The notes beneath the pieces are model-generated. The model saw only the letters and a program-made list of their open reading frames with translations. It had not been told where the DNA came from and made no database searches. From positions 496,001 through 560,000 of the forward strand of contig NZ_CP133592.1 of the NCBI RefSeq assembly GCF_031312595.1: DNA of 64,000 nt. Direction: 5' to 3'. Of this stretch, positions 1-64,000 are shown piece by piece. The DNA is from Methanolobus sediminis (GTDB lineage Archaea; Halobacteriota; Methanosarcinia; Methanosarcinales; Methanosarcinaceae). The position numbers and the translations under genes were made by a program. Positions within the stretch are counted from its first letter, which is position 1. Each line of letters opens with the position of its first letter.

Positions 1-1691
1 GTATGCAGTTGCCCCTCACTGTTCATTAGTGCAATCTCTGCATTTTTACGTTCAGTTATATCAATTATTGTAGCCATTACCCTTTCTACACCATTGATGG
101 TTACAGGGCTTAATCGGACATATTCCCAGAATAGTTCTCCAGTCGCTTTTCTGTTGAACCATTCAAATTCCTGAGTTCCGTCGGTTGCAGTTTTATGTAT
201 CCATCCCAGTGCATCTTCAAAGGAATATGGAGGTTCCATCCAGAATTCATTTGCTTGTAGCTGCTCTAGCGAGGAAAAACCATACATTTCATAGGCATTA
301 GGATTTGCATCTATGATAGCTCCACTTTCCTTATCATGTATGATTATTGAAATAGGAGCTTCTGTGAAAAGGGTTTTATATTGTTTATCTCTCTCTGCAA
401 TATCGTTTTCTGCTTGTTTGCGTTCTGTAATATCCTGAAATACAGTGGCAAAAGAATCATTATCAACTCTATATGCACTAACGCTATAATGCTTATTTAA
501 TTGTGGTGAAAATGTTTCAAAAATAACAGGTTTTCCAGTTAGTACGACATTTCCATATGTTTCTATCAAAGATGTTTCCTCAATACCCGGAAGAACTTCA
601 GTAACACCCTTTCCTATGATATCAGCTACTTTCAATCCGGTATGTTTTTCGAATGCTTCGTTTGCGTCAAGGAAGATGTAATCAACTGGAACAACATTAT
701 CATTAAAAACCATTTTATGGATTGCCACACCACTAATATCGTTTTCAAAAAGTCCCCTATATTTTTTTTCGCTTTCTTTTAGTGCATTCTCAGCCCCTAT
801 TTTTCCTATGATGTTCCATACGGAATCCATAAGTAAAGTAAGCTGTAAAGAATCGTTATCATTATAATCAGATTCTTTGTTGGCAACTCCTACCACAGCG
901 ACTATTTTGTTGTTCTTAAAAATAGGTACAGTCATGAACCTGTGAAGTTGGACATGTCCTTTTGGATAGCCTTTTTTCAATGGGCTTGAAGCATGAAAAT
1001 CATTTACAATTATCGTTTTACGTTGCCTTACAGCTTCTCCCCATATACCCGTTTCTTTAAGATTATATATTGTCTGAGGTTCTGTGATCTCACATTCTTT
1101 CATTACATCTTTAGACCATGTGTTTAAAGTGAACTGTTCTCTTTTCTCACTATAATAGTAGATGTAACCAATTTTACTATTTGTAAGTTTAATAGCTTCA
1201 TTGAGTGCAAAATCAAGGAACTCCTGGATAGACTCGTGTTTTGAACTCAATATATCATGGATGCTTCTTAATCTAGCTTCCTCAAAGGTAAGTTCTTCTT
1301 CTAACTCCTTTGCCTTTGTTACATCCAGAACTATGAAACATAGCAAGGTTTTAGCATCAGTGTTTATTGGAATTGCACTAATATCAACATCATGGATTTC
1401 ATGATTACGTAGTTGATGCTTGAAAGTAAAATGATTTTTAAATCCATTTTTTGCTTTAGAAAGTTCAGCCCTTATAGCTTCTTCAGACAGTATATCTATT
1501 TGACTTATTTTCTTTTGTTTAAGTTCTTCAGATGACCAGCCATAGTAAGTAGAAGCAGCATTATTGGCATCAATAATGCGCAGATTCTCAGGATCAACAA
1601 GTAACATAACTGTATAATCGTTGTTGAATAGCTGATTTTCAGCTGTTTTTATATTAAATGTGAAATTTGCAGAATTGATTTGATCTTTCAT
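1..1691 (-). CDS. PAS/GAF multi-domain sensor protein, C-terminus beyond window
   Basis: Open frame reading leftward from ATG at 1691 and still open at base 1, so about 563 residues of the N-terminal part are present. The translation shows a PAS domain (about residues 15-130, ending in a VLDVTKAKELEEEL linker), a GAF domain (about 150-300, with IGYIYYYSEK and VVGVANKESDYND), then two more PAS domains (about 310-425 and 435-555), each followed by the typical DITERK linker. No membrane segment is visible, so a soluble sensor is expected. In this family such arrays usually end in a histidine kinase core; that part lies outside the window, so kinase activity is inference. Confidence 0.85.
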   Translation of the reverse strand, partial: MKDQINSANFTFNIKTAENQLFNNDYTVMLLVDPENLRIIDANNAASTYYGWSSEELKQKKISQIDILSEEAIRAELSKAKNGFKNHFTFKHQLRNHEIHDVDISAIPINTDAKTLLCFIVLDVTKAKELEEELTFEEARLRSIHDILSSKHESIQEFLDFALNEAIKLTNSKIGYIYYYSEKREQFTLNTWSKDVMKECEITEPQTIYNLKETGIWGEAVRQRKTIIVNDFHASSPLKKGYPKGHVQLHRFMTVPIFKNNKIVAVVGVANKESDYNDNDSLQLTLLMDSVWNIIGKIGAENALKESEKKYRGLFENDISGVAIHKMVFNDNVVPVDYIFLDANEAFEKHTGLKVADIIGKGVTEVLPGIEETSLIETYGNVVLTGKPVIFETFSPQLNKHYSVSAYRVDNDSFATVFQDITERKQAENDIAERDKQYKTLFTEAPISIIIHDKESGAIIDANPNAYEMYGFSSLEQLQANEFWMEPPYSFEDALGWIHKTATDGTQEFEWFNRKATGELFWEYVRLSPVTINGVERVMATIIDITERKNAEIALMNSEGQLH

Positions 1692-2177
1692 TTTTCATCA
1701 TTCACTGCTGTTTAGAACTATTTATTCTTGTTTTATCCAGATTTTGGAAAATGATTTTTTAATATTGCCCTTAATGTTCAACTTTTGAATAGAAACACAC
1801 AAATTGATACACCTGACATTATAATATTTAGCACCTATTTCAGTCTTTTTGTATAGTAAACAGTCATATTAACCTTAAATACCCTTATGTTTCCTGTGCG
1901 AATTATAAACAGATTAATATTTAACTAGTGACAAAGTACAGAAGTCTGAATATAATTATTTCCTGGCCATCAAGTCCAAATGCACTTGCAAATACAAGGT
2001 CATACCTAATTATTGTAGCTGATAGTTGTATGCATGGATTTACCAATGTTTTCTTGTGCGGAAATGAAAAATTGATAATCTATCTGAGCGTTCTTCTTCG
2101 CTCTAGACTAGGACGTTGATAAAGGATACTCTACTACTTCTCCATCAACTCAATTGTTGTAAAGTATCTAAAAATAA
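1692..2177. other. 486-bp AT-rich intergenic region
   Basis: Lies between the start of the leftward sensor gene and the stop of the leftward PPK2 gene, so it should hold the sensor promoter. It is rich in short A/T runs. A 63-codon open frame at 1928-2119 has no recognisable motif and no ribosome site and is not called. No tRNA, repeat array or clear hairpin terminator was seen. Confidence 0.5.
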
Positions 2178-3704
2178 TTACTGAAGCCCGCGTTCCCTTA
2201 GTTTATTTTCAATACGGTCAATAACCGTGTTCATAACTTTGATTCGGGAATAGTACTTGTCATTGGACTCCACAATGGTCCAGGGCGCCCATGTAGTACT
2301 GGTTTTTTTCAGCATCTCATCGGCAGCATCAAGATAGAGATTCCATTTCTCACGATTGCGCCAATCATCAGGAGTTATCTTCCATTGCTTATACTCTGTA
2401 CTATCACGCTGCTTAAACCTTCTTAGCTGCTCATCCTTATCAATATGCATCCAGAACTTAACAATAATAGTACCGTAATTGGAGAGTGTTTCTTCAAATT
2501 CATTGATCTCCCTGTAGGCACGCTTCCATTCCTCAACATTACAGAGATCTTCGACTCTTTCAACCAGCACTCTCCCGTACCAGCTTCTATCATATATTCC
2601 AATATGGCCAGCCTCAGGAATCTGGTTGTAGAATCTCCACAGGTAATGACGTCGAAGTTCATCAGGAGTGGGTACACCCACAGGAGTTACCTGATAAAGT
2701 CTTGGGTTTAGCTCCTTAACAAGTCGCCTGATACTGCCACCTTTACCTGCAGCATCCCAGCCTTCAAATACAACAATAAGTGATGTCCTGTTTCTGAAAA
2801 GATCATACTGAAGCGTTTTAAGTTTTTTCTGGCATTTTTTCTTTTCTTTCTTGTACTCTTCGTAGGTGAGACTCTTATCAAGATCGATCTTTTCCAGAAT
2901 AGAGGAGTCGATATTAGGAATGATAGAACTATCCATTTTCTGGTTTTGTTCCACCAATGCCTTATTTTCAATATCCTGTATCTTGTATTCAATAGATTCT
3001 ATGACCTTTGACAGAACTTTGACAGTTGCAAAACCCCTGTCATTTGCCTCTACAATTGTCCAGGGTGCAAAAGACCGGTCTGTTTTTTCAAGGATTCCTT
3101 CAATTAATGGCAGATATTTATCGTATCCATCCAGGTAATCCCTTTCCTCCTCTTCAATAATGAACTGGGGAATTCCTATATCTTTCATTTCCTGATATCT
3201 TTTATTCTGTTCTTCTTTGCTTATGTGGAGGAACAGTTTTATCACAAGGTAACCGCCGTCTGTGAGCTGCCTTTCAAAATACGTCAGCCCTTCAATACAT
3301 TTGTTCATGTCCTTGTCGGCTTTACCTTTCTTGTTATGTTCAATGATAATTCTGCGATACCAGCTTCTGTCAAAAATTACCATTCTGCCTTTTTCCGGGA
3401 TCTTTGTCCAGAAACGCCATAAAAGAGGTTTCTGCTCTTCCTGATAACACGGTCTCTCGGTGGTATACAGGTTAAAGCCCATCGGACTTAAAGTCAGAAG
3501 GAACCTGTTGATGATCTCAGACATGCCTGAAGCATGCCAGCCTTCAAAAACAATAATGATCGGAATATCCATTTTCCATGCCTTTCGCTGTAGCTCCCCC
3601 ATCCGTATTTCCAGGTCTTCCATTATTGTTTTATATTCATCCTTGGGAAGAGTTTTGGTAAGATCTACATTTTCAAGCATAATATCATCTTTATTAATAC
3701 TCAT
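2178..3704 (-). CDS. pap: Polyphosphate:AMP phosphotransferase (two-domain PPK2)
   Basis: 508-residue protein made of two tandem PPK2 domains. The C-terminal domain carries an intact P-loop-like motif GWDAAGKGG (315-323) and the IYDRSWYGRV motif. The N-terminal domain has a degraded version, GWHASGMSE (55-63), though it keeps FDRSWYRR. This layout, one degenerate and one active domain, is that of class II PPK2 enzymes (PAP), which use polyphosphate to phosphorylate AMP to ADP. It sits in a polyphosphate neighbourhood (CHAD protein, PPK1 and Ppx to the right), on the opposite strand. Cytosolic. Substrate class (AMP versus ADP) is inferred from the two-domain architecture. Confidence 0.9.
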   Translation of the reverse strand: MSINKDDIMLENVDLTKTLPKDEYKTIMEDLEIRMGELQRKAWKMDIPIIIVFEGWHASGMSEIINRFLLTLSPMGFNLYTTERPCYQEEQKPLLWRFWTKIPEKGRMVIFDRSWYRRIIIEHNKKGKADKDMNKCIEGLTYFERQLTDGGYLVIKLFLHISKEEQNKRYQEMKDIGIPQFIIEEEERDYLDGYDKYLPLIEGILEKTDRSFAPWTIVEANDRGFATVKVLSKVIESIEYKIQDIENKALVEQNQKMDSSIIPNIDSSILEKIDLDKSLTYEEYKKEKKKCQKKLKTLQYDLFRNRTSLIVVFEGWDAAGKGGSIRRLVKELNPRLYQVTPVGVPTPDELRRHYLWRFYNQIPEAGHIGIYDRSWYGRVLVERVEDLCNVEEWKRAYREINEFEETLSNYGTIIVKFWMHIDKDEQLRRFKQRDSTEYKQWKITPDDWRNREKWNLYLDAADEMLKKTSTTWAPWTIVESNDKYYSRIKVMNTVIDRIENKLRERGLQ

Positions 3705-3747
3705 CTGTATATAAATAGTTATATTTACACAAAATTATTCTCATTTA

Positions 3748-5031
3748 TCAGATATAGAAACTCCATACAAGCAAGGTGGCCGCTCCGCTCAATGCTATAA
3801 CTATGAAAGAGAGAACTGCTGTCCTGAAAAACTCCGGCGAACCGCTTACTTTGATATACAATGGCTTATTGAGAGTGCTTACAAGACCTGCAAGTACAGC
3901 CGTTATGCCGGCGGTGTGAACTGAGATATTGCCGGAGAAAGCAAGAGCTGCAACCGAAGCAGTGACCGCTGAACTGCTGACTACTCCTCCCAATGCAGTT
4001 ATATAAGTTCCTTCAGCCCCTCCGTACACATTTGCATAATTTGCGAAAATTAGCAGTATTGTAAAAACTGCGCCAAACTTGAATGCAGGTCCAAGTGCAA
4101 ACGGAGAACCAATCTCTATAGTATCATTTGGATTTACAGTCTTTTTCCATTTAAGACCCACAAATACGAGAGTTACTATTCCCATTACAATAAAAGGAGG
4201 AGCCATCAGAGAAGCTGTCTGAGCAGTTGGATCTGCTATCAATGCAATAATAGTGTTACTGATAATCATGGAAACCACTGCCAGTAACGAACCTACATGA
4301 ACCGAATCCTTAAGTAACGGTCCTTTTTTAGACAGACCGGAAAGAGCTGCAACGGTGGCTTCACTACTAATAAAACCTCCAAAGAAACCGGAATAAGGAA
4401 TGCCTCCTCGAGGACCAAGCTTTTTCAGGGATACATAACTGACAAAACTAATGAAAGAAACAAGTACAACAATAAGTATTGATTGTTTCAAGTTCAGTAT
4501 CCCAAAGATCGGTTCTTCAGGCATAATAGGATACAGCACAAAAGCAACCGCAAGGAATTTGAGTGCACTGCTCATGTCTTCATCCGAAAGATGTTCTGCA
4601 AAGGAATGAAGAGGTTTTTTCTCTATGAGCAGGAATGTTATTAGAAGTCCCGTTACTATGGCTATAAGGTAAAGACCCTCAGCTACGATGATTCCGAGTA
4701 GATATGTACAGAACAAGGCAATAGCTGTGGTAAGGCCTGATTTTCCTTTGATGATATTAACCAGATATATCAGAGAAGCTGAAGCAAATAATACCAACAA
4801 TGTTGCCAGCACGAGTATCCACATACCGATATAATCTACAAGAAATGCTGCAAGAGTACCGGTAATACACGTTATTGAAAAAGTCCTTACGCCAGCGAAT
4901 ATTTTCTTATCTGCACGCCAGTGTTCTCTTTCAAGACCTACTAGGATGCCTATTGCCATTGAAAGTACTATTTTTTCAAGTATAGTAGCATATAATGGAT
5001 CAAGAGCCCATTGAACATTGATAGCGACCAT
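3748..5031 (-). CDS. MgtC/SapB-type membrane protein with DUF4010 domain
   Basis: 427-residue polytopic membrane protein with about a dozen hydrophobic segments. The N-terminal part has the MgtC/SapB signature (LVGLERE around residue 31, then GVRTF around 47). The rest (about 180-425) is a DUF4010 domain with small-residue-rich helices such as GGFISSEATVAALS. MgtC proteins are linked to magnesium and phosphate homeostasis, but the DUF4010 class has no established transport substrate. It lies upstream of pap on the same strand (44 bp apart) and diverges from the ferredoxin and CHAD genes, which suggests a link with polyphosphate or its counter-ions (inference). Confidence 0.8.
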   Translation of the reverse strand: MVAINVQWALDPLYATILEKIVLSMAIGILVGLEREHWRADKKIFAGVRTFSITCITGTLAAFLVDYIGMWILVLATLLVLFASASLIYLVNIIKGKSGLTTAIALFCTYLLGIIVAEGLYLIAIVTGLLITFLLIEKKPLHSFAEHLSDEDMSSALKFLAVAFVLYPIMPEEPIFGILNLKQSILIVVLVSFISFVSYVSLKKLGPRGGIPYSGFFGGFISSEATVAALSGLSKKGPLLKDSVHVGSLLAVVSMIISNTIIALIADPTAQTASLMAPPFIVMGIVTLVFVGLKWKKTVNPNDTIEIGSPFALGPAFKFGAVFTILLIFANYANVYGGAEGTYITALGGVVSSSAVTASVAALAFSGNISVHTAGITAVLAGLVSTLNKPLYIKVSGSPEFFRTAVLSFIVIALSGAATLLVWSFYI

Positions 5032-5189
5032 ATTTCTCCTGAATAACTGGAAGGAATTTAGATTTCAAGTCTATCTGAAATATATGTGGTATGTAACATT
5101 GTAACCATAATTGAATATTCTAAGTATATTAGATTCACTGTATATACTTTTATACCTGCTTAACACATTACTATTAAGGAGAAAGTACC

Positions 5190-5534
5190 ATGCCATGGGT
5201 CAACAAAAAGAAATGTGTATCATGCAAGAAGTGCATTAAAAAATGCCCTGTGGATGCTATTTATATGGCAAAGGGGAAAGCCGTAATAGAAGAAGGTAAA
5301 TGCATAAATTGTGGAAAATGCATAAAAATATGTCCTGTCAAAGCAATACTTAAAGACAGGGATCTTGTAAAATTCAAAATAAGTGAAAATCTGAAATCTG
5401 CGAAAAGCTCACTTGAAAGTTCCAAAAATCAGCGTGCTAAGAAGCGTCTGATCAAGAGTCAGCTGCGACAACTTAAACGTGAACAGGAAATAATTCGCGG
5501 AACGATAAAAGAACTGAAACGAATTAAACTTTAA
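5190..5534 (+). CDS. 2[4Fe-4S] ferredoxin with Lys/Arg-rich helical tail
   Basis: 114 residues. Two CxxCxxCxxxCP clusters (Cys 9, 12, 15, 19 and 38, 41, 44, 48) give a normal bacterial-type two-cluster ferredoxin in the first 60 residues. The remaining 55 residues form a strongly basic, predicted helical tail with no cysteine (sequences such as KKRLIKSQLRQLKRE). A usual clostridial-type ferredoxin ends near residue 55-60, so the tail is an extra. The start ATG follows an AAGGAG ribosome site at about 5176. Partner unknown; the tail could bind protein, nucleic acid or polyphosphate (inference from charge and neighbours). Confidence 0.85.
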   Translation: MPWVNKKKCVSCKKCIKKCPVDAIYMAKGKAVIEEGKCINCGKCIKICPVKAILKDRDLVKFKISENLKSAKSSLESSKNQRAKKRLIKSQLRQLKREQEIIRGTIKELKRIKL

Positions 5535-5599
5535 TTTGCAACCATAGAAATTATAACCATAATAAAGCGGAGCAGCACATTATTGCTGAGGGGAGAACA

Positions 5600-7525
5600 A
5601 TGGCATCAAATGCATTCGTGAAGAAATATTCCTTAGCAGCATCACTGAGTTTTCTTGCAGGTCTTGTATCCTGTATGACAGGACTGCTTTTTGCTATTGT
5701 CAGCAGACTTAACCGTGGTTCCGGTTCAGAGACAATCCTGATAGTCTGCATGTTATTTGGCACAGGCGTGGTGCTGATCCTTGCAGGAATAAATGTTGCA
5801 GGGATACGCCAGAAGCTTTCACGCAGCTATTCTTTCCTTGCGGGTCTGTTGTTATCCATTATCGGATTGTTTGTTTTCATGATATCTTTCCCTGATAACT
5901 GGGTCTATCCAAAGGTCAGTTATGCAATAGTGGCCTATTCACTTGGTATTTTCCTGCTGCTTATCAATATCTTTGTGAATTATTTCCTGCAGGCACTGGG
6001 AGATTCCAGCCAGCGGGGACTGACTCCGCAAAAATACAATGTTCAATCTAATGAACCTCAGCACAATGATTGTTCTGTTCTTACAACCTTTGCAGGCATT
6101 CTAATGACAAATATAACATCAGGTACCTATGAACCCGCTTTTCTTACAGGTACCAGTGATAATGAAAGTACTTACATTATAAACAATACCACTTCTGAAG
6201 AAAATGATCCGGAGCCTCTATTTATGGAATCAAACGAGGAAAAATCCATCACCGAGACTAAAATTGTAACTGCAGCAGATGCAATTAGCGATGAAAACGC
6301 AAAAGTATGTAATGTTGATGATAAGCAGGAAGAAACTACAGCTCTGGAAACAACACAATTCCCCGAGATAGCAGAGGTTATTGAACCTGAAATTGAAAAA
6401 GAGATAGAGGATATTGAAGAAACGCGGGAGAATGAAGAAGAGGCAGAAGTAGAATACCCACCTGAGGAACAGTCTTCTTCAAAGGAAGAAACTGATGTAC
6501 AGAACCTTGTTGTCCCCTATGCAGAATTCAGGTCACTTAAAAAGACAGATATAAAATCTGACGATACCATGCGTGAAGCTGCACGCAAAGTCCTCATGTA
6601 CAATTTCGGTCAGATGATCGAACATGAGAGAGGTACAAAGATCGGCATGGATATTGAAGAACTTCACGATATGAGAGTTGCTGCAATGCGTATGCGTTCA
6701 GTTGTAGAAGTCCTTGAAGACTATCTCAATATGAAAGACATGTCCCCATATTACAAGGACATAAAATCCATAAGGAGGACACTTGGAACCGTACGTGACC
6801 TGGACGTGTTCCTTGAGAAGATAGACCATTATCTTGCAGCACAGCCAGCGGAGAAAGTTCTGGAAATCGAGCCTCTTACTGATTCAATACTAATTGAAAG
6901 GGCAAAGCATCGTGGTACTATGCTTGTGTATCTCGATGATTCAGGCTATAATAAATTCAAAAAGAACTTTGCAGATTACCTGCTGACTAAGAAATCATGG
7001 AAAATCAAATCTGCAAAGAAAAATGGTGAACCGATACCTGCCAGAGTTGTAGATGTACTGCCAGTACTCCTTTACTCCCAGCTTGCAACCGTAAGGGCAT
7101 ATGGTGATGTACTTACTGACGACACAACAATTGACCCTTACCTTGAAAAGTACCATCTGTTAAGGATAGACGTGAAGATACTGCGTTACACCATTGAGTT
7201 CTTCAAGGAAGTTCTTGGTTCTGAAACGAAGAGTCTTATAAGAGACCTCAAAGCCCTTCAGGATAATCTTGGTGACATGCATGATACTGTGGTTGCACTT
7301 GAAATGCTTGAGAACTTCGAGAAATATGGTGTGTGGGGAGAGACACACGGAAAGAAGAACTCTGTCAGCATCAGGGACTATCCGGGTGTTGATGCATATA
7401 TTGAATACAGGAAGAAGGAACTTGCATCCTTGCTGGATTCATTCCCGGATGCATGGTCAAAGGTAATTGACCCTGATTTCAGCGTAAGGTTCTCACAGGC
7501 TATTGCAGGAATTTACAATTCCTGA
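5600..7525 (+). CDS. Membrane-anchored CHAD domain protein
   Basis: 641 residues in three parts. Residues 10-130 hold four hydrophobic segments (about 10-33, 44-68, 76-97, 106-130). Residues 190-300 are a highly acidic, low-complexity linker. Residues 315-640 are a CHAD domain, with the conserved helical motif IEELHDMRVAAMRMRS and later VRDLDVFLEK, DVKILRYTIEFF and LQDNLGDMHD. CHAD domains are histidine-rich helical modules that bind polyphosphate. The gene lies just upstream of ppk1 and ppx on the same strand, which supports a role in tethering polyphosphate at the membrane (inference). Ribosome site GAGGGGAG before ATG 5600. Confidence 0.85.
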   Translation: MASNAFVKKYSLAASLSFLAGLVSCMTGLLFAIVSRLNRGSGSETILIVCMLFGTGVVLILAGINVAGIRQKLSRSYSFLAGLLLSIIGLFVFMISFPDNWVYPKVSYAIVAYSLGIFLLLINIFVNYFLQALGDSSQRGLTPQKYNVQSNEPQHNDCSVLTTFAGILMTNITSGTYEPAFLTGTSDNESTYIINNTTSEENDPEPLFMESNEEKSITETKIVTAADAISDENAKVCNVDDKQEETTALETTQFPEIAEVIEPEIEKEIEDIEETRENEEEAEVEYPPEEQSSSKEETDVQNLVVPYAEFRSLKKTDIKSDDTMREAARKVLMYNFGQMIEHERGTKIGMDIEELHDMRVAAMRMRSVVEVLEDYLNMKDMSPYYKDIKSIRRTLGTVRDLDVFLEKIDHYLAAQPAEKVLEIEPLTDSILIERAKHRGTMLVYLDDSGYNKFKKNFADYLLTKKSWKIKSAKKNGEPIPARVVDVLPVLLYSQLATVRAYGDVLTDDTTIDPYLEKYHLLRIDVKILRYTIEFFKEVLGSETKSLIRDLKALQDNLGDMHDTVVALEMLENFEKYGVWGETHGKKNSVSIRDYPGVDAYIEYRKKELASLLDSFPDAWSKVIDPDFSVRFSQAIAGIYNS

Positions 7526-7672
7526 GAACATGCCATTTGAATTGTATTGATTATGTAAACTATATTATGCTATATACTACTATATATGAATCTGTATGAA
7601 GTGTTATATAATAGAATCACTGTTGTTTTATTAAAACACAACAGCCTTCTGTCGTTTTTAAAACTGAAAAAC

Positions 7673-9754
7673 ATGAGTTTTATGTCAAATGAAGTAAATG
7701 AATATGTCAATAGGGAGATTAGCTGGCTTTCTTTCAACGCAAGGGTACTACAGGAAGCAAAGGACCCAGGTGTTCCTTTACTTGAGCGTCTGAAATTCCT
7801 GGGGATATTCTCTTCCAATCTTGATGAATTCTTCAGTGTGAGAGTCGGTACCCTGCAGAGAATGATAGATGCAGGTGTAAAATCAAAAGCAATGGTTGGC
7901 GTATCACCTAAAAAAATCATGAAAGATGTGCATAGTACCGTACTTGACCTGAGGGATGAATTTGATAAAGTTTTCACAGGAGTCACAAAGGAACTTGAAA
8001 ACCACAATATTTTCATTGTTGATGAAACCCAGCTTGATGATAATCAGAAAGCATTCCTGAAAGTGTATTTCCAGGAGAAGGTCCGACCACGTCTTATTCC
8101 TGTGATGCTAAAGGATATTCCGGATTTCCCCTACCTTAGAAACCAAGTAATCTATCTTGTTATCGATGTAAGAAAAAAATGGGATCCTCAAGGTTCAAAA
8201 TTCGCATTGATAGAAGTGCCGGCAGATGTGCTTCCCCGTTTTGTCAATCTTCCGGATTCAGAGGAACGTAAATGCGTGATCATGCTTGATGACATAATTC
8301 GTTTTGGACTGGATGATATATTCTCAACCTTTGATTATGATTCCATAGGTGCATACACTATCAAGCTTACAAGAGATGCTGAACTTGATATTGACGATGA
8401 TGTTACAAAGAGTTTCTTTGAAAAAGTATCGGAAAGTCTTGAGGAAAGGAAAAAAGGTCAACCGGTGCGGTTTGTGTATGACAGGGAAATACCTTATTAC
8501 CTTCTTGATTTCACCCTGAAAAGACTGGATATCGAGAACTTTGAAAACCTTGTGCCAGGTGGAAAATACCACAATGCAAAGGATTTTATGGGCTTCCCGG
8601 AGATTGGACCTGAATCTTTCTATTATGAAAAAAAGCATCCTTTACCACATAAAGACCTGAGAAGCCACAAGAGTATGCTTGCCGCTATCAGGGAAAAGGA
8701 TATTCTTCTTCACTATCCATACCAATCTTTTGATTATTTCATAGACCTGTTACGAGAAGCAGCAATTGACCCGAATGTTACAAGCATTAAAGTCACTCTT
8801 TACAGGGTTGCACGCAATTCTAATGTGATCAATGCACTCATAAATGCTATCAAGAACGGAAAAACAGTTACTGTTGTCATTGAACTTCAGGCACGTTTCG
8901 ATGAAGAATCAAATATTTACTGGACACAGAAACTAGAAGATGCAGGAGCAAGGATCATTGATGGTGTACCTGGTCTGAAAGTGCATTCCAAACTTTGCCA
9001 CATAAGCAGAAAAGAAGGAAAAGACACTGTCCACTATTCCTGTATCGGAACCGGGAACTTCAATGAATCAACTGCCAGTATCTATTGTGACCACATGTTA
9101 ATGACCAGAAACAAAGATATTACATATGAGGTTGAAAAGATCTTTGATTTCTTTGATCACAATTACAAAGTCTATGATTATGAACACCTCGTTGTTGCAC
9201 CACTTCAGATGCGAAATAAGTTTACAAAACTCATTGACAATGAGATAAACAACGCAAAAGAAGGTAAACCTGCATATATCCATGCCAAGATGAACAGCCT
9301 TGTGGATAGTGAAATGATAGACAAGCTCTATGAAGCCAGCGAAGCAGGTGTAAAAGTAAAGCTTGTTGTCAGAGGTATATGTTCACTTGTCCCTGGTGTT
9401 GAAGGACTTAGTGAGAACATTGATGTTATCAGTATAGTTGACAAATATCTTGAACACTCCAGGATATTTATTTTCTGCAATGAGGGGAACGAGAAATACT
9501 TCATCTCGTCTGCTGACTGGATGGTAAGAAACCTTGACAGGCGTGTTGAGGTTGCTACACCGATATATGATGTAGCTTTGAAAACGGAGCTGAGAGAATA
9601 TATGGATATCCAGTTCGCTGACAATACAAAGGCCAGAATAATCAACGAAACCCAGGATAACAAGTACGTTAAAAACGACTGTAAAATCTGCCGTGCCCAG
9701 GAAGACACATATGTTTTCCTTGAAAAGCAATTGCAAAATGAGGTAACAGAGTGA
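7673..9754 (+). CDS. ppk1: Polyphosphate kinase 1
   Basis: Polymerises the gamma-phosphate of ATP into polyphosphate. The frame is open from 7586, but a TATA-like stretch at 7571-7583 overlaps that codon and family N-termini begin near the YVNREISWLSFNARVL motif. I therefore place the start at ATG 7673 (693 aa; ATG 7682 is equally possible). The two family histidines are present in KVHSKLCH (His 438, autophosphorylated) and LEHSRIF (His 595). The GTGNFNESTA and YRVARNS motifs of the phospholipase-D-like domains are visible. The 3' end overlaps ppx by 4 bp, so the two are probably translationally coupled: synthesis and breakdown of polyphosphate from one mRNA. Confidence 0.95.
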   Translation: MSFMSNEVNEYVNREISWLSFNARVLQEAKDPGVPLLERLKFLGIFSSNLDEFFSVRVGTLQRMIDAGVKSKAMVGVSPKKIMKDVHSTVLDLRDEFDKVFTGVTKELENHNIFIVDETQLDDNQKAFLKVYFQEKVRPRLIPVMLKDIPDFPYLRNQVIYLVIDVRKKWDPQGSKFALIEVPADVLPRFVNLPDSEERKCVIMLDDIIRFGLDDIFSTFDYDSIGAYTIKLTRDAELDIDDDVTKSFFEKVSESLEERKKGQPVRFVYDREIPYYLLDFTLKRLDIENFENLVPGGKYHNAKDFMGFPEIGPESFYYEKKHPLPHKDLRSHKSMLAAIREKDILLHYPYQSFDYFIDLLREAAIDPNVTSIKVTLYRVARNSNVINALINAIKNGKTVTVVIELQARFDEESNIYWTQKLEDAGARIIDGVPGLKVHSKLCHISRKEGKDTVHYSCIGTGNFNESTASIYCDHMLMTRNKDITYEVEKIFDFFDHNYKVYDYEHLVVAPLQMRNKFTKLIDNEINNAKEGKPAYIHAKMNSLVDSEMIDKLYEASEAGVKVKLVVRGICSLVPGVEGLSENIDVISIVDKYLEHSRIFIFCNEGNEKYFISSADWMVRNLDRRVEVATPIYDVALKTELREYMDIQFADNTKARIINETQDNKYVKNDCKICRAQEDTYVFLEKQLQNEVTE

Positions 9755-10644
9755 GATTTGCTGCCATAGACATTGGTTCAAATGCTGTCAGACTTCTTCT
9801 GTCAAAGGTAGATTCTGAAGGAATTGAACCGGTCTTTGAAAAGATATCATTTATACGCATGCCAATCAGACTTGGAGAAGATGCTTTCATTCACAATAAC
9901 ATTTCACCGGAAAAAGAATCACGTCTCATTAAAACCATGATTGGATTCAAGTACCTGATGGATGCATACGAACCTCTGGATTACATGGCATGCGCCACTT
10001 CAGCCATGCGAGAAGCAGATAACAGTGACGAGATCATAGCCAAAATAAAAGAAAAAAGTGGCATTGACCTGAAAGTGATTAGTGGCAGGAAAGAAGCAAA
10101 GATAATCTATTCCAACCGGATTGAGAAAATAATCGGAAGCAGCGATTCAACTTACCTGCATGTGGATGTTGGAGGTGGAAGCACTGAACTAATCCTGTTT
10201 AAGGGAAATGATGTCTTTGCATACAGGTCATTCAATATCGGAACCATCCGAATGCTTGAAGGTATTGTGACAAAAGATGACTGGAATGAGATGAGGAAGT
10301 GGGTAAGGAAAGTCACCGATGAACACAAACCGGATTATGCCATTGGAAGTGGCGGCAACATAAACAAACTTTACAGAATGTCAGGTAGAAAAGACGGTAC
10401 ACTCCTTTTAAGAGATGACATACAGCAACTCAAAAAATATCTGAGAGGATTCACGCTGGAGCAGAGGATCACTAAACTTGGTTTAAAGCCGGACAGGGCA
10501 GATGTTATAGTTCCCGCTTCCAAGATATATTACTCCGTTATGAAATGGGGTGATATTGAATACATGCATGTACCAAAACTTGGTCTTGCAGACGGAATAG
10601 TGCATGTACTGTATAAAAAACATATGAATAGATATATAAAATAA
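9751..10644 (+). CDS. ppx: Exopolyphosphatase / GppA family phosphatase
   Basis: 297 residues of the ASKHA fold: phosphate-1 motif AAIDIGSNAVRLL (residues 4-16) and phosphate-2 motif VDVGGGSTELI. It removes terminal phosphate from polyphosphate and/or pppGpp. Only the N-terminal catalytic module (about 300 aa) is present; the C-terminal HD-like domain of longer bacterial enzymes is absent, as in other short Ppx proteins. The start is GTG at 9751 inside the ppk1 stop (GTGA overlap) with an AGGTAACAG ribosome site. Which substrate dominates cannot be read from sequence. Confidence 0.9.
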   Translation: MRFAAIDIGSNAVRLLLSKVDSEGIEPVFEKISFIRMPIRLGEDAFIHNNISPEKESRLIKTMIGFKYLMDAYEPLDYMACATSAMREADNSDEIIAKIKEKSGIDLKVISGRKEAKIIYSNRIEKIIGSSDSTYLHVDVGGGSTELILFKGNDVFAYRSFNIGTIRMLEGIVTKDDWNEMRKWVRKVTDEHKPDYAIGSGGNINKLYRMSGRKDGTLLLRDDIQQLKKYLRGFTLEQRITKLGLKPDRADVIVPASKIYYSVMKWGDIEYMHVPKLGLADGIVHVLYKKHMNRYIK

Positions 10645-10773
10645 AGTCCATATATTTCGTGTTTTTTGAACATGGAATATTTTCCGAATATCCGGCATAC
10701 TGATATCTTTTTGTGATTCTGCTGGATTTTATTTGTGGAAACTATAGCCATAGGTGGCAAATCCTATGTTCAT

Positions 10774-10783
10774 AATATATAAA
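10774..10783 (+). promoter_or_regulatory. TATA box for the actin-like/coiled-coil operon
   Basis: AATATATAAA lies about 95 bp upstream of ATG 10878, so transcription should begin near 10806 and leave a leader of about 70 nt. That leader holds imperfectly complementary segments (GATCCCATG near 10822 and CATGTGGGTC near 10846) that could form a bulged hairpin. Confidence 0.5.
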
Positions 10784-10877
10784 TACTGATTTAATCGAAT
10801 CAATTTTTATCAATAAAAACGGATCCCATGTATTTGTTGTAATTCCATGTGGGTCTCAAAAATAAGTAGTTGATTAC

Positions 10878-11915
10878 ATGGAAGATCAGACAATCAGTAA
10901 TAAGAGCCTGTATATTGGCATAGATGCAGGAATGTTCAAAACCTCTGTGTGTACCAGTGAAGGAAAAAGATTCACTGAACGCAGTATTGTTGCTTTTTCC
11001 AGTGAGAACAGCAACAGCCATGAACAAAAAGTAGTATCCGGCAAGGATGCACTTGATCTGACAGAGGGGAATATAAAAGAGCTTTTCAAAGGTGAGCTCA
11101 GGACAGAAGAAGATATAGATGCCTGCAGAAAGTTCCTGAGATCTATTCTTGAAAAGCATGATATTGATGCAAGTCGGGATACATATGCAATACTTGGAAC
11201 TCCTTCAAATGCAAACAAGGAATACAAACGCAAATTCCTTGAACTTGCAAATGAGGTGTTTTCAGGTGCTATGCTTGTTGATGAACTCTTTTGTGCATCC
11301 TACAAGAACAATCTTCCTGACAGGTCCATAATAGTGGACATTGGTTACAGTAAAACGGATATTTCTATAATAGACAGTGAAATCCCCAGGGAAAATGATT
11401 GCCTGAGAATCTCATGTGCCGGAAAGGACATCGATTCTGAGATCGTAAAACTGATCAGCGAAAGGTGGGAAGATTCAAAAGTAACTGAGCAACTTGCCAG
11501 TGAATGGAAAGAGAAATACGGACACCTGGGTTCTGGTTCAGACACGTGTGTCGTTGATGTTCCCCTGGAAAGTGGCAATGTTCAGGAATCTATTATGGAA
11601 GAGTTACAACTGGCATGTGAGTTCGTTGTGACGGATATTGTATCGGGAATTATCAAACTTATATCGGATATTGAGCCGGAACTGCGTGAAAAACTAAGAA
11701 ACAATATCCATATTTTAGGGGGGACCAGTGACCTTGAGGGACTTGATACTTTCATCGAGAACGAACTGAAGGTGCTTGGCGGTGGTAAAGTCATTTCTGA
11801 TATAGATCCAATGTACGGGATTTCAGAAGGCGCACTTGAAATTGCAAAGAATATGCCACCGGAATTCTGGACTCAGCTGAATGCTGAAAATAAAACTAAG
11901 GAAATGATAGTATGA
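10878..11915 (+). CDS. Actin-like ATPase (MreB/MamK/ParM superfamily)
   Basis: 345 residues with the actin/Hsp70 nucleotide-binding motifs in order: phosphate 1 (YIGIDAGMFKTSV, residues 12-24, Asp16), a connect-1-like LVDELFCASY (133-142), phosphate 2 (IIVDIGYSKTDISII, 151-165) and the adenosine motif HILGGTSDLEGLD (about 283-295). Length and motif spacing fit filament-forming prokaryotic actins better than sugar kinases or Ppx. The next gene, a coiled-coil protein, starts inside its stop codon (ATGA overlap), so the two are almost certainly made together. A cytoskeletal or positioning role is inferred. It could also be a non-polymerising ASKHA protein. Confidence 0.75.
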   Translation: MEDQTISNKSLYIGIDAGMFKTSVCTSEGKRFTERSIVAFSSENSNSHEQKVVSGKDALDLTEGNIKELFKGELRTEEDIDACRKFLRSILEKHDIDASRDTYAILGTPSNANKEYKRKFLELANEVFSGAMLVDELFCASYKNNLPDRSIIVDIGYSKTDISIIDSEIPRENDCLRISCAGKDIDSEIVKLISERWEDSKVTEQLASEWKEKYGHLGSGSDTCVVDVPLESGNVQESIMEELQLACEFVVTDIVSGIIKLISDIEPELREKLRNNIHILGGTSDLEGLDTFIENELKVLGGGKVISDIDPMYGISEGALEIAKNMPPEFWTQLNAENKTKEMIV

Positions 11916-13582
11916 ATCCATTGAACTTATCAGGTAGGAAAAAGGAAAATGAAAATTCATCACAGGTATTTACCCCTAATATCTACCGCAAGCCCGTTAT
12001 GAAAGAGGAATATGAGAAAGAGGCTAAGACTGCTTCTTCAAGTCCTCATAACTATATGCCGGCATCTGAAAAAGATGATGATACATTTACCAGTCATGCT
12101 ACTCAGACAGTTCAGACAATTAATATCCCTGAAGGCTTCAATTCCAATATAGAGGAACTTATCGAGAAAGAAGCAGAGCTTGTTAAGATAAGAGAACGCT
12201 ATGAGGCTGATATTAGCGAGTATGAGAAAAAACAGAAAGAGCTCGATGAGCTGAAAAACGATTTTTCGCAGCAGGAAAAGCAACTCCGCAAAAAGTGTGC
12301 TATCATAAAATCTGCCAGTGAAAAAGCAAAGAAGGCTATTCCGCAGAATCAGAAAGATGATCTTGAAAAGGAGATCGCTGAGTTTGAAAAGAAGCGTGGG
12401 GACCTTGAAGCCCGTGTCAAAGAGTTTGAAGTATCCAGACAGGAATATGAGAAGGATTTTGCTGAATATCAGGCTAAAAAGGAGGAGCTTGATTCCCTGA
12501 GATTAGCTTATGAAACTGAATTTGAACAATATAAAGCAAAAAGATCCGAACTGGATGAACAGTGCAGGATACTTGAGGAGCAGCTTTCAAAAGGTGAAGA
12601 GCTATCCATCGAGTTCAATGAAGCTACATCCCAAGCGGCACTTGAAGTTATTAAGGCTGGATATTATTCAGAGCTGAAAGAGCTTAACAGGAAAAAGGCA
12701 GATATCCAGACCATTAAAACACAACTGGAAGATGATGAATCACTTTTTGCTGAAAAACGTTCTTCCATCGAAAAGATGAAAGAGCATATCCAGGCAGAGA
12801 TATCTGATATTGGAAACAAGGCAAAGGAACTTGAGAGTACTGTTGCAAACTATGAAGAAAGGCTTAAAGAGCATCAGGAAAAGGAGCTTTCTTTTGAGGA
12901 AAAGATAAAAGCTTTCCATGAGAAAAAAGATGAGTTCAAAGCTGAACGTGAAAGGATCCAGCTTGAGCATGAGGAGAACATCAGAACCTTTGAGGCAGAC
13001 TTTGAGAAGAAGAAGGCTGAGTTTGAGGCTGAGCATGAAAGGATAAAACTGGGGCATGAGGAGAAAGTCAAAGTCTACGAGAATACATTTGAGGAAATGA
13101 AAGCTGGATTAAAGGCCAAGCGTGAAGAACTCAGATTAAAGCATGAAGAAAATATCAAGGCCCATGAAGAAAAAGAGCGTGCTTTCCAGGAAGATATGAA
13201 AACTCTTGAAGCTAAAAAATCCGAGATAAAGGCTGAAAGCGAGAATCTTGACCAGAAGCGAGAGGAGAATTCAAAGTTCGAGGCTGAGATGGAGAGAATG
13301 CTTGCTGAAATGGAAGATAAGAGAAAAGAACTTGACGGAATGATCGAGAAAACAAACAGTGAGATCGGTGTTCACGTTACTATTCATCGCCAGAACCTTG
13401 ACATAAAGAAGCTCAACAATAAACTGGAACAGCAGACCATCTACATACAGAGCCTTGAGACATCCGTTGCCGAGCTTAAAAGAAACCTTGAAGAAGCAAA
13501 GTGTGATGTTAAAAAGAACGAAGTATTCTCACAGATACTTAAATCCAATATGGAACTGATGGATAAGCCGCAGTTTATATGA
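11912..13582 (+). CDS. Long coiled-coil protein coupled to actin-like gene
   Basis: 556 residues. After a polar N-terminus (about 1-60) nearly all of residues 65-545 is charged heptad sequence rich in E, K, A and L, without membrane segments or a signal peptide. Residues 345-434 contain three consecutive repeats of about 29 residues, each beginning near ERIxLxHEE or EELRLKHEE. No enzymatic motif is seen. The ATG lies in the stop of the actin-like gene (4-bp overlap). By analogy with actin/coiled-coil partnerships it may be a filament partner, scaffold or adaptor; this is inference. Tropomyosin-, SMC- or Rad50-like head domains are absent. Confidence 0.8.
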   Translation: MNPLNLSGRKKENENSSQVFTPNIYRKPVMKEEYEKEAKTASSSPHNYMPASEKDDDTFTSHATQTVQTINIPEGFNSNIEELIEKEAELVKIRERYEADISEYEKKQKELDELKNDFSQQEKQLRKKCAIIKSASEKAKKAIPQNQKDDLEKEIAEFEKKRGDLEARVKEFEVSRQEYEKDFAEYQAKKEELDSLRLAYETEFEQYKAKRSELDEQCRILEEQLSKGEELSIEFNEATSQAALEVIKAGYYSELKELNRKKADIQTIKTQLEDDESLFAEKRSSIEKMKEHIQAEISDIGNKAKELESTVANYEERLKEHQEKELSFEEKIKAFHEKKDEFKAERERIQLEHEENIRTFEADFEKKKAEFEAEHERIKLGHEEKVKVYENTFEEMKAGLKAKREELRLKHEENIKAHEEKERAFQEDMKTLEAKKSEIKAESENLDQKREENSKFEAEMERMLAEMEDKRKELDGMIEKTNSEIGVHVTIHRQNLDIKKLNNKLEQQTIYIQSLETSVAELKRNLEEAKCDVKKNEVFSQILKSNMELMDKPQFI

Positions 13583-13590
13583 TATTATAT

Positions 13591-13652
13591 GTGTGCCTCA
13601 GAACTCATAGGGTTCATCACAGATCAGATGTGATTTCTCATCATTGGCACAC
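13591..13652. other. Multi-branched inverted-repeat structure between convergent genes
   Basis: An outer 7-bp stem (GTGTGCC 13591-13597 with GGCACAC 13646-13652) encloses two small hairpins, GAAC/GTTC (13601-13604 with 13612-13615) and ATCACA/TGTGAT (13616-13621 with 13629-13634). It lies between the stop of the coiled-coil gene and the stop of pyrF, so it is probably a bidirectional terminator or 3'-end stabiliser. A small structured RNA is possible. Confidence 0.5.
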
Positions 13653-13689
13653 TATATTACTATAATAGTACTGGGGATGGCTTTAGATT

Positions 13690-14343
13690 TCAGATGAACT
13701 CTTTCATCTCATCAACCAGCTTTTTTGCAGCCATTGCAGGATCTTCAGCCTGGTATATGCTTCTGCCAACTATTACCCAGTCGGCTCCTGCTTTTATGAC
13801 ATCAGAAGCTGAACCTCCCTGTGCACCGACACCGGGTGAGATTATTGAGAGATCATTTCCTATTATCTTTCTTATCTCTGCAACCCTTTCAGGGCGTGTT
13901 GCCGGAGCAACAACACCTGATGCTTTTGCGTCTGCTGCCATCTTTGCGATTCCTTCACCGACCTGCTGCATGAAATCAAGAGCACCCGGATGGCTCATTT
14001 CGGTAACCACGTAGATGTCCTTTTTTTGTTCCTTTGCAAGTTTTACGGCAGCTTCAAGACTGTCATGTCCTGTGAATCCCTGGACAATCACAGCATCTGC
14101 ACCTGCTTTGAAGACCTGCTCGCATATCAGGCGGTTTGTGTTAGGAATGTCTGCCACTTTAAAGTCAGCAATGATAGGAGCGTATTTTGAAAGCTGGCTG
14201 ATCATGTCCATTCCGGTTGAAAGTACGAGTGGATATCCTATTTTGATCGCATCTACATATCCTGAAACCTTTTCGGATATTGCCACGGCTTCCATCCTGT
14301 CTGTAACATCAAGTGCCAGTATAAGTCCTGTCTTTCTTTCCAT
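13690..14343 (-). CDS. pyrF: Orotidine-5'-phosphate decarboxylase
   Basis: 217 residues, the usual length of the short archaeal enzyme. It decarboxylates OMP to UMP, the last step of de novo pyrimidine synthesis. The catalytic charge network is visible: ALDVTD (Asp11), DAIKIGYP (Lys34) and [10 protein letters not shown] (Asp60, Lys62, Asp65). The C-terminal phosphate-binding region has SPGVGAQGG and VIVGRSIY. It lies 17 bp downstream of the deoxyhypusine synthase gene on the same strand, so they are probably co-transcribed, though functionally unrelated. Confidence 0.95.
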
Positions 14344-14360
14344 GTAAATTACCCTCCATT

Positions 14361-15314
14361 TTACATTTTTGCAAGTCTGCTCCTTGCTGCTGCCACCATG
14401 ATCGGAAGTGTGATGGTTGCATCGGAGTGGACTGTTACTGAGCGTGCTGTTTCGCTGACCTTACCCCATGAACGTGCTTCATCAAGTGTTGCACCGCTTA
14501 AGCCTCCTGTTTGCGGGGTGTCCATTGTGAGCTGGATTGCGTACTCGAATTCCTGATGAGTTACAAGCATGGACTGGAAGATGTAGTTCTTTGGGACACC
14601 GCCGCCGATAAGAACTGCTCCCGGGTCTTTTGCCTCATAGCAGATATCGATTATCTCTTTCATATCAGCGAATGCATCAACGTTAAGCGGGTGCATCTGT
14701 TTGTAAAGCCATGCCTGAAGTCCGATCATTGAGTCCTGGATTGCAGGACAGTAGACCGGAACGTTCATGTCTGCTGCTGCTTTTAGGATTGAGTCCTTGT
14801 CTTCAATGTGATTTCCAAGTTGGGTCATGAATTCCCTGATTGATATGGTGTCGTTACCAATATCGGAGAGGATTGCCTTCATCTTTTCCTCAAAGTCTAC
14901 AAAATAAGGTTCCGGGAGATAGACATCGTATATCCTGTTTATTTCTTCGTGTTTGAGTTCGATGTCGTCACATTCGGCACAGCCTTTGTAGTGGTGCAGT
15001 CCCATGGATTCCACGATTTCGTGAACCATGTTGGCACCGGTTGTGACCAGTACATCGATGTAGCCGTCATAAATGAGATCGGTAACTATCTGACGCATTC
15101 CTGCCGGAACCATGGCACCGGCAAGTCCGAAGAAACTGGTTGACCCGTTTGCAAGCATCTCAGTGTAGATATCAACGGCGTCTGCAAGTTTTCCCGCACC
15201 AAAAGCACAACCATCGATTGCATGCACCAGTTCGTCAACGCCCATATTTTCTGTAATCTTTGCCTGTTTTATCGGATTTTTCAGTTTATCTTTATGTGAG
15301 TGACAATGTTCCAT
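14361..15314 (-). CDS. dys: Deoxyhypusine synthase
   Basis: 317 residues. It transfers the aminobutyl group of spermidine to a lysine of archaeal initiation factor 5A. Family motifs: [41 protein letters not shown], and the region ARSWGKVS with Lys285 at the position of the enzyme-imine lysine. The His-rich N-terminus ([10 protein letters not shown]) is a small oddity. It reads toward pyrF with a 17-bp gap. Some archaeal homologues act on other polyamine substrates, so exact specificity is inferred. Confidence 0.93.
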
Positions 15315-15572
15315 TTGAAAGCCTCTTTAATATAAGCAGAGTTAACGATGAAGTTGTTCTTTAAGGTTATTATGGAGGAGGATTTTGTGAGGGAAATGAG
15401 ATGAAGTTTCAAATCGTATATCTCTAATTGTATACATGGATATGGTTAACGGTAAAAAAACGAACTAATTACCTAAATTAAATTAGTTTTACTGATACAG
15501 GAAAAACAAAGAACTATTGTTGAAAATCGTAACTGTAGTGACAAAATTAAGTATCAATGCAAAAAAGACGGA
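15315..15572. other. 258-bp intergenic region with inverted repeat
   Basis: Contains the promoter for the leftward dys gene and the 3' end of the regulator gene. An 8-bp perfect inverted repeat, AACTAATT (15463-15470) and AATTAGTT (15481-15488), sits about 75 bp beyond the regulator stop and could end its transcript. GTTAAC occurs at 15341 and 15445. No open frame of note. Confidence 0.45.
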
Positions 15573-16358
15573 TCAAATCTCAGTTATTGAAGTGGAGTCC
15601 TTCAAATAATATTCGAAAAGTTCCATGCCCCACTCTAATGCCCCTTTACCATTACAAAGAATACGGTTAATATCCGAATCACCATTGTTTTTTAATAGTC
15701 TCAACATAAAGTAATAATCATTACACGCCAGGCCTAGAAAACCAATATTTCCAGTGTATACATAAAAGTGAAAGAACTCACTTTGAAGGAATTTTTCAAA
15801 TTCAGAGGGACACTCAGTCCTAAATTTGTCAAGAACGGAGGGAGACACTATCATATGTACATCTGCATTGTTTGATAGCATATTTGATATTAATCGAGGA
15901 AATAAATAATGGTAAAATGTCAAAATTCCATAATGTGATTTTGAAATCAAGGATGTTTGCAGAATTTTCTCATCAAGATCATACATTCCCAGATGAGAAG
16001 GAGTTATAACCTCGCATTTTCTAAGTGTATCTAGGCGGTTCAAAAGGTGAGGAGGAATAAAATCAATGTCATGTGTTCCCCAGTAATCAACATCGTTATC
16101 AAAAGGTTCAATAGTATTCAATAAAGGAACCATATCATCAACTATAAGTTTTCCAATGGATGTTAATTCATAGTTATTATCATAGTGAAACACAAGATAA
16201 TGTTCTTCTAAGATCTTCATCTGAGGCAATATTGCATTTCTAGTTGTTTCCAGTGACTTTAGAAGGTAATCCATTTTTTGTGGACCATTTTGTAATAACA
16301 AAAGCGCATTCCTTCTCTTATCAGAAGCAAATATTATATCGAGTAACCGTTTTTTCAC
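15573..16358 (-). CDS. FilR1/Msr-type winged-helix regulator, paralogue 1
   Basis: 261 residues from GTG 16358. The frame extends to GTG 16367, but the AGGATGTGA ribosome site and alignment with the next paralogue favour the inner start. The N-terminal 75 residues form an ArsR-like winged helix (KKRLLDIIFASDKRRNALLL, MKILEEHYLV, LTSIGKLIVDDM). The rest corresponds to the DUF1724 / methanogenesis regulator FilR1 middle domain (COG4742). Proteins of this group in Methanosarcina (MsrA-G) control methanol and methylsulfide methyltransferase genes. With mtaA and mtaCB within 12 kb, a role in their control is a reasonable inference; the ligand is unknown. Confidence 0.82.
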   Translation of the reverse strand: MKKRLLDIIFASDKRRNALLLLQNGPQKMDYLLKSLETTRNAILPQMKILEEHYLVFHYDNNYELTSIGKLIVDDMVPLLNTIEPFDNDVDYWGTHDIDFIPPHLLNRLDTLRKCEVITPSHLGMYDLDEKILQTSLISKSHYGILTFYHYLFPRLISNMLSNNADVHMIVSPSVLDKFRTECPSEFEKFLQSEFFHFYVYTGNIGFLGLACNDYYFMLRLLKNNGDSDINRILCNGKGALEWGMELFEYYLKDSTSITEI

Positions 16359-16416
16359 CAGATTCACATCCTATCAGCGGATATTTCGTATATTTTATAA
16401 AAAAAAAGGATACAAA

Positions 16417-17202
16417 TTAAATCTCAGCCACAGCTATTGAATCTTCAAGGATAGAGTTATAAAGCTCTTTTGTCCAGTCAACTGCACTCTGACCTTTACA
16501 TAACATGAACTTATGGTCAAACTCCCCTTTCTTATTAAATGCACTTATCAAAGAGTGGACATCATCAAATGTGAAATATAAGAATTTCATCTCTTTAGTG
16601 TAAACATACATGTGAAAGAATTCATTGTTAATAAAACTTGTAAGTTCTTTATGATATTCTGTTCTTAGTTTGTCAAGTAATTCCTGGGAAACTATATAGT
16701 AGAAATCGACATTACTTTCAAGCAGTTCTGCAATTATAGACTCAAAATTGGGATAGAGTGTAGTAGTAACCACATAGACACGAGTTGATACTTTATAATC
16801 CGTATTAAAAGATTTGTGCATCGAAAATAATTCAGTAATAGGTGGATTTATTATTTCACAATTCTTAAGCTGACCTATTTTTTCTAATAATGGAGATGGA
16901 ATGAAATCCAGATCACGGTTTCCCCAGTAATCAACATCAATATCAATAACATCAATTTTATCCAGTAAAGGAACCATATCGGCAACAATAAGTTTTCCAA
17001 TAGTAGTCAACTCGTAAGTATCATTGTAGTGAATGACCATATAGTGCTCTTCCAGAATCTTCATCTGAGGGAGCAAAGAATTCCTGTTCGTATCCGTTAA
17101 CTCCAAAAGAGTAGCCATTTCTTTTGCTCCATCCTGCAGAGATAATAGCACATTCATTCTCTTTTCAGAAGCAAATGCTACGTCAAGTAACCGTTTTTTC
17201 AT
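16417..17202 (-). CDS. FilR1/Msr-type winged-helix regulator, paralogue 2
   Basis: 261 residues, the same length as its neighbour and clearly homologous along its whole length: KKRLLDVAFASEKRMNVLLS, LLPQMKILEEHYMV, VDYWGNRDLDFIPSPLLEK, and the acidic end ending in AEI. N-terminal ArsR-like winged helix, C-terminal FilR1-type domain. The two genes are separated by 58 bp and read in the same direction, so they probably arose by tandem duplication and now differ mainly in the sensory half. In Methanosarcina such regulators often act in pairs on one methyltransferase operon; that is the best hypothesis here. Confidence 0.82.
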   Translation of the reverse strand: MKKRLLDVAFASEKRMNVLLSLQDGAKEMATLLELTDTNRNSLLPQMKILEEHYMVIHYNDTYELTTIGKLIVADMVPLLDKIDVIDIDVDYWGNRDLDFIPSPLLEKIGQLKNCEIINPPITELFSMHKSFNTDYKVSTRVYVVTTTLYPNFESIIAELLESNVDFYYIVSQELLDKLRTEYHKELTSFINNEFFHMYVYTKEMKFLYFTFDDVHSLISAFNKKGEFDHKFMLCKGQSAVDWTKELYNSILEDSIAVAEI

Positions 17203-17529
17203 CCAATTTACCCCTATGAATAAACATTGATAAATCTAATTTGATACACACTTAGGTACCAATTTTATTTAAATAAATCAGTGAAGATTAATTATGTATG
17301 TTTGTATCACAAATAATTATAAAAATAGTGAATTAATAGATTAATCATGCCTCTAAACATCCTTTAACAGAAGCAGATAGCTAAAATAGATTATTAGTCT
17401 CAACATTAATATCACACCAAACCGATTTGGTCTTGATGAGTTCATTTGTTAACCAGATAATTGAGAAAAGAACAAAAAGGAATTCAGAACTGCATAATAT
17501 AATAAGAGGTAAATGTCATATTATCTTTT
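17203..17529. other. 327-bp divergent promoter region with palindrome
   Basis: Separates the leftward regulator pair from the rightward small membrane protein. ACCAAA (17416-17421) and TTTGGT (17426-17431) form a perfect inverted repeat around CCGA, a possible operator or hairpin. A GTTAAC site lies at 17448. The stretch is otherwise AT-rich and no further gene is seen. Confidence 0.45.
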
Positions 17530-17937
17530 ATGAGTTCCATATTTGAAAAGCTGATACCACAACAACGGAAAATGTCCACCAAAATCGGCGGCTTGCTGAT
17601 AATAGTAGGGGAAACCATGTTCCTGTTCTCCCTGCTCAATTTCCTGATGATCACCAGGCTGCAGTATTACAGTTCAGGCGACAGTTTCATGAGGGTTCTC
17701 TTTCCCCATTACCTGTTATTCCTTGCAGCACTTTTCATAGTGGCATTTCTGGGGATGTGGCTTACCTATGTGTACGTTTTCCCAAGCAAACAGCGCTTTT
17801 CCCAGGAACAGGCAATAAAAGATGACAGAAGTCCGATGTATAATAAAATCCTTGAACTTGAGAATGATATCGGTGAACTGACAAAAGTTGTTTTTGAAAT
17901 GTCAGAGAAAATAGACCGCCTGACTGAAAAGGATTAA
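17530..17937 (+). CDS. Small two-helix membrane protein with coiled-coil tail
   Basis: 135 residues, not recognised. Two hydrophobic segments (about 19-42 and 60-87) separated by a short polar loop, then a soluble tail whose last 35 residues have heptad spacing (ILELENDIGELTKVVFEMSEKIDRL). An AGAGGT ribosome site precedes ATG 17530. It reads toward the metallophosphoesterase/Lhr pair 37 bp downstream and may share their transcript. No function is proposed. Confidence 0.65.
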   Translation: MSSIFEKLIPQQRKMSTKIGGLLIIVGETMFLFSLLNFLMITRLQYYSSGDSFMRVLFPHYLLFLAALFIVAFLGMWLTYVYVFPSKQRFSQEQAIKDDRSPMYNKILELENDIGELTKVVFEMSEKIDRLTEKD

Positions 17938-17974
17938 GCCAGGGATAAATGCTAATCTAAAAAAAACCGTTACA

Positions 17975-18844
17975 ATGATAAGTCAAATTGATCCGCTTAT
18001 TGATGAACCTGCCCTTGTGGTAAGTAACAAAACAAAGTCACTGGTAGTTGCCGATATCCACCTGGGAATCGAATGGGATCTTTACAGAAGTGGATTTTCA
18101 ATTCCAAGCCGCATGAAATACGGCCTTGAAAGAATTCTGGCTTACATCAGCCAGGTTTCTCCTGACAGGATAATCCTGCTTGGAGATGTGAAACACAATG
18201 TCCCACAAATATCATGGCAGGAGAGAGATGAAATTCCTTATTTCCTCTCAGTGCTTTCCGACCATGCAGATGTTGATATTTTTCCCGGAAACCACGATGG
18301 TGGAATCGAGTACCTGCTGCCGGACAGGAAGAATATAACCGTGCATCCGGCAAGAGGAGCCATCATTGAAGATGTGGGTTATTTCCACGGGCATACATGG
18401 CCTGACCCTGAAATGTTCAAAGCCCAGTACATCATCACCGCACACAATCACCCGACAATCCGCCTAACCGACTCACTTGGTTATGCCATGGTGGAACAAA
18501 GCTGGATAAGGACACGTTTGAATCTTCCTGTACTTCAGGAACATTTCAGCAGCCTTGAACTTGAAAAAGAAAACGGGAACTGGAACGACCCTGAACTGAT
18601 AATTGTGCCATCGTTCAATGAACTATGTGGTGGTGTGGCCTTTAATGAATCACTACATGATGACCTGCTGGGACCATTATTCTCATCACGTGGTGTTGAT
18701 ATTGACAATGCACAGGCATATCTGCTTGATGGAACTCAACTTGGAAAACTGAAGAATATAAGGAAACTTGAAGAAAGTAAGGTTCGGCCGAGGATCAAAC
18801 GTAAAGGTGTAAAGAAAGATGAGCAAAAAAGGAGCAGAAAATGA
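17975..18844 (+). CDS. Metallophosphoesterase of the COG1407 (ICC-like) family
   Basis: 289 residues. Calcineurin-like metal-binding motifs appear in order: VVADIHLG (Asp27, His29), [24 protein letters not shown] and ITAHNHP, giving the full dinuclear metal site. The basic C-terminus ([17 protein letters not shown]) suggests nucleic acid binding. Its stop overlaps the Lhr helicase start by 4 bp. COG1407 phosphoesterases accompany Lhr-type helicases in bacteria in putative DNA repair clusters, so a joint nucleic acid repair function is plausible. The exact substrate (phosphodiester or nuclease) is unknown. Confidence 0.85.
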
Positions 18845-21672
18845 GTTTTGATAACATATTTGATTCATTTGATCAGAGAATCCAAGCTGCCCTGGAAAAA
18901 CAAGGGTTTAAAGCACCTACCGAACCACAGGAAAAAGTATTCCCATATATTCTCAAAGGTGACCACACATTCCTTATTGCTCCTACTGGTTCAGGAAAAA
19001 CCGAATCTGCAGTTCTTCCTATATTCCATGCCATTCTTGCTAAAAACCAGGAACAGAGAGTTGGAATATCAGCTCTTTACATCACACCCCTGAGAGCTCT
19101 TAATCGTGACATGCTTTCCCGAATACAATGGTGGGGAAAGGAACTTGGTATAGACGTGCAGGTCAGGCACGGAGATACTTCTCAGTATGAGAGACAGAAA
19201 CAATCACGCAAGCCGCCTGATTTTCTAATTACTACACCTGAAACTTTACAGGCGATGTTTACCGGTTCACGCCTTAGAAAGAACCTATCATATGTAACCC
19301 ATGTTGTCGTGGATGAGATACATGAAATGGCATCATCGAAAAGAGGAACTCAACTTTCTGTCGGCCTTGAAAGACTTGTGGAACTTTCAGGCGAATTTCA
19401 GAGAATCGGGCTTTCAGCCACAGTAGGTAATCCTGAAGAAGTGGCAAAGTTCCTTGCCGGTTCTGAAAGAGAAGTGTCCATTGTTTCTGTATCCCTGCTC
19501 AAACTTCTGGATTTTAGCGTTGTAAGTCCACAAGTTACTGACGAGGATATTGAACTCTCAAAGAAACTGGGATGCGATGTTAATTTTGCAGCACACATAC
19601 GCTGTGTAAGAGATATTGTTCTGGCCAATGTCTCCACGCTGGTTTTTGTGAATACAAGGCAGAGTGCTGAAGCACTTGCTGCCGGATTCAACATGCTGGA
19701 ATTACCAATAGGAGTTCATCACGGTTCGCTGTCCGTGGATTCACGTATCGAAGCAGAGGAATCATTCAAAAACGGTGACCTTCAGGGACTAATTTGTACT
19801 TCATCAATGGAACTTGGAATTGATATTGGTAATGTGGATCACGTGGTACAGTATGGTTCACCGAGACAGGTTTCCAGGCTCTTGCAGCGTGTCGGACGTG
19901 CAGGACACAGGATACACGAGGTTTCCAGAGGTACTATCATTGCCATGGATGCCGATGATGTGGCTGAGAGCATGGCAATCTGCAAACTTGCAACCGAAGG
20001 AAAGGTTGAATCAATTTCACCCCACATGAACTCACTTGATGTTGTGGCAAACCAGCTTGCAGGGATTGTGCTTGATTTCGGAGATATCGGGATTGATAAG
20101 ATACACAGCATCCTGAAGAGAGCTTATCCTTTCAGAAACCTTCGGATCGAGGTCCTCAGGAAAGTGATAGACCAGATCAAAGATTATCGTATGGTCTGGC
20201 AGGAAGAAGGTTCCGATAATATCAGCCGCAGGAAAAAGAGCTGGCAATACTATTATGACAACCTCTCCATGATTCCAGATGAGAAGAAATATGAGATTTT
20301 CGATATTGTCACCGGCAGGCCGGTAGGTATGCTGGACGAGGCTTTTGTTATCAACTTCGCCACTCCCGGTGCCGTGTTCATTACAAAAGGTGATATGTGG
20401 CGCGTCATTGAGATGGTAAGTGACCGCAACAGGATTAAAGTGGAACCTGTCAGGGGCATGGGAGAAATACCAAGCTGGACAGGTGAAGAGATTCCTGTTC
20501 CTTTTGAGGTTGCCCAGGAAGTTGCAAACATACGTTCTGTTATTGCAGGTTTGATAATAGAAGAAAAGGAAGATAGTGAAATTGCCACTGAACTGGCTGC
20601 TTTGTACCCTATTGACCCTGAAAGCCTTACAGAACTTCTTTCCATACTCAGAGAACATGTTGAAGGCGGTTATCCACTTCCTGATCAGCATCTTTTTGTC
20701 ATAGAGAACGACGGTGATGCAGTGCTGATAAACACTTGCATTGGCCACAATGCCAATGAGACGCTTGCAAAAGTACTGACTTCATTGCTGGCTGCAAGAT
20801 ATGGAAGTAGCGTGGCGCAAGAGATAGACCCTTACAGGATAAAGATGACACTGCCACGCAGGATCAAAGCTAAAGAAATTGAAACTCTTTTGCAGGATAT
20901 TCAGCCGGAGCACATTGAACCTATTATTGAGATGACACTGAAGAACACTTCGTTGATGAAGTGGAAAATGGTGCATGTAGCCAGGAAGTTCGGTGCCCTT
21001 AGCAAGGATATTGATTATGATAGAATAAGCATGAAGAAGCTTCTTGAGATCTATCGTGACACTGCAATGTATGACGAGGTTATCAGGGAGATATTCCATG
21101 ATATGCTGGATGTTAAGAGGGTAACGGAAATACTTACAAGGATGGCTGAAGGTGAGATTCGGCTTGTGGTGAGCAGATCAACACCAATAGGAAGCTCGGG
21201 TTTTTCCATGAAACGTGACCTTATAGCTCCGGAAAAGGCTGACAGGTCAATTGTTATGGCTTTGAAGGAACGCATTATGAATGACAATGTTATCCTTTTC
21301 TGTGTGCATTGCAAGAAATGGACATCAAGAAGACAGGTAAAGAATGTACCTGAGGAGATAATTTGTCCTGTTTGTGATTCGGGGATGGTGGCAGCACTCA
21401 AACCCTGGGAAGATGAAGAGATAAAACTTGTAAGAAAGCAGGATAAAGTAACTGCAAAGGAGGATATAAAACGTATCCGCAGGGTTTACAGGAATGCGAA
21501 TATTGTGATGACGCATGGAAAAATGGCAGTTATAGCACTTGCGAGCAGAGGTGTTGGCCCTGAGATGGCTACCCGTGTTATACAGAAAATGCGACATGAT
21601 GAGGAAGCATTCTATCGTGACATTCTGGTAGCTGAAAGAAACTATGCCAAAAACAAGAGATTCTGGAGCTGA
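18841..21672 (+). CDS. lhr: Lhr-type superfamily 2 DNA/RNA helicase
   Basis: 943 residues. Walker A APTGSGKT (47-54), Walker B DEIH (158-161), motif III LSAT (191-194) and motif [11 protein letters not shown]. These are followed by the winged-helix and Lhr-specific core (residues about 400-800) and a C-terminal zinc-ribbon-like CVHC...CPVC motif (from about residue 821). Lhr helicases are 3'-5' ATP-dependent translocases acting on DNA or RNA:DNA hybrids in repair. The ATG lies in the phosphoesterase stop (ATGA), indicating coupled translation. The size fits the Lhr core; the long bacterial C-terminal extension is absent. Confidence 0.92.
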
Positions 21673-21708
21673 ATTGCTTTTATTTGTTAGGTATGTGGAA
21701 TAGATAAT

Positions 21709-21722
21709 CTTAATATAAATAC
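21709..21722 (+). promoter_or_regulatory. TATA-like promoter of 61-aa protein gene
   Basis: TTAATATAAATAC lies about 55-65 bp before ATG 21776, predicting a short leader with the ribosome site GGGAGGA at 21764-21770. Confidence 0.45.
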
Positions 21723-21775
21723 AAAACAAATTTAATATGGTTGAAGGTCATCGATCTTGAGCCGGGAGGAATAAA

Positions 21776-21961
21776 ATGCAATCTTTTATAGTTGAGCACT
21801 ATCTGCAAAAGAAGATCGACATTTATTGTGGTGGTCCTGATAGGTTCTTTGGGGTAGTTGAAGCATGTGCTGATGGTGTGCTGACCATCAAGGACAACGA
21901 TAAATACACACATATTGCCATTGATAAGATAATTGCCATATGGAGCGATGAAAAGAAGTAA
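21776..21961 (+). CDS. Orphan 61-aa protein, paralogue A (possible SH3/Sm-like barrel)
   Basis: 61 residues: a strand-rich small protein of the pattern FIVEHxLxKxxxxYCGGxxxFxGxVxACxDGVLT. It has its own TATA-like box and a strong ribosome site, so it is a real gene. A clear paralogue lies at 42482-42688 in this window. Both share FIVEH, YCGG, the ACxDGVLT turn and the HIxxDxI strand, with two conserved cysteines. The alternation of strands and the Gly-centred turn recall Sm/SH3-like barrels, but that is only pattern inference. Function unknown. Confidence 0.75.
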   Translation: MQSFIVEHYLQKKIDIYCGGPDRFFGVVEACADGVLTIKDNDKYTHIAIDKIIAIWSDEKK

Positions 21962-22000
21962 ACTGAATTGTTTACAAATGCTAATTTATTAGAAATATGC

Positions 22001-22014
22001 TTTTCTCTTTTTTT
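22001..22014 (+). terminator. T-tract terminator after 61-aa gene
   Basis: TTTTCTCTTTTTTT about 40 nt beyond the stop at 21961, with no stable hairpin. Archaeal RNA polymerase can terminate on such U-rich tracts alone. Confidence 0.4.
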
Positions 22015-22124
22015 ATAAACTATTTGTATCCAGATTATATTTATTCAATTTATTCCTGAGTTGTTAATGGTTATTAATTTGAATTTTTTGTCATTTTCTG
22101 CATCCTCCTGCATTAATCCAATAG

Positions 22125-22132
22125 TTTTATAT
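22125..22132 (+). promoter_or_regulatory. TATA box of mtaA
   Basis: TTTTATAT lies 56-63 bp before ATG 22188, which puts the transcription start near 22157 and gives a leader of about 30 nt. This is much shorter than the space upstream of mtaC. Confidence 0.5.
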
Positions 22133-22187
22133 CTGATGTTACGCAAATCTGGGTGACTAAAATCTACTCAACAGAGAAGGATTCATT

Positions 22188-23198
22188 ATGAACATGAAAG
22201 AAAGATTACTCAAAGCATTGAAAGGTGAAGAAGTTGACAAAGTACCTGTATGTACAGTAACACAGTCCGCTATTGTTGAGCTCATGGACCAGACAGGTGC
22301 AGCATGGCCAGAAGCACACACAGACGCACAGAAGATGGCAGACCTTGCAATCGCATCATACGAAGTATGCGGTCTTGAGGGTGTAAGAGCTCCATACTGT
22401 CTCACAGTACTTGCTGAGGCAATGGGATGTACCATCAACATGGGTACAAAGAACAGACAGCCATCCGTCACCGAGCACCCATACCCAAAGGGTGTTGAAG
22501 ACCTTAAGATGCCAGAGAATCTCCTCGGAACAGGCAGAATCCCTGTCGTAATGGAATGCATGAAGATCATCAGAGAGAAAGTAGGAGACGAAGTACCTAT
22601 CATCGCTGGTATGGAAGGTCCTGTAACCCTCGCATCCGACCTTGCAAGTGTAAAGAAGTTCATGAAATGGTCAATCAAGGCACCAGAAGACTTCAACAAG
22701 ATTCTCGACTTCGCATGTGATGCATGTATCGAGTACGCAAACGCACTCTTCGACGCAGGAGTAGACGTAATCAGTGTACCAGACCCAGTATCATCCCCAG
22801 ACCTCATGGCTCCTGACACATTCGACAAGATGCTCAAGCCAGTCCTTCAGAAATTCGCTGATGGTGTAAAGGGCCCAATGATTCTCCACGTTTGTGGTGA
22901 TGTAAGTGCAATTCTTGAAATGATGGCAGACTGCCACTTCGAGTCTATCAGTATTGAAGAGAAGGTAAAGGATCTTAAGGGCGCAAAGGCAAAGGTAGCT
23001 GGTAAGGTAACTATCTGTGGTAACGTATCAAGCCCATTCGTACTTCTCGCAGGCGATGAAGCAGCAGTAAAGGCAGCTGCAACAAAGGCACTCGAAGACG
23101 GAATCGATGTCCTCGCACCAGGCTGTGGAATTGCACCTGACACCCCAGTTGCAAACCTTAAGGCAATGGTCGAAGCAAGAAACGAATACTACGCATAA
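22188..23198 (+). CDS. mtaA: Methylcobamide:CoM methyltransferase, methanol-specific (MtaA)
   Basis: 336 residues of the uroporphyrinogen decarboxylase-like fold. It transfers the methyl group from methyl-Co(III) MtaC to coenzyme M. The zinc ligands of the family are all present: His234 and Cys236 in LHVCGD, and Cys313 in APGCGIAP. Close similarity to the MtaA branch (VDKVPVCTVTQ, PEAHT, MGTKNRQPSVT) rather than the methylamine MtbA branch supports methanol specificity, as does mtaCB nearby. Codon use is strongly biased (abundant GCA, CCA, AAG), as expected for a highly expressed catabolic gene. Cytosolic, monocistronic: own TATA box and a hairpin terminator. Confidence 0.93.
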   Translation: MNMKERLLKALKGEEVDKVPVCTVTQSAIVELMDQTGAAWPEAHTDAQKMADLAIASYEVCGLEGVRAPYCLTVLAEAMGCTINMGTKNRQPSVTEHPYPKGVEDLKMPENLLGTGRIPVVMECMKIIREKVGDEVPIIAGMEGPVTLASDLASVKKFMKWSIKAPEDFNKILDFACDACIEYANALFDAGVDVISVPDPVSSPDLMAPDTFDKMLKPVLQKFADGVKGPMILHVCGDVSAILEMMADCHFESISIEEKVKDLKGAKAKVAGKVTICGNVSSPFVLLAGDEAAVKAAATKALEDGIDVLAPGCGIAPDTPVANLKAMVEARNEYYA

Positions 23199-23212
23199 AA
23201 TCTTTAACAATA

Positions 23213-23253
23213 GCATGCCATAGTTTTACTATGTCATGCCACATTCTTTTTTT
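23213..23253 (+). terminator. Hairpin terminator of mtaA
   Basis: Arms GCATGCCATAG (23213-23223) and CTATGTCATGC (23229-23239) pair except for one central mismatch around a TTTTA loop. They are followed by a T-rich run (23245-23253). It ends the mtaA transcript before the HyuA-like gene. Confidence 0.7.
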
Positions 23254-23426
23254 CTTAAAATTATTAAATTTAATGTTTATTGCTGTCGTTTTTAGTCTTC
23301 GGCGTTAACATAAATCTTTAATATAACCTGAGCACATCTTTTATTGATCAAAGGTTATTTGCACAATTCACACGTCTTTTCAAATTTAACTTTGGTTCTT
23401 TTGCATTGTAAAACAGGAGATATATT

Positions 23427-25358
23427 ATGCACTATAGTCTAGGAATTGATGCAGGCGGTACGTATACTGATGCTATTCTTGTGAGAGATTCAGACGGAAC
23501 TGTAGTAGGTTCAGGGAAAGCACTTACAACATACCCGGATCTTGTAGAAGGAATCAAAAATTCAATTGATACCCTTGACCCTGAATACGTAAAAAAAGTA
23601 AATCTTGTATCAGTTTCAACTACTCTTGCAACCAATACTGTACTTGAAGGTACCGGAAGTCCTGTTGCTCTTATCCTTGTCGGCGAGCATCCCATTAAAG
23701 GAGATTTCCCCGCAAAGCACGTGCTTTCAATATCCGGAGGACATAGTTACAATGGTGAAGAGATTGAAAAACCTGATATTGCCGCAGTAAAGAAATTTGC
23801 TGAAAAGTACAAGAATGATGTTTCAGCTTTTGCTGTTTCTTCATTTTTCAGTATAAGGAATCCTGAACACGAATTGGAAATCACGACAGTTCTTCATGAG
23901 ATCACAGGATTGCCAGTTGTTTGCGGTCATGAACTCTCACAGGATCTTGGTGCGTATGAACGTGCAGTTACTGCATCTCTTAATGCACAGCTTCTTCCGA
24001 TATCCCATAAATTTGTCCAATCTGTTATCGACGAGATAAAAAGAAGAGAAATAGATGCACGTCTGCTTATGCTAAAATGTGACGGAACGGTTGTTGGTTT
24101 GAAAGATGCACTGGAAAAACCTGTTGAAACTATATTCTCTGGTCCTGCTGCAAGTCTTGTGGGAGCTTCATTCCTTTCAGGACTTGACACATGTGCAGTT
24201 GTCGATGTTGGTGGAACCAGTACCGATGTATCTGCCATAATGGACGGAATTCCTGAACTTTCTGATACTGGAGCGGTTGTAGGAGGATGGAAAACCCGTG
24301 TCCGTGCAACCAGGATGGAAACTTCCGCAATGGGAGGGGATAGTCATGTATGGACACGCAACAAAGTAATCCACATCGGACCACGAAGAGTGATGCCCCT
24401 CTGTCTTGCATCATCAAAATATCCGGGATTTCTGGATAAACTTAAAAGAAACCTGATTCCTAAGAGAAGTGTTCTTGATAGAAACATCCAGCCTACAAAG
24501 TTCTTCATGAGATCAGGTTTTGAACCTAAAGGACTTGAAGATTCTGAAGCCGAAGTCCTCAAAGCTATTGGCGATGAACCAATGAGTCTGGATGAAATTT
24601 CTGCAATTTCCACCCGCTATCCTTCTACTGTTATACTGGATTCACTAATACAGAAAAGGCTCATACAGTCAATAGGTTTTACTCCTACTGATGCTCTCCA
24701 TGTCCTGGGTGAGTATAACTCATGGGATGTAAAAGCATCAGTAATTGGAGCTGAAAAACTTGGAAAGCTGAATAAAATGACTGACGTGGAATTCAGTATC
24801 AAAGTAAAAGAAATAGTTGCAAAGAATATGGCTTTCAACCTGATGACTTACATCTTACCTGATATTGAAAGAAATGGCATTCAGAAGATTGTCGATGGAA
24901 AATTCAATGCACGATTTAAACTTGATATTCCTGTTGTACTCCTTGGTGGTCCGGTAGTAGCATACAAAGAGATTATTGAAGGAATTATAGATGCAGATAT
25001 CACGGTTCCAGAACATGCTCAGGTTGGTAATGCTGCCGGAGCTCTTTTTGGAAAAGGCATCCGAAGAATAGAACTTATTGTAAGACCGGTATCCATTAAC
25101 GATCTTGATGCAGGGTACTATGTATTCTCCCCGGAAGGAAGAAGTACTTTTACAGATTATCGTGAAGCTGTGGAATATGCTGAATTGCATGGAAAAGAAA
25201 TGGTTGTTGAATACATGGGTGAATGTGGTGTTAGCAGAGATAATCTCGATATTAAAATGACAAAACACACATTTTCTCCAGAAGACTGGAAGCATGATCC
25301 GGTTGAAACTGTGATACAAATTACAGGTATAGGTTATCCCAAGAAATTTACAAAATAA
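23427..25358 (+). CDS. Hydantoinase/oxoprolinase (HyuA)-family ASKHA protein
   Basis: 643 residues. HyuA-type motifs: GIDAGGTYTD (6-15), STTLATNTVLEG (64-75), FSGPAASLVGA (237-247) and VVDVGGTSTDVS (258-269). These place it in the N-methylhydantoinase A / oxoprolinase family, an ATP-using ASKHA fold. Residues about 373-420 (SEAEVLKAIGDEPMSLDEIS onward) look like an inserted winged-helix module. There is no HyuB subunit beside it, so a classical hydantoinase is unlikely. Position just downstream of mtaA and 155 bp from the convergent mtaB suggests a link to methanol metabolism, for example corrinoid or cofactor maintenance. This is inference. Confidence 0.75.
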   Translation: MHYSLGIDAGGTYTDAILVRDSDGTVVGSGKALTTYPDLVEGIKNSIDTLDPEYVKKVNLVSVSTTLATNTVLEGTGSPVALILVGEHPIKGDFPAKHVLSISGGHSYNGEEIEKPDIAAVKKFAEKYKNDVSAFAVSSFFSIRNPEHELEITTVLHEITGLPVVCGHELSQDLGAYERAVTASLNAQLLPISHKFVQSVIDEIKRREIDARLLMLKCDGTVVGLKDALEKPVETIFSGPAASLVGASFLSGLDTCAVVDVGGTSTDVSAIMDGIPELSDTGAVVGGWKTRVRATRMETSAMGGDSHVWTRNKVIHIGPRRVMPLCLASSKYPGFLDKLKRNLIPKRSVLDRNIQPTKFFMRSGFEPKGLEDSEAEVLKAIGDEPMSLDEISAISTRYPSTVILDSLIQKRLIQSIGFTPTDALHVLGEYNSWDVKASVIGAEKLGKLNKMTDVEFSIKVKEIVAKNMAFNLMTYILPDIERNGIQKIVDGKFNARFKLDIPVVLLGGPVVAYKEIIEGIIDADITVPEHAQVGNAAGALFGKGIRRIELIVRPVSINDLDAGYYVFSPEGRSTFTDYREAVEYAELHGKEMVVEYMGECGVSRDNLDIKMTKHTFSPEDWKHDPVETVIQITGIGYPKKFTK

Positions 25359-25461
25359 TCCATTATTTTTTTTGTAAAATTTGTTGAAAATTAGATTCAG
25401 AATAGATTAATTACTGTGGTATTTCTAAAAAACCAGACTTTACAGTAAAGTAAACAACTAT

Positions 25462-25501
25462 TAAAAAAAGAAAAAAGGAACAAGTTCCAAAAGAACTTGT
25501 T
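25462..25501 (-). terminator. Hairpin/T-tract terminator of mtaCB
   Basis: AACAAGTTC (25479-25487) and GAACTTGTT (25493-25501) form a perfect 9-bp stem with a 5-nt loop, 12 bp beyond the mtaB stop. On the minus strand it is followed by a long T-rich run (25462-25476). Confidence 0.85.
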
Positions 25502-25513
25502 TCGCTTCTAGAC

Positions 25514-26899
25514 TTAGAACTTGTAGTTGTCTTCTGGTCTGAAGACTGCGACTTCTGCCTTGTACTTCTCCATGCTGTCGCTCATGAAGGTAGACTCCTC
25601 GTCGGTCATTGCGTCGAGTGCTGCCTTTGCGTCGTTCAGAGCGTTGATCTCGAACTTGGACATTACGAGCTTCTTTGGATCTGCACTGGTCAGGAGGTCA
25701 CAGCATGCAATTGCTGCATTCTTTGAACGGAGGTAAAGGTTGTCTCCATCCTTTGCGATTGCTTCAGCAACCTTGTATGCGTTGTCGTATGCAAGGACGT
25801 ATCCCTGTGGGTCTCTGTACTTGTCAGAGAGTACGAGGATGTCACGGAGCATCTTTGCGTTGCCGGTCTCAGTTGCTACGTTGAGCATTGCTGCATCGTA
25901 GTTAAGGGACTCGGACCAGCACTGTACAGATGTACCACCGAATTCACCGTGGTATTCTACAGATTCGTTGGACCAGAGGTCACAGCACTGCATGACGAGG
26001 TTACCCATTACGTCAGAGTGAGCACAGGTTGAGGTCTTTCCTTCCTGAGCGATTGGGCATCCGGTGATTGCTTTTACGATTGTGTTCTCGTATCCACAGT
26101 CCTTTCCTGGACCCTGAGCACCTGCTTCATATCCTGCGAGTGTCCTTGGTGCGGAGATTGCTCTTGCGATGATTGCAATGGTGTGTGCAAGGTTCTTGTC
26201 AAGGAGACCACCTGCTATGAACATAGCGGTGTTTGCCTGTGAACAGTCTGTGTCACCAGCTGCAATTCTGCCCTTCTTGTCTGCAATCTTTCTGATGTCT
26301 TCCCAGATCATGGTCATGTCAATTGAACCGAGGCAGCCAATTGCGTAAACGAGACCAGGAATGTCGTTCCTGAGAATTGCGTAGTCGAGAACTTCTTTAC
26401 CACCCATTGTTTCGATGGACAGGAAGTCTGCTCCAGCGTCTGCTACAGCTTCGAATGACTCCATAAGTACGTCGTACTTTGGACCGATGAGTGCAAGGAG
26501 GTCACGGTTCTCACGAACGTCACCAGGGGTGTGCCTGAGTGCGGTCTTGATTCCGTATTCTTCATGGTATTCTTCCATGATGGTCTTCTGGACGTGTGCG
26601 ACTTCTCCTCCCCAGTCTGGGTTGTTGGTCATCTGTTCTACGTGTTCTGTCTCGAGTGAGATACCTGGGAAACCGACCTGTACTGCTCTTGCCATGATGT
26701 CGGTTGTGAGTCTGCGGTATTCAGAAACGAGTTTCTCCTTGGAGACACCAGCTTCTGGCCTTGGTGCATAGTTAACTTCACCAGTTACGTATCCTGCACC
26801 TACTTCTAATCCGAGTTCTGCTTTTACTGGGTAAACTGACTTACCGAAGATCATGTCGTCAGCATTCTTGTATGCAAGTGATGTGTATCTTTTTACCAT
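25514..26899 (-). CDS. mtaB: Methanol:corrinoid methyltransferase (MtaB)
   Basis: 461 residues from ATG 26899. A GTG nine bases upstream is open, but GAGGTGA just before the ATG is the ribosome site, and the resulting N-terminus (MVKRYTSLAY) matches known MtaB proteins. MtaB activates methanol on zinc and methylates the cob(I)amide of MtaC. The zinc ligands are conserved: Glu163 (SIETMGG), Cys219 (GDTDCSQ) and Cys268 (GKDCGYE), each one residue off the Methanosarcina barkeri numbering. Second gene of the mtaCB operon, 15 bp after mtaC. Strong codon bias indicates high expression. It forms a complex with MtaC. Confidence 0.96.
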   Translation of the reverse strand: MVKRYTSLAYKNADDMIFGKSVYPVKAELGLEVGAGYVTGEVNYAPRPEAGVSKEKLVSEYRRLTTDIMARAVQVGFPGISLETEHVEQMTNNPDWGGEVAHVQKTIMEEYHEEYGIKTALRHTPGDVRENRDLLALIGPKYDVLMESFEAVADAGADFLSIETMGGKEVLDYAILRNDIPGLVYAIGCLGSIDMTMIWEDIRKIADKKGRIAAGDTDCSQANTAMFIAGGLLDKNLAHTIAIIARAISAPRTLAGYEAGAQGPGKDCGYENTIVKAITGCPIAQEGKTSTCAHSDVMGNLVMQCCDLWSNESVEYHGEFGGTSVQCWSESLNYDAAMLNVATETGNAKMLRDILVLSDKYRDPQGYVLAYDNAYKVAEAIAKDGDNLYLRSKNAAIACCDLLTSADPKKLVMSKFEINALNDAKAALDAMTDEESTFMSDSMEKYKAEVAVFRPEDNYKF

Positions 26900-26914
26900 T
26901 TCTGTCACCTCTGT

Positions 26915-27676
26915 TTAGTGTTTGTGGAACTGCTCCTTAAGCTGTGCAAGACCCTTTCCTGAAAGGATTGCGTCTGCCATCTTTGGTGCGTCTGCTGCTT
27001 CTTCACCATAGATTCCGAGCTCGTACTGTGTAACGAAGTCCTGGTTTACTGCTCCGCCACCGCACTGGAATGGTATCTTGATACCGGACTCGAGGAGTCT
27101 GTCGTTTACTTCCTTGAATGCATACATTGTTGTTGTCATCAATGCTGTACCTGTGAGCATCATTGGGCTTTCCTTCTTTACAGCTGCGATAACTTCATCT
27201 ACTGGTACATCACGGCCAAGGTCAACTACTTCGTAACCAGCTGCTCTGAGGAGTGCTGCTACAATTGACTTACCGATGTCGTGTACGTCACCTTCTGCTA
27301 CGTGGCAAACAACCTTTCCTTTTGGTTTTGGTGCTGCGCCACCCTGTTCCTTACAGTATTCGATACCTTCAAGCATTGCATCTGCTGACATCATAACGTT
27401 TGGCAGGAAGATGACACCCTGGTCGTATAAGTCTGTGACGATCTTCATTCCTACCATAAGCACATCATCGATGAGTGCTACTGGGTCTGCTCCGCCCTCG
27501 ATTGCCTTCTCAAGACCTTCGATTACGTCGTCTTCTTCTCCATCGAAAATTGCAGCACAAATTGTCTTTGCAGGCTCTGTGCTTGGATAAAGTTCTGCTG
27601 CCATCTCTTCAGGTGTCTGTGCTTTTTCTTTAGCAACATTGTACCTAACTAATATTTTACTTGGGTCTATATCCAT
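26915..27676 (-). CDS. mtaC: Methanol corrinoid protein (MtaC)
   Basis: 253 residues. N-terminal helical cap (about 30-110), then a B12-binding Rossmann-like domain with the base-off motif DVHDIG (Asp130, His132, Gly135) whose histidine ligates cobalt. The further GTALMTTTM and QCGGGAV motifs bind the corrinoid tail. It accepts methyl from methanol via MtaB and donates it to MtaA. A strong ribosome site GGAGGTAG precedes ATG 27676. It leads the mtaCB operon, and an unusually large regulatory space (855 bp) lies upstream. Accidental oxidation to Co(II) would require a RamA-like activase, found 2 kb upstream. Confidence 0.96.
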   Translation of the reverse strand: MDIDPSKILVRYNVAKEKAQTPEEMAAELYPSTEPAKTICAAIFDGEEDDVIEGLEKAIEGGADPVALIDDVLMVGMKIVTDLYDQGVIFLPNVMMSADAMLEGIEYCKEQGGAAPKPKGKVVCHVAEGDVHDIGKSIVAALLRAAGYEVVDLGRDVPVDEVIAAVKKESPMMLTGTALMTTTMYAFKEVNDRLLESGIKIPFQCGGGAVNQDFVTQYELGIYGEEAADAPKMADAILSGKGLAQLKEQFHKH

Positions 27677-28531
27677 CTAATTCTACCTCCTTAGATTCAG
27701 ATTGACTTCCTACTGAAACGCTAGCATACATTCAAACGAAGTATGCCCAGATCAGCAGATGGGTATCTGTCAACATATGACCGGTAACATTTCGCAAAAG
27801 TCTCCACAACCATTTGCTAACATGTTTTAGTCATTTGCTAACTTCATCTTTCCACATAACCACGTATTCTAGATAGCTATATAAACCTAGCGGTTTTGAA
27901 TTTTTATAAAAATAAAACCATATATAGAAGAGATATATTTTTACACAGTACCACCAGATTTCATTTTTGTGGACTAATGGGTGACAAATAGCCTGATTAT
28001 ATTTAGAGTGTAAACCGATATTTACACAATATAATTCGCATTTATATCAAGTAAATTAAAGAAGTGACGGTTAACTTTAAATATAACTGCACGATTTTCC
28101 CGTTTTTAGACCAATAACTAAAGTTTGCTTGTTGAAAACGATTTAATTAGAGATATTAATATAAAAGATATATGCACTTTTTTCTTTTAACTGTACATCA
28201 TTGAAACGCACATAATTTTGATTGTCGGTGAGGAAATTATGATAGTGAATGGATTTTAGATTTTTTTTACTAATTGTTAACCGTTCGATTTAAGTAACGT
28301 CAAAAGTCGAAGTGTACAAATAAACTTACACCATAAAATGCAACAGTTAACAAACGTACATGTTATGCGTTATACTTATATACGACATGATTTTGGTGAG
28401 ACGCCTTACAAAAGAAAGATAGAAAAAGATCCGTACAAAACATGAATACAAAATGAGATCCTGGGTAAATACTGAATAAAAGTAATAAAAAAGATAGCAG
28501 CAAAAAGAATTGCTGCATTAATTTTTCATAA
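27677..28531. promoter_or_regulatory. 855-bp mtaCB upstream/leader region
   Basis: No gene is seen; the stretch is AT-rich. On the minus strand the best near TATA box is TTTATATA at 27885-27878, which would give a leader of about 180 nt. A second good TATA candidate (GTATATAAGT) lies near 28376-28385 and would give a leader of about 680 nt. Methanosarcina mtaCB operons are known for long leaders, so either is credible. The region also holds a direct repeat at 27811/27832 and three GTTAAC palindromes (28070, 28276, 28346). Confidence 0.6.
27811..27842. repeat. 11-bp direct repeat in the mtaC leader, 21-bp spacing
   Basis: CATTTGCTAAC occurs at 27811-27821 and again at 27832-27842. The copies start 21 bp apart, two helical turns, so one protein dimer could contact both on one face of the DNA. 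They lie 135-166 bp before mtaC. Confidence 0.6.
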
Positions 28532-29671
28532 TCAATTGTTATTGACTAGATCTATTGGTTTGACATGACCATGCCCATGATCGTGATCATGAGGTTTATT
28601 GTGCTTGAAACTGATCTTCCGGGCACCAAGTTTCTCAGAAATAGTATCATTTACTATATGCACAAGCTTCTCATGGTCAATACTTGAGACTGCCGAGAGA
28701 ACCTTGAGTCGGGGCACTTGCCCGGTCTCTGTGTCGATGACTTCCATGGTAATATCCTGATCATATGCCGTAAGATTGGTCTTTACAGTATCAGAACCGG
28801 ATTCAATGAAGAGCTTAATATGCCCCACAAACTCGGGACTGAGCTCTATTACTCTGGACTTAAGGGCAGTCATGATCTCTTTTGCAGTCACTTGTGCTAC
28901 ATCTGTAGATATTTTTCCATCCAATAGGAACTCCGTAGCATAACTGGCTATACCTGAAGCCTCAATAGAATCCAGAGTCTGTTCAACAGGCTTTCCTGTT
29001 GCCTCATCAATGACCTCTGTCTCAGGGCTTGTGGTCTTCAACTCATGATGGCCATGCTGACTGGGAGTATCCCCCATTGCAAGCTCAACGAATTCATACC
29101 AGTGCGCATCTTCCCTTGATGTGGAAAGCAACAGCACTTTTGCCTTTGGGTTAAGCTGCTGTACAGAAGTCTCAAGAATAGAGAGACGTATCTCATCGAC
29201 AAGGTCAATCTTATTTATACATAAGATCTCAGCATCGATTATCTGGCGCATGGCAAAGTTCTTCGCTTCTTTCATTAGCTGCTTGAACCTGCTGCCATCT
29301 ATAAGTGTAACAAGAGGCTGAACAGTAGTGTCCTTCAGATCCATCAGATCGACCTCATTCTTGATGATCTGCGGGAAGGCAATTCCGGTTGGTTCTATTA
29401 ATATGATGTCAGGATGGTAATCCTTGTTAAGAATGGTCAATGTTGTTTTCATATTGACCTTAAGAGAACAGCAAATACATCCGCTTGTGAGTTCGGTCAT
29501 ATCAAGACCGTATTTGGAAATGATGTCTCCGTCAAGACCTACTTCACCTATTTCATTAACAATGACAGCAACCTTCTGACCGGCTTCACTGAATTCCTTG
29601 CCCAGTCGTATAATGGTGGATGTTTTTCCACTACCTAAAAATCCACCAACAACAAGTATTTTCATATTCAA
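28532..29671 (-). CDS. G3E-family (CobW/COG0523) GTPase with His-rich tail
   Basis: 379 residues. Walker A GFLGSGKTS (10-18), metal-binding CICC (Cys64, 66, 67), LIEPTGI and the guanine motif NKID (152-155) define the COG0523/CobW class of metallochaperone GTPases. The C-terminus has an HDHDHGHGH stretch (about 362-370) suited to binding zinc, nickel or cobalt. It lies 29 bp downstream of the RamA-like gene on the same strand and upstream of mtaCB, so a role in supplying or inserting metal (zinc for MtaA/MtaB, or cobalt/corrinoid) is likely but not shown by sequence. Confidence 0.85.
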   Translation of the reverse strand: MNMKILVVGGFLGSGKTSTIIRLGKEFSEAGQKVAVIVNEIGEVGLDGDIISKYGLDMTELTSGCICCSLKVNMKTTLTILNKDYHPDIILIEPTGIAFPQIIKNEVDLMDLKDTTVQPLVTLIDGSRFKQLMKEAKNFAMRQIIDAEILCINKIDLVDEIRLSILETSVQQLNPKAKVLLLSTSREDAHWYEFVELAMGDTPSQHGHHELKTTSPETEVIDEATGKPVEQTLDSIEASGIASYATEFLLDGKISTDVAQVTAKEIMTALKSRVIELSPEFVGHIKLFIESGSDTVKTNLTAYDQDITMEVIDTETGQVPRLKVLSAVSSIDHEKLVHIVNDTISEKLGARKISFKHNKPHDHDHGHGHVKPIDLVNNN

Positions 29672-29700
29672 TTCCTTCTAAAAATTAAAAGAGAAGGCTA

Positions 29701-31320
29701 TTAAGCCTGCTCAAGTACAACTAGATTCTCCCACCTGAAAGTGTCCTTTGGACATGCATTTATGCATCTCTTACAGTTTGCACCGTCACAAAGGTCAGAA
29801 CTGATCATAACAACACCTTCATCATCAATGGTTATGGCATCGTTAGGACAGACCTTGATACACTTTGGACATTCCGGACAGGTTACCTTCATAGTAAGGA
29901 AGGTACCAACTCTCTCAAGAACCTGCAATCCTTCAGGACCAAGAACAGGAATATCTTTCTCAACAACCTTGTTGACCTTAGTTTCCTTTTCCGGGAGGTC
30001 AATCTGTGGCAGTCCCTTCTTCTTGAGGAACTTCTTAAGCATCTTGAAAGGCATTCCTTCTGTCCAGTATGAGATCTCCTGGATATATGCTTCCTTAAAT
30101 GCAGGGTCAGTTGCAAACATTACATGGTTACTGACAATCTTTGCTGCAATGTCCTGGAGTTCCCAGAGCCTGTCTTCTGAAAGGAGGATCTCCCTTGCAA
30201 CAATAAGTGAAGTATTACCTATCTGGATAACCTCGTCAACATTGAATGGAACCATGCCTACCTGGTGTGCCTTGATAGCATCCATGTAGGTACCTGCTGC
30301 ACCGGACATGTATGCTTTCTTAACATCAGCGACCTCTACGCCAGCTGCATTACACAGTGCAAGGTGTCCTGCACGGATTGCACCCATTGCAAGACCAGCT
30401 GCCTCAACGTCCTTCTCGAAGAACTTGATCTTATCCTGCAGGTAAAGTATATGATCAGGTGTATTGATCTTTGGAAGTGTGATGATACCGTCCTTCATTC
30501 CTGCTTCGATAATTGCAATAACACCGGTACCGGTAATTCCCTTTGCTTTAATAGAGTCTTCTTCAATAATGTCTCCATTGTTAGGATTGATCAATTGTGC
30601 CTTGACAGTATTCATCTCTTCGTCAAGCACATAGTTACGTATATTCTTACCCTCAAATTCAACATCGGAAATTACGAATGGTGATGCAAGGTTACCGTAT
30701 TTGATCTGCTGACCTTCAAGAGCAGGACCTGCTGCCGCGGAACCTGTGTAGATTGTTCCTTCATGGATAAGTGCCATTTCTGCATTTGTTCCGTAGTCTG
30801 TTGCAATTGCAGTTTCCGTTGTTTCCAGGAAACCTGATTTAATAATAAGTGCAAGTGCATCGGCACCGACTTCGTGCCTGATTGCAGGTGGAACGACAAG
30901 CTTTGCATTTGGATATACTTCCAATCCCTTGATCTCTGAACAATCAATTATTCTGGCACTCCTGTCAGATTCCTTGATGTTGAGTTTTTCTTTCTTCCTT
31001 TCTCCTGCATATGCAAGGTCATCAATTGGGATTCCCTGGAAAATTGATAGCTGTATAGGGTTTCCACAAATGGACATTCTTTCCAGCTCATCCGGCTTAA
31101 CTCCCAATGTCTCAATAACATGCTTTACAGCATTGACGTGCAGACCCTGAGCAAGATCAAGACCATAAGTGATAGCAAAGTCCAGGTGGTCCATAACGTT
31201 TGCTCCAGGGAGCGGGTTACGGAGAGTGATAACTGTCTTCTGGATATCACCAGTGTCGAGGTCAATTTTCTGTGCTCTGATACCACTGGTACCTATGTCA
31301 ATTGCAACTCCAAGTTTCAT
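29701..31320 (-). CDS. ramA: RamA-like corrinoid protein reductive activase
   Basis: 539 residues. The ASKHA ATPase part begins with AIDIGTSGIR (6-15) and includes ATDYGTNAEMAL and the DUF4445-type motif AGLAMGAIRAGHLAL. The C-terminus carries two [4Fe-4S] clusters (Cys481, 484, 487, 491 and Cys511, 516, 519, 523). This is the architecture of RamA, the ATP-dependent activase that reduces inactive Co(II) corrinoid proteins to Co(I). Next to a G3E GTPase and mtaCB it most likely serves MtaC. Paralogues acting on methylamine corrinoid proteins have the same layout, so the exact client is inferred. Confidence 0.88.
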   Translation of the reverse strand: MKLGVAIDIGTSGIRAQKIDLDTGDIQKTVITLRNPLPGANVMDHLDFAITYGLDLAQGLHVNAVKHVIETLGVKPDELERMSICGNPIQLSIFQGIPIDDLAYAGERKKEKLNIKESDRSARIIDCSEIKGLEVYPNAKLVVPPAIRHEVGADALALIIKSGFLETTETAIATDYGTNAEMALIHEGTIYTGSAAAGPALEGQQIKYGNLASPFVISDVEFEGKNIRNYVLDEEMNTVKAQLINPNNGDIIEEDSIKAKGITGTGVIAIIEAGMKDGIITLPKINTPDHILYLQDKIKFFEKDVEAAGLAMGAIRAGHLALCNAAGVEVADVKKAYMSGAAGTYMDAIKAHQVGMVPFNVDEVIQIGNTSLIVAREILLSEDRLWELQDIAAKIVSNHVMFATDPAFKEAYIQEISYWTEGMPFKMLKKFLKKKGLPQIDLPEKETKVNKVVEKDIPVLGPEGLQVLERVGTFLTMKVTCPECPKCIKVCPNDAITIDDEGVVMISSDLCDGANCKRCINACPKDTFRWENLVVLEQA

Positions 31321-31583
31321 TTGAATCCCTTTTAATTCCTTTTAAATTTAATAACGTAGTATCTGTGTCCGAACTTAAAAATATATGTTGCGGTATTTTT
31401 TGTGTCTGTTTGTCATTATTTAAACTGATTGAAGTACATCACAAAACCGCTATAATATTACAGTACCGTCGAATATCCAAATTAATACATATAACTGCAC
31501 GAATAATAGGGATAATAAAAATATTCAGATTAAACTCCTGAAAAATAAACCACCACATATAAAAAAAGGCTATTGATGCTGCT

Positions 31584-31877
31584 TTACTTGTTGCGGCAGA
31601 TCTTTTCACCTTTTTCGGTCAACTGATATGCCTTTGAACCGGAAATATCATTGTTACCTGAACAAGAAGATGCCGCAGTACATGAACAGCATGCAGATGA
31701 CTTTGGACTTGAATTGTTGCATATCTCCTGCACATACCCCATATGCTGTAACATGAGAAGCCTGTCCCTGATATCGCTCTGTTTTATTCCAAGTTTATCT
31801 GCAGCTTCCTGCAGCGTGCAATTGTCTACGAACAAAGCCTTTAGCGTTTCTTTGATCATTTTCATCCATCCTGACAT
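31584..31877 (-). CDS. FeoC-like winged-helix protein with Cys cluster
   Basis: 97 residues from ATG 31877, which overlaps the upstream stop as TGATG. The frame is open to 31913, but that start would lie inside the previous gene. The N-terminal 55 residues form a helix-turn-helix (CTLQEAADKLGIKQSDIRDRL, then MLQHMGYVQEI). A Cys-rich loop (SACCSCTAASSC) follows, and a terminal wing-like KAYQLTEKGEKIC. This resembles FeoC, the small winged-helix partner of FeoB that can carry an oxygen-sensitive Fe-S cluster, though the match is by architecture rather than clear sequence identity. Last gene of the feo operon. Confidence 0.7.
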   Translation of the reverse strand: MSGWMKMIKETLKALFVDNCTLQEAADKLGIKQSDIRDRLLMLQHMGYVQEICNNSSPKSSACCSCTAASSCSGNNDISGSKAYQLTEKGEKICRNK

Positions 31878-32365
31878 CAGTTCCGCGGAACTGGTTCTAA
31901 AAAATCCTTCCACTTGATATATGCAACTAGAGGAAGAATTGCAAGATATATACCAGGCCTCATATCACTGAGAGGTGTCCAGCCTGCAAATTCCTCATTC
32001 TTAAGAAGATATGTTTCAAGCAGGTTACCTGTGCATACAAGCAAGTATATGAGTGCAAATATGAGCGCGAGAAGAATTCCCACATAAGCATAGGATATAC
32101 CCTCATATGTCCCGGAACGCATTTCCATGACACCGTAAATAAACACAGTACCTATAAGTAAGAGCACAAATGATCCGATGATATCTGCCGGCACGAACAA
32201 TATATCAGCCAATGGCATACTGAACCCATTACCCATTACCATTTTTCCGGTTCCTGCTGCCATTTGAAGCAATCCCAGTATAATATATAGAGAACCACAG
32301 ATTACTGAAAAAACCATAGCTACTCTTGTATCCTGTTTCTCTTCCATTGTTCCGTTAATATCCAA
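31877..32365 (-). CDS. Four-helix membrane protein in feo operon
   Basis: 162 residues with hydrophobic segments at about 17-36, 50-80, 88-110 and 136-148. There is no recognised family motif and no signal peptide. It overlaps feoB by 11 bp at its start and the FeoC-like gene by 1 bp at its stop, so all are translated from one message. A role in assembling or gating the FeoB transporter is likely from context. Function not recognised from sequence. Confidence 0.7.
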   Translation of the reverse strand: MDINGTMEEKQDTRVAMVFSVICGSLYIILGLLQMAAGTGKMVMGNGFSMPLADILFVPADIIGSFVLLLIGTVFIYGVMEMRSGTYEGISYAYVGILLALIFALIYLLVCTGNLLETYLLKNEEFAGWTPLSDMRPGIYLAILPLVAYIKWKDFLEPVPRN

Positions 32366-34352
32366 GCAGAATACCTCCCTGATATATTACAAATGCCGTG
32401 ATCCACGCCACAGTAATTCCGTAAATGATTGCAAACAGCGTCCATTTCCAGGAACCTGTCTCTTTCCTGATAACTCCCACTGTTGCCACACATGGCATGT
32501 AAAGCAAGCTGAAAGCCATGAGGCTGAGAGAAGTAAGTGCAGTCATACCCGAATCTGCGATCAGTCTATCGCTCAAAGCATCTGAACTCTCACCTGCCCC
32601 GTAAAGAACACCCATAGAAGCAACAACTATTTCCTTGGCAACAAGCCCGAATATCAGAGCAACTGAGATCTTCCAGTCAAACCCGAGTGGTTTCAGAAGA
32701 GGTTCCACTGCATGACCTAGGGAACCAACGTAACTATTTTCACTTCCATATTGCACACCCCATGGGAAGGACGCAAGAGCCCAGATCACCACAACACCTA
32801 CTAATATAATAGTACCAGCCTTTTTGATGTACATGAAACCATTGTCCCACATATGAATAAAACTGGTTTTAAGAGTTGGGACCCTGTAAGGCGGCAGCTC
32901 CATGATGAACGGGGCAGGTTTACCCTTTACAACGGTTGCCCTGAGCAGCTTTGCAGATATTATCGCAATAACGATTCCCAGAACATACATAGCGAATATT
33001 ACAGTTCCGGCCTGCCTGCCAAAGAAAGTTCCTGCGAAGAGTACATAAATAGGCAATCTGGCCCCGCATGAAACAAATGGCACTACTAATATAGTGATTA
33101 ATCTGTCCTTTTCATCCTCTATGCTTCTTGCAGCCATTATAGCAGGTACGTTACACCCAAATCCCATGAGCATAGGGATGAATGACTTGCCGTGCATGCC
33201 TATCTTATACATCAGCTTGTCCATGATAAACGCTGCCCTGGCAAGATAACCGCTTCCTTCCAGCAGTGATAACAGGAAGAACAATATGAATATGTTAGGC
33301 ACGAATACAAGTACAGCGCCCACGCCACCGATGATACCATCACCTACAAGGGATGCGAGCCATGCAGGCTGCAGGCTGGATGACACATACTCTGCAAACC
33401 ATGTTGATGCAAGGTCTATCATATCCATAAAAGGTGTAGCAAAGGCAAATGTCAGCTCGAATGCACCCCACATAAGTGCCAAGAATATAGGAATACCAAG
33501 GTACTTGTTAGTAAGCACCCTGTCGATCATATCGGATTTTGTAAGTTTGTCATTTGCCCGGGTACACATCTGGGGAAAAACGGTATTTATTGCAAGATAA
33601 CGCTTGTCAGCGATCTCAGCCTCATATTCTTCCTGGTCAATGGAATTTATTATCTGCATAACCCGGTCATAAACAGGGCTTTTTGAGATCTTTTCCCGGA
33701 CATTGCTGTCACCTTCAAGCAGACGAATACTAATCCACCTGAGTGGATATCTGGTATCACGTGTTTCGTCCTCAGCCAGTACTTTCTCGATCTCAAGTAT
33801 CCTGTCTTCGATCTCAGTACCATAACCAATCTCATGTCCATGGTGTTGCTGGATCTCTTTTTGTTCAATCACCTTATCCAGCAGGTCGCAGAGCCCTTTT
33901 TTCTGGCTGGCAACAGTTTTTATCACAGGAGTTGCAAGAAGCTCCTGCATCTTCTCTATATAGATACGGTCGCCCCTTTCCTCTGCAATATCACACATGT
34001 TGAGCACAATTAGTATCTCAGAACCAAGCTCCATGAGCTGGGTTGTAAGGTAGAGATTTCTTTCAAGATTAGATGCGTCAACTACCTGAATTACTATATC
34101 CGGCTTTTCCTCAATAATAAAATCACGGGCAACTATCTCATCCATGGAATAAGCAGTAAGACTGTAAGTACCCGGCAGGTCTATAACCTCAATGTCATAA
34201 TCTTTGTACGAGACCCTACCACTCTTTTTTTCCACGGTGACGCCAGGCCAGTTACCTACATGCTGCCTGGAACCAGTCAGCGCATTAAAAAGCGTGGTCT
34301 TGCCCACATTGGGGTTTCCTGTTAATGCGATCTTTATTTTCCTGCCTTCCAT
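32355..34352 (-). CDS. feoB: Ferrous iron transporter FeoB
   Basis: 665 residues. The N-terminal cytosolic G domain has G1 GNPNVGKT (12-19), G3 DLPGT (58-62) and G4 NMCD (118-121), followed by the guanine-dissociation-inhibitor helix region. The C-terminal half (about 275-665) has the repeated Gate/core membrane helices, including GFGCNVPAIMAAR and PFVSCGARLPIY. It takes up Fe(II) across the membrane. Length is typical for archaea (about 660-700). It lies 79 bp after feoA, with an iron-type DtxR regulator further upstream. Confidence 0.95.
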   Translation of the reverse strand: MEGRKIKIALTGNPNVGKTTLFNALTGSRQHVGNWPGVTVEKKSGRVSYKDYDIEVIDLPGTYSLTAYSMDEIVARDFIIEEKPDIVIQVVDASNLERNLYLTTQLMELGSEILIVLNMCDIAEERGDRIYIEKMQELLATPVIKTVASQKKGLCDLLDKVIEQKEIQQHHGHEIGYGTEIEDRILEIEKVLAEDETRDTRYPLRWISIRLLEGDSNVREKISKSPVYDRVMQIINSIDQEEYEAEIADKRYLAINTVFPQMCTRANDKLTKSDMIDRVLTNKYLGIPIFLALMWGAFELTFAFATPFMDMIDLASTWFAEYVSSSLQPAWLASLVGDGIIGGVGAVLVFVPNIFILFFLLSLLEGSGYLARAAFIMDKLMYKIGMHGKSFIPMLMGFGCNVPAIMAARSIEDEKDRLITILVVPFVSCGARLPIYVLFAGTFFGRQAGTVIFAMYVLGIVIAIISAKLLRATVVKGKPAPFIMELPPYRVPTLKTSFIHMWDNGFMYIKKAGTIILVGVVVIWALASFPWGVQYGSENSYVGSLGHAVEPLLKPLGFDWKISVALIFGLVAKEIVVASMGVLYGAGESSDALSDRLIADSGMTALTSLSLMAFSLLYMPCVATVGVIRKETGSWKWTLFAIIYGITVAWITAFVIYQGGILLGY

Positions 34353-34431
34353 GAAACATCCTCAGGAATAGTTATACTATAATTACAATAATAGACACAA
34401 AACATCTAAAAGGTTTGGAAAATAGCTCTGT

Positions 34432-34674
34432 TCAGAGCTTGGTAATAAATATCTGTTTTGCTTCTTCTTTGCGAATAGACAGGTGGTAACCCTTTATGTT
34501 ATAATCCATTGGATCTCCAAGAGGAGCATTCCTGACAAGTTCGATCTCAGTTCCTGCAACCATCCCCATATCCATGAGTTTTCGCCTTGCAGTGCCTTTG
34601 ACCCTCACCTTTGTTATCCTGGCTTTCTCTCCGGGTTTCAAAATATCCAGTGTGGTCTCCTGATCTTCGCTCAA
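34432..34674 (-). CDS. feoA: FeoA, SH3-like iron transport protein
   Basis: 80 residues forming the FeoA SH3-like barrel: LKPGEKARITKV, KLMDMGMVAGTEIELVRNAP, DPMDYNIKGYHLSIRKEEA. It binds and tunes the FeoB GTPase in the Feo system. First gene of feoA-feoB-orf162-feoC-like. A minus-strand TATA-like GCTATATAC lies about 45 bp upstream, and just upstream of that sits TTAGGTAAGG, resembling the element in front of the dtxR gene. Confidence 0.93.
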   Translation of the reverse strand: MSEDQETTLDILKPGEKARITKVRVKGTARRKLMDMGMVAGTEIELVRNAPLGDPMDYNIKGYHLSIRKEEAKQIFITKL

Positions 34675-34715
34675 GTCATTCCCTGTCCTTTTTTATGGTA
34701 GCTCTAACCCGTTTT

Positions 34716-34744
34716 TTGTATATAGCAATTTCGCCTTACCTAAT
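34716..34744 (-). promoter_or_regulatory. feoA promoter with shared TAGGTA element
   Basis: On the minus strand ATTAGGTAAGG (near 34744-34734) precedes a TATA-like GCTATATAC (near 34724-34716). The TAGGTAA core also occurs before the DtxR-type gene, consistent with iron-responsive control of both by that protein (inference). Confidence 0.4.
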
Positions 34745-34878
34745 TTATTTCAGTATACGAAAAATAAAAGATATTTGCATTTACAGATACAACTGTTAAA
34801 GCCAAATTGCAAACTATGATAATAAAAGCAAGTACTAAAAAGAAAAAGAAGATAATTTCAATAGCAAACTACTGATAA

Positions 34879-35370
34879 CTACTGCTTGTTATGATTTTTA
34901 CCATGAATCGGACATGTATCTTTTGAAGCCGGACTGCAAGCAATATACTCACCGGTTTCACAATAATAATTAAAATGATCCAGCCAGTATGGCCACTCAT
35001 CCTTCATATTCATGAACTCAACGAACTTTGTGAGTGTTTCAAAAGTCTCCGGTGCCAGTACGTGTTCGATCTTACAGGCATCCTGATCAGCAATTTCCTT
35101 ATCAAGGCCCAGAATTAGTAAGAAATCCTTAATTACACCGTGTTTTTCCATGGTGCATTTTGCAATATTCTCACCTTCGGGAGTAAGTGTCACGCCGCCA
35201 TATTTCTCGTAATTGATGTAACCCATCTTGGTAAGTTTCTTGAACATTCCGGTGACACTTGGAGAACTAATATCAAGTTCCCTTGAAACATCCTTGACCT
35301 GCGCATAGCCTTTTCTTTCGATTATCTTCTCGATGACCTTCAGATAATCTTCGGTTCTCTCAGTTGTCAT
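34879..35370 (-). CDS. DtxR/IdeR-family metal-dependent repressor
   Basis: 163 residues. The N-terminal winged helix (residues 1-65: ERTEDYLKVIEKIIERKGYAQ, SSPSVTGMFKKLTKMGY) is followed by the dimerisation/metal domain with HGVIKDFLL and KIEHVL. A C-terminal Cys/His tail (CETG, CSPASKDTCPIHG) is found in some archaeal members and could bind metal. No SH3-like third domain, as in MntR-sized proteins. It lies upstream of feoAB on the same strand and most likely represses iron uptake when Fe(II) is abundant. A 16-bp palindrome sits 74-89 bp before its start. Confidence 0.9.
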   Translation of the reverse strand: MTTERTEDYLKVIEKIIERKGYAQVKDVSRELDISSPSVTGMFKKLTKMGYINYEKYGGVTLTPEGENIAKCTMEKHGVIKDFLLILGLDKEIADQDACKIEHVLAPETFETLTKFVEFMNMKDEWPYWLDHFNYYCETGEYIACSPASKDTCPIHGKNHNKQ

Positions 35371-35443
35371 TTCAAAAACTACCTTTAATGGATTTGATAA
35401 ACAGGTTGCCTCCCAATCTAATAATTGTAGGCTATATTTTTGT

Positions 35444-35459
35444 ATACTACAGGTAGTAT
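35444..35459. promoter_or_regulatory. 16-bp palindrome, likely DtxR-type operator
   Basis: ATACTACAGGTAGTAT: perfect 7-bp arms around AG. It lies just upstream of the minus-strand TATA-like AAATATAG (near 35439-35432) of the regulator gene, a position suited to autoregulation. A second, looser dyad, TACCTA-N7-TAGGTA, follows at 35477-35495. Confidence 0.55.
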
Positions 35460-35552
35460 TTTAAGTTTACCAATTTTACCTACAAAAAATAGGTATTATA
35501 AAAATAAGTAAATAAGTACAGGATGAAAGTGCAGAATGATGTTGCATTAACA

Positions 35553-36707
35553 TCATTTTTTATTAAGATATTTATCCAGCCTTTCCATGCCTTCTTTTAT
35601 ATTTTCAAGGCTGTTTGCGTAGGAAAAGCGCAAATGGCCTTCAGCACCCTGACCAAAATCAATTCCCGGAGTGACTGCAACTCCTATATCTTCAAGGATT
35701 TGCCTGCTAAGTGCAAGTGAATCCTCACCGAACTTGCGGGCATCTGCAAGCACATAATAAGCACCTTTGGGTTCTACCTTTATATCAAAACCAATCTCCC
35801 TGAGCCTTTTGATGAGATAGAGGCGCCTCTCATTATAGGTATTCACCATTTCCTGTATCTGCTCCTGCGGTCCTTCAAGAGCAGCTATACCTGCATACTG
35901 GACAAAGGAATTCGTGGAAATGAACAGGTTCTGCTGTACCTTTTGTAAAGTCCTGATATACTGTTTCGGTGATATCAGGTAACCAAGCCTCCAGCCAGTC
36001 ATGGCATAGAGTTTTGAGAAACCGTTGAGAACAAAGGCGTTGTCTGTGTACTCTAATATAGTATGGTCTTCACCTTCATAGACAAGTCCCTGATATATCT
36101 CATCGGATATGATCGGAACATCGCCTGCAACCTGTGCGATTCCCTTCAGAGTCTCTGCGGGCAACACCTGACCTGTTGGATTGGATGGTGAATTAATCAG
36201 AATTGCCTTTGTTTTAGGATTTATATGTGCGGCAAGCTCATCCGGCTGTAACATGAAACCATTATCTTCATTGGTGTAAATGAAATCCGGCACTCCGCCG
36301 GCAGTTGTTACAAAATTCGGGTAACATGCATAATGGGGATTTGACATGATGATCTCATCACCCTGGTCAATGAGTGCGAGGAAAAGCAAAAGCATTGCAG
36401 GACTTGTACCTGAAGTTACAATAATCTGGTTGGCATCGACATCCACATTAAACCGATCCTTATAGCTCTTTGCAATAGCCTGTCGCAGTTCTATAAGCCC
36501 CTGGCTGTGAGTGTATTTTGTATTGCCTGAGCACATTGCAGCCTTTGCAGCATCGCATATATGCGAAGCTGTTGGAAAGTCAGGTTCACCGATCTCAAGG
36601 TGAATTATGCTTCTGCCCTCTTCTTCAAGCTGTTGTGCCCTTTCCAGTACCTCCATAACATAAAACGGAGGAATGTTTGCAACTTTTTCAGATAACATGT
36701 TACTCAT
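35553..36707 (-). CDS. Class I/II PLP-dependent aminotransferase
   Basis: 384 residues of fold-type I. The PLP lysine is Lys232 in NGFSKLYAMTGWR. Other family anchors: SGTSPAMLLLF, NSPSNPTG (Asn-Pro pair), SDEIYQGL and LRFSYAN (substrate carboxylate arginine). Closest in pattern to aspartate-type aminotransferases. It lies 100 bp downstream of the three-gene homocysteine set on the same strand; aspartate-family amino metabolism would fit, but the substrate cannot be fixed from sequence. Confidence 0.88.
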   Translation of the reverse strand: MSNMLSEKVANIPPFYVMEVLERAQQLEEEGRSIIHLEIGEPDFPTASHICDAAKAAMCSGNTKYTHSQGLIELRQAIAKSYKDRFNVDVDANQIIVTSGTSPAMLLLFLALIDQGDEIIMSNPHYACYPNFVTTAGGVPDFIYTNEDNGFMLQPDELAAHINPKTKAILINSPSNPTGQVLPAETLKGIAQVAGDVPIISDEIYQGLVYEGEDHTILEYTDNAFVLNGFSKLYAMTGWRLGYLISPKQYIRTLQKVQQNLFISTNSFVQYAGIAALEGPQEQIQEMVNTYNERRLYLIKRLREIGFDIKVEPKGAYYVLADARKFGEDSLALSRQILEDIGVAVTPGIDFGQGAEGHLRFSYANSLENIKEGMERLDKYLNKK

Positions 36708-36807
36708 CGTCCGCGCAAGCTATGTGCGCATTACAGAAAATAAACAGGTTCTGGATTGGACCGGAACAATAAAAGATTTTTGTTTCAAAAACTCGCGCCA
36801 GATAATC

Positions 36808-37521
36808 TCAACCTTTGGTGATGCATTCGTACTTTACATCAGCCCTCTGAATATCAGGCACATCTCCCCAGAAACCCATGAACTCACCCTGAATTACAAT
36901 AGCTCCTTTTATCCCTTTAACATCCTTTACAGCATCAAAAGAAACTTCAACGGCTTCCTTTCCGATATCAGTTGCATTTCCAAGAGCTGTTGCCGCAGCG
37001 TCAGCAAGGGATACATCATCTGAAAATACAATTGCAGCATCCGCCATTCCAAAACTGATGGAAGGACCTACACTGCCTGATGACGTACAAACGCCTGTGA
37101 TTGAATCTCGAGGTTCCATTACAAAACCAAGATTCTTCAGAGGAGAATTACCTGCATAAATTCCCATGAGCACGGGTCTGTCATTGATAATAGCAATATC
37201 ACCGCCGTTATCAACAATCGCAAATTTAGCTCCGGCATCTACCATAGCTTCCACTGCAAGAGCAGAAATAGTACCTGCTACAGCACTCATTGGTCCGATA
37301 CCCATGGCATTTCCTGCATTGGTCATTCTCCTGACAACCTCAGGAAAATCACCATTGCAATCATAAGGTTCAAGGGTACTCTGGAAAAAAGGGTCATAAG
37401 CAATATATGACTCAAGTTCCCTTCGATTTGCTCTTATTGATTCCCTGGCAACTTCAATATAGACCTCAGAATCTGCCTGGATTGTAACAATGGTCTCCTT
37501 CAGCCTGAAATACTCTTTCAT
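36808..37521 (-). CDS. UPF0280 (COG2122, ApbE-like) protein
   Basis: 237 residues with the UPF0280 pattern: [23 protein letters not shown] (as [12 protein letters not shown]), [38 protein letters not shown]. The fold is related to ApbE flavin transferases. The COG2122 gene accompanies the DUF39 and NIL-ferredoxin genes in Methanosarcina, where the set supports homocysteine synthesis from aspartate semialdehyde and sulfide. Here all three are contiguous (36 bp gap to the NIL-ferredoxin gene). Its specific chemical role is not established. Confidence 0.88.
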
Positions 37522-37557
37522 GGTACTGCATCCAGATTAAGGAAAAAGAAGAATGTA

Positions 37558-37956
37558 TCACTTGTTATTTCCAAGTGATAATGCATTGTGAGGACACATA
37601 TCCACACATGTTCCACACTGGATGCATTTAGTGTCATCTACATCCAGGCTGAAATCCTCAGCCAGTGAGAATACTTTGGTTGGACATACCGATACACAGG
37701 CACTGCACTCAACACATTCATTCTCGTCCCATCTTATAGGGACATCCAGTTTAGTGACCACTGCACCCTTGTTTGTCAGCGCTTTGCACATTACATCAAA
37801 TTTACCGGATTCAACATCGGCAACAACTTCTCCATGGGAACGGTCAAAATGTGCCTGGGAAATGTTCAGCATTACACCAGTCTCAAGTATCGCTTCGGCC
37901 ATAATCGGTTTTGTAAGAATATCACTTGAAATACTTATCTTGATCTTCAAATTCAT
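37558..37956 (-). CDS. NIL domain-2[4Fe-4S] ferredoxin (homocysteine synthesis)
   Basis: 132 residues: an N-terminal NIL domain (about 1-75) and a ferredoxin domain with two clusters (Cys81, 84, 87, 91 and Cys111, 114, 117, 121). Homologues of the MA1822 type deliver electrons to the DUF39 enzyme in homocysteine formation. The start overlaps the DUF39 stop by 4 bp, so the two are coupled. Confidence 0.9.
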   Translation of the reverse strand: MNLKIKISISSDILTKPIMAEAILETGVMLNISQAHFDRSHGEVVADVESGKFDVMCKALTNKGAVVTKLDVPIRWDENECVECSACVSVCPTKVFSLAEDFSLDVDDTKCIQCGTCVDMCPHNALSLGNNK

Positions 37957-39455
37957 GACCTCCTGGCATACAGTTTGCTGATATCATCACTGGTTATCAT
38001 ACCTATGACATGCTTATCTTTATTAATAACCGGCATAGCAGAAACTTCATTCAGGTCAAGCCTCCTCGCCACTACGGCTACCTGTTCATCAGCATTCGCA
38101 GTTATGACCTTGCGGGTCATTATATCTGCTACCATATCGAACTTGTTGAGAGAAACAGCCTTTGCGATATCCCATGCAGTAATTATTCCTGCCAGGGTCT
38201 TATCATCATTTAGCACAGGAAGATGGTTAAATGAAGTATCTTGTATGATCTTTGCTGCATCATACACACTGGCATCCTTGTTTATGGTTACCACGCTAAC
38301 AGCCATAATATCGGAAACGATAGCAATACCTTCTGTCTGCTTCATTGGTTTTGCTGAGACATCCTTTGGTAGTCTTTCAACAGGCATGGACACGAAGAAC
38401 TCACCTCTTGCTATCCAGTCTTTCAATTCATTTGCAATAATCCGGGATTTCTTGAAACTTGAAAGTGAAGATGTCGGAACCTCCTTACCATTAATATCTA
38501 CAAAACCACTACGGAGTTCCTCATATGTTACATCACGTATTGCCGGCCTGTCCCTGCTTGGTATACCATAGTCCAGAATCTTGGTTGTTACACCCGCATC
38601 ACTTACCGCAGTTGCCTGGGCAATCTGCTCATTCAGTATAGGAATTGGAACACCCATTCCAACGTAAAGGGAAGTGCCGTAACCTGTGAAATTTGCAGCC
38701 CTGATATAATCGGTGCTCATTTTCTTGAGGTCACCCTGGACCATCAGAGTACCAAAGCCTCCGCCGGATGAATGCTGGGTTCCCTGTCCGACTATGTAAC
38801 CCTCTGCGCCCCCGAGGAATATTCTTGTGCCGGTACCAATGGTCATGTAATCCGGGTCATTTGATAATGGAGAAAGGACACCGGCTCCTGAGTATGTGAC
38901 ATTTCCAAAGGATGGGAGTAAAGATCCCATGTAAGTATGAATTGTGCTTCGGGTACTGTTTGTCGCAGCATTATACTTCTGATATGCATTGCGAGGATTC
39001 ATCATAATGGCCTGGTTCATATCGTCAAGGGAAAGTGTAGTGTCAAGAACTTTTCTTGGATAGCAGTCTGTTCCGTGGGACATTGCATGAAGATGAACTG
39101 ACTTGCCTCGTATCAGGTCTTCAATTACATGAGCACCGCCATAATCCATGCCAAGAGTTTCAGAAATCTGCGTTGCACCTATGAAAGCATCAACTGCCGC
39201 AACACCCGTGTATGCCTCCACATCATTGAGAAAGACCTTCTGCATCTTAATAGGTGGTTCCGAGTGTCCGAAGTTCAGCCAGACACCTGATGAACACATT
39301 GCACCAAATGTTCCGGTTGTTACAACATCAACTTCCTTTGCAGCCTCTTCCGCACCGAGTTCACCTACAATGTGAACCATTTCCTCGGCAGTGACTACAT
39401 TGACACTTCCATCTCTGATCTTGCTATTGATCTCATGAATTGTTTTCTTAACCAT
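37953..39455 (-). CDS. DUF39 (COG1900) homocysteine biosynthesis protein with CBS pair
   Basis: 500 residues. The DUF39 domain (about 1-375) carries two conserved cysteines, Cys54 (GAMCSSGVW) and Cys131 (GTDCYPRK), the two positions reported as important in the Methanosarcina acetivorans protein. Two CBS domains follow (about 383-440 and 445-500; DIMAVSVVTIN, HLPVLNDDK, DIMTRKVITAN). Role: converts aspartate semialdehyde plus a sulfur donor to homocysteine with its ferredoxin partner. The CBS pair suggests allosteric control by an adenosyl ligand such as SAM (inference). First gene of the operon. Confidence 0.9.
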   Translation of the reverse strand: MVKKTIHEINSKIRDGSVNVVTAEEMVHIVGELGAEEAAKEVDVVTTGTFGAMCSSGVWLNFGHSEPPIKMQKVFLNDVEAYTGVAAVDAFIGATQISETLGMDYGGAHVIEDLIRGKSVHLHAMSHGTDCYPRKVLDTTLSLDDMNQAIMMNPRNAYQKYNAATNSTRSTIHTYMGSLLPSFGNVTYSGAGVLSPLSNDPDYMTIGTGTRIFLGGAEGYIVGQGTQHSSGGGFGTLMVQGDLKKMSTDYIRAANFTGYGTSLYVGMGVPIPILNEQIAQATAVSDAGVTTKILDYGIPSRDRPAIRDVTYEELRSGFVDINGKEVPTSSLSSFKKSRIIANELKDWIARGEFFVSMPVERLPKDVSAKPMKQTEGIAIVSDIMAVSVVTINKDASVYDAAKIIQDTSFNHLPVLNDDKTLAGIITAWDIAKAVSLNKFDMVADIMTRKVITANADEQVAVVARRLDLNEVSAMPVINKDKHVIGMITSDDISKLYARRS

Positions 39456-39584
39456 GCCATATACCTCTAAAGCATAACAGTAATTTTTTGATACCTATAT
39501 ATTACTTGTGGTTATTAGCCATCACAGATACCATTCAAAAACAAATGACGAGATTCAATTTATCTGCGCAATTCCTAATTAAAG

Positions 39585-41621
39585 TTATGATTCGGATATG
39601 CCAGCAACAGGGACAGTAAACCAGAAAGTAGTGCCAACACCATTATCATTGTCTTCAACATGAATGTCCTCACCATGACATTTCAACGCCATTCGGGCAA
39701 TTGCAAGTCCCAGACCATGACCAGCGACATGTGAGTTATCAGCCCTTTTGAACCTGTCAAATATCTTTTCCTTATCCACATCAGAGATTCCCGGGCCTTC
39801 ATCTGATATGCTGACTTTCCATTTACGGTCTTCTGGCCCAATATCCATTGGTGCAATATTCACCATAATTGTGCCGTTTTCAGGAGAATATTTGATGGCA
39901 TTAGAAAGCAGGTTATAGAGCACTTCCTCAATAATCGGGTTAACAAGTGCATTGCAATGTCTGGGTAAGTCAAGCTCAACATTTATACCTTTAGCAGAAG
40001 CCTTTGACAACGTCCTTTCAAGGGCACTATAATATATCAAACGAAGGTCATGTTCCTCGATGTTCATATCAGATGCACAGTTCAGTCTGGCAAATACAGT
40101 GGCAGAATCTATTGTTTTCTTCAGTTTGGCCGTACTGCTTACAACACATCCCAGAAGATGCTTTTTTTCCCCATCAGTTTCCATTTCCTTAAGATAGCCC
40201 GTAAATCCTTCTATCAGGGAGATAGAGCCAGTCAGGTCATGGCTTGTTACATCTGCAAACATATCCTTGAGCTCGTTAGAGTATTCAAGCTGTTTTGCAC
40301 GTTCCCTTATTGCATGCTCAAGTATGCGGCGTTCACTGATATCACGGCCGATTAACACTATATACGTAGTGCCTTCGTTCTCAACAAATGCCAGACCTAT
40401 CTCGGCAGGGAATAGTGAACCATCCTTTCTCAATATTTCGGATTCGACCACAAGACTGCCTTGTTCAGCTACCTGGCCGATCAATTCCTGCATATGATGC
40501 CCGTTTATAAAACATCCGCAATCAAAGATATCCTGCTCCAGCATCTCAGCTTCCGTGTAGCCCAGATCATAGAATACCTTGTCATTAACATAGATGAACT
40601 GCTTTGTCACCGCATTGAGAACCATGATAAGATCACTGGACTGGTTAATGAGATTCCTGTAAAGTTCCAGTGACTTGAAAGAGTCACGGAGTTTGATGCT
40701 TTCCGCAAGGATGTTAGCAACAGACTGCAGGAAATTGACATCATGTTCGGTGAATTGTCGTTGTTTGTCCGTGTGGATGCACAACACACCATACATGTTT
40801 TTTCTGTCACCAATGATAACAGTAACACTGCTCACAACATTATGTTCATGAAGAAAACGAGGAATCAGGAATCTTTCCTCTGTACGCATGTCATCCACAA
40901 CCAGAGGCCTTCCGGTAAAAGCTGTGTAACCTGAAGGGGAACCCAGTTCCTTGTCTACAAGTATCGAACCCACGCACCACCCACTCAAACCATATCCGTA
41001 CCTCAGCAGGAATTTACCGTCCTGAAGAAGTTCCATAATAAGGGAATACTTTACACCCAAGGTTTCTGCTGCTATTTTTAGTGCATATTCCATTAATATA
41101 TTAATATTAGTACATGAGAGAGCTTTTTCCCCGAGTTTTGAAAGGACTTTTTCCCTGAGGTACATGTTTTCAATTTTGAGTTCATCTAAAGGATATTCAT
41201 TATCATAAGTCGTCGGTGTTGTGTCGACTCTTATAATGCATATTTTTCCCCCTTTGCTTTTACACCTGTCAGGAAACGGAAATACATCGCACTGCAGGCA
41301 TCTGATGTTACTTTGTTTATCTGCCAGCATGAATTTACGCGACTTTCCACTTTCGTCCAAAAGATGTGATGATAAAAAGAAATCTGATAGAGAAGTATAA
41401 GATTTTGGCATATCAGAGCAAGGCTCAGCATAGCTTTGGCCTAAAATATCTTCAGCCGTGAAACCTGTAAGGTCACTCACCACTTTGTTGGAACAAAGCA
41501 CCCTGTTATGTTCATCAAGATAGATTACCCCTATATTCAATCTGGTGAACAGATCCTGATCGGCGTTCTGTAATAGTAACGGCAGGATCGAATCATTTAT
41601 GTTTTCTGAACTAGCAGACAT
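39585..41621 (-). CDS. Soluble PAS-GAF-PAS sensor histidine kinase
   Basis: 678 residues, no membrane segment. PAS (about 22-135), GAF (about 170-310, with CIHTDKQRQFTEHD), PAS (about 325-435, ending RDISERR), dimerisation helix with phospho-acceptor His461 in ADVTSHDLTGS, then an ATPase domain with N-box Asn574 (LLSNAIKY), G1 DEGPGIS and G2 GHGLGLAIAR. No response regulator lies beside it. The signal is unknown; a cytosolic redox or small-molecule cue is possible. An 8.5-copy AAAT repeat lies about 80 bp upstream of its start. Confidence 0.93.
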   Translation of the reverse strand: MSASSENINDSILPLLLQNADQDLFTRLNIGVIYLDEHNRVLCSNKVVSDLTGFTAEDILGQSYAEPCSDMPKSYTSLSDFFLSSHLLDESGKSRKFMLADKQSNIRCLQCDVFPFPDRCKSKGGKICIIRVDTTPTTYDNEYPLDELKIENMYLREKVLSKLGEKALSCTNINILMEYALKIAAETLGVKYSLIMELLQDGKFLLRYGYGLSGWCVGSILVDKELGSPSGYTAFTGRPLVVDDMRTEERFLIPRFLHEHNVVSSVTVIIGDRKNMYGVLCIHTDKQRQFTEHDVNFLQSVANILAESIKLRDSFKSLELYRNLINQSSDLIMVLNAVTKQFIYVNDKVFYDLGYTEAEMLEQDIFDCGCFINGHHMQELIGQVAEQGSLVVESEILRKDGSLFPAEIGLAFVENEGTTYIVLIGRDISERRILEHAIRERAKQLEYSNELKDMFADVTSHDLTGSISLIEGFTGYLKEMETDGEKKHLLGCVVSSTAKLKKTIDSATVFARLNCASDMNIEEHDLRLIYYSALERTLSKASAKGINVELDLPRHCNALVNPIIEEVLYNLLSNAIKYSPENGTIMVNIAPMDIGPEDRKWKVSISDEGPGISDVDKEKIFDRFKRADNSHVAGHGLGLAIARMALKCHGEDIHVEDNDNGVGTTFWFTVPVAGISES

Positions 41622-41699
41622 TTACTTCCCACTTATTATATGTCAGCAGACCAATTAAAGTACACGCGTAGCTCATATATACATTGCGGTCAACAATTA

Positions 41700-41735
<36 letters not shown>

Positions 41736-41762
41736 CAAAAAAATAATTTAAGCCAGATAGCT

Positions 41763-42305
41763 TTAATCGATATGCACAGAGCGGGAAATGCCCAACTCTT
41801 TCATATCCATTATTACTTCAAGGACACCATTATGATATCTTGCTTTTGCAGAATCCGGATCGACACTGGAAGGAAGATCAATACTTTCCTCATACAACAA
41901 ATCTTCATTTTCTGCACTTATCTCAAGTGATGTTTCAGTGACATTAAGGTCAATATCCTCTTTGTCAACATCCTGAAGCTCAATCATGACATGTACTTTA
42001 TCGTCTATCTCAAATACATCCATGAGTGGCTTTCTTTCATTTACCTTGAACTGCTGTATAATGGATTCTTCTTCATCATCCTCATCTTCATCATCCGAGA
42101 AGACGTTTCCAAATTCCCTTATCTCAGGTTCCTCCCCTGGATGGCGGGAAACTGAAAAACCATAGAAAAACGGCTGCTTTTCAAAATCTTCGAAGTTGAG
42201 ACCGAATCTCTCCATCATTTGATCGATGATATCTTCGATATCTGTGAAACTACCTTCGTTGAAGATATCGTCAAAAAAACCTCGCTTTTTTCTTTTGTCA
42301 GCCAT
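41763..42305 (-). CDS. hsp20: Hsp20/alpha-crystallin family small heat-shock protein
   Basis: 180 residues. An N-terminal arm (1-70), a strongly acidic stretch (DDEDEDDEEES, about 71-81), then an alpha-crystallin beta-sandwich (about 92-178: PLMDVFEIDDKVHVMIEL, DIDLNVTETSLEISA, YHNGVLEVIMDM). The C-terminal I-x-I/V anchor is weak (ending SRSVHID). Acts as an ATP-independent holdase oligomer. The long acidic insert and poor terminal motif set it apart from textbook Hsp20. It diverges from the orphan gene at 42482. Confidence 0.85.
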   Translation of the reverse strand: MADKRKKRGFFDDIFNEGSFTDIEDIIDQMMERFGLNFEDFEKQPFFYGFSVSRHPGEEPEIREFGNVFSDDEDEDDEEESIIQQFKVNERKPLMDVFEIDDKVHVMIELQDVDKEDIDLNVTETSLEISAENEDLLYEESIDLPSSVDPDSAKARYHNGVLEVIMDMKELGISRSVHID

Positions 42306-42399
42306 AGATATACTCCGCTTTGCTAGGTAGATATAAGTCGCACTATTTATTCTTTGGGAACTATTTCATTCTTTTGGAAGGGGACAAATCAGCTTCGGA

Positions 42400-42410
42400 T
42401 TATATAAAAA
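42400..42410 (+). promoter_or_regulatory. TATA box of second orphan small-protein gene
   Basis: TTATATAAAAA about 75 bp upstream of ATG 42482. It would place transcription start near 42427, inside the longer open frame that begins at 42320. This rules out the upstream start. Confidence 0.5.
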
Positions 42411-42481
42411 CAGCAATTAATATTTATATTAACCGTGTCAATGTAATTTATAATTACAGGACGGCAGAGCAGGGGATCGAG

Positions 42482-42688
42482 ATGGAAAACAGGTTAAAAA
42501 TTCAACCTTTTATTGTCGAACATTTACTGGGAAAAGATGTAATAGTATACTGTGGCGGTATATACACATTCCGCGGAAATGTCAAAGCATGCAGTGATGG
42601 TGTGCTTACCCTTGAAATCACTGAAAACAGATATTCCCACATCTCTGTTGACAGTATAATTACAATAAAATATGATGAAGAGTCCTGA
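42482..42688 (+). CDS. Orphan 68-aa protein, paralogue B (possible SH3/Sm-like barrel)
   Basis: 68 residues from ATG 42482. The frame is open back to 42320, but the TATA box at 42400 and the alignment with paralogue A (21776-21961) fix the inner start. Shared pattern: FIVEHLL, YCGG, GxVxACSDGVLT, SHISVDSI, DEE. It differs from A mainly by a longer N-terminus and a two-residue insertion before the last strands. Predicted small beta protein; function unknown. Divergent from hsp20. Confidence 0.75.
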   Translation: MENRLKIQPFIVEHLLGKDVIVYCGGIYTFRGNVKACSDGVLTLEITENRYSHISVDSIITIKYDEES

Positions 42689-42730
42689 TACGAATTCATA
42701 TTTTTTCAATTAATAAATCCATAATCCTCC

Positions 42731-42763
42731 GTGGTCCCAGCGTGATCCCAGTGTAATCCCATA
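42731..42763. repeat. Three tandem imperfect 11-bp repeats
   Basis: GTGGTCCCAGC, GTGATCCCAGT and GTAATCCCATA follow one another without gap between the convergent ends of the orphan gene and the MFS gene. The core TCCCA recurs every 11 bp, one helical turn. Confidence 0.6.
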
Positions 42764-42844
42764 AATACTGACATAGTAAAAGTGCGTGAAGGGATAATTA
42801 TAATCTTATGCAAGTCTTTTTTAATAAGACTAGTTTATGCTATT

Positions 42845-44143
42845 CTATTCCGGGATGACAGGTGCTTCAAATGAGCGCAGGCGAATGGAAAGAATAGTTA
42901 CACAGCCTATTATAGATGCAGTTAGAAGGAAAGACCATATTCCGACAAGCCCATAAACAAAGCCTCCACCTATCAGGCCAAATATACCGGCAAAACTAAT
43001 GACACTTCCCGAAACTCCCTGAACCAGTCCCTGATCATCTTTCCCCGCAAGTCTTGCAAGCATTGACTGTATGGAAGGCCACATCAGACCGTTACCAAGA
43101 GCCAGTAATACTGCTGACACATAAGTGAAGAATATGTTTCCGAATGTCAGTACTACAAAGCTCAGGCCAAGAATGAAACTTCCACCGATTATCATTGTAG
43201 AATCCCTCGACCTTTTCGACACGTATGAAAGTACAGGCCCTTCAACAATTACAAGCACGATGCTCAAAAATGAAAAAAAGAAACCTAGATCTGCAATACT
43301 CCACTGAAGATAATTTGCTGCATGGACAGGGAATGCAGTGTAAAATGTATTGAATCCCAGGAATATCAGGAAATAAATGATGAACATCAAACGAAGATCA
43401 GTCATTTTCCAGACATATCTGATACCTTTTTTGTGATTTTCAGTGGAATTGTTAACATCAATTGACCCTGGATTGCCAGTTATTGTATCGTTGCTGATAT
43501 TCGGTTTATTGTTTCGAGTTTCAGGGATGTATAATGCTATCATTACAAGCCCTGCAAGAGCGATCAAAATGGCAGCCATCACCGGAAGTGCTTCTCCATA
43601 GACTGTCACACTCAGAATACCTGCAAGCGCAGGCCCCAGAATAAAACCGAGATTTGTGGATATTGAAAGTTTACCGAAATTACTGCTTCGGGTCCGGTCT
43701 GTACTGATATCAGCGATATATGCATTTGATACTGAAACATTGCCACCGGTCAGGCCATCCAGACCTCTTGCGAAGAAAAGCATTAACAAGGGGATAGTGA
43801 TCATGAATTTACCAAGAAGACCGGAGTCTATATTGGCCAATATTGTTACAGGCACAAAGAGAGCTATAAAGAACAATATCCAGGAGAACAGAGTTCCGGC
43901 CTGGCTGACGAACAGAATTTTTTTCCTGCCGTAGATATCAGACCATTTTCCAAGAAGAGGCGAACCTATTAACTGGAAAAAAGGGTACATTGAAGATAGA
44001 AGCCCATATACCAGAGCATTACCGCCAAATCTCTCTACCAGAAAAATCAGGAAGGGCAGAACTAAGCTTATTCCCATGGTCCCGATAAAGTTCACCATGA
44101 GAAGAGGATATATAGATACATCTTTTCCGTTCTTGTCTGGCAT
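42845..44143 (-). CDS. Major facilitator superfamily transporter
   Basis: 432 residues with about 12 hydrophobic segments and a central hydrophilic loop (about 208-238, TRNNKPNISNDTITGNPG...). Motif A appears as GKWSDIYGRKKIL (about 61-73), typical of drug/metabolite:H+ antiporters (DHA1/TCR group). Likely an exporter in the cytoplasmic membrane; the substrate is unknown. Monocistronic, facing the orphan gene tail to tail. Confidence 0.88.
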   Translation of the reverse strand: MPDKNGKDVSIYPLLMVNFIGTMGISLVLPFLIFLVERFGGNALVYGLLSSMYPFFQLIGSPLLGKWSDIYGRKKILFVSQAGTLFSWILFFIALFVPVTILANIDSGLLGKFMITIPLLMLFFARGLDGLTGGNVSVSNAYIADISTDRTRSSNFGKLSISTNLGFILGPALAGILSVTVYGEALPVMAAILIALAGLVMIALYIPETRNNKPNISNDTITGNPGSIDVNNSTENHKKGIRYVWKMTDLRLMFIIYFLIFLGFNTFYTAFPVHAANYLQWSIADLGFFFSFLSIVLVIVEGPVLSYVSKRSRDSTMIIGGSFILGLSFVVLTFGNIFFTYVSAVLLALGNGLMWPSIQSMLARLAGKDDQGLVQGVSGSVISFAGIFGLIGGGFVYGLVGIWSFLLTASIIGCVTILSIRLRSFEAPVIPE

Positions 44144-44239
44144 TTATTAATAATTTTAGGGTGCGGCTAATATATGATTTTTTTGTAACCTTATAGAGAA
44201 TGCAAAAAATTAATCAGAGAAGTTACCTTTACTGTATCC

Positions 44240-44953
44240 ATGAAAGAACTATACCTTACTGATTGCTACCTGAAAGAGTTTGATGCAACCGTTGAAAGTG
44301 TAAAGGATGATAAATTCGTGATTCTGGATCAGACTGCATTCTATCCTAAATCCGGAGGGCAGCCGAATGATACAGGAAAACTTGTCAGTGAAGATGGAAC
44401 AGAGTTTCCTGTGATTTTTGTCGGAAAATTTGGAGGAGATATCAGCCACGAGGTTTCAAATCCCGGACTTAAAACCGGAGATAAAGTAAAGGGAATAATA
44501 GATTGGGACATAAGATACCGTTTCATGCAGTATCACACTGCCTGTCATATCCTGAGTGCTATTATTCACAACGAGACCGGTGCCATGATTACCGGAAATC
44601 AGCTTGGAGAGGATAAGACCCGTGTGGATTTCAACCTGGAGGATTTTGACCGTGAGCAGATAGCATCCTATGAAAGCAAGGTCAACGAGATTATAGACCG
44701 CAATATCCCTGTGAGCATTGACATAATGCCTCGTGAAGAAGCTTTCAGTATTCCTTCTGTTGTCAAACTCAAGGATGCATTCCCTCCTGAGATCGAAGAA
44801 ATAAGGATAATCAGTATTCCTGATGTTGATGTGCAGGCATGTGGAGGTACACACATCGCAAATACCGGTGACATTCCACACATATCAATTATAAAAGCCG
44901 AGAACAAGGGAAAGAACAACAGGAGAGTATATTTCAAATTTGCAGATGAGTGA
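44240..44953 (+). CDS. alaX: AlaX alanyl-tRNA editing protein
   Basis: 237 residues. The zinc ligands of the editing domain are in place: HTACH (His99, His103) and ACGGTH (Cys201, His205). The N-terminal sub-domain has the AlaX-M features DQTAFYPKSGGQPNDTG. It hydrolyses Ser-tRNA(Ala) (and possibly Gly-tRNA(Ala)) mis-made by alanyl-tRNA synthetase. No synthetase core, so it is a free-standing trans-editing factor. Own promoter, between a divergent MFS gene and a convergent kinase gene. Confidence 0.93.
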   Translation: MKELYLTDCYLKEFDATVESVKDDKFVILDQTAFYPKSGGQPNDTGKLVSEDGTEFPVIFVGKFGGDISHEVSNPGLKTGDKVKGIIDWDIRYRFMQYHTACHILSAIIHNETGAMITGNQLGEDKTRVDFNLEDFDREQIASYESKVNEIIDRNIPVSIDIMPREEAFSIPSVVKLKDAFPPEIEEIRIISIPDVDVQACGGTHIANTGDIPHISIIKAENKGKNNRRVYFKFADE

Positions 44954-45024
44954 GAACTCATCGGCATTAATAATTATACTCTTAGATTTTCATTTTTGAT
45001 ATTGGTCTTAAAATTGGTATAATA

Positions 45025-47415
45025 TCAGTCGGTTTCGTGAATATCCGGATTGAACAGGGGAATGGATAGATGAACTGTTGTTCCCACTCCTTCCTCACTT
45101 TCCACTTCAATTGAGCCGGAATGTAATTCCACAATATTTTTTGCCAGGTACAGACCAAGACCATTTCCACCATAAATACGTGTGGCTGAGCCATCTACCT
45201 GATAGAACCTGTCAAATATCCTGTCCATACATGAACCGGGGATACCAATTCCATGGTCAGTAACCGAAATATGAGCATCCGTCTCTGATTCAGTGATCGT
45301 GATGGTAACTTTTGAGTCATTTGAGGAGAATTTGATAGCATTATCCAGAATATAAACAAAAAGGTATTTCAGGAATTCACAGTTTCCGTAAACAAGATGC
45401 ATATCAGTAGGGCAGTCTTTTATTATACTGATACCTTTTTCTTCTGACTTCATTGAAAGACTGGTAATTGCATTGTCAAGGACATCTTTCAGATATATAG
45501 GTGAGAGCACATGGTATTTTTCGAAATAAAGTGAATTCATGTTAAGTAATGATTCTATCAGCCTTTCCAGACGCTCGGAATTGGAAACAATAATCTTCAT
45601 GCACTGTTTTTGCTTGTCTTCCAACTCACCCAGAAGACCCTCATATATTACTTCACTATATCCTTTTATTGAAATCAGAGGAGTTTTTAATTCATGGGTT
45701 ATGTTTGCAACAAACTCATCTTTCATCCGGTCCAGCGATTTCAGTTCCTCATAGGCTTTGCGGGTCTCATTAAGAAGACGTATATTCTCCACAGTTATGC
45801 CTATCTGGCGACCTACATTACCCAATATATTGAGATCGGATTTTGAGATAATAGTATCCTGGTCAGGCATGAGTAAAATAACACCCACAAGATCCTCGCG
45901 GGATATAATTGGTATGTAAACTAATTTCCCAATGCATTCTGAATCGATGATCCACTTCAGGCATCCCTCTATCTCATCGACTTTTCCGGAAATCCATGTA
46001 CTCTTAGTGTCAGGAATCAACTTGAACAGCGGATCATCTTCCTTTAAGCAGTCCAGCCTTTCAATTATCTTATCCCTGAAACCTGTGGAAAAGCACAAAT
46101 TAAATTTATGCTCTGCTGAATTAAAAAGGTAAACAGAACCTGTAGAACAACCAACATACGAGTTTATTTCTTTCAAAATATCCCTGAGGAAATCTTTCAT
46201 TTCCATTGAACTTGCGGCTATCATAGCCGTGGACTGGAGTATCAAAAGATTGCGATTCTTTCTTTGCAGATCTTCCTGGACAAGTGAAATTTCTGTTATA
46301 TCCTGAGTCGTTCCCTGAAACAGCATTTGCCTTCCCTCGCTGTCCCATGTTACCTCACCAAGAGAATGGAGGATGCAGATGCTTCCATTCTTTTTGATAA
46401 ACCTGGTTTTAATGTCAAATTTGTATCCGGGTATAGTTAGTGCAAGTTCTGTACATGATGAGAAAGTCTCCCTGTCTTCCGGATGCATCCTTTTATAATA
46501 ATGATCCCTTCCAATGTTGATTTCTTTAGGAGAATAACCCATTAAGTAATACATTTCATCTGACCAGAAATGCTTCTTTGTACGCAGGTCGACCTCCCAG
46601 CTCCCTAAATGCGATATTTCCTGCGCCCTGGACAGCCTTTCACGGTGTTTCAGGATGGATTCCTCTGCTTTTTTTAGTTCGATGCTATCAATAAAAATGT
46701 CACCGACAACTCTCATGAGTTTGACATAATTCTGTGGCCATTCCTTTTTACGGTCGATTGTATCGAATCCAAGAAAACCGATCATTTTTCCGCCGGACTG
46801 CAGGGGTATAGAGAGTACTGATCCAATACCTTCCTCCTGTAATACGCTTTTTTCCCTGCTGGCAGAAGGTGGTAGCTTTGAGGTATCAGGTATATGGACT
46901 ATCTCGGGACTGGCCATTTTTTCCATCCACCACGGAAAATCACGGCCGGGATAGTTGTACATTTTTCTATTATCCCTGTCATTAGTATGCCACTGGTATA
47001 CAATATCATTCTCATCCGGTTCCGAGGACAGTAATATAAGGTAGCTGCGATCAGCATCTGCAAAATCAGCTATTTTTTTAAGTGAATGTTCAATTGCATT
47101 GTCAATATGTTCTGATTTTTTACCAATGAAATTTGAAGAAATCTCTGCGACAAGGTTCTCGAACCTTAACTGGGATAGTAATTCATTTTCAGCAAAATGG
47201 CATTTCTGAGACATTTTTGAAACGGTCATCCCGAAAAGAAGGAAGCCAAAAAATACAAAAGTCCTTACATAAAAGTCATAGAATGTTTCTTTTTGTTCAA
47301 GGGAAAATGGCAATATATTCACAGAAAAGAGTAGATGAGCTATGTAGGTATCTGCAATTAGAAATGTCAGACCGAAACATATTGAAATCAGTATTATCCT
47401 TACGTCTTTTCTCAT
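45025..47415 (-). CDS. Membrane sensor histidine kinase (GAF-PAS-GAF)
   Basis: 796 residues. Two membrane helices (about 7-32 and 48-68) with a short outside loop, then GAF (about 90-255), PAS (about 275-385, with the WSDEMYYLMGYSPKEI motif), a second GAF (about 390-545), and a kinase core with the H-box FVANITHELKTPL, an N-box DNAIKFSSND and G boxes DHGIGIPG and GGNGLGLYLAK. All catalytic motifs look intact. No response regulator gene adjoins it, as is common for methanogen kinases. Confidence 0.93.
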   Translation of the reverse strand: MRKDVRIILISICFGLTFLIADTYIAHLLFSVNILPFSLEQKETFYDFYVRTFVFFGFLLFGMTVSKMSQKCHFAENELLSQLRFENLVAEISSNFIGKKSEHIDNAIEHSLKKIADFADADRSYLILLSSEPDENDIVYQWHTNDRDNRKMYNYPGRDFPWWMEKMASPEIVHIPDTSKLPPSASREKSVLQEEGIGSVLSIPLQSGGKMIGFLGFDTIDRKKEWPQNYVKLMRVVGDIFIDSIELKKAEESILKHRERLSRAQEISHLGSWEVDLRTKKHFWSDEMYYLMGYSPKEINIGRDHYYKRMHPEDRETFSSCTELALTIPGYKFDIKTRFIKKNGSICILHSLGEVTWDSEGRQMLFQGTTQDITEISLVQEDLQRKNRNLLILQSTAMIAASSMEMKDFLRDILKEINSYVGCSTGSVYLFNSAEHKFNLCFSTGFRDKIIERLDCLKEDDPLFKLIPDTKSTWISGKVDEIEGCLKWIIDSECIGKLVYIPIISREDLVGVILLMPDQDTIISKSDLNILGNVGRQIGITVENIRLLNETRKAYEELKSLDRMKDEFVANITHELKTPLISIKGYSEVIYEGLLGELEDKQKQCMKIIVSNSERLERLIESLLNMNSLYFEKYHVLSPIYLKDVLDNAITSLSMKSEEKGISIIKDCPTDMHLVYGNCEFLKYLFVYILDNAIKFSSNDSKVTITITESETDAHISVTDHGIGIPGSCMDRIFDRFYQVDGSATRIYGGNGLGLYLAKNIVELHSGSIEVESEEGVGTTVHLSIPLFNPDIHETD

Positions 47416-47854
47416 ATACGTTCCTACTGCAAAAAGAAAAATTCATTTCAGCAGTTATTAATGCTTTAATTCTTTTTCAACGGCATTTAGGCTTATATTA
47501 GGCAAATATTGAGGATTTTATATATAACTTCCTATTTTATCGTGATTAAAGATTAAGGACTAAAATTATTAAGCAGATAATGATAAATTTGAAAGATTTG
47601 CATGGTGATTTTTATTCCAAAGATGAGAATTTATTTACAATTCTTCTTTATATTATTAAGCACTTAAATTCTTAAAGAGACAAGTATATGTAAAATGGTG
47701 CATTTACAAAGCAGGTTAAAATAGGTTGAGGTTACTTGACGAAATCAAAACCTTACGGGCATTATGTAGAAAAAGATATAATTGCATTTGTCCTTTTAAC
47801 CTATTAAATCAAAATGCGCAATTATTATTGCACTTATCTGCGGAGATATACAAA
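47416..47854. promoter_or_regulatory. 439-bp divergent region and serA leader
   Basis: Holds the promoters of the leftward kinase and the rightward serA. A TATA candidate CTTTATATTA near 47645 would give serA a leader of about 180 nt. Within it AGGTTAAAA (47713-47721) is complementary to TTTTAACCT (47794-47802), and GAGGTT (47728-47733) pairs with AACCTT (47749-47754). AGGTT occurs three times (47713, 47723, 47729), allowing alternative pairings. The open frame from 47726 is therefore leader, not protein. Confidence 0.5.
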
Positions 47855-49426
47855 ATGAAAGTACTAGTTAGTGATCCATTATCAGAACAGGGATTAACGA
47901 TACTTCAGCAGCATTTCACAGTTGATGTCATTACAAAGCTTTCCGAAGAGGAACTTGTAGAGAAAATACCGGAATATGACGCGCTTGTCATAAGAAGCGG
48001 AACACAGGTTACAAGAAAGGTAATCGAGGCTGCCGACAAGATGAAGATCGTGGGCAGAGCAGGCGTCGGTGTTGACAACGTAGACGTAGAAGCAGCAACA
48101 GAGAAGGGAATTATAGTTGTTAATGCGCCTGAGGGTAACATGCTTTCTGCCGCAGAACATACAATTGCCATGATGATGGCACTTGCAAGGAACGTGCCAC
48201 AAGCCGACGCTTCCCTTAAAGCTAAAAAATGGGAACGCAGCAAGTTCATGGGAGTAGAAGTAAACGGAAAGACCCTTGGTGTTATCGGACTTGGACGCAT
48301 TGGTGCTGAGGTTGCCAAGAGGGCACAGGGCATGAACATGAATATCCTTGCATACGATCCTTTTGTCTCAGATGAGAGAGCAAAGGAGATGGGTGTGAAG
48401 ATGATGACCGTCCATGAAATCGTAAAGGAAGCTGATTTCATTACAGTTCACACACCACTTACCAAGGATACCAGAAATATCATCGATGCTGAAGAGTTTG
48501 GCATGATGAAGAGCAACGCAAGGATAATCAATTGCGCACGTGGCGGTATCATCAATGAAGAATCTCTTGCAGAAGCACTTAACAGTGAGAAGATAGCAGG
48601 CGCAGCAATCGATGTTTTCACCAGTGAGCCACCTTTTGACGGACCGCTTCTTGACTGCAAGAACATTATAGTTACCCCCCACCTCGGAGCTTCAACTGAG
48701 GAAGCACAGATCAATGTAGCAGTTTCAGTTGCAGAAGAAGTTGTTGCTGTACTTAACGGTGGAACTGCAAAGAACGCAATTAACATCCCTTCCGTAAAAC
48801 CAGAGCTTATGACAATGCTTGCTCCTTACATCCAGCTCGCTGAGACAATGAGCAATGCATGTGCGCAACTCCTTGGCAAGAACTACGAGAAGATCTCAAT
48901 ATCATATAATGGTGACATCGCTGAGAAAGACACCAGACCGGTCACAGTTGCCGCAATCAAGGGTATGCTTCAGGTTGCCCTGGGTTCTGCAGTAAACTAT
49001 GTAAACGCAGGTGCCCTGGCAAAGTCAAGGAAAGTAGAAGTTGTCGAAAGCAAGTCCGAGACAACTGAAGAGTTCAGCTCCACCATAAAGATTGAAGTTA
49101 CAATGGGTGATGAGAAGGTATCTATTGGAGGTACTGTTATCGCTGGCAAAGGAAAGATCATCAGTGTCAATGGTGAGCACGTAGATATCGTGCCCGCAGG
49201 CTATATGATCGTTGCAACACACGTTAACAAACCAAATGTCATCGGACCATGCTGCCTTGTACTTGGAAAGAATGATATCAACATATCCGGCATGCAGGTA
49301 GGAAGAGCTGAAATAGGTGGAACTACCATAATGGTACTTAATGTTGATTCAGAAGTGCCTGAGGATATATTGAAAGAGATGAGGTCTGTTGAAGGAATTA
49401 TCGACGCCAAGCTCATCAAATTATAA
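47855..49426 (+). CDS. serA: D-3-phosphoglycerate dehydrogenase
   Basis: 523 residues from ATG 47855. The frame opens at 47726, but a GGAGAT ribosome site and the family N-terminus MKVLVSDPLSEQG fix this start. It oxidises 3-phosphoglycerate with NAD, the first step of serine synthesis. Domains: substrate-binding halves around an NAD Rossmann fold (GVIGLGRIGAEVAKR, about 143-157), catalytic ARGGIINEE and TPHLGAST (His). These are followed by the intervening ASB domain and a C-terminal ACT domain (ATHVNKPNVIGPC onward), which in relatives senses serine. The long form with ACT implies feedback control. Confidence 0.95.
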   Translation: MKVLVSDPLSEQGLTILQQHFTVDVITKLSEEELVEKIPEYDALVIRSGTQVTRKVIEAADKMKIVGRAGVGVDNVDVEAATEKGIIVVNAPEGNMLSAAEHTIAMMMALARNVPQADASLKAKKWERSKFMGVEVNGKTLGVIGLGRIGAEVAKRAQGMNMNILAYDPFVSDERAKEMGVKMMTVHEIVKEADFITVHTPLTKDTRNIIDAEEFGMMKSNARIINCARGGIINEESLAEALNSEKIAGAAIDVFTSEPPFDGPLLDCKNIIVTPHLGASTEEAQINVAVSVAEEVVAVLNGGTAKNAINIPSVKPELMTMLAPYIQLAETMSNACAQLLGKNYEKISISYNGDIAEKDTRPVTVAAIKGMLQVALGSAVNYVNAGALAKSRKVEVVESKSETTEEFSSTIKIEVTMGDEKVSIGGTVIAGKGKIISVNGEHVDIVPAGYMIVATHVNKPNVIGPCCLVLGKNDINISGMQVGRAEIGGTTIMVLNVDSEVPEDILKEMRSVEGIIDAKLIKL

Positions 49427-49484
49427 ATAAGACTTAAAATACGGGATCTTAAATTATAAATTAAAAGGATGGTAGCAGCTAAAA

Positions 49485-49967
49485 ATGATGCGAAAGCGAA
49501 TTTATCATCGATTTCCGCACAGAACTGTGGAGTTTGAACAGAAATACCGCTACCATTCGGACCTACCTTTTTTTGTGAAAGTGATGGCGAACATGGATGG
49601 AAAGTTCGGCATGTTCGTTACCGAATCAGTGACCAAGAGAGGGCACCGCATCCAGGCAAAAAGAGAGATTAGTGTGGAGATCGTTGCTAATGGAATTGAT
49701 TTTTCACATCTGAACTATGATACCGTGGATGGCGTACTTGATACTCTTGAACCTGAAGGAATCGTGGATTTCAGGATACACCTGAGATACAGCTACCTTG
49801 ACGGAAAGTACAACCGTGTACCATTCAGGGGAGACATCTACCTTGTCAGGGCCATCCTTGAGCACGAACTGCTAGTTCTCCAGATCAATCATATAGACGG
49901 TCCGAAGAGAACCGAATGCGGCCGGCTTGCTGATACTATTATAGATGAACTTCGCAGAGGTTCCTGA
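49485..49967 (+). CDS. Uncharacterised 160-aa protein
   Basis: Not recognised. 160 residues, basic N-terminus (MMRKRIYHRFPHRTVEF), then a predicted alpha/beta domain with no known motif, no cysteine pairs and no membrane segment; ends EELRRGS-like (DELRRGS). The stop overlaps the next gene's start by one base (TGATG), so the two are coupled, and the pair lies just before the ribosomal protein operon. A role in translation or RNA handling is a guess from position only. Confidence 0.65.
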   Translation: MMRKRIYHRFPHRTVEFEQKYRYHSDLPFFVKVMANMDGKFGMFVTESVTKRGHRIQAKREISVEIVANGIDFSHLNYDTVDGVLDTLEPEGIVDFRIHLRYSYLDGKYNRVPFRGDIYLVRAILEHELLVLQINHIDGPKRTECGRLADTIIDELRRGS

Positions 49968-50443
49968 TGGACGAGCTGATGCTTGTTGCAGCCACCCCTT
50001 TCAAGAGAAATAATAAAAAATCCCTGTCAATTAAGGATTTTGAATTCGTGCTGTCCTTTGATCTTAAATGGATGGCACCTGATGCTGCATCCAAAATAAG
50101 GGACAAGGCGATTGGGGCACAGTTGCTTAGGTTTGAAGGGGCAGAGCTTACACCTGCATTTGATATTTCAAAAATAGAGATACCTCATGGTTTCAAACCT
50201 TCGGGTTCACTATTTCAGGAAAGGTCAATTATAGAAGATATCATTGCCATGATCGTTGCCAGCTGTGGTAAAAATACCAAAGATACCATAGTGATGATCA
50301 ATAATAAACAGGAAGAACTTGATGATCTTGTAGATATTGAAATTGCGGGACTTCTTGTTGCAAGGGAACTGGGATGCAATATTGATTCGATCTATGACCG
50401 TGTTTATAGTAAGGTCCTTGGAACCGGGGATAAATCCACATAA
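49967..50443 (+). CDS. DUF2240 family archaeal protein
   Basis: 158 residues beginning DELMLVAATPFKR and SLSIKDFEFVLSFDLKWM, the pattern of the archaeal DUF2240 family, which may hold a small winged-helix-like N-terminal fold. The C-terminal half is helical (SIIEDIIAMIVASCG, LDDLVDIEIAGLLVAREL). Function unknown. Translationally coupled to the preceding gene and followed by the L18e leader. Confidence 0.7.
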   Translation: MDELMLVAATPFKRNNKKSLSIKDFEFVLSFDLKWMAPDAASKIRDKAIGAQLLRFEGAELTPAFDISKIEIPHGFKPSGSLFQERSIIEDIIAMIVASCGKNTKDTIVMINNKQEELDDLVDIEIAGLLVARELGCNIDSIYDRVYSKVLGTGDKST

Positions 50444-50475
50444 TCTTTATGTACTATTAATGTTATTCAGACACC

Positions 50476-50546
50476 AGTCTGAGTTTACAGACTCTATGTT
50501 CTTACTTAACTGACACCTAACGGATGTTCGAACGCACCTTGTGCGT
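50476..50546 (+). other. Two hairpins in front of rpl18e
   Basis: AGTCTG (50476-50481) pairs with CAGACT (50488-50493), and ACGCAC (50532-50537) with GTGCGT (50541-50546) around a 3-nt loop. The first may end the DUF2240 transcript; the second lies 20 nt before the GGAGG site of rpl18e and may be a leader element. Confidence 0.45.
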
Positions 50547-50576
50547 GAGTGAGACAAACTCTTGCGGAGGAACATT

Positions 50577-50957
50577 ATGAGCAAGACTACAAACGTAAAA
50601 ATCCAAAGAAAGACAAACCCTCGCACTCCTGTGCTCATTGCAGCACTGAAGGAAGGGGCACGCCAGAACGAAGTCGCAATCTGGAGAGATGTGGCTAAGA
50701 GGCTGGAAAAACCTGGCAAGAACTATGCACAGGTAAACCTCAGTAAGATCAACAGGTACGCAAAGGACGGAGAAACTGTCATTATTGCAGGAAAAGTACT
50801 TGGCGCAGGACTCCTTGAGAAGGCAGTCACCGTTGCAGCATACAACTTCAGTGTAACCGCAATGGAAAAGATCGAAGAGGTTGGCGGCAAATGCCTGACC
50901 ATCGAACAGATCATGGAAGAAAACCCAAAGGGATCAGGTATTAAGATCTTGCAGTAG
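50577..50957 (+). CDS. rpl18e: Large subunit ribosomal protein L18e
   Basis: 126 residues from ATG 50577 after GGAGG at 50567-50571. The upstream in-frame TTG at 50562 precedes the ribosome site and is not used. Archaeal/eukaryotic L18e signature: KTNPRTPVLIAALKEGAR, RLEKPGKNYAQVNLSKI, VLGAGLLEKAVTVAAYNFS. Part of the 50S subunit. First gene of the L18e-L13-S9-RpoN-RpoK-S2 operon conserved across archaea. Confidence 0.95.
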   Translation: MSKTTNVKIQRKTNPRTPVLIAALKEGARQNEVAIWRDVAKRLEKPGKNYAQVNLSKINRYAKDGETVIIAGKVLGAGLLEKAVTVAAYNFSVTAMEKIEEVGGKCLTIEQIMEENPKGSGIKILQ

Positions 50958-50966
50958 GTGAAGAAA

Positions 50967-51386
50967 ATGACAATTATCGATGCAGAAGGACTTATTCTGG
51001 GCAGACTTGCAAGTACTGTTGCAAAAAAGCTGCTTGCTGGTGAGAAAGTCGAGATAGTCAATGCTGAGAAGGCAATAATCTCCGGTTCAAAGTACACTAC
51101 AATGAGAGAGTATGATGAAACCGTAAGAAGAGGAAAGCCTGAATTCGGTCCTTATTTCCCAAAGAGACCAGATCGCATTATTAAGAGAACAATAAGAGGT
51201 ATGCTTCCTCACAAACGTGCAAGAGGAAGAGCAGCAATGGCTAACCTTAAGGTATACGTTGGCGTTCCAATGGAACTTGAGAACAAGGAATGCATAACGA
51301 TCGAAGAGGCAAACATGGACCGTCTCAGTTCAAACAAGTACCTCAAACTCGGCGACCTCAGTATAAAACTCGGTGCTAAGTTCTAA
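50967..51386 (+). CDS. rpl13: Large subunit ribosomal protein L13
   Basis: 139 residues from ATG 50967, chosen over GTG 50958 because TAGGTGAAG supplies the ribosome site. L13 motifs: [63 protein letters not shown]. Early 50S assembly protein. It follows L18e by 9 bp. Confidence 0.95.
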
Positions 51387-51403
51387 GAAGGAGGAAGATC
51401 ATA

Positions 51404-51808
51404 ATGACTACTAAAGTTATAACCTCATCAGGTAAAAAGAAGACAGCTATTGCACGCGCAACAGTGAAGAAGGGAACCGGAAAGGTGCGCATCAACAAGA
51501 AGCCACTCGAGATCTTTGACCCGGAGTTTGCAAAGCTCAAGATCACAGAAGCAGTTATGCTTGCCGGAGAAGTTGCTGAAGGCGTGGACATAGATGTTAC
51601 AGTAAGTGGCGGTGGAATTATCGGTCAGGCAAATGCCGCAAGGACTGCAATTGCAAGAGGTATTGTAGACTGGACCAATGACACAGCCCTTAGGGATGCT
51701 TACATGGCATACGACCGTAATCTCCTGGTTAACGACTCCAGGCAGAAGGAAACCAAGAAATTTGGTGGACCAGGTGCACGTGCCAAATATCAGAAATCAT
51801 ACAGGTAG
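51404..51808 (+). CDS. rps9: Small subunit ribosomal protein S9
   Basis: 134 residues with the archaeal S9 sequence: [40 protein letters not shown] and the C-terminal tail [16 protein letters not shown], whose last Arg reaches the P-site tRNA anticodon in the 30S subunit. Ribosome site GGAGGA 10 bp before ATG. Third gene of the operon. Confidence 0.96.
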
Positions 51809-51816
51809 GCGAAAGG

Positions 51817-52005
51817 ATGTTACCAGTTCGATGTTTCAGCTGTGGAAAAGTTGTCTCAAACGTTTGGGAAGAATACAAACAGCGTGTTGCTGAAGGTGAA
51901 GACGCAGCTGCTGTACTGGATGACCTCGGGGTTGTCCGCTACTGCTGCAGAAGGATGATCCTTTCACACGTCGAGCTAGTAGATACACTTGCCCCATACC
52001 AGTAA
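51817..52005 (+). CDS. rpoN: RNA polymerase subunit N
   Basis: 62 residues with the zinc bundle CFSC (Cys6, Cys9) and RYCCRRM (Cys43, Cys44). This is the archaeal counterpart of Rpb10, which stabilises the RpoD-RpoL-RpoN-RpoP assembly platform of RNA polymerase. It starts 9 bp after rps9. Its stop codon ends one base before the 5' end of a tRNA gene, so tRNA maturation would define the 3' end of this mRNA. Confidence 0.96.
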   Translation: MLPVRCFSCGKVVSNVWEEYKQRVAEGEDAAAVLDDLGVVRYCCRRMILSHVELVDTLAPYQ

Positions 52006-52006
52006 G

Positions 52007-52105
52007 GGGACCGTAGGGTAGCCTGGACCATCCTTCGGCGTTCGGGACATATGTATTTACTATGCGAAACACGCCGGAACCTGAGTTCAAATCTCAGCGG
52101 TCCCA
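52007..52105 (+). tRNA. tRNA-Pro(CGG) with 24-nt intron
   Basis: Acceptor GGGACCG (52007-52013) pairs with CGGTCCC (52098-52104); discriminator A105. D-arm GGGT/ATCC, T-arm CTGAG/CTCAG around TTCAAAT. The anticodon stem CGGCG (52036-52040) pairs with CGCCG (52072-52076), giving mature loop TTCGGGA, so anticodon CGG (Pro). A 24-nt intron (52047-52070) sits between positions 37 and 38 and forms a textbook bulge-helix-bulge: TTCG pairs with CGAA, CATA with TATG, with 3-nt bulges GGA and ACA. CCA is not encoded. Confidence 0.93.
52047..52070 (+). other. tRNA-Pro intron with bulge-helix-bulge
   Basis: 24 nt removed by the archaeal splicing endonuclease after the second base of each 3-nt bulge (GG/A and AC/A). 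Joining yields the 7-nt loop TTCGGGA. Confidence 0.85.
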
Positions 52106-52154
52106 TGCCCTTCAATAAACCACACTGGTTTGGCTTGAAATGTTATATGACCAC

Positions 52155-52185
52155 ATTCGGAGGGATTCCGAATAAAATTATATTT
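52155..52185 (+). terminator. Hairpin after tRNA-Pro
   Basis: ATTCGGA (52155-52161) and TCCGAAT (52167-52173) form a perfect 7-bp stem with a 5-nt loop, followed by an A/T-rich run. It may end or stabilise the upstream transcript before the rpoK promoter region. Confidence 0.5.
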
Positions 52186-52308
52186 ATCAGGGTTATCATT
52201 GACCGCATTAATGGCTATTCATACAGGAATACTTTTTGGAAGCAATAGGGGTAGCTATCTACAAATGGGCTGTTGATATTTCCATATATATTTTGATCAG
52301 GTGATCTA

Positions 52309-52485
52309 TTGACTACTGAACATTACACCAGGTATGAAAAGGCAAGAATCGTTGGTGCGAGAGCACTTCAGATTTCAATGGGAGCTCCGGTGCTCATCGA
52401 TGATCCAAGCATGAACTCATTATTCCTTGCCAAGAGAGAATACGAACTTGGGGTTATCCCAATTACTGTTAAAAGAGAGATTTAA
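52309..52485 (+). CDS. rpoK: RNA polymerase subunit K
   Basis: 58 residues starting at TTG 52309, preceded by the ribosome site GGTGATC (52300-52306). The protein reads [20 protein letters not shown] with SMGAPVLID and [17 protein letters not shown], the RpoK/Rpb6/omega signature. It supports assembly and stability of archaeal RNA polymerase. It is easily missed because of its length and non-ATG start. It lies between the tRNA-Pro and rps2 in the usual archaeal order rpoN-rpoK-rps2; the enolase gene often found here in other archaea is absent. Confidence 0.95.
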
Positions 52486-52510
52486 TTATTCAAATTTTTA
52501 AGGTGATTTT

Positions 52511-53167
52511 ATGGATTCAATTGAAGAAACTACAACTAATGAAGTTACTACTGAAGCAATAACAACCGAGGCAGGAGAAGAAACAAAAACAACTTCCCTT
52601 GTACCTATAGACGAGTACCTTGCAGCAGGTGTACACATCGGTACCCAGCAGAAGACCGAGAACATGATGAAATTCGTGTACCGTGTCAGAACAGACGGCC
52701 TTTATGTACTTGACATCCAGGCAACCGATGAGAGAATTAAGCTCGCAGCTGCATTCCTTGCAAACTATGACCCAAGAAGAATACTTGTGGTTTCCGCAAG
52801 ACAGTACGGCCAGTTCCCTGCAAAGATGTTCGCAAAGGCAATTGGTGCAAAGTCAATGGTCGGAAGATTCATTCCGGGAACACTCACAAACCCAAAGGTA
52901 GAGTACTTCTACGAGCCTGATGTAGTAATTGTAACCGACCCAACCGGTGACGCACAGGTAATCAAGGAAACTGTAAATGTAGGCATTCCTGTTGTTGCAC
53001 TCTGTGACACTAACAACATGACATCAAACGTTGACCTTGTAATCCCAACAAACAACAAAGGTAGAAAGGCACTTTCCCTTGTCTACTGGCTGCTTGCAAG
53101 AGAGATCGCAAAGGCCAATGACTCAATGTTCACTTACGAACTTGAAGACTTTGAAGCTGGAGTCTGA
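52511..53167 (+). CDS. rps2: Small subunit ribosomal protein S2
   Basis: 218 residues. S2/SA core: [91 protein letters not shown]. An extra Thr/Glu-rich N-terminus of about 30 residues precedes the core. Component of the 30S subunit. Ribosome site AAGGTGA before ATG. 25 bp after rpoK. Confidence 0.96.
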
Positions 53168-53237
53168 GCTGACAACTTGTTAAGCATACTACATATAATC
53201 AAAAACCCTTATAGAATAATATAGGGTGATCAGTAGT

Positions 53238-54035
53238 ATGAGACAAACAACCGTTGCCGGTCAATTCTACCCGCAAAATCCGAAAAGTCTTAAAAAGGAA
53301 CTTAGCAGATGCTTTAAGTATGTGGCTACCTCAGAGGAGCCCATCCTTGGTGCTGTTGTACCTCATGCAGGATATGTTTATTCAGGAGAGGTAGCAGCAC
53401 AGGCATATGCCCGGCTCCCAAAAGCAGACACATATGTTCTGTTTGGTCCGAACCATACAGGATACGGTTCTGCCGTAGCTCTTTCCCAGGATAGCTGGGC
53501 AACTCCGTTTGGTGTTGTAGAAACTGACAGGGAAATTGGAAAGCAGCTAGCCGGATCCATTATAGACTTTGATGAGCTTGCGCATCATTTTGAGCATTCC
53601 ATAGAAGTGCAGATACCATTTTTGCAGCATCGATTTGGCAGTGATTTTTCAATACTTCCAATATGTATGGGACTTCAGGATGAAGAAACCGCCATGGAAG
53701 TAGGAGCAGAAGTCGCCAGAGCAGTTAAAGCTACAGGAAAGAAAGTGGTTTTTATCGCATCCAGTGACTTTACGCATTATCAGCCGGATTCTGTTGCAAG
53801 AGAACAGGATAGCTACCTGATAGAAGCTATACTGAACATGGACATCCCTGAGTTTTACAGACGCAGGGACGAAAAGAATATTTCTGCGTGTGGATTTGGA
53901 CCTATAGCAGCTATGCTTACAGCTTCAAAAGAATTTGGAGCAAGTAGAGCCTCACTGATAAAGTATGCAACCAGTGGAGATGTTAGCGGGGATATGACAG
54001 GAGTTGTCGGATATGCAGCAATCACTATCGAATAA
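53238..54035 (+). CDS. MEMO family (AmmeMemoRadiSam) protein
   Basis: 265 residues from ATG 53238; GTG 53226 is in frame but lies within the ribosome site AGGGTGATC. MEMO1-type motifs: PHAGYVYSGEVAAQAY, LFGPNHTGYGS, HSIEVQIPFLQ, ASSDFTHYQ and SACGFGPIAAML. The conserved His/Asp/Cys metal-binding set of the dioxygenase-like fold is visible. Biochemical role in archaea unknown. The gene sits between rps2 and mevalonate kinase, its common archaeal position. Confidence 0.88.
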   Translation: MRQTTVAGQFYPQNPKSLKKELSRCFKYVATSEEPILGAVVPHAGYVYSGEVAAQAYARLPKADTYVLFGPNHTGYGSAVALSQDSWATPFGVVETDREIGKQLAGSIIDFDELAHHFEHSIEVQIPFLQHRFGSDFSILPICMGLQDEETAMEVGAEVARAVKATGKKVVFIASSDFTHYQPDSVAREQDSYLIEAILNMDIPEFYRRRDEKNISACGFGPIAAMLTASKEFGASRASLIKYATSGDVSGDMTGVVGYAAITIE

Positions 54036-54096
54036 AGGTCAATAAGACCTACATTCACAAATTAGATCATAATATCAGATAAGGATCAGGAAAACT

Positions 54097-55014
54097 ATGA
54101 TCACATGCTCCGCACCCGGAAAAGTTTACCTTTTTGGTGAACATGCAGTCGTATATGGAGAAAACGCTATCTGCTGTGCAGTTGAACTTCGCACGAAAGT
54201 AAGTGTGGAAAAATCCGATGAAATAATTATAGAATCGGTTCTGGGAAGTACCGGACTGGACCATGATACCCATCCTTATGTCTCTTATGTAATCGAAAAG
54301 ATGCGCCAGTTTGCAGACATTCAGGGTGTACGAATATCCATAGAATCAGAACTGCCGGTAGGTTCCGGACTTGGATCATCAGCAGCAGTTACTGTTGCAA
54401 GCATTCAGGCATTGAATCATCTTTATGAATGCGGCCTTTCCCTGGAAGACATAGCAAAGACAGGGCATGAAATAGAAAAAATGGTTCAGGGTAATGCAAG
54501 TCCTACTGATACATACGTCAGCACCATGGGTGGTGTTGTAATGATTCCGCAGAGGAAGAAACTGAACCTTATCAATTGTCCGATTGTGGTAGGCAATACT
54601 CACAAATTCTCTTCAACAAAAGAACTTGTAGGCAATGTTGCAAAACTACGCAACGATTTTCCGTCTGTTGTTGAGCCCATACTCTCTAATATAGGACAGA
54701 TGTCTATTTTAGCAGAAAGACTGGTTGCTGAAGGCGACTATGAAACCATCGGAAAACTCATGAACATAAATCAGGGGCTTCTGGATGCCATTGGTGTTGG
54801 CAGTGCAGAGCTTTCAGCCCTGGTATATGCAGCCCGTAGCAGTGGTGCCATTAGTGCCAAGATCACAGGAGCAGGCGGCGGAGGTTGCATGGTTGCACTT
54901 GCTAAAGAAAACAATTCAGAAGATATCGCAAAAGCAATAGAGAATGCCGGCGGAGAAGCCATAATTACACAAAATACGGCCGAAGGCGTGCGATTGGAGT
55001 CATTGCATGGATAA
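54097..55014 (+). CDS. mvk: Mevalonate kinase
   Basis: 305 residues of the GHMP kinase family: SAPGKVYLFGEHAVVYG (start), the ATP loop PVGSGLGSSAAVTVA, and SGAISAKITGAGGGGCMVAL near the C-terminus. It phosphorylates mevalonate, feeding archaeal lipid isoprenoid synthesis. The 3' end overlaps the IPK gene by 8 bp. It belongs to the conserved cluster mvk-ipk-idi2-rnj-ggps. Confidence 0.95.
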   Translation: MITCSAPGKVYLFGEHAVVYGENAICCAVELRTKVSVEKSDEIIIESVLGSTGLDHDTHPYVSYVIEKMRQFADIQGVRISIESELPVGSGLGSSAAVTVASIQALNHLYECGLSLEDIAKTGHEIEKMVQGNASPTDTYVSTMGGVVMIPQRKKLNLINCPIVVGNTHKFSSTKELVGNVAKLRNDFPSVVEPILSNIGQMSILAERLVAEGDYETIGKLMNINQGLLDAIGVGSAELSALVYAARSSGAISAKITGAGGGGCMVALAKENNSEDIAKAIENAGGEAIITQNTAEGVRLESLHG

Positions 55015-55783
55015 CACTAATATAACTATCCTGAAGATTGGCGGTAGTGTCATCACAGACAAAAGTGCTGATGACGGTGCTGCAAGAATAAATGAGATAG
55101 AAAGAATAGCATCTGAGATAGCTGGGTTTGAAGGAAAACTTATCATCGTACATGGAGCAGGGTCATTCGGACACCCACAGGTCAAGCGTTTCGGACTTAC
55201 CGGGAAATTCGACCATGAAGGCTCTATAATTACACATATGTCAGTAAGGAAACTCAACACAATGGTTGTTGAAGCCTTAAACTCTGCAGGAGTTAATGCA
55301 TTACCCGTACATCCAATGGCATGTACCTTATCAGGCAACAGCCGCATAAAGAGTATGTTCCTTGAGCAAATCGAAGAAATGCTTGCAAATGGATTCGTGC
55401 CTGTTCTTCATGGTGACATGGTGATGGACACCGAACTTGGAACCTCGGTCCTTTCAGGTGACCAGATCGTCCCGTATCTTGCAATACAGATGAAAGCATC
55501 AAGAATAGGAATTGGAAGTGCGGAAGAAGGAGTGCTTGATGATAAAGGAGGAGTAATACCCCTTATCAACAATGGAAACTTTGATGAAATAAAGACATAT
55601 CTTGGCGGTTCTGCCAATACTGATGTAACCGGTGGAATGCTGGGAAAAGTACTTGAGCTTTTAGAACTAAGTGAGCAGTCAAACAGTACTTCTTATATAT
55701 TTAATGCAGGCAATACTGGCAATATATCTGATTTCCTGAATGGTAAGAACATTGGTACCGCAATTGGCACCGGGACAATTTAA
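55007..55783 (+). CDS. ipk: Isopentenyl phosphate kinase
   Basis: 258 residues of the amino-acid kinase fold: ILKIGGSVITDKS, HGAGSFGHPQVKRFGL (with the IPK-specific histidine in SFGH), HGDMVMD, STSVLSGDQ-like TSVLSGDQIVPYLA and GGSANTDVTGGMLGK. It converts isopentenyl phosphate to isopentenyl diphosphate, the last step of the archaeal modified mevalonate route. Starts 8 bp inside mvk. Confidence 0.95.
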   Translation: MDNTNITILKIGGSVITDKSADDGAARINEIERIASEIAGFEGKLIIVHGAGSFGHPQVKRFGLTGKFDHEGSIITHMSVRKLNTMVVEALNSAGVNALPVHPMACTLSGNSRIKSMFLEQIEEMLANGFVPVLHGDMVMDTELGTSVLSGDQIVPYLAIQMKASRIGIGSAEEGVLDDKGGVIPLINNGNFDEIKTYLGGSANTDVTGGMLGKVLELLELSEQSNSTSYIFNAGNTGNISDFLNGKNIGTAIGTGTI

Positions 55784-55821
55784 TAAATGCATTTTGTAGA
55801 CTTAATATAAAGGTATTAATC

Positions 55822-56925
55822 ATGAGTACTTCCAGAAGAAAGATCGAACATCTAGAACTATGCGCTGCAAGTCCGGTAGAATCGAGGAAAACAAGAGCAG
55901 GGTTTGATGATGTGATGCTTGTTCACAGGGCACTTCCTGAGATGAACATGAATGAGATCGATACATCGGTCCGTTTTCTGGAAAAGGAAATGAATGCACC
56001 TTTCATGATAGCCTCCATTACAGGAGGACACCCCGAAACAACTGCAGTCAATGCTGCACTTGCTGAAGCTGTAGAGGAACTCGGACTTGGCATTGGTGTT
56101 GGTAGCCAGCGTGCAGCTATTGAAGATCCATCCCAGGAAGAATCGTTCCGTGTTGTAAGGGATAAAGCACCCAGTGCATTTGTTTATGGCAATATAGGTG
56201 CAGCCCAGATAAGGGAATACGGTGTGGAAGGCGTTGAAAAGATCATCGAGATGATAGATGCAGACGCTATTGCAGTTCACCTGAACTTCCTGCAGGAAGC
56301 AATCCAGCCGGAAGGTGACAGAGATGCATCAGGTGCTCTTGAAGTAATAAAAGATATATGTTCACTGGCAGTGCCGGTCATCATCAAAGAAACCGGTGCA
56401 GGCATATCACATGAGGACGCATTCATTCTTAAAGAGGCAGGTGTTGCTGCCATTGATGTTGGCGGTGTTGGAGGCACGAGCTGGTCAGGCGTAGAAGTTT
56501 ACCGTGCCAGAGAAAGAATGGACACCGAATCCGAAATGCTTGGAGAATTATTCTGGGACTTTGGAATACCTACGGTTCCAAGCATAGTGGAATGCAGCGT
56601 ATCACTCCCGGTAATAGCCACAGGAGGCTTGAGGACCGGACTCGACATTGCAAAATCAATCGCTCTTGGAGCTTCAGTTGCAAGTGCTGCGCTTCCTTTT
56701 GTGGGACCAGCCCTACAAGGAAAGGATGCAGTGGTCAAAAGCATAGAACACATGCTGAAAGAAATGGAAGTTGCAATGTTCCTTTGCGGATGCAGGGATC
56801 TTAAAGATCTGCACCTTGCACCAGCAGTAATCAGTGGCTGGACACGTGAGTATCTGGAACTGCGTGGATTTAACGTAAAGGACTTTGCCCTGCGCTCAAC
56901 AAACAAAGACTTCCAGAGAGTTTAA
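55822..56925 (+). CDS. fni: Isopentenyl-diphosphate delta-isomerase type 2
   Basis: 367 residues. FMN- and NADPH-dependent type 2 enzyme that interconverts IPP and DMAPP. Motifs: RKIEHLELC, GFDDVMLVHRALPE, MIASITGGHPE, GVGSQRAAIEDP, VHLNFLQEAIQPEGDRD (conserved QE and Mg-binding region), IKETGAGIS, DVGGVGGTSWS and ATGGLRTGLDIAKSIALGA (FMN phosphate). 38 bp after ipk. Confidence 0.95.
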   Translation: MSTSRRKIEHLELCAASPVESRKTRAGFDDVMLVHRALPEMNMNEIDTSVRFLEKEMNAPFMIASITGGHPETTAVNAALAEAVEELGLGIGVGSQRAAIEDPSQEESFRVVRDKAPSAFVYGNIGAAQIREYGVEGVEKIIEMIDADAIAVHLNFLQEAIQPEGDRDASGALEVIKDICSLAVPVIIKETGAGISHEDAFILKEAGVAAIDVGGVGGTSWSGVEVYRARERMDTESEMLGELFWDFGIPTVPSIVECSVSLPVIATGGLRTGLDIAKSIALGASVASAALPFVGPALQGKDAVVKSIEHMLKEMEVAMFLCGCRDLKDLHLAPAVISGWTREYLELRGFNVKDFALRSTNKDFQRV

Positions 56926-56983
56926 CATTCATCAATTAAAGGGATATTTAAATAAAAATACTTTAATAATTAGAGGTTAATAT

Positions 56984-58330
56984 ATGACAGAAATAGGAAT
57001 TATTGCAGTCGGCGGATATAATGAAATGGGCCGCAATATGACTGCCATCAGGATCGACGAAGATATAATCATCGTTGATATGGGTCTTCGCCTGGACAGG
57101 GTCCAGATACATGAAGATGTAGAAATAGATAAAATGCATTCACTTGAACTTATCGAGATGGGAGCCATCCCGGATGACACCATCATGAAGGAAGTGAACG
57201 GAAATGTGCGTGCAATAGTCTGTACACACGGACACCTTGACCACATTGGTGCAATTTCAAAACTGGCACACAGATATACTGCACCAATAATCGGAACTCC
57301 ATATACAACAACCCTCATCAAACACCAGATAGACTCTGAGAGAAAATTTGGAGTAAAGAACAATATTGTATCCTTGAATGCTGGTGACTCACTGGAGATT
57401 ACAAAGGAAATCTCTATTGAATTCGTCAACACCCAGCACAGTATAATCGACACTGTTTTCCTTGTAATCCACACAATAAGCGGATCAATTGTCTATGCAT
57501 GTGACTTTAAGCTTGACAGGACCCCAACCCTTGGAGAAGCTCCTGATTTTAAAAGACTCAAGGAACTTGGAGAAGAAGGCGTCATAGCTTTAATCACAGA
57601 GAGTACCAATGCAGGGCGCAATGGTAAAGCACCTTCTGAAATGATTGCACATTCAATGCTCAGAGATGTACTCCTTGAGACTGAAGAATCAGATGTAGGT
57701 ATGATCGTTACCACATTCGCATCACATGTTGCACGTGTGAATTCCATTGTGAAGTTCGCCCAGGAAATGGACAGGATACCTGTACTGATGGGTAGTTCTA
57801 TGGAGAGATACATCGCAACAGCTCACCAGATGGAATACATCGAGCTTCCTGAAAATGTTGAGATCTATGGAAACCGCAGAGAGATAGACAAAGCTCTTGC
57901 AAAGATCATGGAAAAGGGCAAAGACAAATACCTGCCAGTTGTCACAGGACACCAGGGAGAACCAGGTGCCGTACTTGGAAGGATTGCAAACGGTGAAACA
58001 CCTTTCAAGATTGACAGGGGAGACCGTATAATATTCTCGGCAAATATAATTCCAAACCCAATGACGCAGGCAAACCGCTATGCACTTGAGACAAAATTGA
58101 AGATGCGCGGAGCCAGGATTTATGATAACGTCCATGTTTCAGGACATGCATACCGCGAAGATCACTGGGAACTTCTCAGGATGCTCAAACCGGAGCATGT
58201 GATTCCTGCGCATGGAACCATACAGATGCACAGCGAGTATATCCAGATGGCAGAAGATGCCGGATACGTACTTGGTGACACTCTTCACCTTCTGAGGAAC
58301 GGAGAAGAGCTCTACATTGATGAAGAGTAA
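56984..58330 (+). CDS. rnj: Archaeal RNase J
   Basis: 448 residues. Metallo-beta-lactamase/beta-CASP nuclease with zinc motif CTHGHLDHIG (His82, His84, Asp86, His87), TQHSIIDTVF, DFKLDRTP, the beta-CASP region, and the late motifs VSGHA and IPAHGT. A 5'-3' exoribonuclease acting in mRNA decay. The short archaeal form lacks the bacterial C-terminal domain. It is embedded in the prenyl cluster, as in many euryarchaea. Confidence 0.94.
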   Translation: MTEIGIIAVGGYNEMGRNMTAIRIDEDIIIVDMGLRLDRVQIHEDVEIDKMHSLELIEMGAIPDDTIMKEVNGNVRAIVCTHGHLDHIGAISKLAHRYTAPIIGTPYTTTLIKHQIDSERKFGVKNNIVSLNAGDSLEITKEISIEFVNTQHSIIDTVFLVIHTISGSIVYACDFKLDRTPTLGEAPDFKRLKELGEEGVIALITESTNAGRNGKAPSEMIAHSMLRDVLLETEESDVGMIVTTFASHVARVNSIVKFAQEMDRIPVLMGSSMERYIATAHQMEYIELPENVEIYGNRREIDKALAKIMEKGKDKYLPVVTGHQGEPGAVLGRIANGETPFKIDRGDRIIFSANIIPNPMTQANRYALETKLKMRGARIYDNVHVSGHAYREDHWELLRMLKPEHVIPAHGTIQMHSEYIQMAEDAGYVLGDTLHLLRNGEELYIDEE

Positions 58331-58351
58331 AATTTTAAAACAGGGATGATT

Positions 58352-59317
58352 ATGGATCTTATCGAAGAGATTAAAAAACGTTCATCACATGTCGATAAAG
58401 GAATAGAGGAATATTTACCCATTGACAAACCGTATGAACTTTACAAGGCAGCAAGATACCTTCCTGATGCTGGTGGTAAAAGACTGCGGCCGGCAACAGT
58501 GATACTTGCAGCAGAAGCTGTTGGCTCTGATCTTGAAACCGTCCTCCCGGCAGCGGTGGCAGTTGAGCTTGTCCACAATTTCACACTTGTACATGATGAC
58601 ATTATGGACAGGGATGATATTCGCCGTGGAATGCCTGCTGTCCATATAAAATGGGGAGAAGCAGGAGCCATCCTTGCAGGAGATACCCTTTATTCAAAGG
58701 CTTTCGAGATACTTACACATGCATCAGGCGAGCCAGAACGCATCCTTAAATGCATAGACATTCTTTCCAAGGCCTGCAGGGACATCTGCGAAGGCCAGTG
58801 GATGGATGTTGAATTTGAGAGTCGCAACGATGTCACAAAGGAAGAATACCTTGAGATGATCGAGAAGAAGACCGGTGTGTTATATGCAGCTTCAATGCAG
58901 ATCGGTGCAATTCTTGGAGGAGCATCCGAGGAAGTATCAGATGCATTCTATGAATTCGGAAGACTCATAGGTATTGCATTCCAGATCTACGATGATGTCA
59001 TTGATATGACAACACCTGAGGAAATCCTCGGTAAAGTAAGGGGCAGCGACCTCATGGAAGGAAAGAAGACCCTGATTGCCATTCACGCACTCAACAAAGG
59101 TGTCGAGCTCAGGATATTCGGCAAGGGCGAAGCCACAACCGAAGAGATCAACGAGGCAGTTCAGCAGCTTGAAGATGCAGGTTCAATCGATTATGTCAGA
59201 GACCTTGCACTGGACTATATTGCAAAAGGAAAAGATCTTCTCAATATTGTTGATGATTCAGAATCAAAGACAATTCTTCTTGCAGTTGCAGATTATATGA
59301 TCACAAGATCATACTGA
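58352..59317 (+). CDS. idsA: Geranylgeranyl/farnesyl diphosphate synthase
   Basis: 321 residues from ATG 58352. ATG 58346 is in frame, but AGGGATGAT serves as a ribosome site for the inner one. Trans-prenyltransferase with two aspartate-rich motifs: DDIMD (first) and DDVID (second), plus GGKRLRP. A Phe lies five residues before the first motif, as in archaeal short-chain GGPP synthases. It makes C15/C20 prenyl diphosphates for ether lipids. Last gene of the cluster, 21 bp after rnj, followed by a T-rich stretch. Confidence 0.93.
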   Translation: MDLIEEIKKRSSHVDKGIEEYLPIDKPYELYKAARYLPDAGGKRLRPATVILAAEAVGSDLETVLPAAVAVELVHNFTLVHDDIMDRDDIRRGMPAVHIKWGEAGAILAGDTLYSKAFEILTHASGEPERILKCIDILSKACRDICEGQWMDVEFESRNDVTKEEYLEMIEKKTGVLYAASMQIGAILGGASEEVSDAFYEFGRLIGIAFQIYDDVIDMTTPEEILGKVRGSDLMEGKKTLIAIHALNKGVELRIFGKGEATTEEINEAVQQLEDAGSIDYVRDLALDYIAKGKDLLNIVDDSESKTILLAVADYMITRSY

Positions 59318-59325
59318 TCTGCATA

Positions 59326-59345
59326 TTCTTCTTTTTCACTTTTTA
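59326..59345 (+). terminator. T-rich terminator after prenyl synthase
   Basis: TTCTTCTTTTTCACTTTTT begins 9 bp beyond the idsA stop. No stable hairpin. It suits archaeal U-tract termination of the operon. Confidence 0.45.
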
Positions 59346-59483
59346 ATGGCATCTCTTGTCCTAATCAGTGTTTTGCTGAGCTGTGCATTTAGAAATTTTC
59401 AAAGCTAACGCTCTAAACCTAAAAAAGAACAAAAGCGATAGTTGAAAAAAATAAGAAATAAAAAAGAGAATTGAAATCAGGAT

Positions 59484-62141
59484 TTAGTTATCCTGCTTTT
59501 CAATTACTGCCTGTGCTGCTGCAAGTCTTGCAATTGGCACACGGAAAGGTGAACAGCTTACGTAGTTCAGTCCGATATTGTATCCGAACTTAACGGAGTT
59601 TGGTTCTCCACCATGTTCACCACAAATTCCTATTTTAATATCAGGTCTTGTGGAACGTCCTTTCTCAATACCTATCTTGACAAGTTCACCAACACCTTCC
59701 TGGTCAAGGATTGCAAATGGGTCGCTTGGAAGAATTGAGTTCTCAATATAGAATGGAAGGAACTTGCCTGCATCATCCCTGCTGAAACCAAATGTAGTCT
59801 GTGTAAGGTCATTGGTTCCGAATGAGAAGAATTCTGCTTCCTTTGCGATCTTGTCTGCTGTGAGTGCTGCCCTTGGAAGTTCGATCATGGTACCTACCAT
59901 GTATTCAAGTTTGCAACCTTTCTCAGCCATAACAGATTCTGCAACTGCAACAAGGTCTTTCTTTGTGGAACTGAGTTCGTTCACATGTGAGATAAGTGGA
60001 ATCATGATTTCAGGAACTATATCCATTCCGCCTGCCTTAAGCTCACATGCCGCTTCGATTATAGCACGAACCTGCATCTCATAGATCTCAGGGTATGTGA
60101 TTCCAAGACGACATCCACGGTGTCCGAGCATCGGATTTGTCTCTTCCATGGAATCAACACGTTCCAGTATCTTGTGAATACGCTCGATCTCTGCTGTACT
60201 TGCACCTTCTGCTTCAAGAGATGCAAGTTTCTCTGCTATCTCATCGTGTTTTGGAAGGAACTCATGAAGTGGCGGGTCAAGAAGACGGATTGTGACCGGG
60301 AAACCTTCCATAACCTTAAAGATTCCAATAAAGTCCTCTTTCTGCATTGGAAGGAGCTTTTCAAGAGCTGCTTTTCTGATTTCGGTGTCTTCTGCAAGGA
60401 TCATTTCCCTTACTGCAGGAATACGGTCATCTCCAAAGAACATGTGCTCTGTTCTGCAAAGTCCGATACCCTCTGCACCGAAGTCCCTTGCGACCTGTGC
60501 ATCGTGTGGTGTGTCCGCATTTGTTCTGACACCCATTTCCCTTACTTCGTCTGCCCATGCAAGAAGTGTATCAAGTTCTCCGCTTACACCAGGGGTTACA
60601 AGCTCAACCTCACCAAGAATGAGACTACCGGTACTTCCATCAATGGTCACATAATCTCCTTCGTTGATTGTGATATCACAAACAGAGAATGAACTGCATG
60701 CCATGTCGATGGTTACTGAGCCACATCCTGCAACACATGGTTTACCCATTCCTCTTGCAACTACTGCTGCATGTGAGGTCATTCCACCTCTTACGGTCAG
60801 GATTCCCTGTGCTGCATCCATGCCGCCAATATCTTCCGGTGAAGTTTCAGTACGTACCAGAATTACTTTTTCATTGGATTTTGCCATTTCTTCGGCATGC
60901 TCTGCGGTGAAAACAACTTTACCCACAGCAGCGCCGGGGGATGCTGGAAGGCCGGTTGCAACAACTTCATATTCGGCCTGAGAATCAATGGTAGGATGTA
61001 AAAGACGATCGATCTGTTCGGGGGAAACTCTTGTAACTGCTGTTCGTTTGTCAATGAGACCTTCATTGACCATATCAACAGCAATTTTTAACGCCGCCGC
61101 CGCAGTTCGTTTACCAGTACGGGTCTGCAACATGAATAATTTGCCTTCCTCAATGGTAAATTCGATATCCTGCATATCCCTGAAGTGATCTTCCAAGTTC
61201 ATGTAGATTGCTTCAAGCCTTGCATATGCCTCAGGCATGTTATCCCTGAGAGTAGATATTGGCTCTGGAGTTCTGATACCTGCTACGACATCCTCACCCT
61301 GTGCATTCATGAGATATTCACCGAAGAAGCGCTTATCTCCTGTTGCAGGGTCCCTTGTGAATGCCACGCCGGTTCCTGATGTCTCACCCATGTTACCATA
61401 TACCATAGACTGCACGTTAACAGCTGTACCCCATTCGCCTGGAATGTTGTTAAGACGCCTGTAAGTTATAGCACGCTGGTTGTTCCATGAGTTGAAAACT
61501 GCATCTATTGCCATCTGGAGCTGCTCGCGTGGATCCTGAGGGAAATCATTACCTGTTTCCTTTCTGATGATTGCCTTGAACTCTTCTGCAAGTTCTTTAA
61601 GGGCATCTGCATTCAGGTCAGTATCCATTGTAGCACCAAGGCTCTTTTTCTTAGAGCTGAGAACAGATTCGAACTTTTCATGCTCAATATCAAGCACTAC
61701 ATCACCGAACATGGTGAGGAACCTGCGGTAGCTGTCATATGCAAACCTCTCATTACCCGTCTTCTTAGACAGGCCTATGACTGTATCATCATTTAGACCA
61801 AGATTCAGAACAGTGTCCATCATTCCTGGCATAGATACCCTTGCACCGGATCTGACAGAAATAAGTAATGGATTTTCAGTATCCCCAAACTTCTTGCCAG
61901 TGACCCCTTCGAGCTTTATTATCGCGTTGTTTATCTGGTCAATAACCTCTTCAGGATAAGCCCCTTTTTCAAGATAAAGTAAACAAACATCTGTTGTTAT
62001 AGTAAATCCTGGTGGAACAGGGATTCCCAGATTGGCCATCTCTGCTAGGTTGGCTCCTTTGCCACCCAGCAGATCTTTCATACTATTTTTACCTTCAGTT
62101 TCTTCGTTTCCGAAAAAATATACGAATTTGTTATCTGCCAC
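59484..62141 (-). CDS. ppdK: Pyruvate, phosphate dikinase
   Basis: 885 residues from GTG 62141. The frame opens at 62177, but GGAGG lies 8-12 bp before this GTG and the protein then starts ADNKFVYFFGNEETEG, like its family. Domains: ATP-grasp (about 1-340), phosphohistidine domain with GGMTSHAAVVARGMGKPCVAG-type site (catalytic His in TSHAAVV), and PEP/pyruvate TIM barrel (about 515-880; CRTEHMFF, FGTNDLTQTTFGFSRDD, GICGEHGGEP). Interconverts pyruvate + ATP + Pi with PEP + AMP + PPi; gluconeogenic in methanogens. Confidence 0.95.
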   Translation of the reverse strand: MADNKFVYFFGNEETEGKNSMKDLLGGKGANLAEMANLGIPVPPGFTITTDVCLLYLEKGAYPEEVIDQINNAIIKLEGVTGKKFGDTENPLLISVRSGARVSMPGMMDTVLNLGLNDDTVIGLSKKTGNERFAYDSYRRFLTMFGDVVLDIEHEKFESVLSSKKKSLGATMDTDLNADALKELAEEFKAIIRKETGNDFPQDPREQLQMAIDAVFNSWNNQRAITYRRLNNIPGEWGTAVNVQSMVYGNMGETSGTGVAFTRDPATGDKRFFGEYLMNAQGEDVVAGIRTPEPISTLRDNMPEAYARLEAIYMNLEDHFRDMQDIEFTIEEGKLFMLQTRTGKRTAAAALKIAVDMVNEGLIDKRTAVTRVSPEQIDRLLHPTIDSQAEYEVVATGLPASPGAAVGKVVFTAEHAEEMAKSNEKVILVRTETSPEDIGGMDAAQGILTVRGGMTSHAAVVARGMGKPCVAGCGSVTIDMACSSFSVCDITINEGDYVTIDGSTGSLILGEVELVTPGVSGELDTLLAWADEVREMGVRTNADTPHDAQVARDFGAEGIGLCRTEHMFFGDDRIPAVREMILAEDTEIRKAALEKLLPMQKEDFIGIFKVMEGFPVTIRLLDPPLHEFLPKHDEIAEKLASLEAEGASTAEIERIHKILERVDSMEETNPMLGHRGCRLGITYPEIYEMQVRAIIEAACELKAGGMDIVPEIMIPLISHVNELSSTKKDLVAVAESVMAEKGCKLEYMVGTMIELPRAALTADKIAKEAEFFSFGTNDLTQTTFGFSRDDAGKFLPFYIENSILPSDPFAILDQEGVGELVKIGIEKGRSTRPDIKIGICGEHGGEPNSVKFGYNIGLNYVSCSPFRVPIARLAAAQAVIEKQDN

Positions 62142-62236
62142 CGAATTTCCTCCATGCATAGAACATATGATGGACATTCAATTAGTATTAAGTCGTGCCA
62201 CAATTGTTCTTTTATAACTTTAAGGTTGTGGTCTGT

Positions 62237-62312
62237 GATTGAGTGTCATAGTCACTACATATTTATCAAAACATGAACATAAAAACAAGATTGGTGTCAT
62301 GATTGGTGTCAT
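62237..62312. repeat. GATTGGTGTCAT repeats upstream of ppdK
   Basis: Two perfect, directly abutting 12-bp copies (62289-62300 and 62301-62312) and a third copy with one inserted A (GATTGAGTGTCAT, 62237-62249). All have the same orientation, 20-100 bp upstream of the ppdK TATA box. Confidence 0.7.
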
Positions 62313-62460
62313 TAAATTTGAGTTATAATTAAATGAGAAAACAGGCAACTACAATCAAAATAATACGGCATCATATAGTGGTATAATTCAGGGATAGCCC
62401 CGAGGATAATAGATATGTTTTTGTACTGAAAAAAACTAATATTAAAATGCTTACGATAGG

Positions 62461-62468
62461 TTTATATA
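62461..62468 (+). promoter_or_regulatory. TATA box of gar1-tfb
   Basis: TTTATATA, a perfect match to the archaeal consensus, 52-59 bp before ATG 62520. Predicts a leader of about 30 nt. Confidence 0.7.
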
Positions 62469-62519
62469 CAATAAGCAGGACATATAGTACAAAAACCTAA
62501 ATACAATAAACGAAGACAT

Positions 62520-62780
62520 ATGAAAAGATTAGGTCAGATACTGCATATTTCTAAGCAGAATGAAATCGTCGTCAGAGGCGATGAAAAACAGTTCTCCGGG
62601 TCAATGAGGGACTTGCCGCGAATAAACTCTTTTGTTCTTGACAAATCCATAAAACCCATCGGAAAGGTTTCCGGCATATTTGGTCCAGTGGATCAGCCTT
62701 ATTTTACTCTGAAGCCTGACAAGAAAGTTGTAGCTTCCGGATTGGAACGACTTGTGAATGAACGGGTTTACGTTCAATGA
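62520..62780 (+). CDS. gar1: H/ACA ribonucleoprotein subunit Gar1
   Basis: 86 residues of the small Gar1 beta-barrel: GQILHISKQNEIVVRG, VLDKSIKPIGKVSGIFGPVDQPYFTLKP (conserved GKVxGxxGPVxxPY). A core protein of H/ACA guide RNPs that direct pseudouridylation. Upstream of tfb, the usual archaeal pairing, with 104 bp between. Confidence 0.93.
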   Translation: MKRLGQILHISKQNEIVVRGDEKQFSGSMRDLPRINSFVLDKSIKPIGKVSGIFGPVDQPYFTLKPDKKVVASGLERLVNERVYVQ

Positions 62781-62884
62781 AGGATTGCAGGTTATATGAT
62801 ATATTGCTTATGCTGTGAGCTGTGAATGACTGAGGATACACATATCAAATATATTTTCATGAGAGATTATTTAAAGGTGATAGA

Positions 62885-63898
62885 ATGGTCGAAGTAGAAA
62901 GGGTACGATATTCCGATACTTCCGAAAGGGAGAAGATACGTGCAATGATCAAAGCACGTAAAGAGAAAGATAAGAGCGCTGAAGTTGAAAAAGCAAAAGT
63001 CCAGTGTCCTGAGTGTGGCAGCCGCAACCTCGTACAGGACTACGAGAGAGCTGAACTCGTATGTTCTGACTGTGGACTTGTTGTTGACGCAGAATTCGTT
63101 GATGAAGGACCAGAATGGCGTGCTTTCGATCATGACCAGAGGATGAAGCGTTCCCGTGTGGGTGCACCAATGACCTACACGATCCACGACAAAGGTCTGT
63201 CCACAATGATCGACTGGAGAAACCGTGACTCATACGGTAAATCCATTTCATCAAAGAACAGGGCACAGCTTTACAGGTTGAGAAAATGGCAGCGTAGGAT
63301 AAGAGTAAGTAACGCTACGGAAAGGAACCTTGCGTTCGCTCTGTCTGAACTTGACCGTATGGCATCAGCTCTTGGTCTGCCAAGAACTGTACGTGAAACC
63401 GCCGCTGTAGTTTACAGGAAGGCAGTTGACAAGAACCTCATCCGTGGAAGGAGTATTGAAGGTGTTGCAGCAGCAGCATTGTATGCAGCATGCCGCCAGT
63501 GCAGTGTTCCAAGAACACTTGACGAGATAGGAGAAGTATCAAGGGTAAGCAGAAAAGAGATTGGAAGGACATACCGCTTCATCTCAAGAGAGCTTTCACT
63601 GAAACTCATGCCAACATCACCAATAGACTACGTACCAAGGTTCTGTTCAGGACTTAACCTTAAAGGTGAAGTACAGTCCAGAGGTGTGGAGATTCTCAGG
63701 CAGGCTTCCGAGAAGGAGCTTACCAGTGGCCGTGGCCCAACCGGTGTAGCAGCAGCTGCAATCTACATTGCATCAATTCTTTGTGGCGAGCGCCGTACAC
63801 AGCGTGAGGTCGCCGATGTTGCAGGTGTAACAGAAGTTACCATCCGTAACAGGTACAAAGAGCTTGCTGAAGAGCTTGACATTGAGATCATTCTCTAA
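62885..63898 (+). CDS. tfb: Transcription initiation factor TFB
   Basis: 337 residues. N-terminal zinc ribbon (CPEC, Cys41/44; CSDC, Cys60/63), B-reader/linker region ([19 protein letters not shown]), then two cyclin repeats (about 145-235 and 240-337; [31 protein letters not shown]). It recruits RNA polymerase to TBP-bound promoters. The N-terminal 40 residues before the ribbon are longer and more basic than in many TFBs. Ribosome site AAAGGTGAT before ATG. Confidence 0.96.
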
Positions 63899-63926
63899 GC
63901 ACAGAATACGAATACAAATCTATAAA

Positions 63927-63969
63927 AACAAAGGAAGGTTCGTACCACCACTTCCTTTGTTAAACTCTT
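63927..63969 (+). terminator. Hairpin terminator after tfb
   Basis: AACAAAGGAAG (63927-63937) and CTTCCTTTGTT (63951-63961) form a perfect 11-bp stem with a 13-nt loop, 29 bp beyond the stop, followed by T-rich DNA (CTCTTTTTT). Confidence 0.85.
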
Positions 63970-64000
63970 TTTTACAAATCTTTTTTAACACTTAATTCGA

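Follow-up and report, generated by a model that had tools for sequence, protein, structure and literature searches.

A gene for an actin-like protein related to MamK and a gene for a coiled-coil protein adjoin each other in a 64,000-nucleotide stretch of the Methanolobus sediminis genome (hereafter the window), and the locus is read here, with a probability of roughly 0.55, as a two-part archaeal cytoskeletal unit consisting of a dedicated MamK-type filament and a length-variable coiled-coil adaptor. The occurrence of a MamK relative always beside a rod-like helper, along with the piece of the archaellum that the helper carries in sister groups, points to an archaeal cytoskeletal unit that is as yet unstudied; the literature search, of partial coverage, returned no paper linking MamK with Methanoperedens. 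MamK is the organiser of magnetosome chains, and to our knowledge no magnetosome occurs in M. sediminis. With two genes only, the pair makes a compact system, in methanotrophic and methylotrophic archaea, for asking which functions MamK-type filaments have apart from magnetosomes. It also raises the question of by what route a domain of the archaellum entered a cytoskeleton. Methanolobus is culturable, which makes localisation studies feasible. Of the points presented below, the specific kinship to MamK, the C-terminal module shared by the partners and the ArlD/E domain in the partners of sister lineages were absent from the earlier note on this DNA.

The features of the locus, in window coordinates, are as follows.

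10769-10795, + strand: block TTCATAATATATAAATACTGATTTAAT, TATA-like at its core and probably the promoter of the pair; identical in five Methanolobus species
10878-11915, + strand: MamK-related actin-like gene (ORF, 345 amino acids)
10917-10946, + strand: phosphate-1 loop GIDAGMFKTS; D16 and G18 retained, Met in place of the usual Thr (table of 48 homologues)
11283-11285, + strand: E136, equivalent of the catalytic E143 of MamK (alignment to 5ljw and residue tables)
11334-11366, + strand: phosphate-2 loop VDIGYSKTDIS; D154 and G156 retained, SKT in place of GTT
11709-11732, + strand: adenosine motif HILGGTSD; both glycines, G281 and G282, invariant across 48 homologues
11912-13582, + strand: coiled-coil partner gene (ORF, 556 amino acids; heptad periodicity), adjoining the actin gene in all loci read
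11969-11995, + strand: N-terminal motif FTPNIYRKP; F20 and P22-P28 invariant in 19 Methanolobus partners
12839-13261, + strand: rod segment with 29-residue repeats (z 7.9 for autocorrelation at lag 29; the alignment shows length gaps)
13346-13564, + strand: C-terminal module (HR[QR]..I..LE..), present in every partner as well as in an unlinked paralogue; suggested to be the end that binds the filament

Fold and kinship of the actin-like protein

The predicted model gives the window protein a true actin fold over its full length, with MamK as the closest relative and the protein itself as a diverged offshoot. Family model searches matched it to Pfam MreB_Mbl with 64 bits and, in NCBIfam, to MamK (NF040964) with 218 bits and MreB with 53, while a sequence search of the PDB returned MamK with an E-value of 7e-39. 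For the AF2 model (pLDDT 87.5), the best structural match was the MamK filament 5ljv (Z 36.1 over 317 residues), followed by BeeR, MreB and actins, all within Z 30-36, and a Foldseek search likewise placed MamK entries on top. MamK is the best match in all three of the NCBIfam, PDB sequence and PDB structure searches, and the actin fold that the earlier note had recognised from sequence motifs is borne out by the Pfam model, the MamK model and the predicted structure. Placement with sugar kinases or Ppx, the outcome that the note had set against its own reading, did not arise: sugar kinases are absent among the structure hits listed, and the Ppx-GppA family model does not match the window actin, the neighbouring ppx scoring 128 bits.

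Since the curated cut-off of 400 bits for NF040964 is missed by the window protein, it is classed as a MamK-related actin and not as MamK; the Methanolobus psychrotolerans homologue (204 bits) also falls below it. Among other relatives, the score rises to 372 in ANME-2, 395 in Methanoperedens and 410-498 in some bacteria, and the Methanoperedens homologue superposes on MamK with a TM of 0.96 at 38% identity. A draw of 393 genomes of the phylum (136 genera) confined the strong homologues to Methanosarcinales, the remainder scoring below 56 bits against the family profile. Methanolobus actins form a long branch in the tree, the outgroup of which is unreliable, with weak archaeal actin rows on very long branches whose placement was not used.

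Two other archaeal actins merit comparison. Crenactin presumably belongs to a different branch of the actins. Its known partner proteins, the arcadins (PMC5173319), provide a likeness to the present pair in that an archaeal actin goes with partner proteins. Salactin of the haloarchaea, a euryarchaeal actin with MamK as its closest relatives (PMC10746226), resembles the window actin in lineage and in MamK kinship; it differs in that the window actin scores 36.5 bits against the salactin model (NF053533, cut-off 400).

Nucleotide-binding residues and filament dynamics

The earlier note had described both phosphate motifs as kept, which holds for the Asp and Gly anchors and for E136 and does not extend to the loop sequences. 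D16, G18, D154 and G156 are invariant, as is the adenosine GG in the 48 homologues, and the equivalents of MamK E143 and D161 are E136 and D154. In phosphate-1, however, the window protein has DAGM where DLGT is usual (GIDLGT..), the Thr being lost in the Methanolobus subclade of the window, and in phosphate-2 it has VDIGYSKTD as against VDIGAGTTD in the Methanoperedens, ANME-2 and bacterial relatives, Methanolobus in general having forms of the VDIGYSKTD type. The residue table of the 48 homologues shows the phosphate loops to be degenerate throughout Methanolobus, and the E143 equivalent is lost in 10 of the 26 Methanolobus homologues (G001, G003, G005, G006, G014, G015, G020, G021, G023 and G026).

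In Magnetospirillum, the MamK mutant E143A forms static filaments and D161A stable ones (PMC5059902). Static filaments are, by analogy with E143A, a fair prediction for the Methanolobus species that lack the catalytic Glu. With 218 of the 400 bits and degenerate nucleotide loops, the window actin itself may have lost ATP hydrolysis or polymerisation. An alternative is that the Methanolobus actin fold is a non-filamentous scaffold or pseudo-ATPase, comparable to PilM-like or FtsA-like proteins, which draws the coiled-coil protein to a fixed position. The degenerate loops, the catalytic Glu lost in those ten homologues and the long branch in the tree all speak for it, but the anchor residues and the adenosine GG are invariant, both genes evolve under purifying selection (dN/dS about 0.1, range 0.09-0.14), and static filaments would account for the same losses, which leaves the scaffold unlikely.

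The coiled-coil partner

The partner is a coiled coil with heptad periodicity, and, in line with the earlier note, it belongs to no named family: none of the named coiled-coil family models matched the window partner. Identity with SMC/Rad50 was considered and rejected, as the match (37 bits against a curated 567) covers the coiled-coil region only and reflects coiled-coil similarity. The note had also described a long coiled coil with 29-residue repeats; both are real, the repeats being restricted to residues of about 310-450, and their copy number differs between close relatives. At the extremes of partner length stand some 190-209 residues (Methanoperedens) and 1940 (one ANME-2 genome). Two ANME-2 partners (L048:2639-8461, 1940 residues; L129:2691-7660, 1657 residues) have an N-terminal ArlD/E domain and are very long for a single coiled coil.

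Alignment brings out a stretch of about 73 residues at the C-terminus, the C-terminal module, in all partners. A coiled-coil paralogue that carries this module and has a length of roughly 285 residues is present, unlinked, in 25 of 27 Methanolobus genomes (L051:9702-10547 in the M. sediminis genome), and no conserved neighbours were seen around it. At the other end, Methanolobus partners carry FTPNIYRKP where sister lineages have ArlD/E; the NIYRKP coding pattern occurs once in the M. sediminis genome, with no further copy of the motif elsewhere in it.

Organisation and co-occurrence of the pair

Both genes are real and adjacent, and the window actin is 94% identical to its homologue in M. vulcani PL 12/M. 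The stop codon of the actin gene and the start codon of the partner gene overlap as ATGA at 11912, the earlier note having placed the start inside the stop codon, and the two proteins are probably co-produced from one message by translational coupling. The partner gene lies directly 3' of the actin gene in 37/37 named Methanosarcinales loci, the junction being an ATGA overlap, a short gap or stop-ATG, and the two were never apart in the loci read; separation of the genes in most genomes was another outcome that the note had set against its proposal.

The C-terminal module also tracks the actin across 100 genomes, both being present in 33, the module alone in 2, the actin alone in 2 and neither in 63. 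The module thus occurs in 33 of 35 actin genomes as against 2 of the 65 others (p about 1e-21, a value that ignores shared ancestry), and outside Methanolobus in 7 of 9 actin genomes as against 1 of 64 others (table 7/2/1/63). In both actin-only genomes a contig end truncates the partner. In one of the two module-only genomes, G010, the contig stops 216 bp beyond ppx, so that its actin may simply be unassembled and its absence is no evidence of true loss. Bacterial MamK-like loci had no downstream protein matching the partner profiles, and no conserved neighbour other than the partner points to a cargo in the loci read. The filament and adaptor unit of the earlier note is supported in so far as the actin has a dedicated partner, without the polyphosphate role that the note had attached to it.

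Proposed arrangement and comparison with MamK systems

Fold, kinship, adjacency, co-occurrence and selection were computed; for polymerisation, actin-partner binding, the end that binds each target and the cargo we infer the following arrangement. The MamK-lineage actin would most likely assemble into MamK-like two-stranded filaments, to which the coiled-coil rod likely binds by way of its conserved C-terminal module; as no other part is common to all partners, the module is the best candidate for the filament-binding end. The N-terminal end of the rod would then hold a cargo or a cell site by means of the ArlD/E-type domain or, in Methanolobus, FTPNIYRKP. Spacing would be set by the length of the rod, which varies through the 29-residue repeats. 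The Methanolobus filament is probably slow or static, given the degenerate phosphate loops and the several species without the catalytic Glu. Modelling the Methanoperedens actin and partner as a read-through fusion yielded good domains at a pTM of 0.63, with an interface unreadable from the output.

MamK, like the filament predicted here, is a filament subunit that works with adaptor proteins including coiled coils; it has the actin fold and is the best match of the window protein in structure and sequence. The window protein differs in its score (218 as against the cut-off of 400), its degenerate phosphate loops, its archaeal origin and its single dedicated partner. In Desulfovibrio magneticus RS-1, MamK/Mad28 and the coiled-coil proteins Mad20, Mad23, Mad25 and Mad26 interact in two-hybrid assays and organise an organelle (PMC12748827). 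That system likewise combines actin-like with coiled-coil proteins, a likeness of general make-up; the window partner matches no named coiled-coil family model.

The ArlD/E domain and the archaellum

In each of the nine genomes outside Methanolobus that have the actin, namely Methanoperedens, ANME-2 and Methanosarcinaceae MAGs, the partner starts with the Arch_fla_DE domain (PF04659), which scores 29-62 bits, above the gathering cut-off of 21. No match to it was found in the window partner or at the partner locus across Methanolobus. The likeness to ArlD/ArlE is limited by position, the domain being N-terminal in the partners rather than near the C-terminus, and by its occurrence also in genomes without archaellum genes.

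The distribution raises the possibility that filament and adaptor organise the archaellum pole or the polar cap, with the ArlD/E-type domain as the point of attachment to the motor or the cap. ArlC/D/E are thought to form the switch complex of the archaellum, with a proposed contact to the polar cap (PMC8978795), and ArlD marks the cell poles in Haloferax (PMC6509185); both accord with such a role, as do the domain in all nine partners and the arl cluster of the M. sediminis genome. However, three ANME-2 genomes, G061 (100% complete), G064 (97%) and G099 (83%), have the pair without canonical ArlD/E or archaellins in searches with PF04659 and PF01917, and a role confined to the archaellum is unsupported in them. 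A chemotaxis role linked to CheF was likewise set aside: searches of 12 pair-bearing genomes turned up no CheF, whereas the control Methanosarcina acetivorans yielded it. Methanolobus partners, moreover, are without the domain though the genus keeps archaellum genes. The archaellum pole is therefore considered distinctly unlikely as the site of action, and the domain looks borrowed for another use, given that some genomes have the pair but no archaellum genes and that the searches for CheF in the 12 genomes came out negative.

The two-part cytoskeletal unit can be extended, tentatively, to a wider scheme that is judged unlikely in its entirety: methane-cycling archaea would have a MamK-lineage cytoskeleton with the ArlD/E domain of the switch complex grafted on a variable coiled-coil rod, organising a polar or organelle-like structure, possibly part of the euryarchaeal polar cap, independently of the archaellum, and Methanolobus would later have replaced the domain and frozen the filament.

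A second protein with an ArlD/E domain is encoded in the M. sediminis genome away from the arl cluster (L153:5306-7978, 890 residues); the N-terminal half is a long low-complexity region.

Upstream region and chromosomal context

Genes for a CHAD-domain membrane protein, ppk1 and ppx occupy window positions 5600-10644 and likely form a polyphosphate gene cluster. The ppx gene ends at 10644, 233 bp upstream of the actin gene, in agreement with the 230 bp given earlier. The conserved TATA-like block sits in this interval, and because its 27 bases stay constant while the neighbouring sequence drifts, a promoter belonging to the pair is more probable than transcription along with ppx. A strongly conserved leader, GGATCCCATGTA..CCATGTGGGTCT (window 10818-10860), lies between the block and the actin start; a conserved hairpin in it found no support (folding z -0.47).

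The proposal that the pair positions polyphosphate bodies, made in the earlier note from this neighbourhood, draws on the presence of CHAD-ppk1-ppx upstream of the pair in most Methanolobus genomes. Against it, ppk1 is missing from 13 of the 35 actin-bearing genomes, including four Methanolobus genomes (G005, G012, G015 and G023, 99% complete) that keep the pair and all nine outside the genus, and the pair has a separate conserved promoter-like block; the role is thus very improbable, and the neighbourhood is best read as local synteny. A two-gene layout of actin and adaptor is typical of ParM-like DNA segregation systems, but a system of that kind, with the coiled-coil protein as DNA adaptor, is hardly to be expected at a chromosomal locus whose synteny is fixed in Methanolobus, where pyrF-like and deoxyhypusine-synthase-like genes lie beside it, with an actin akin to MamK and not to ParM and with no DNA-binding domain found in the partner by family model searches.

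Just 3' of the coiled-coil gene, on the minus strand (window 13596-13648), lies a match to the C/D box guide RNA sR41 (Rfam RF01126; 56.2 bits, gathering score 54).
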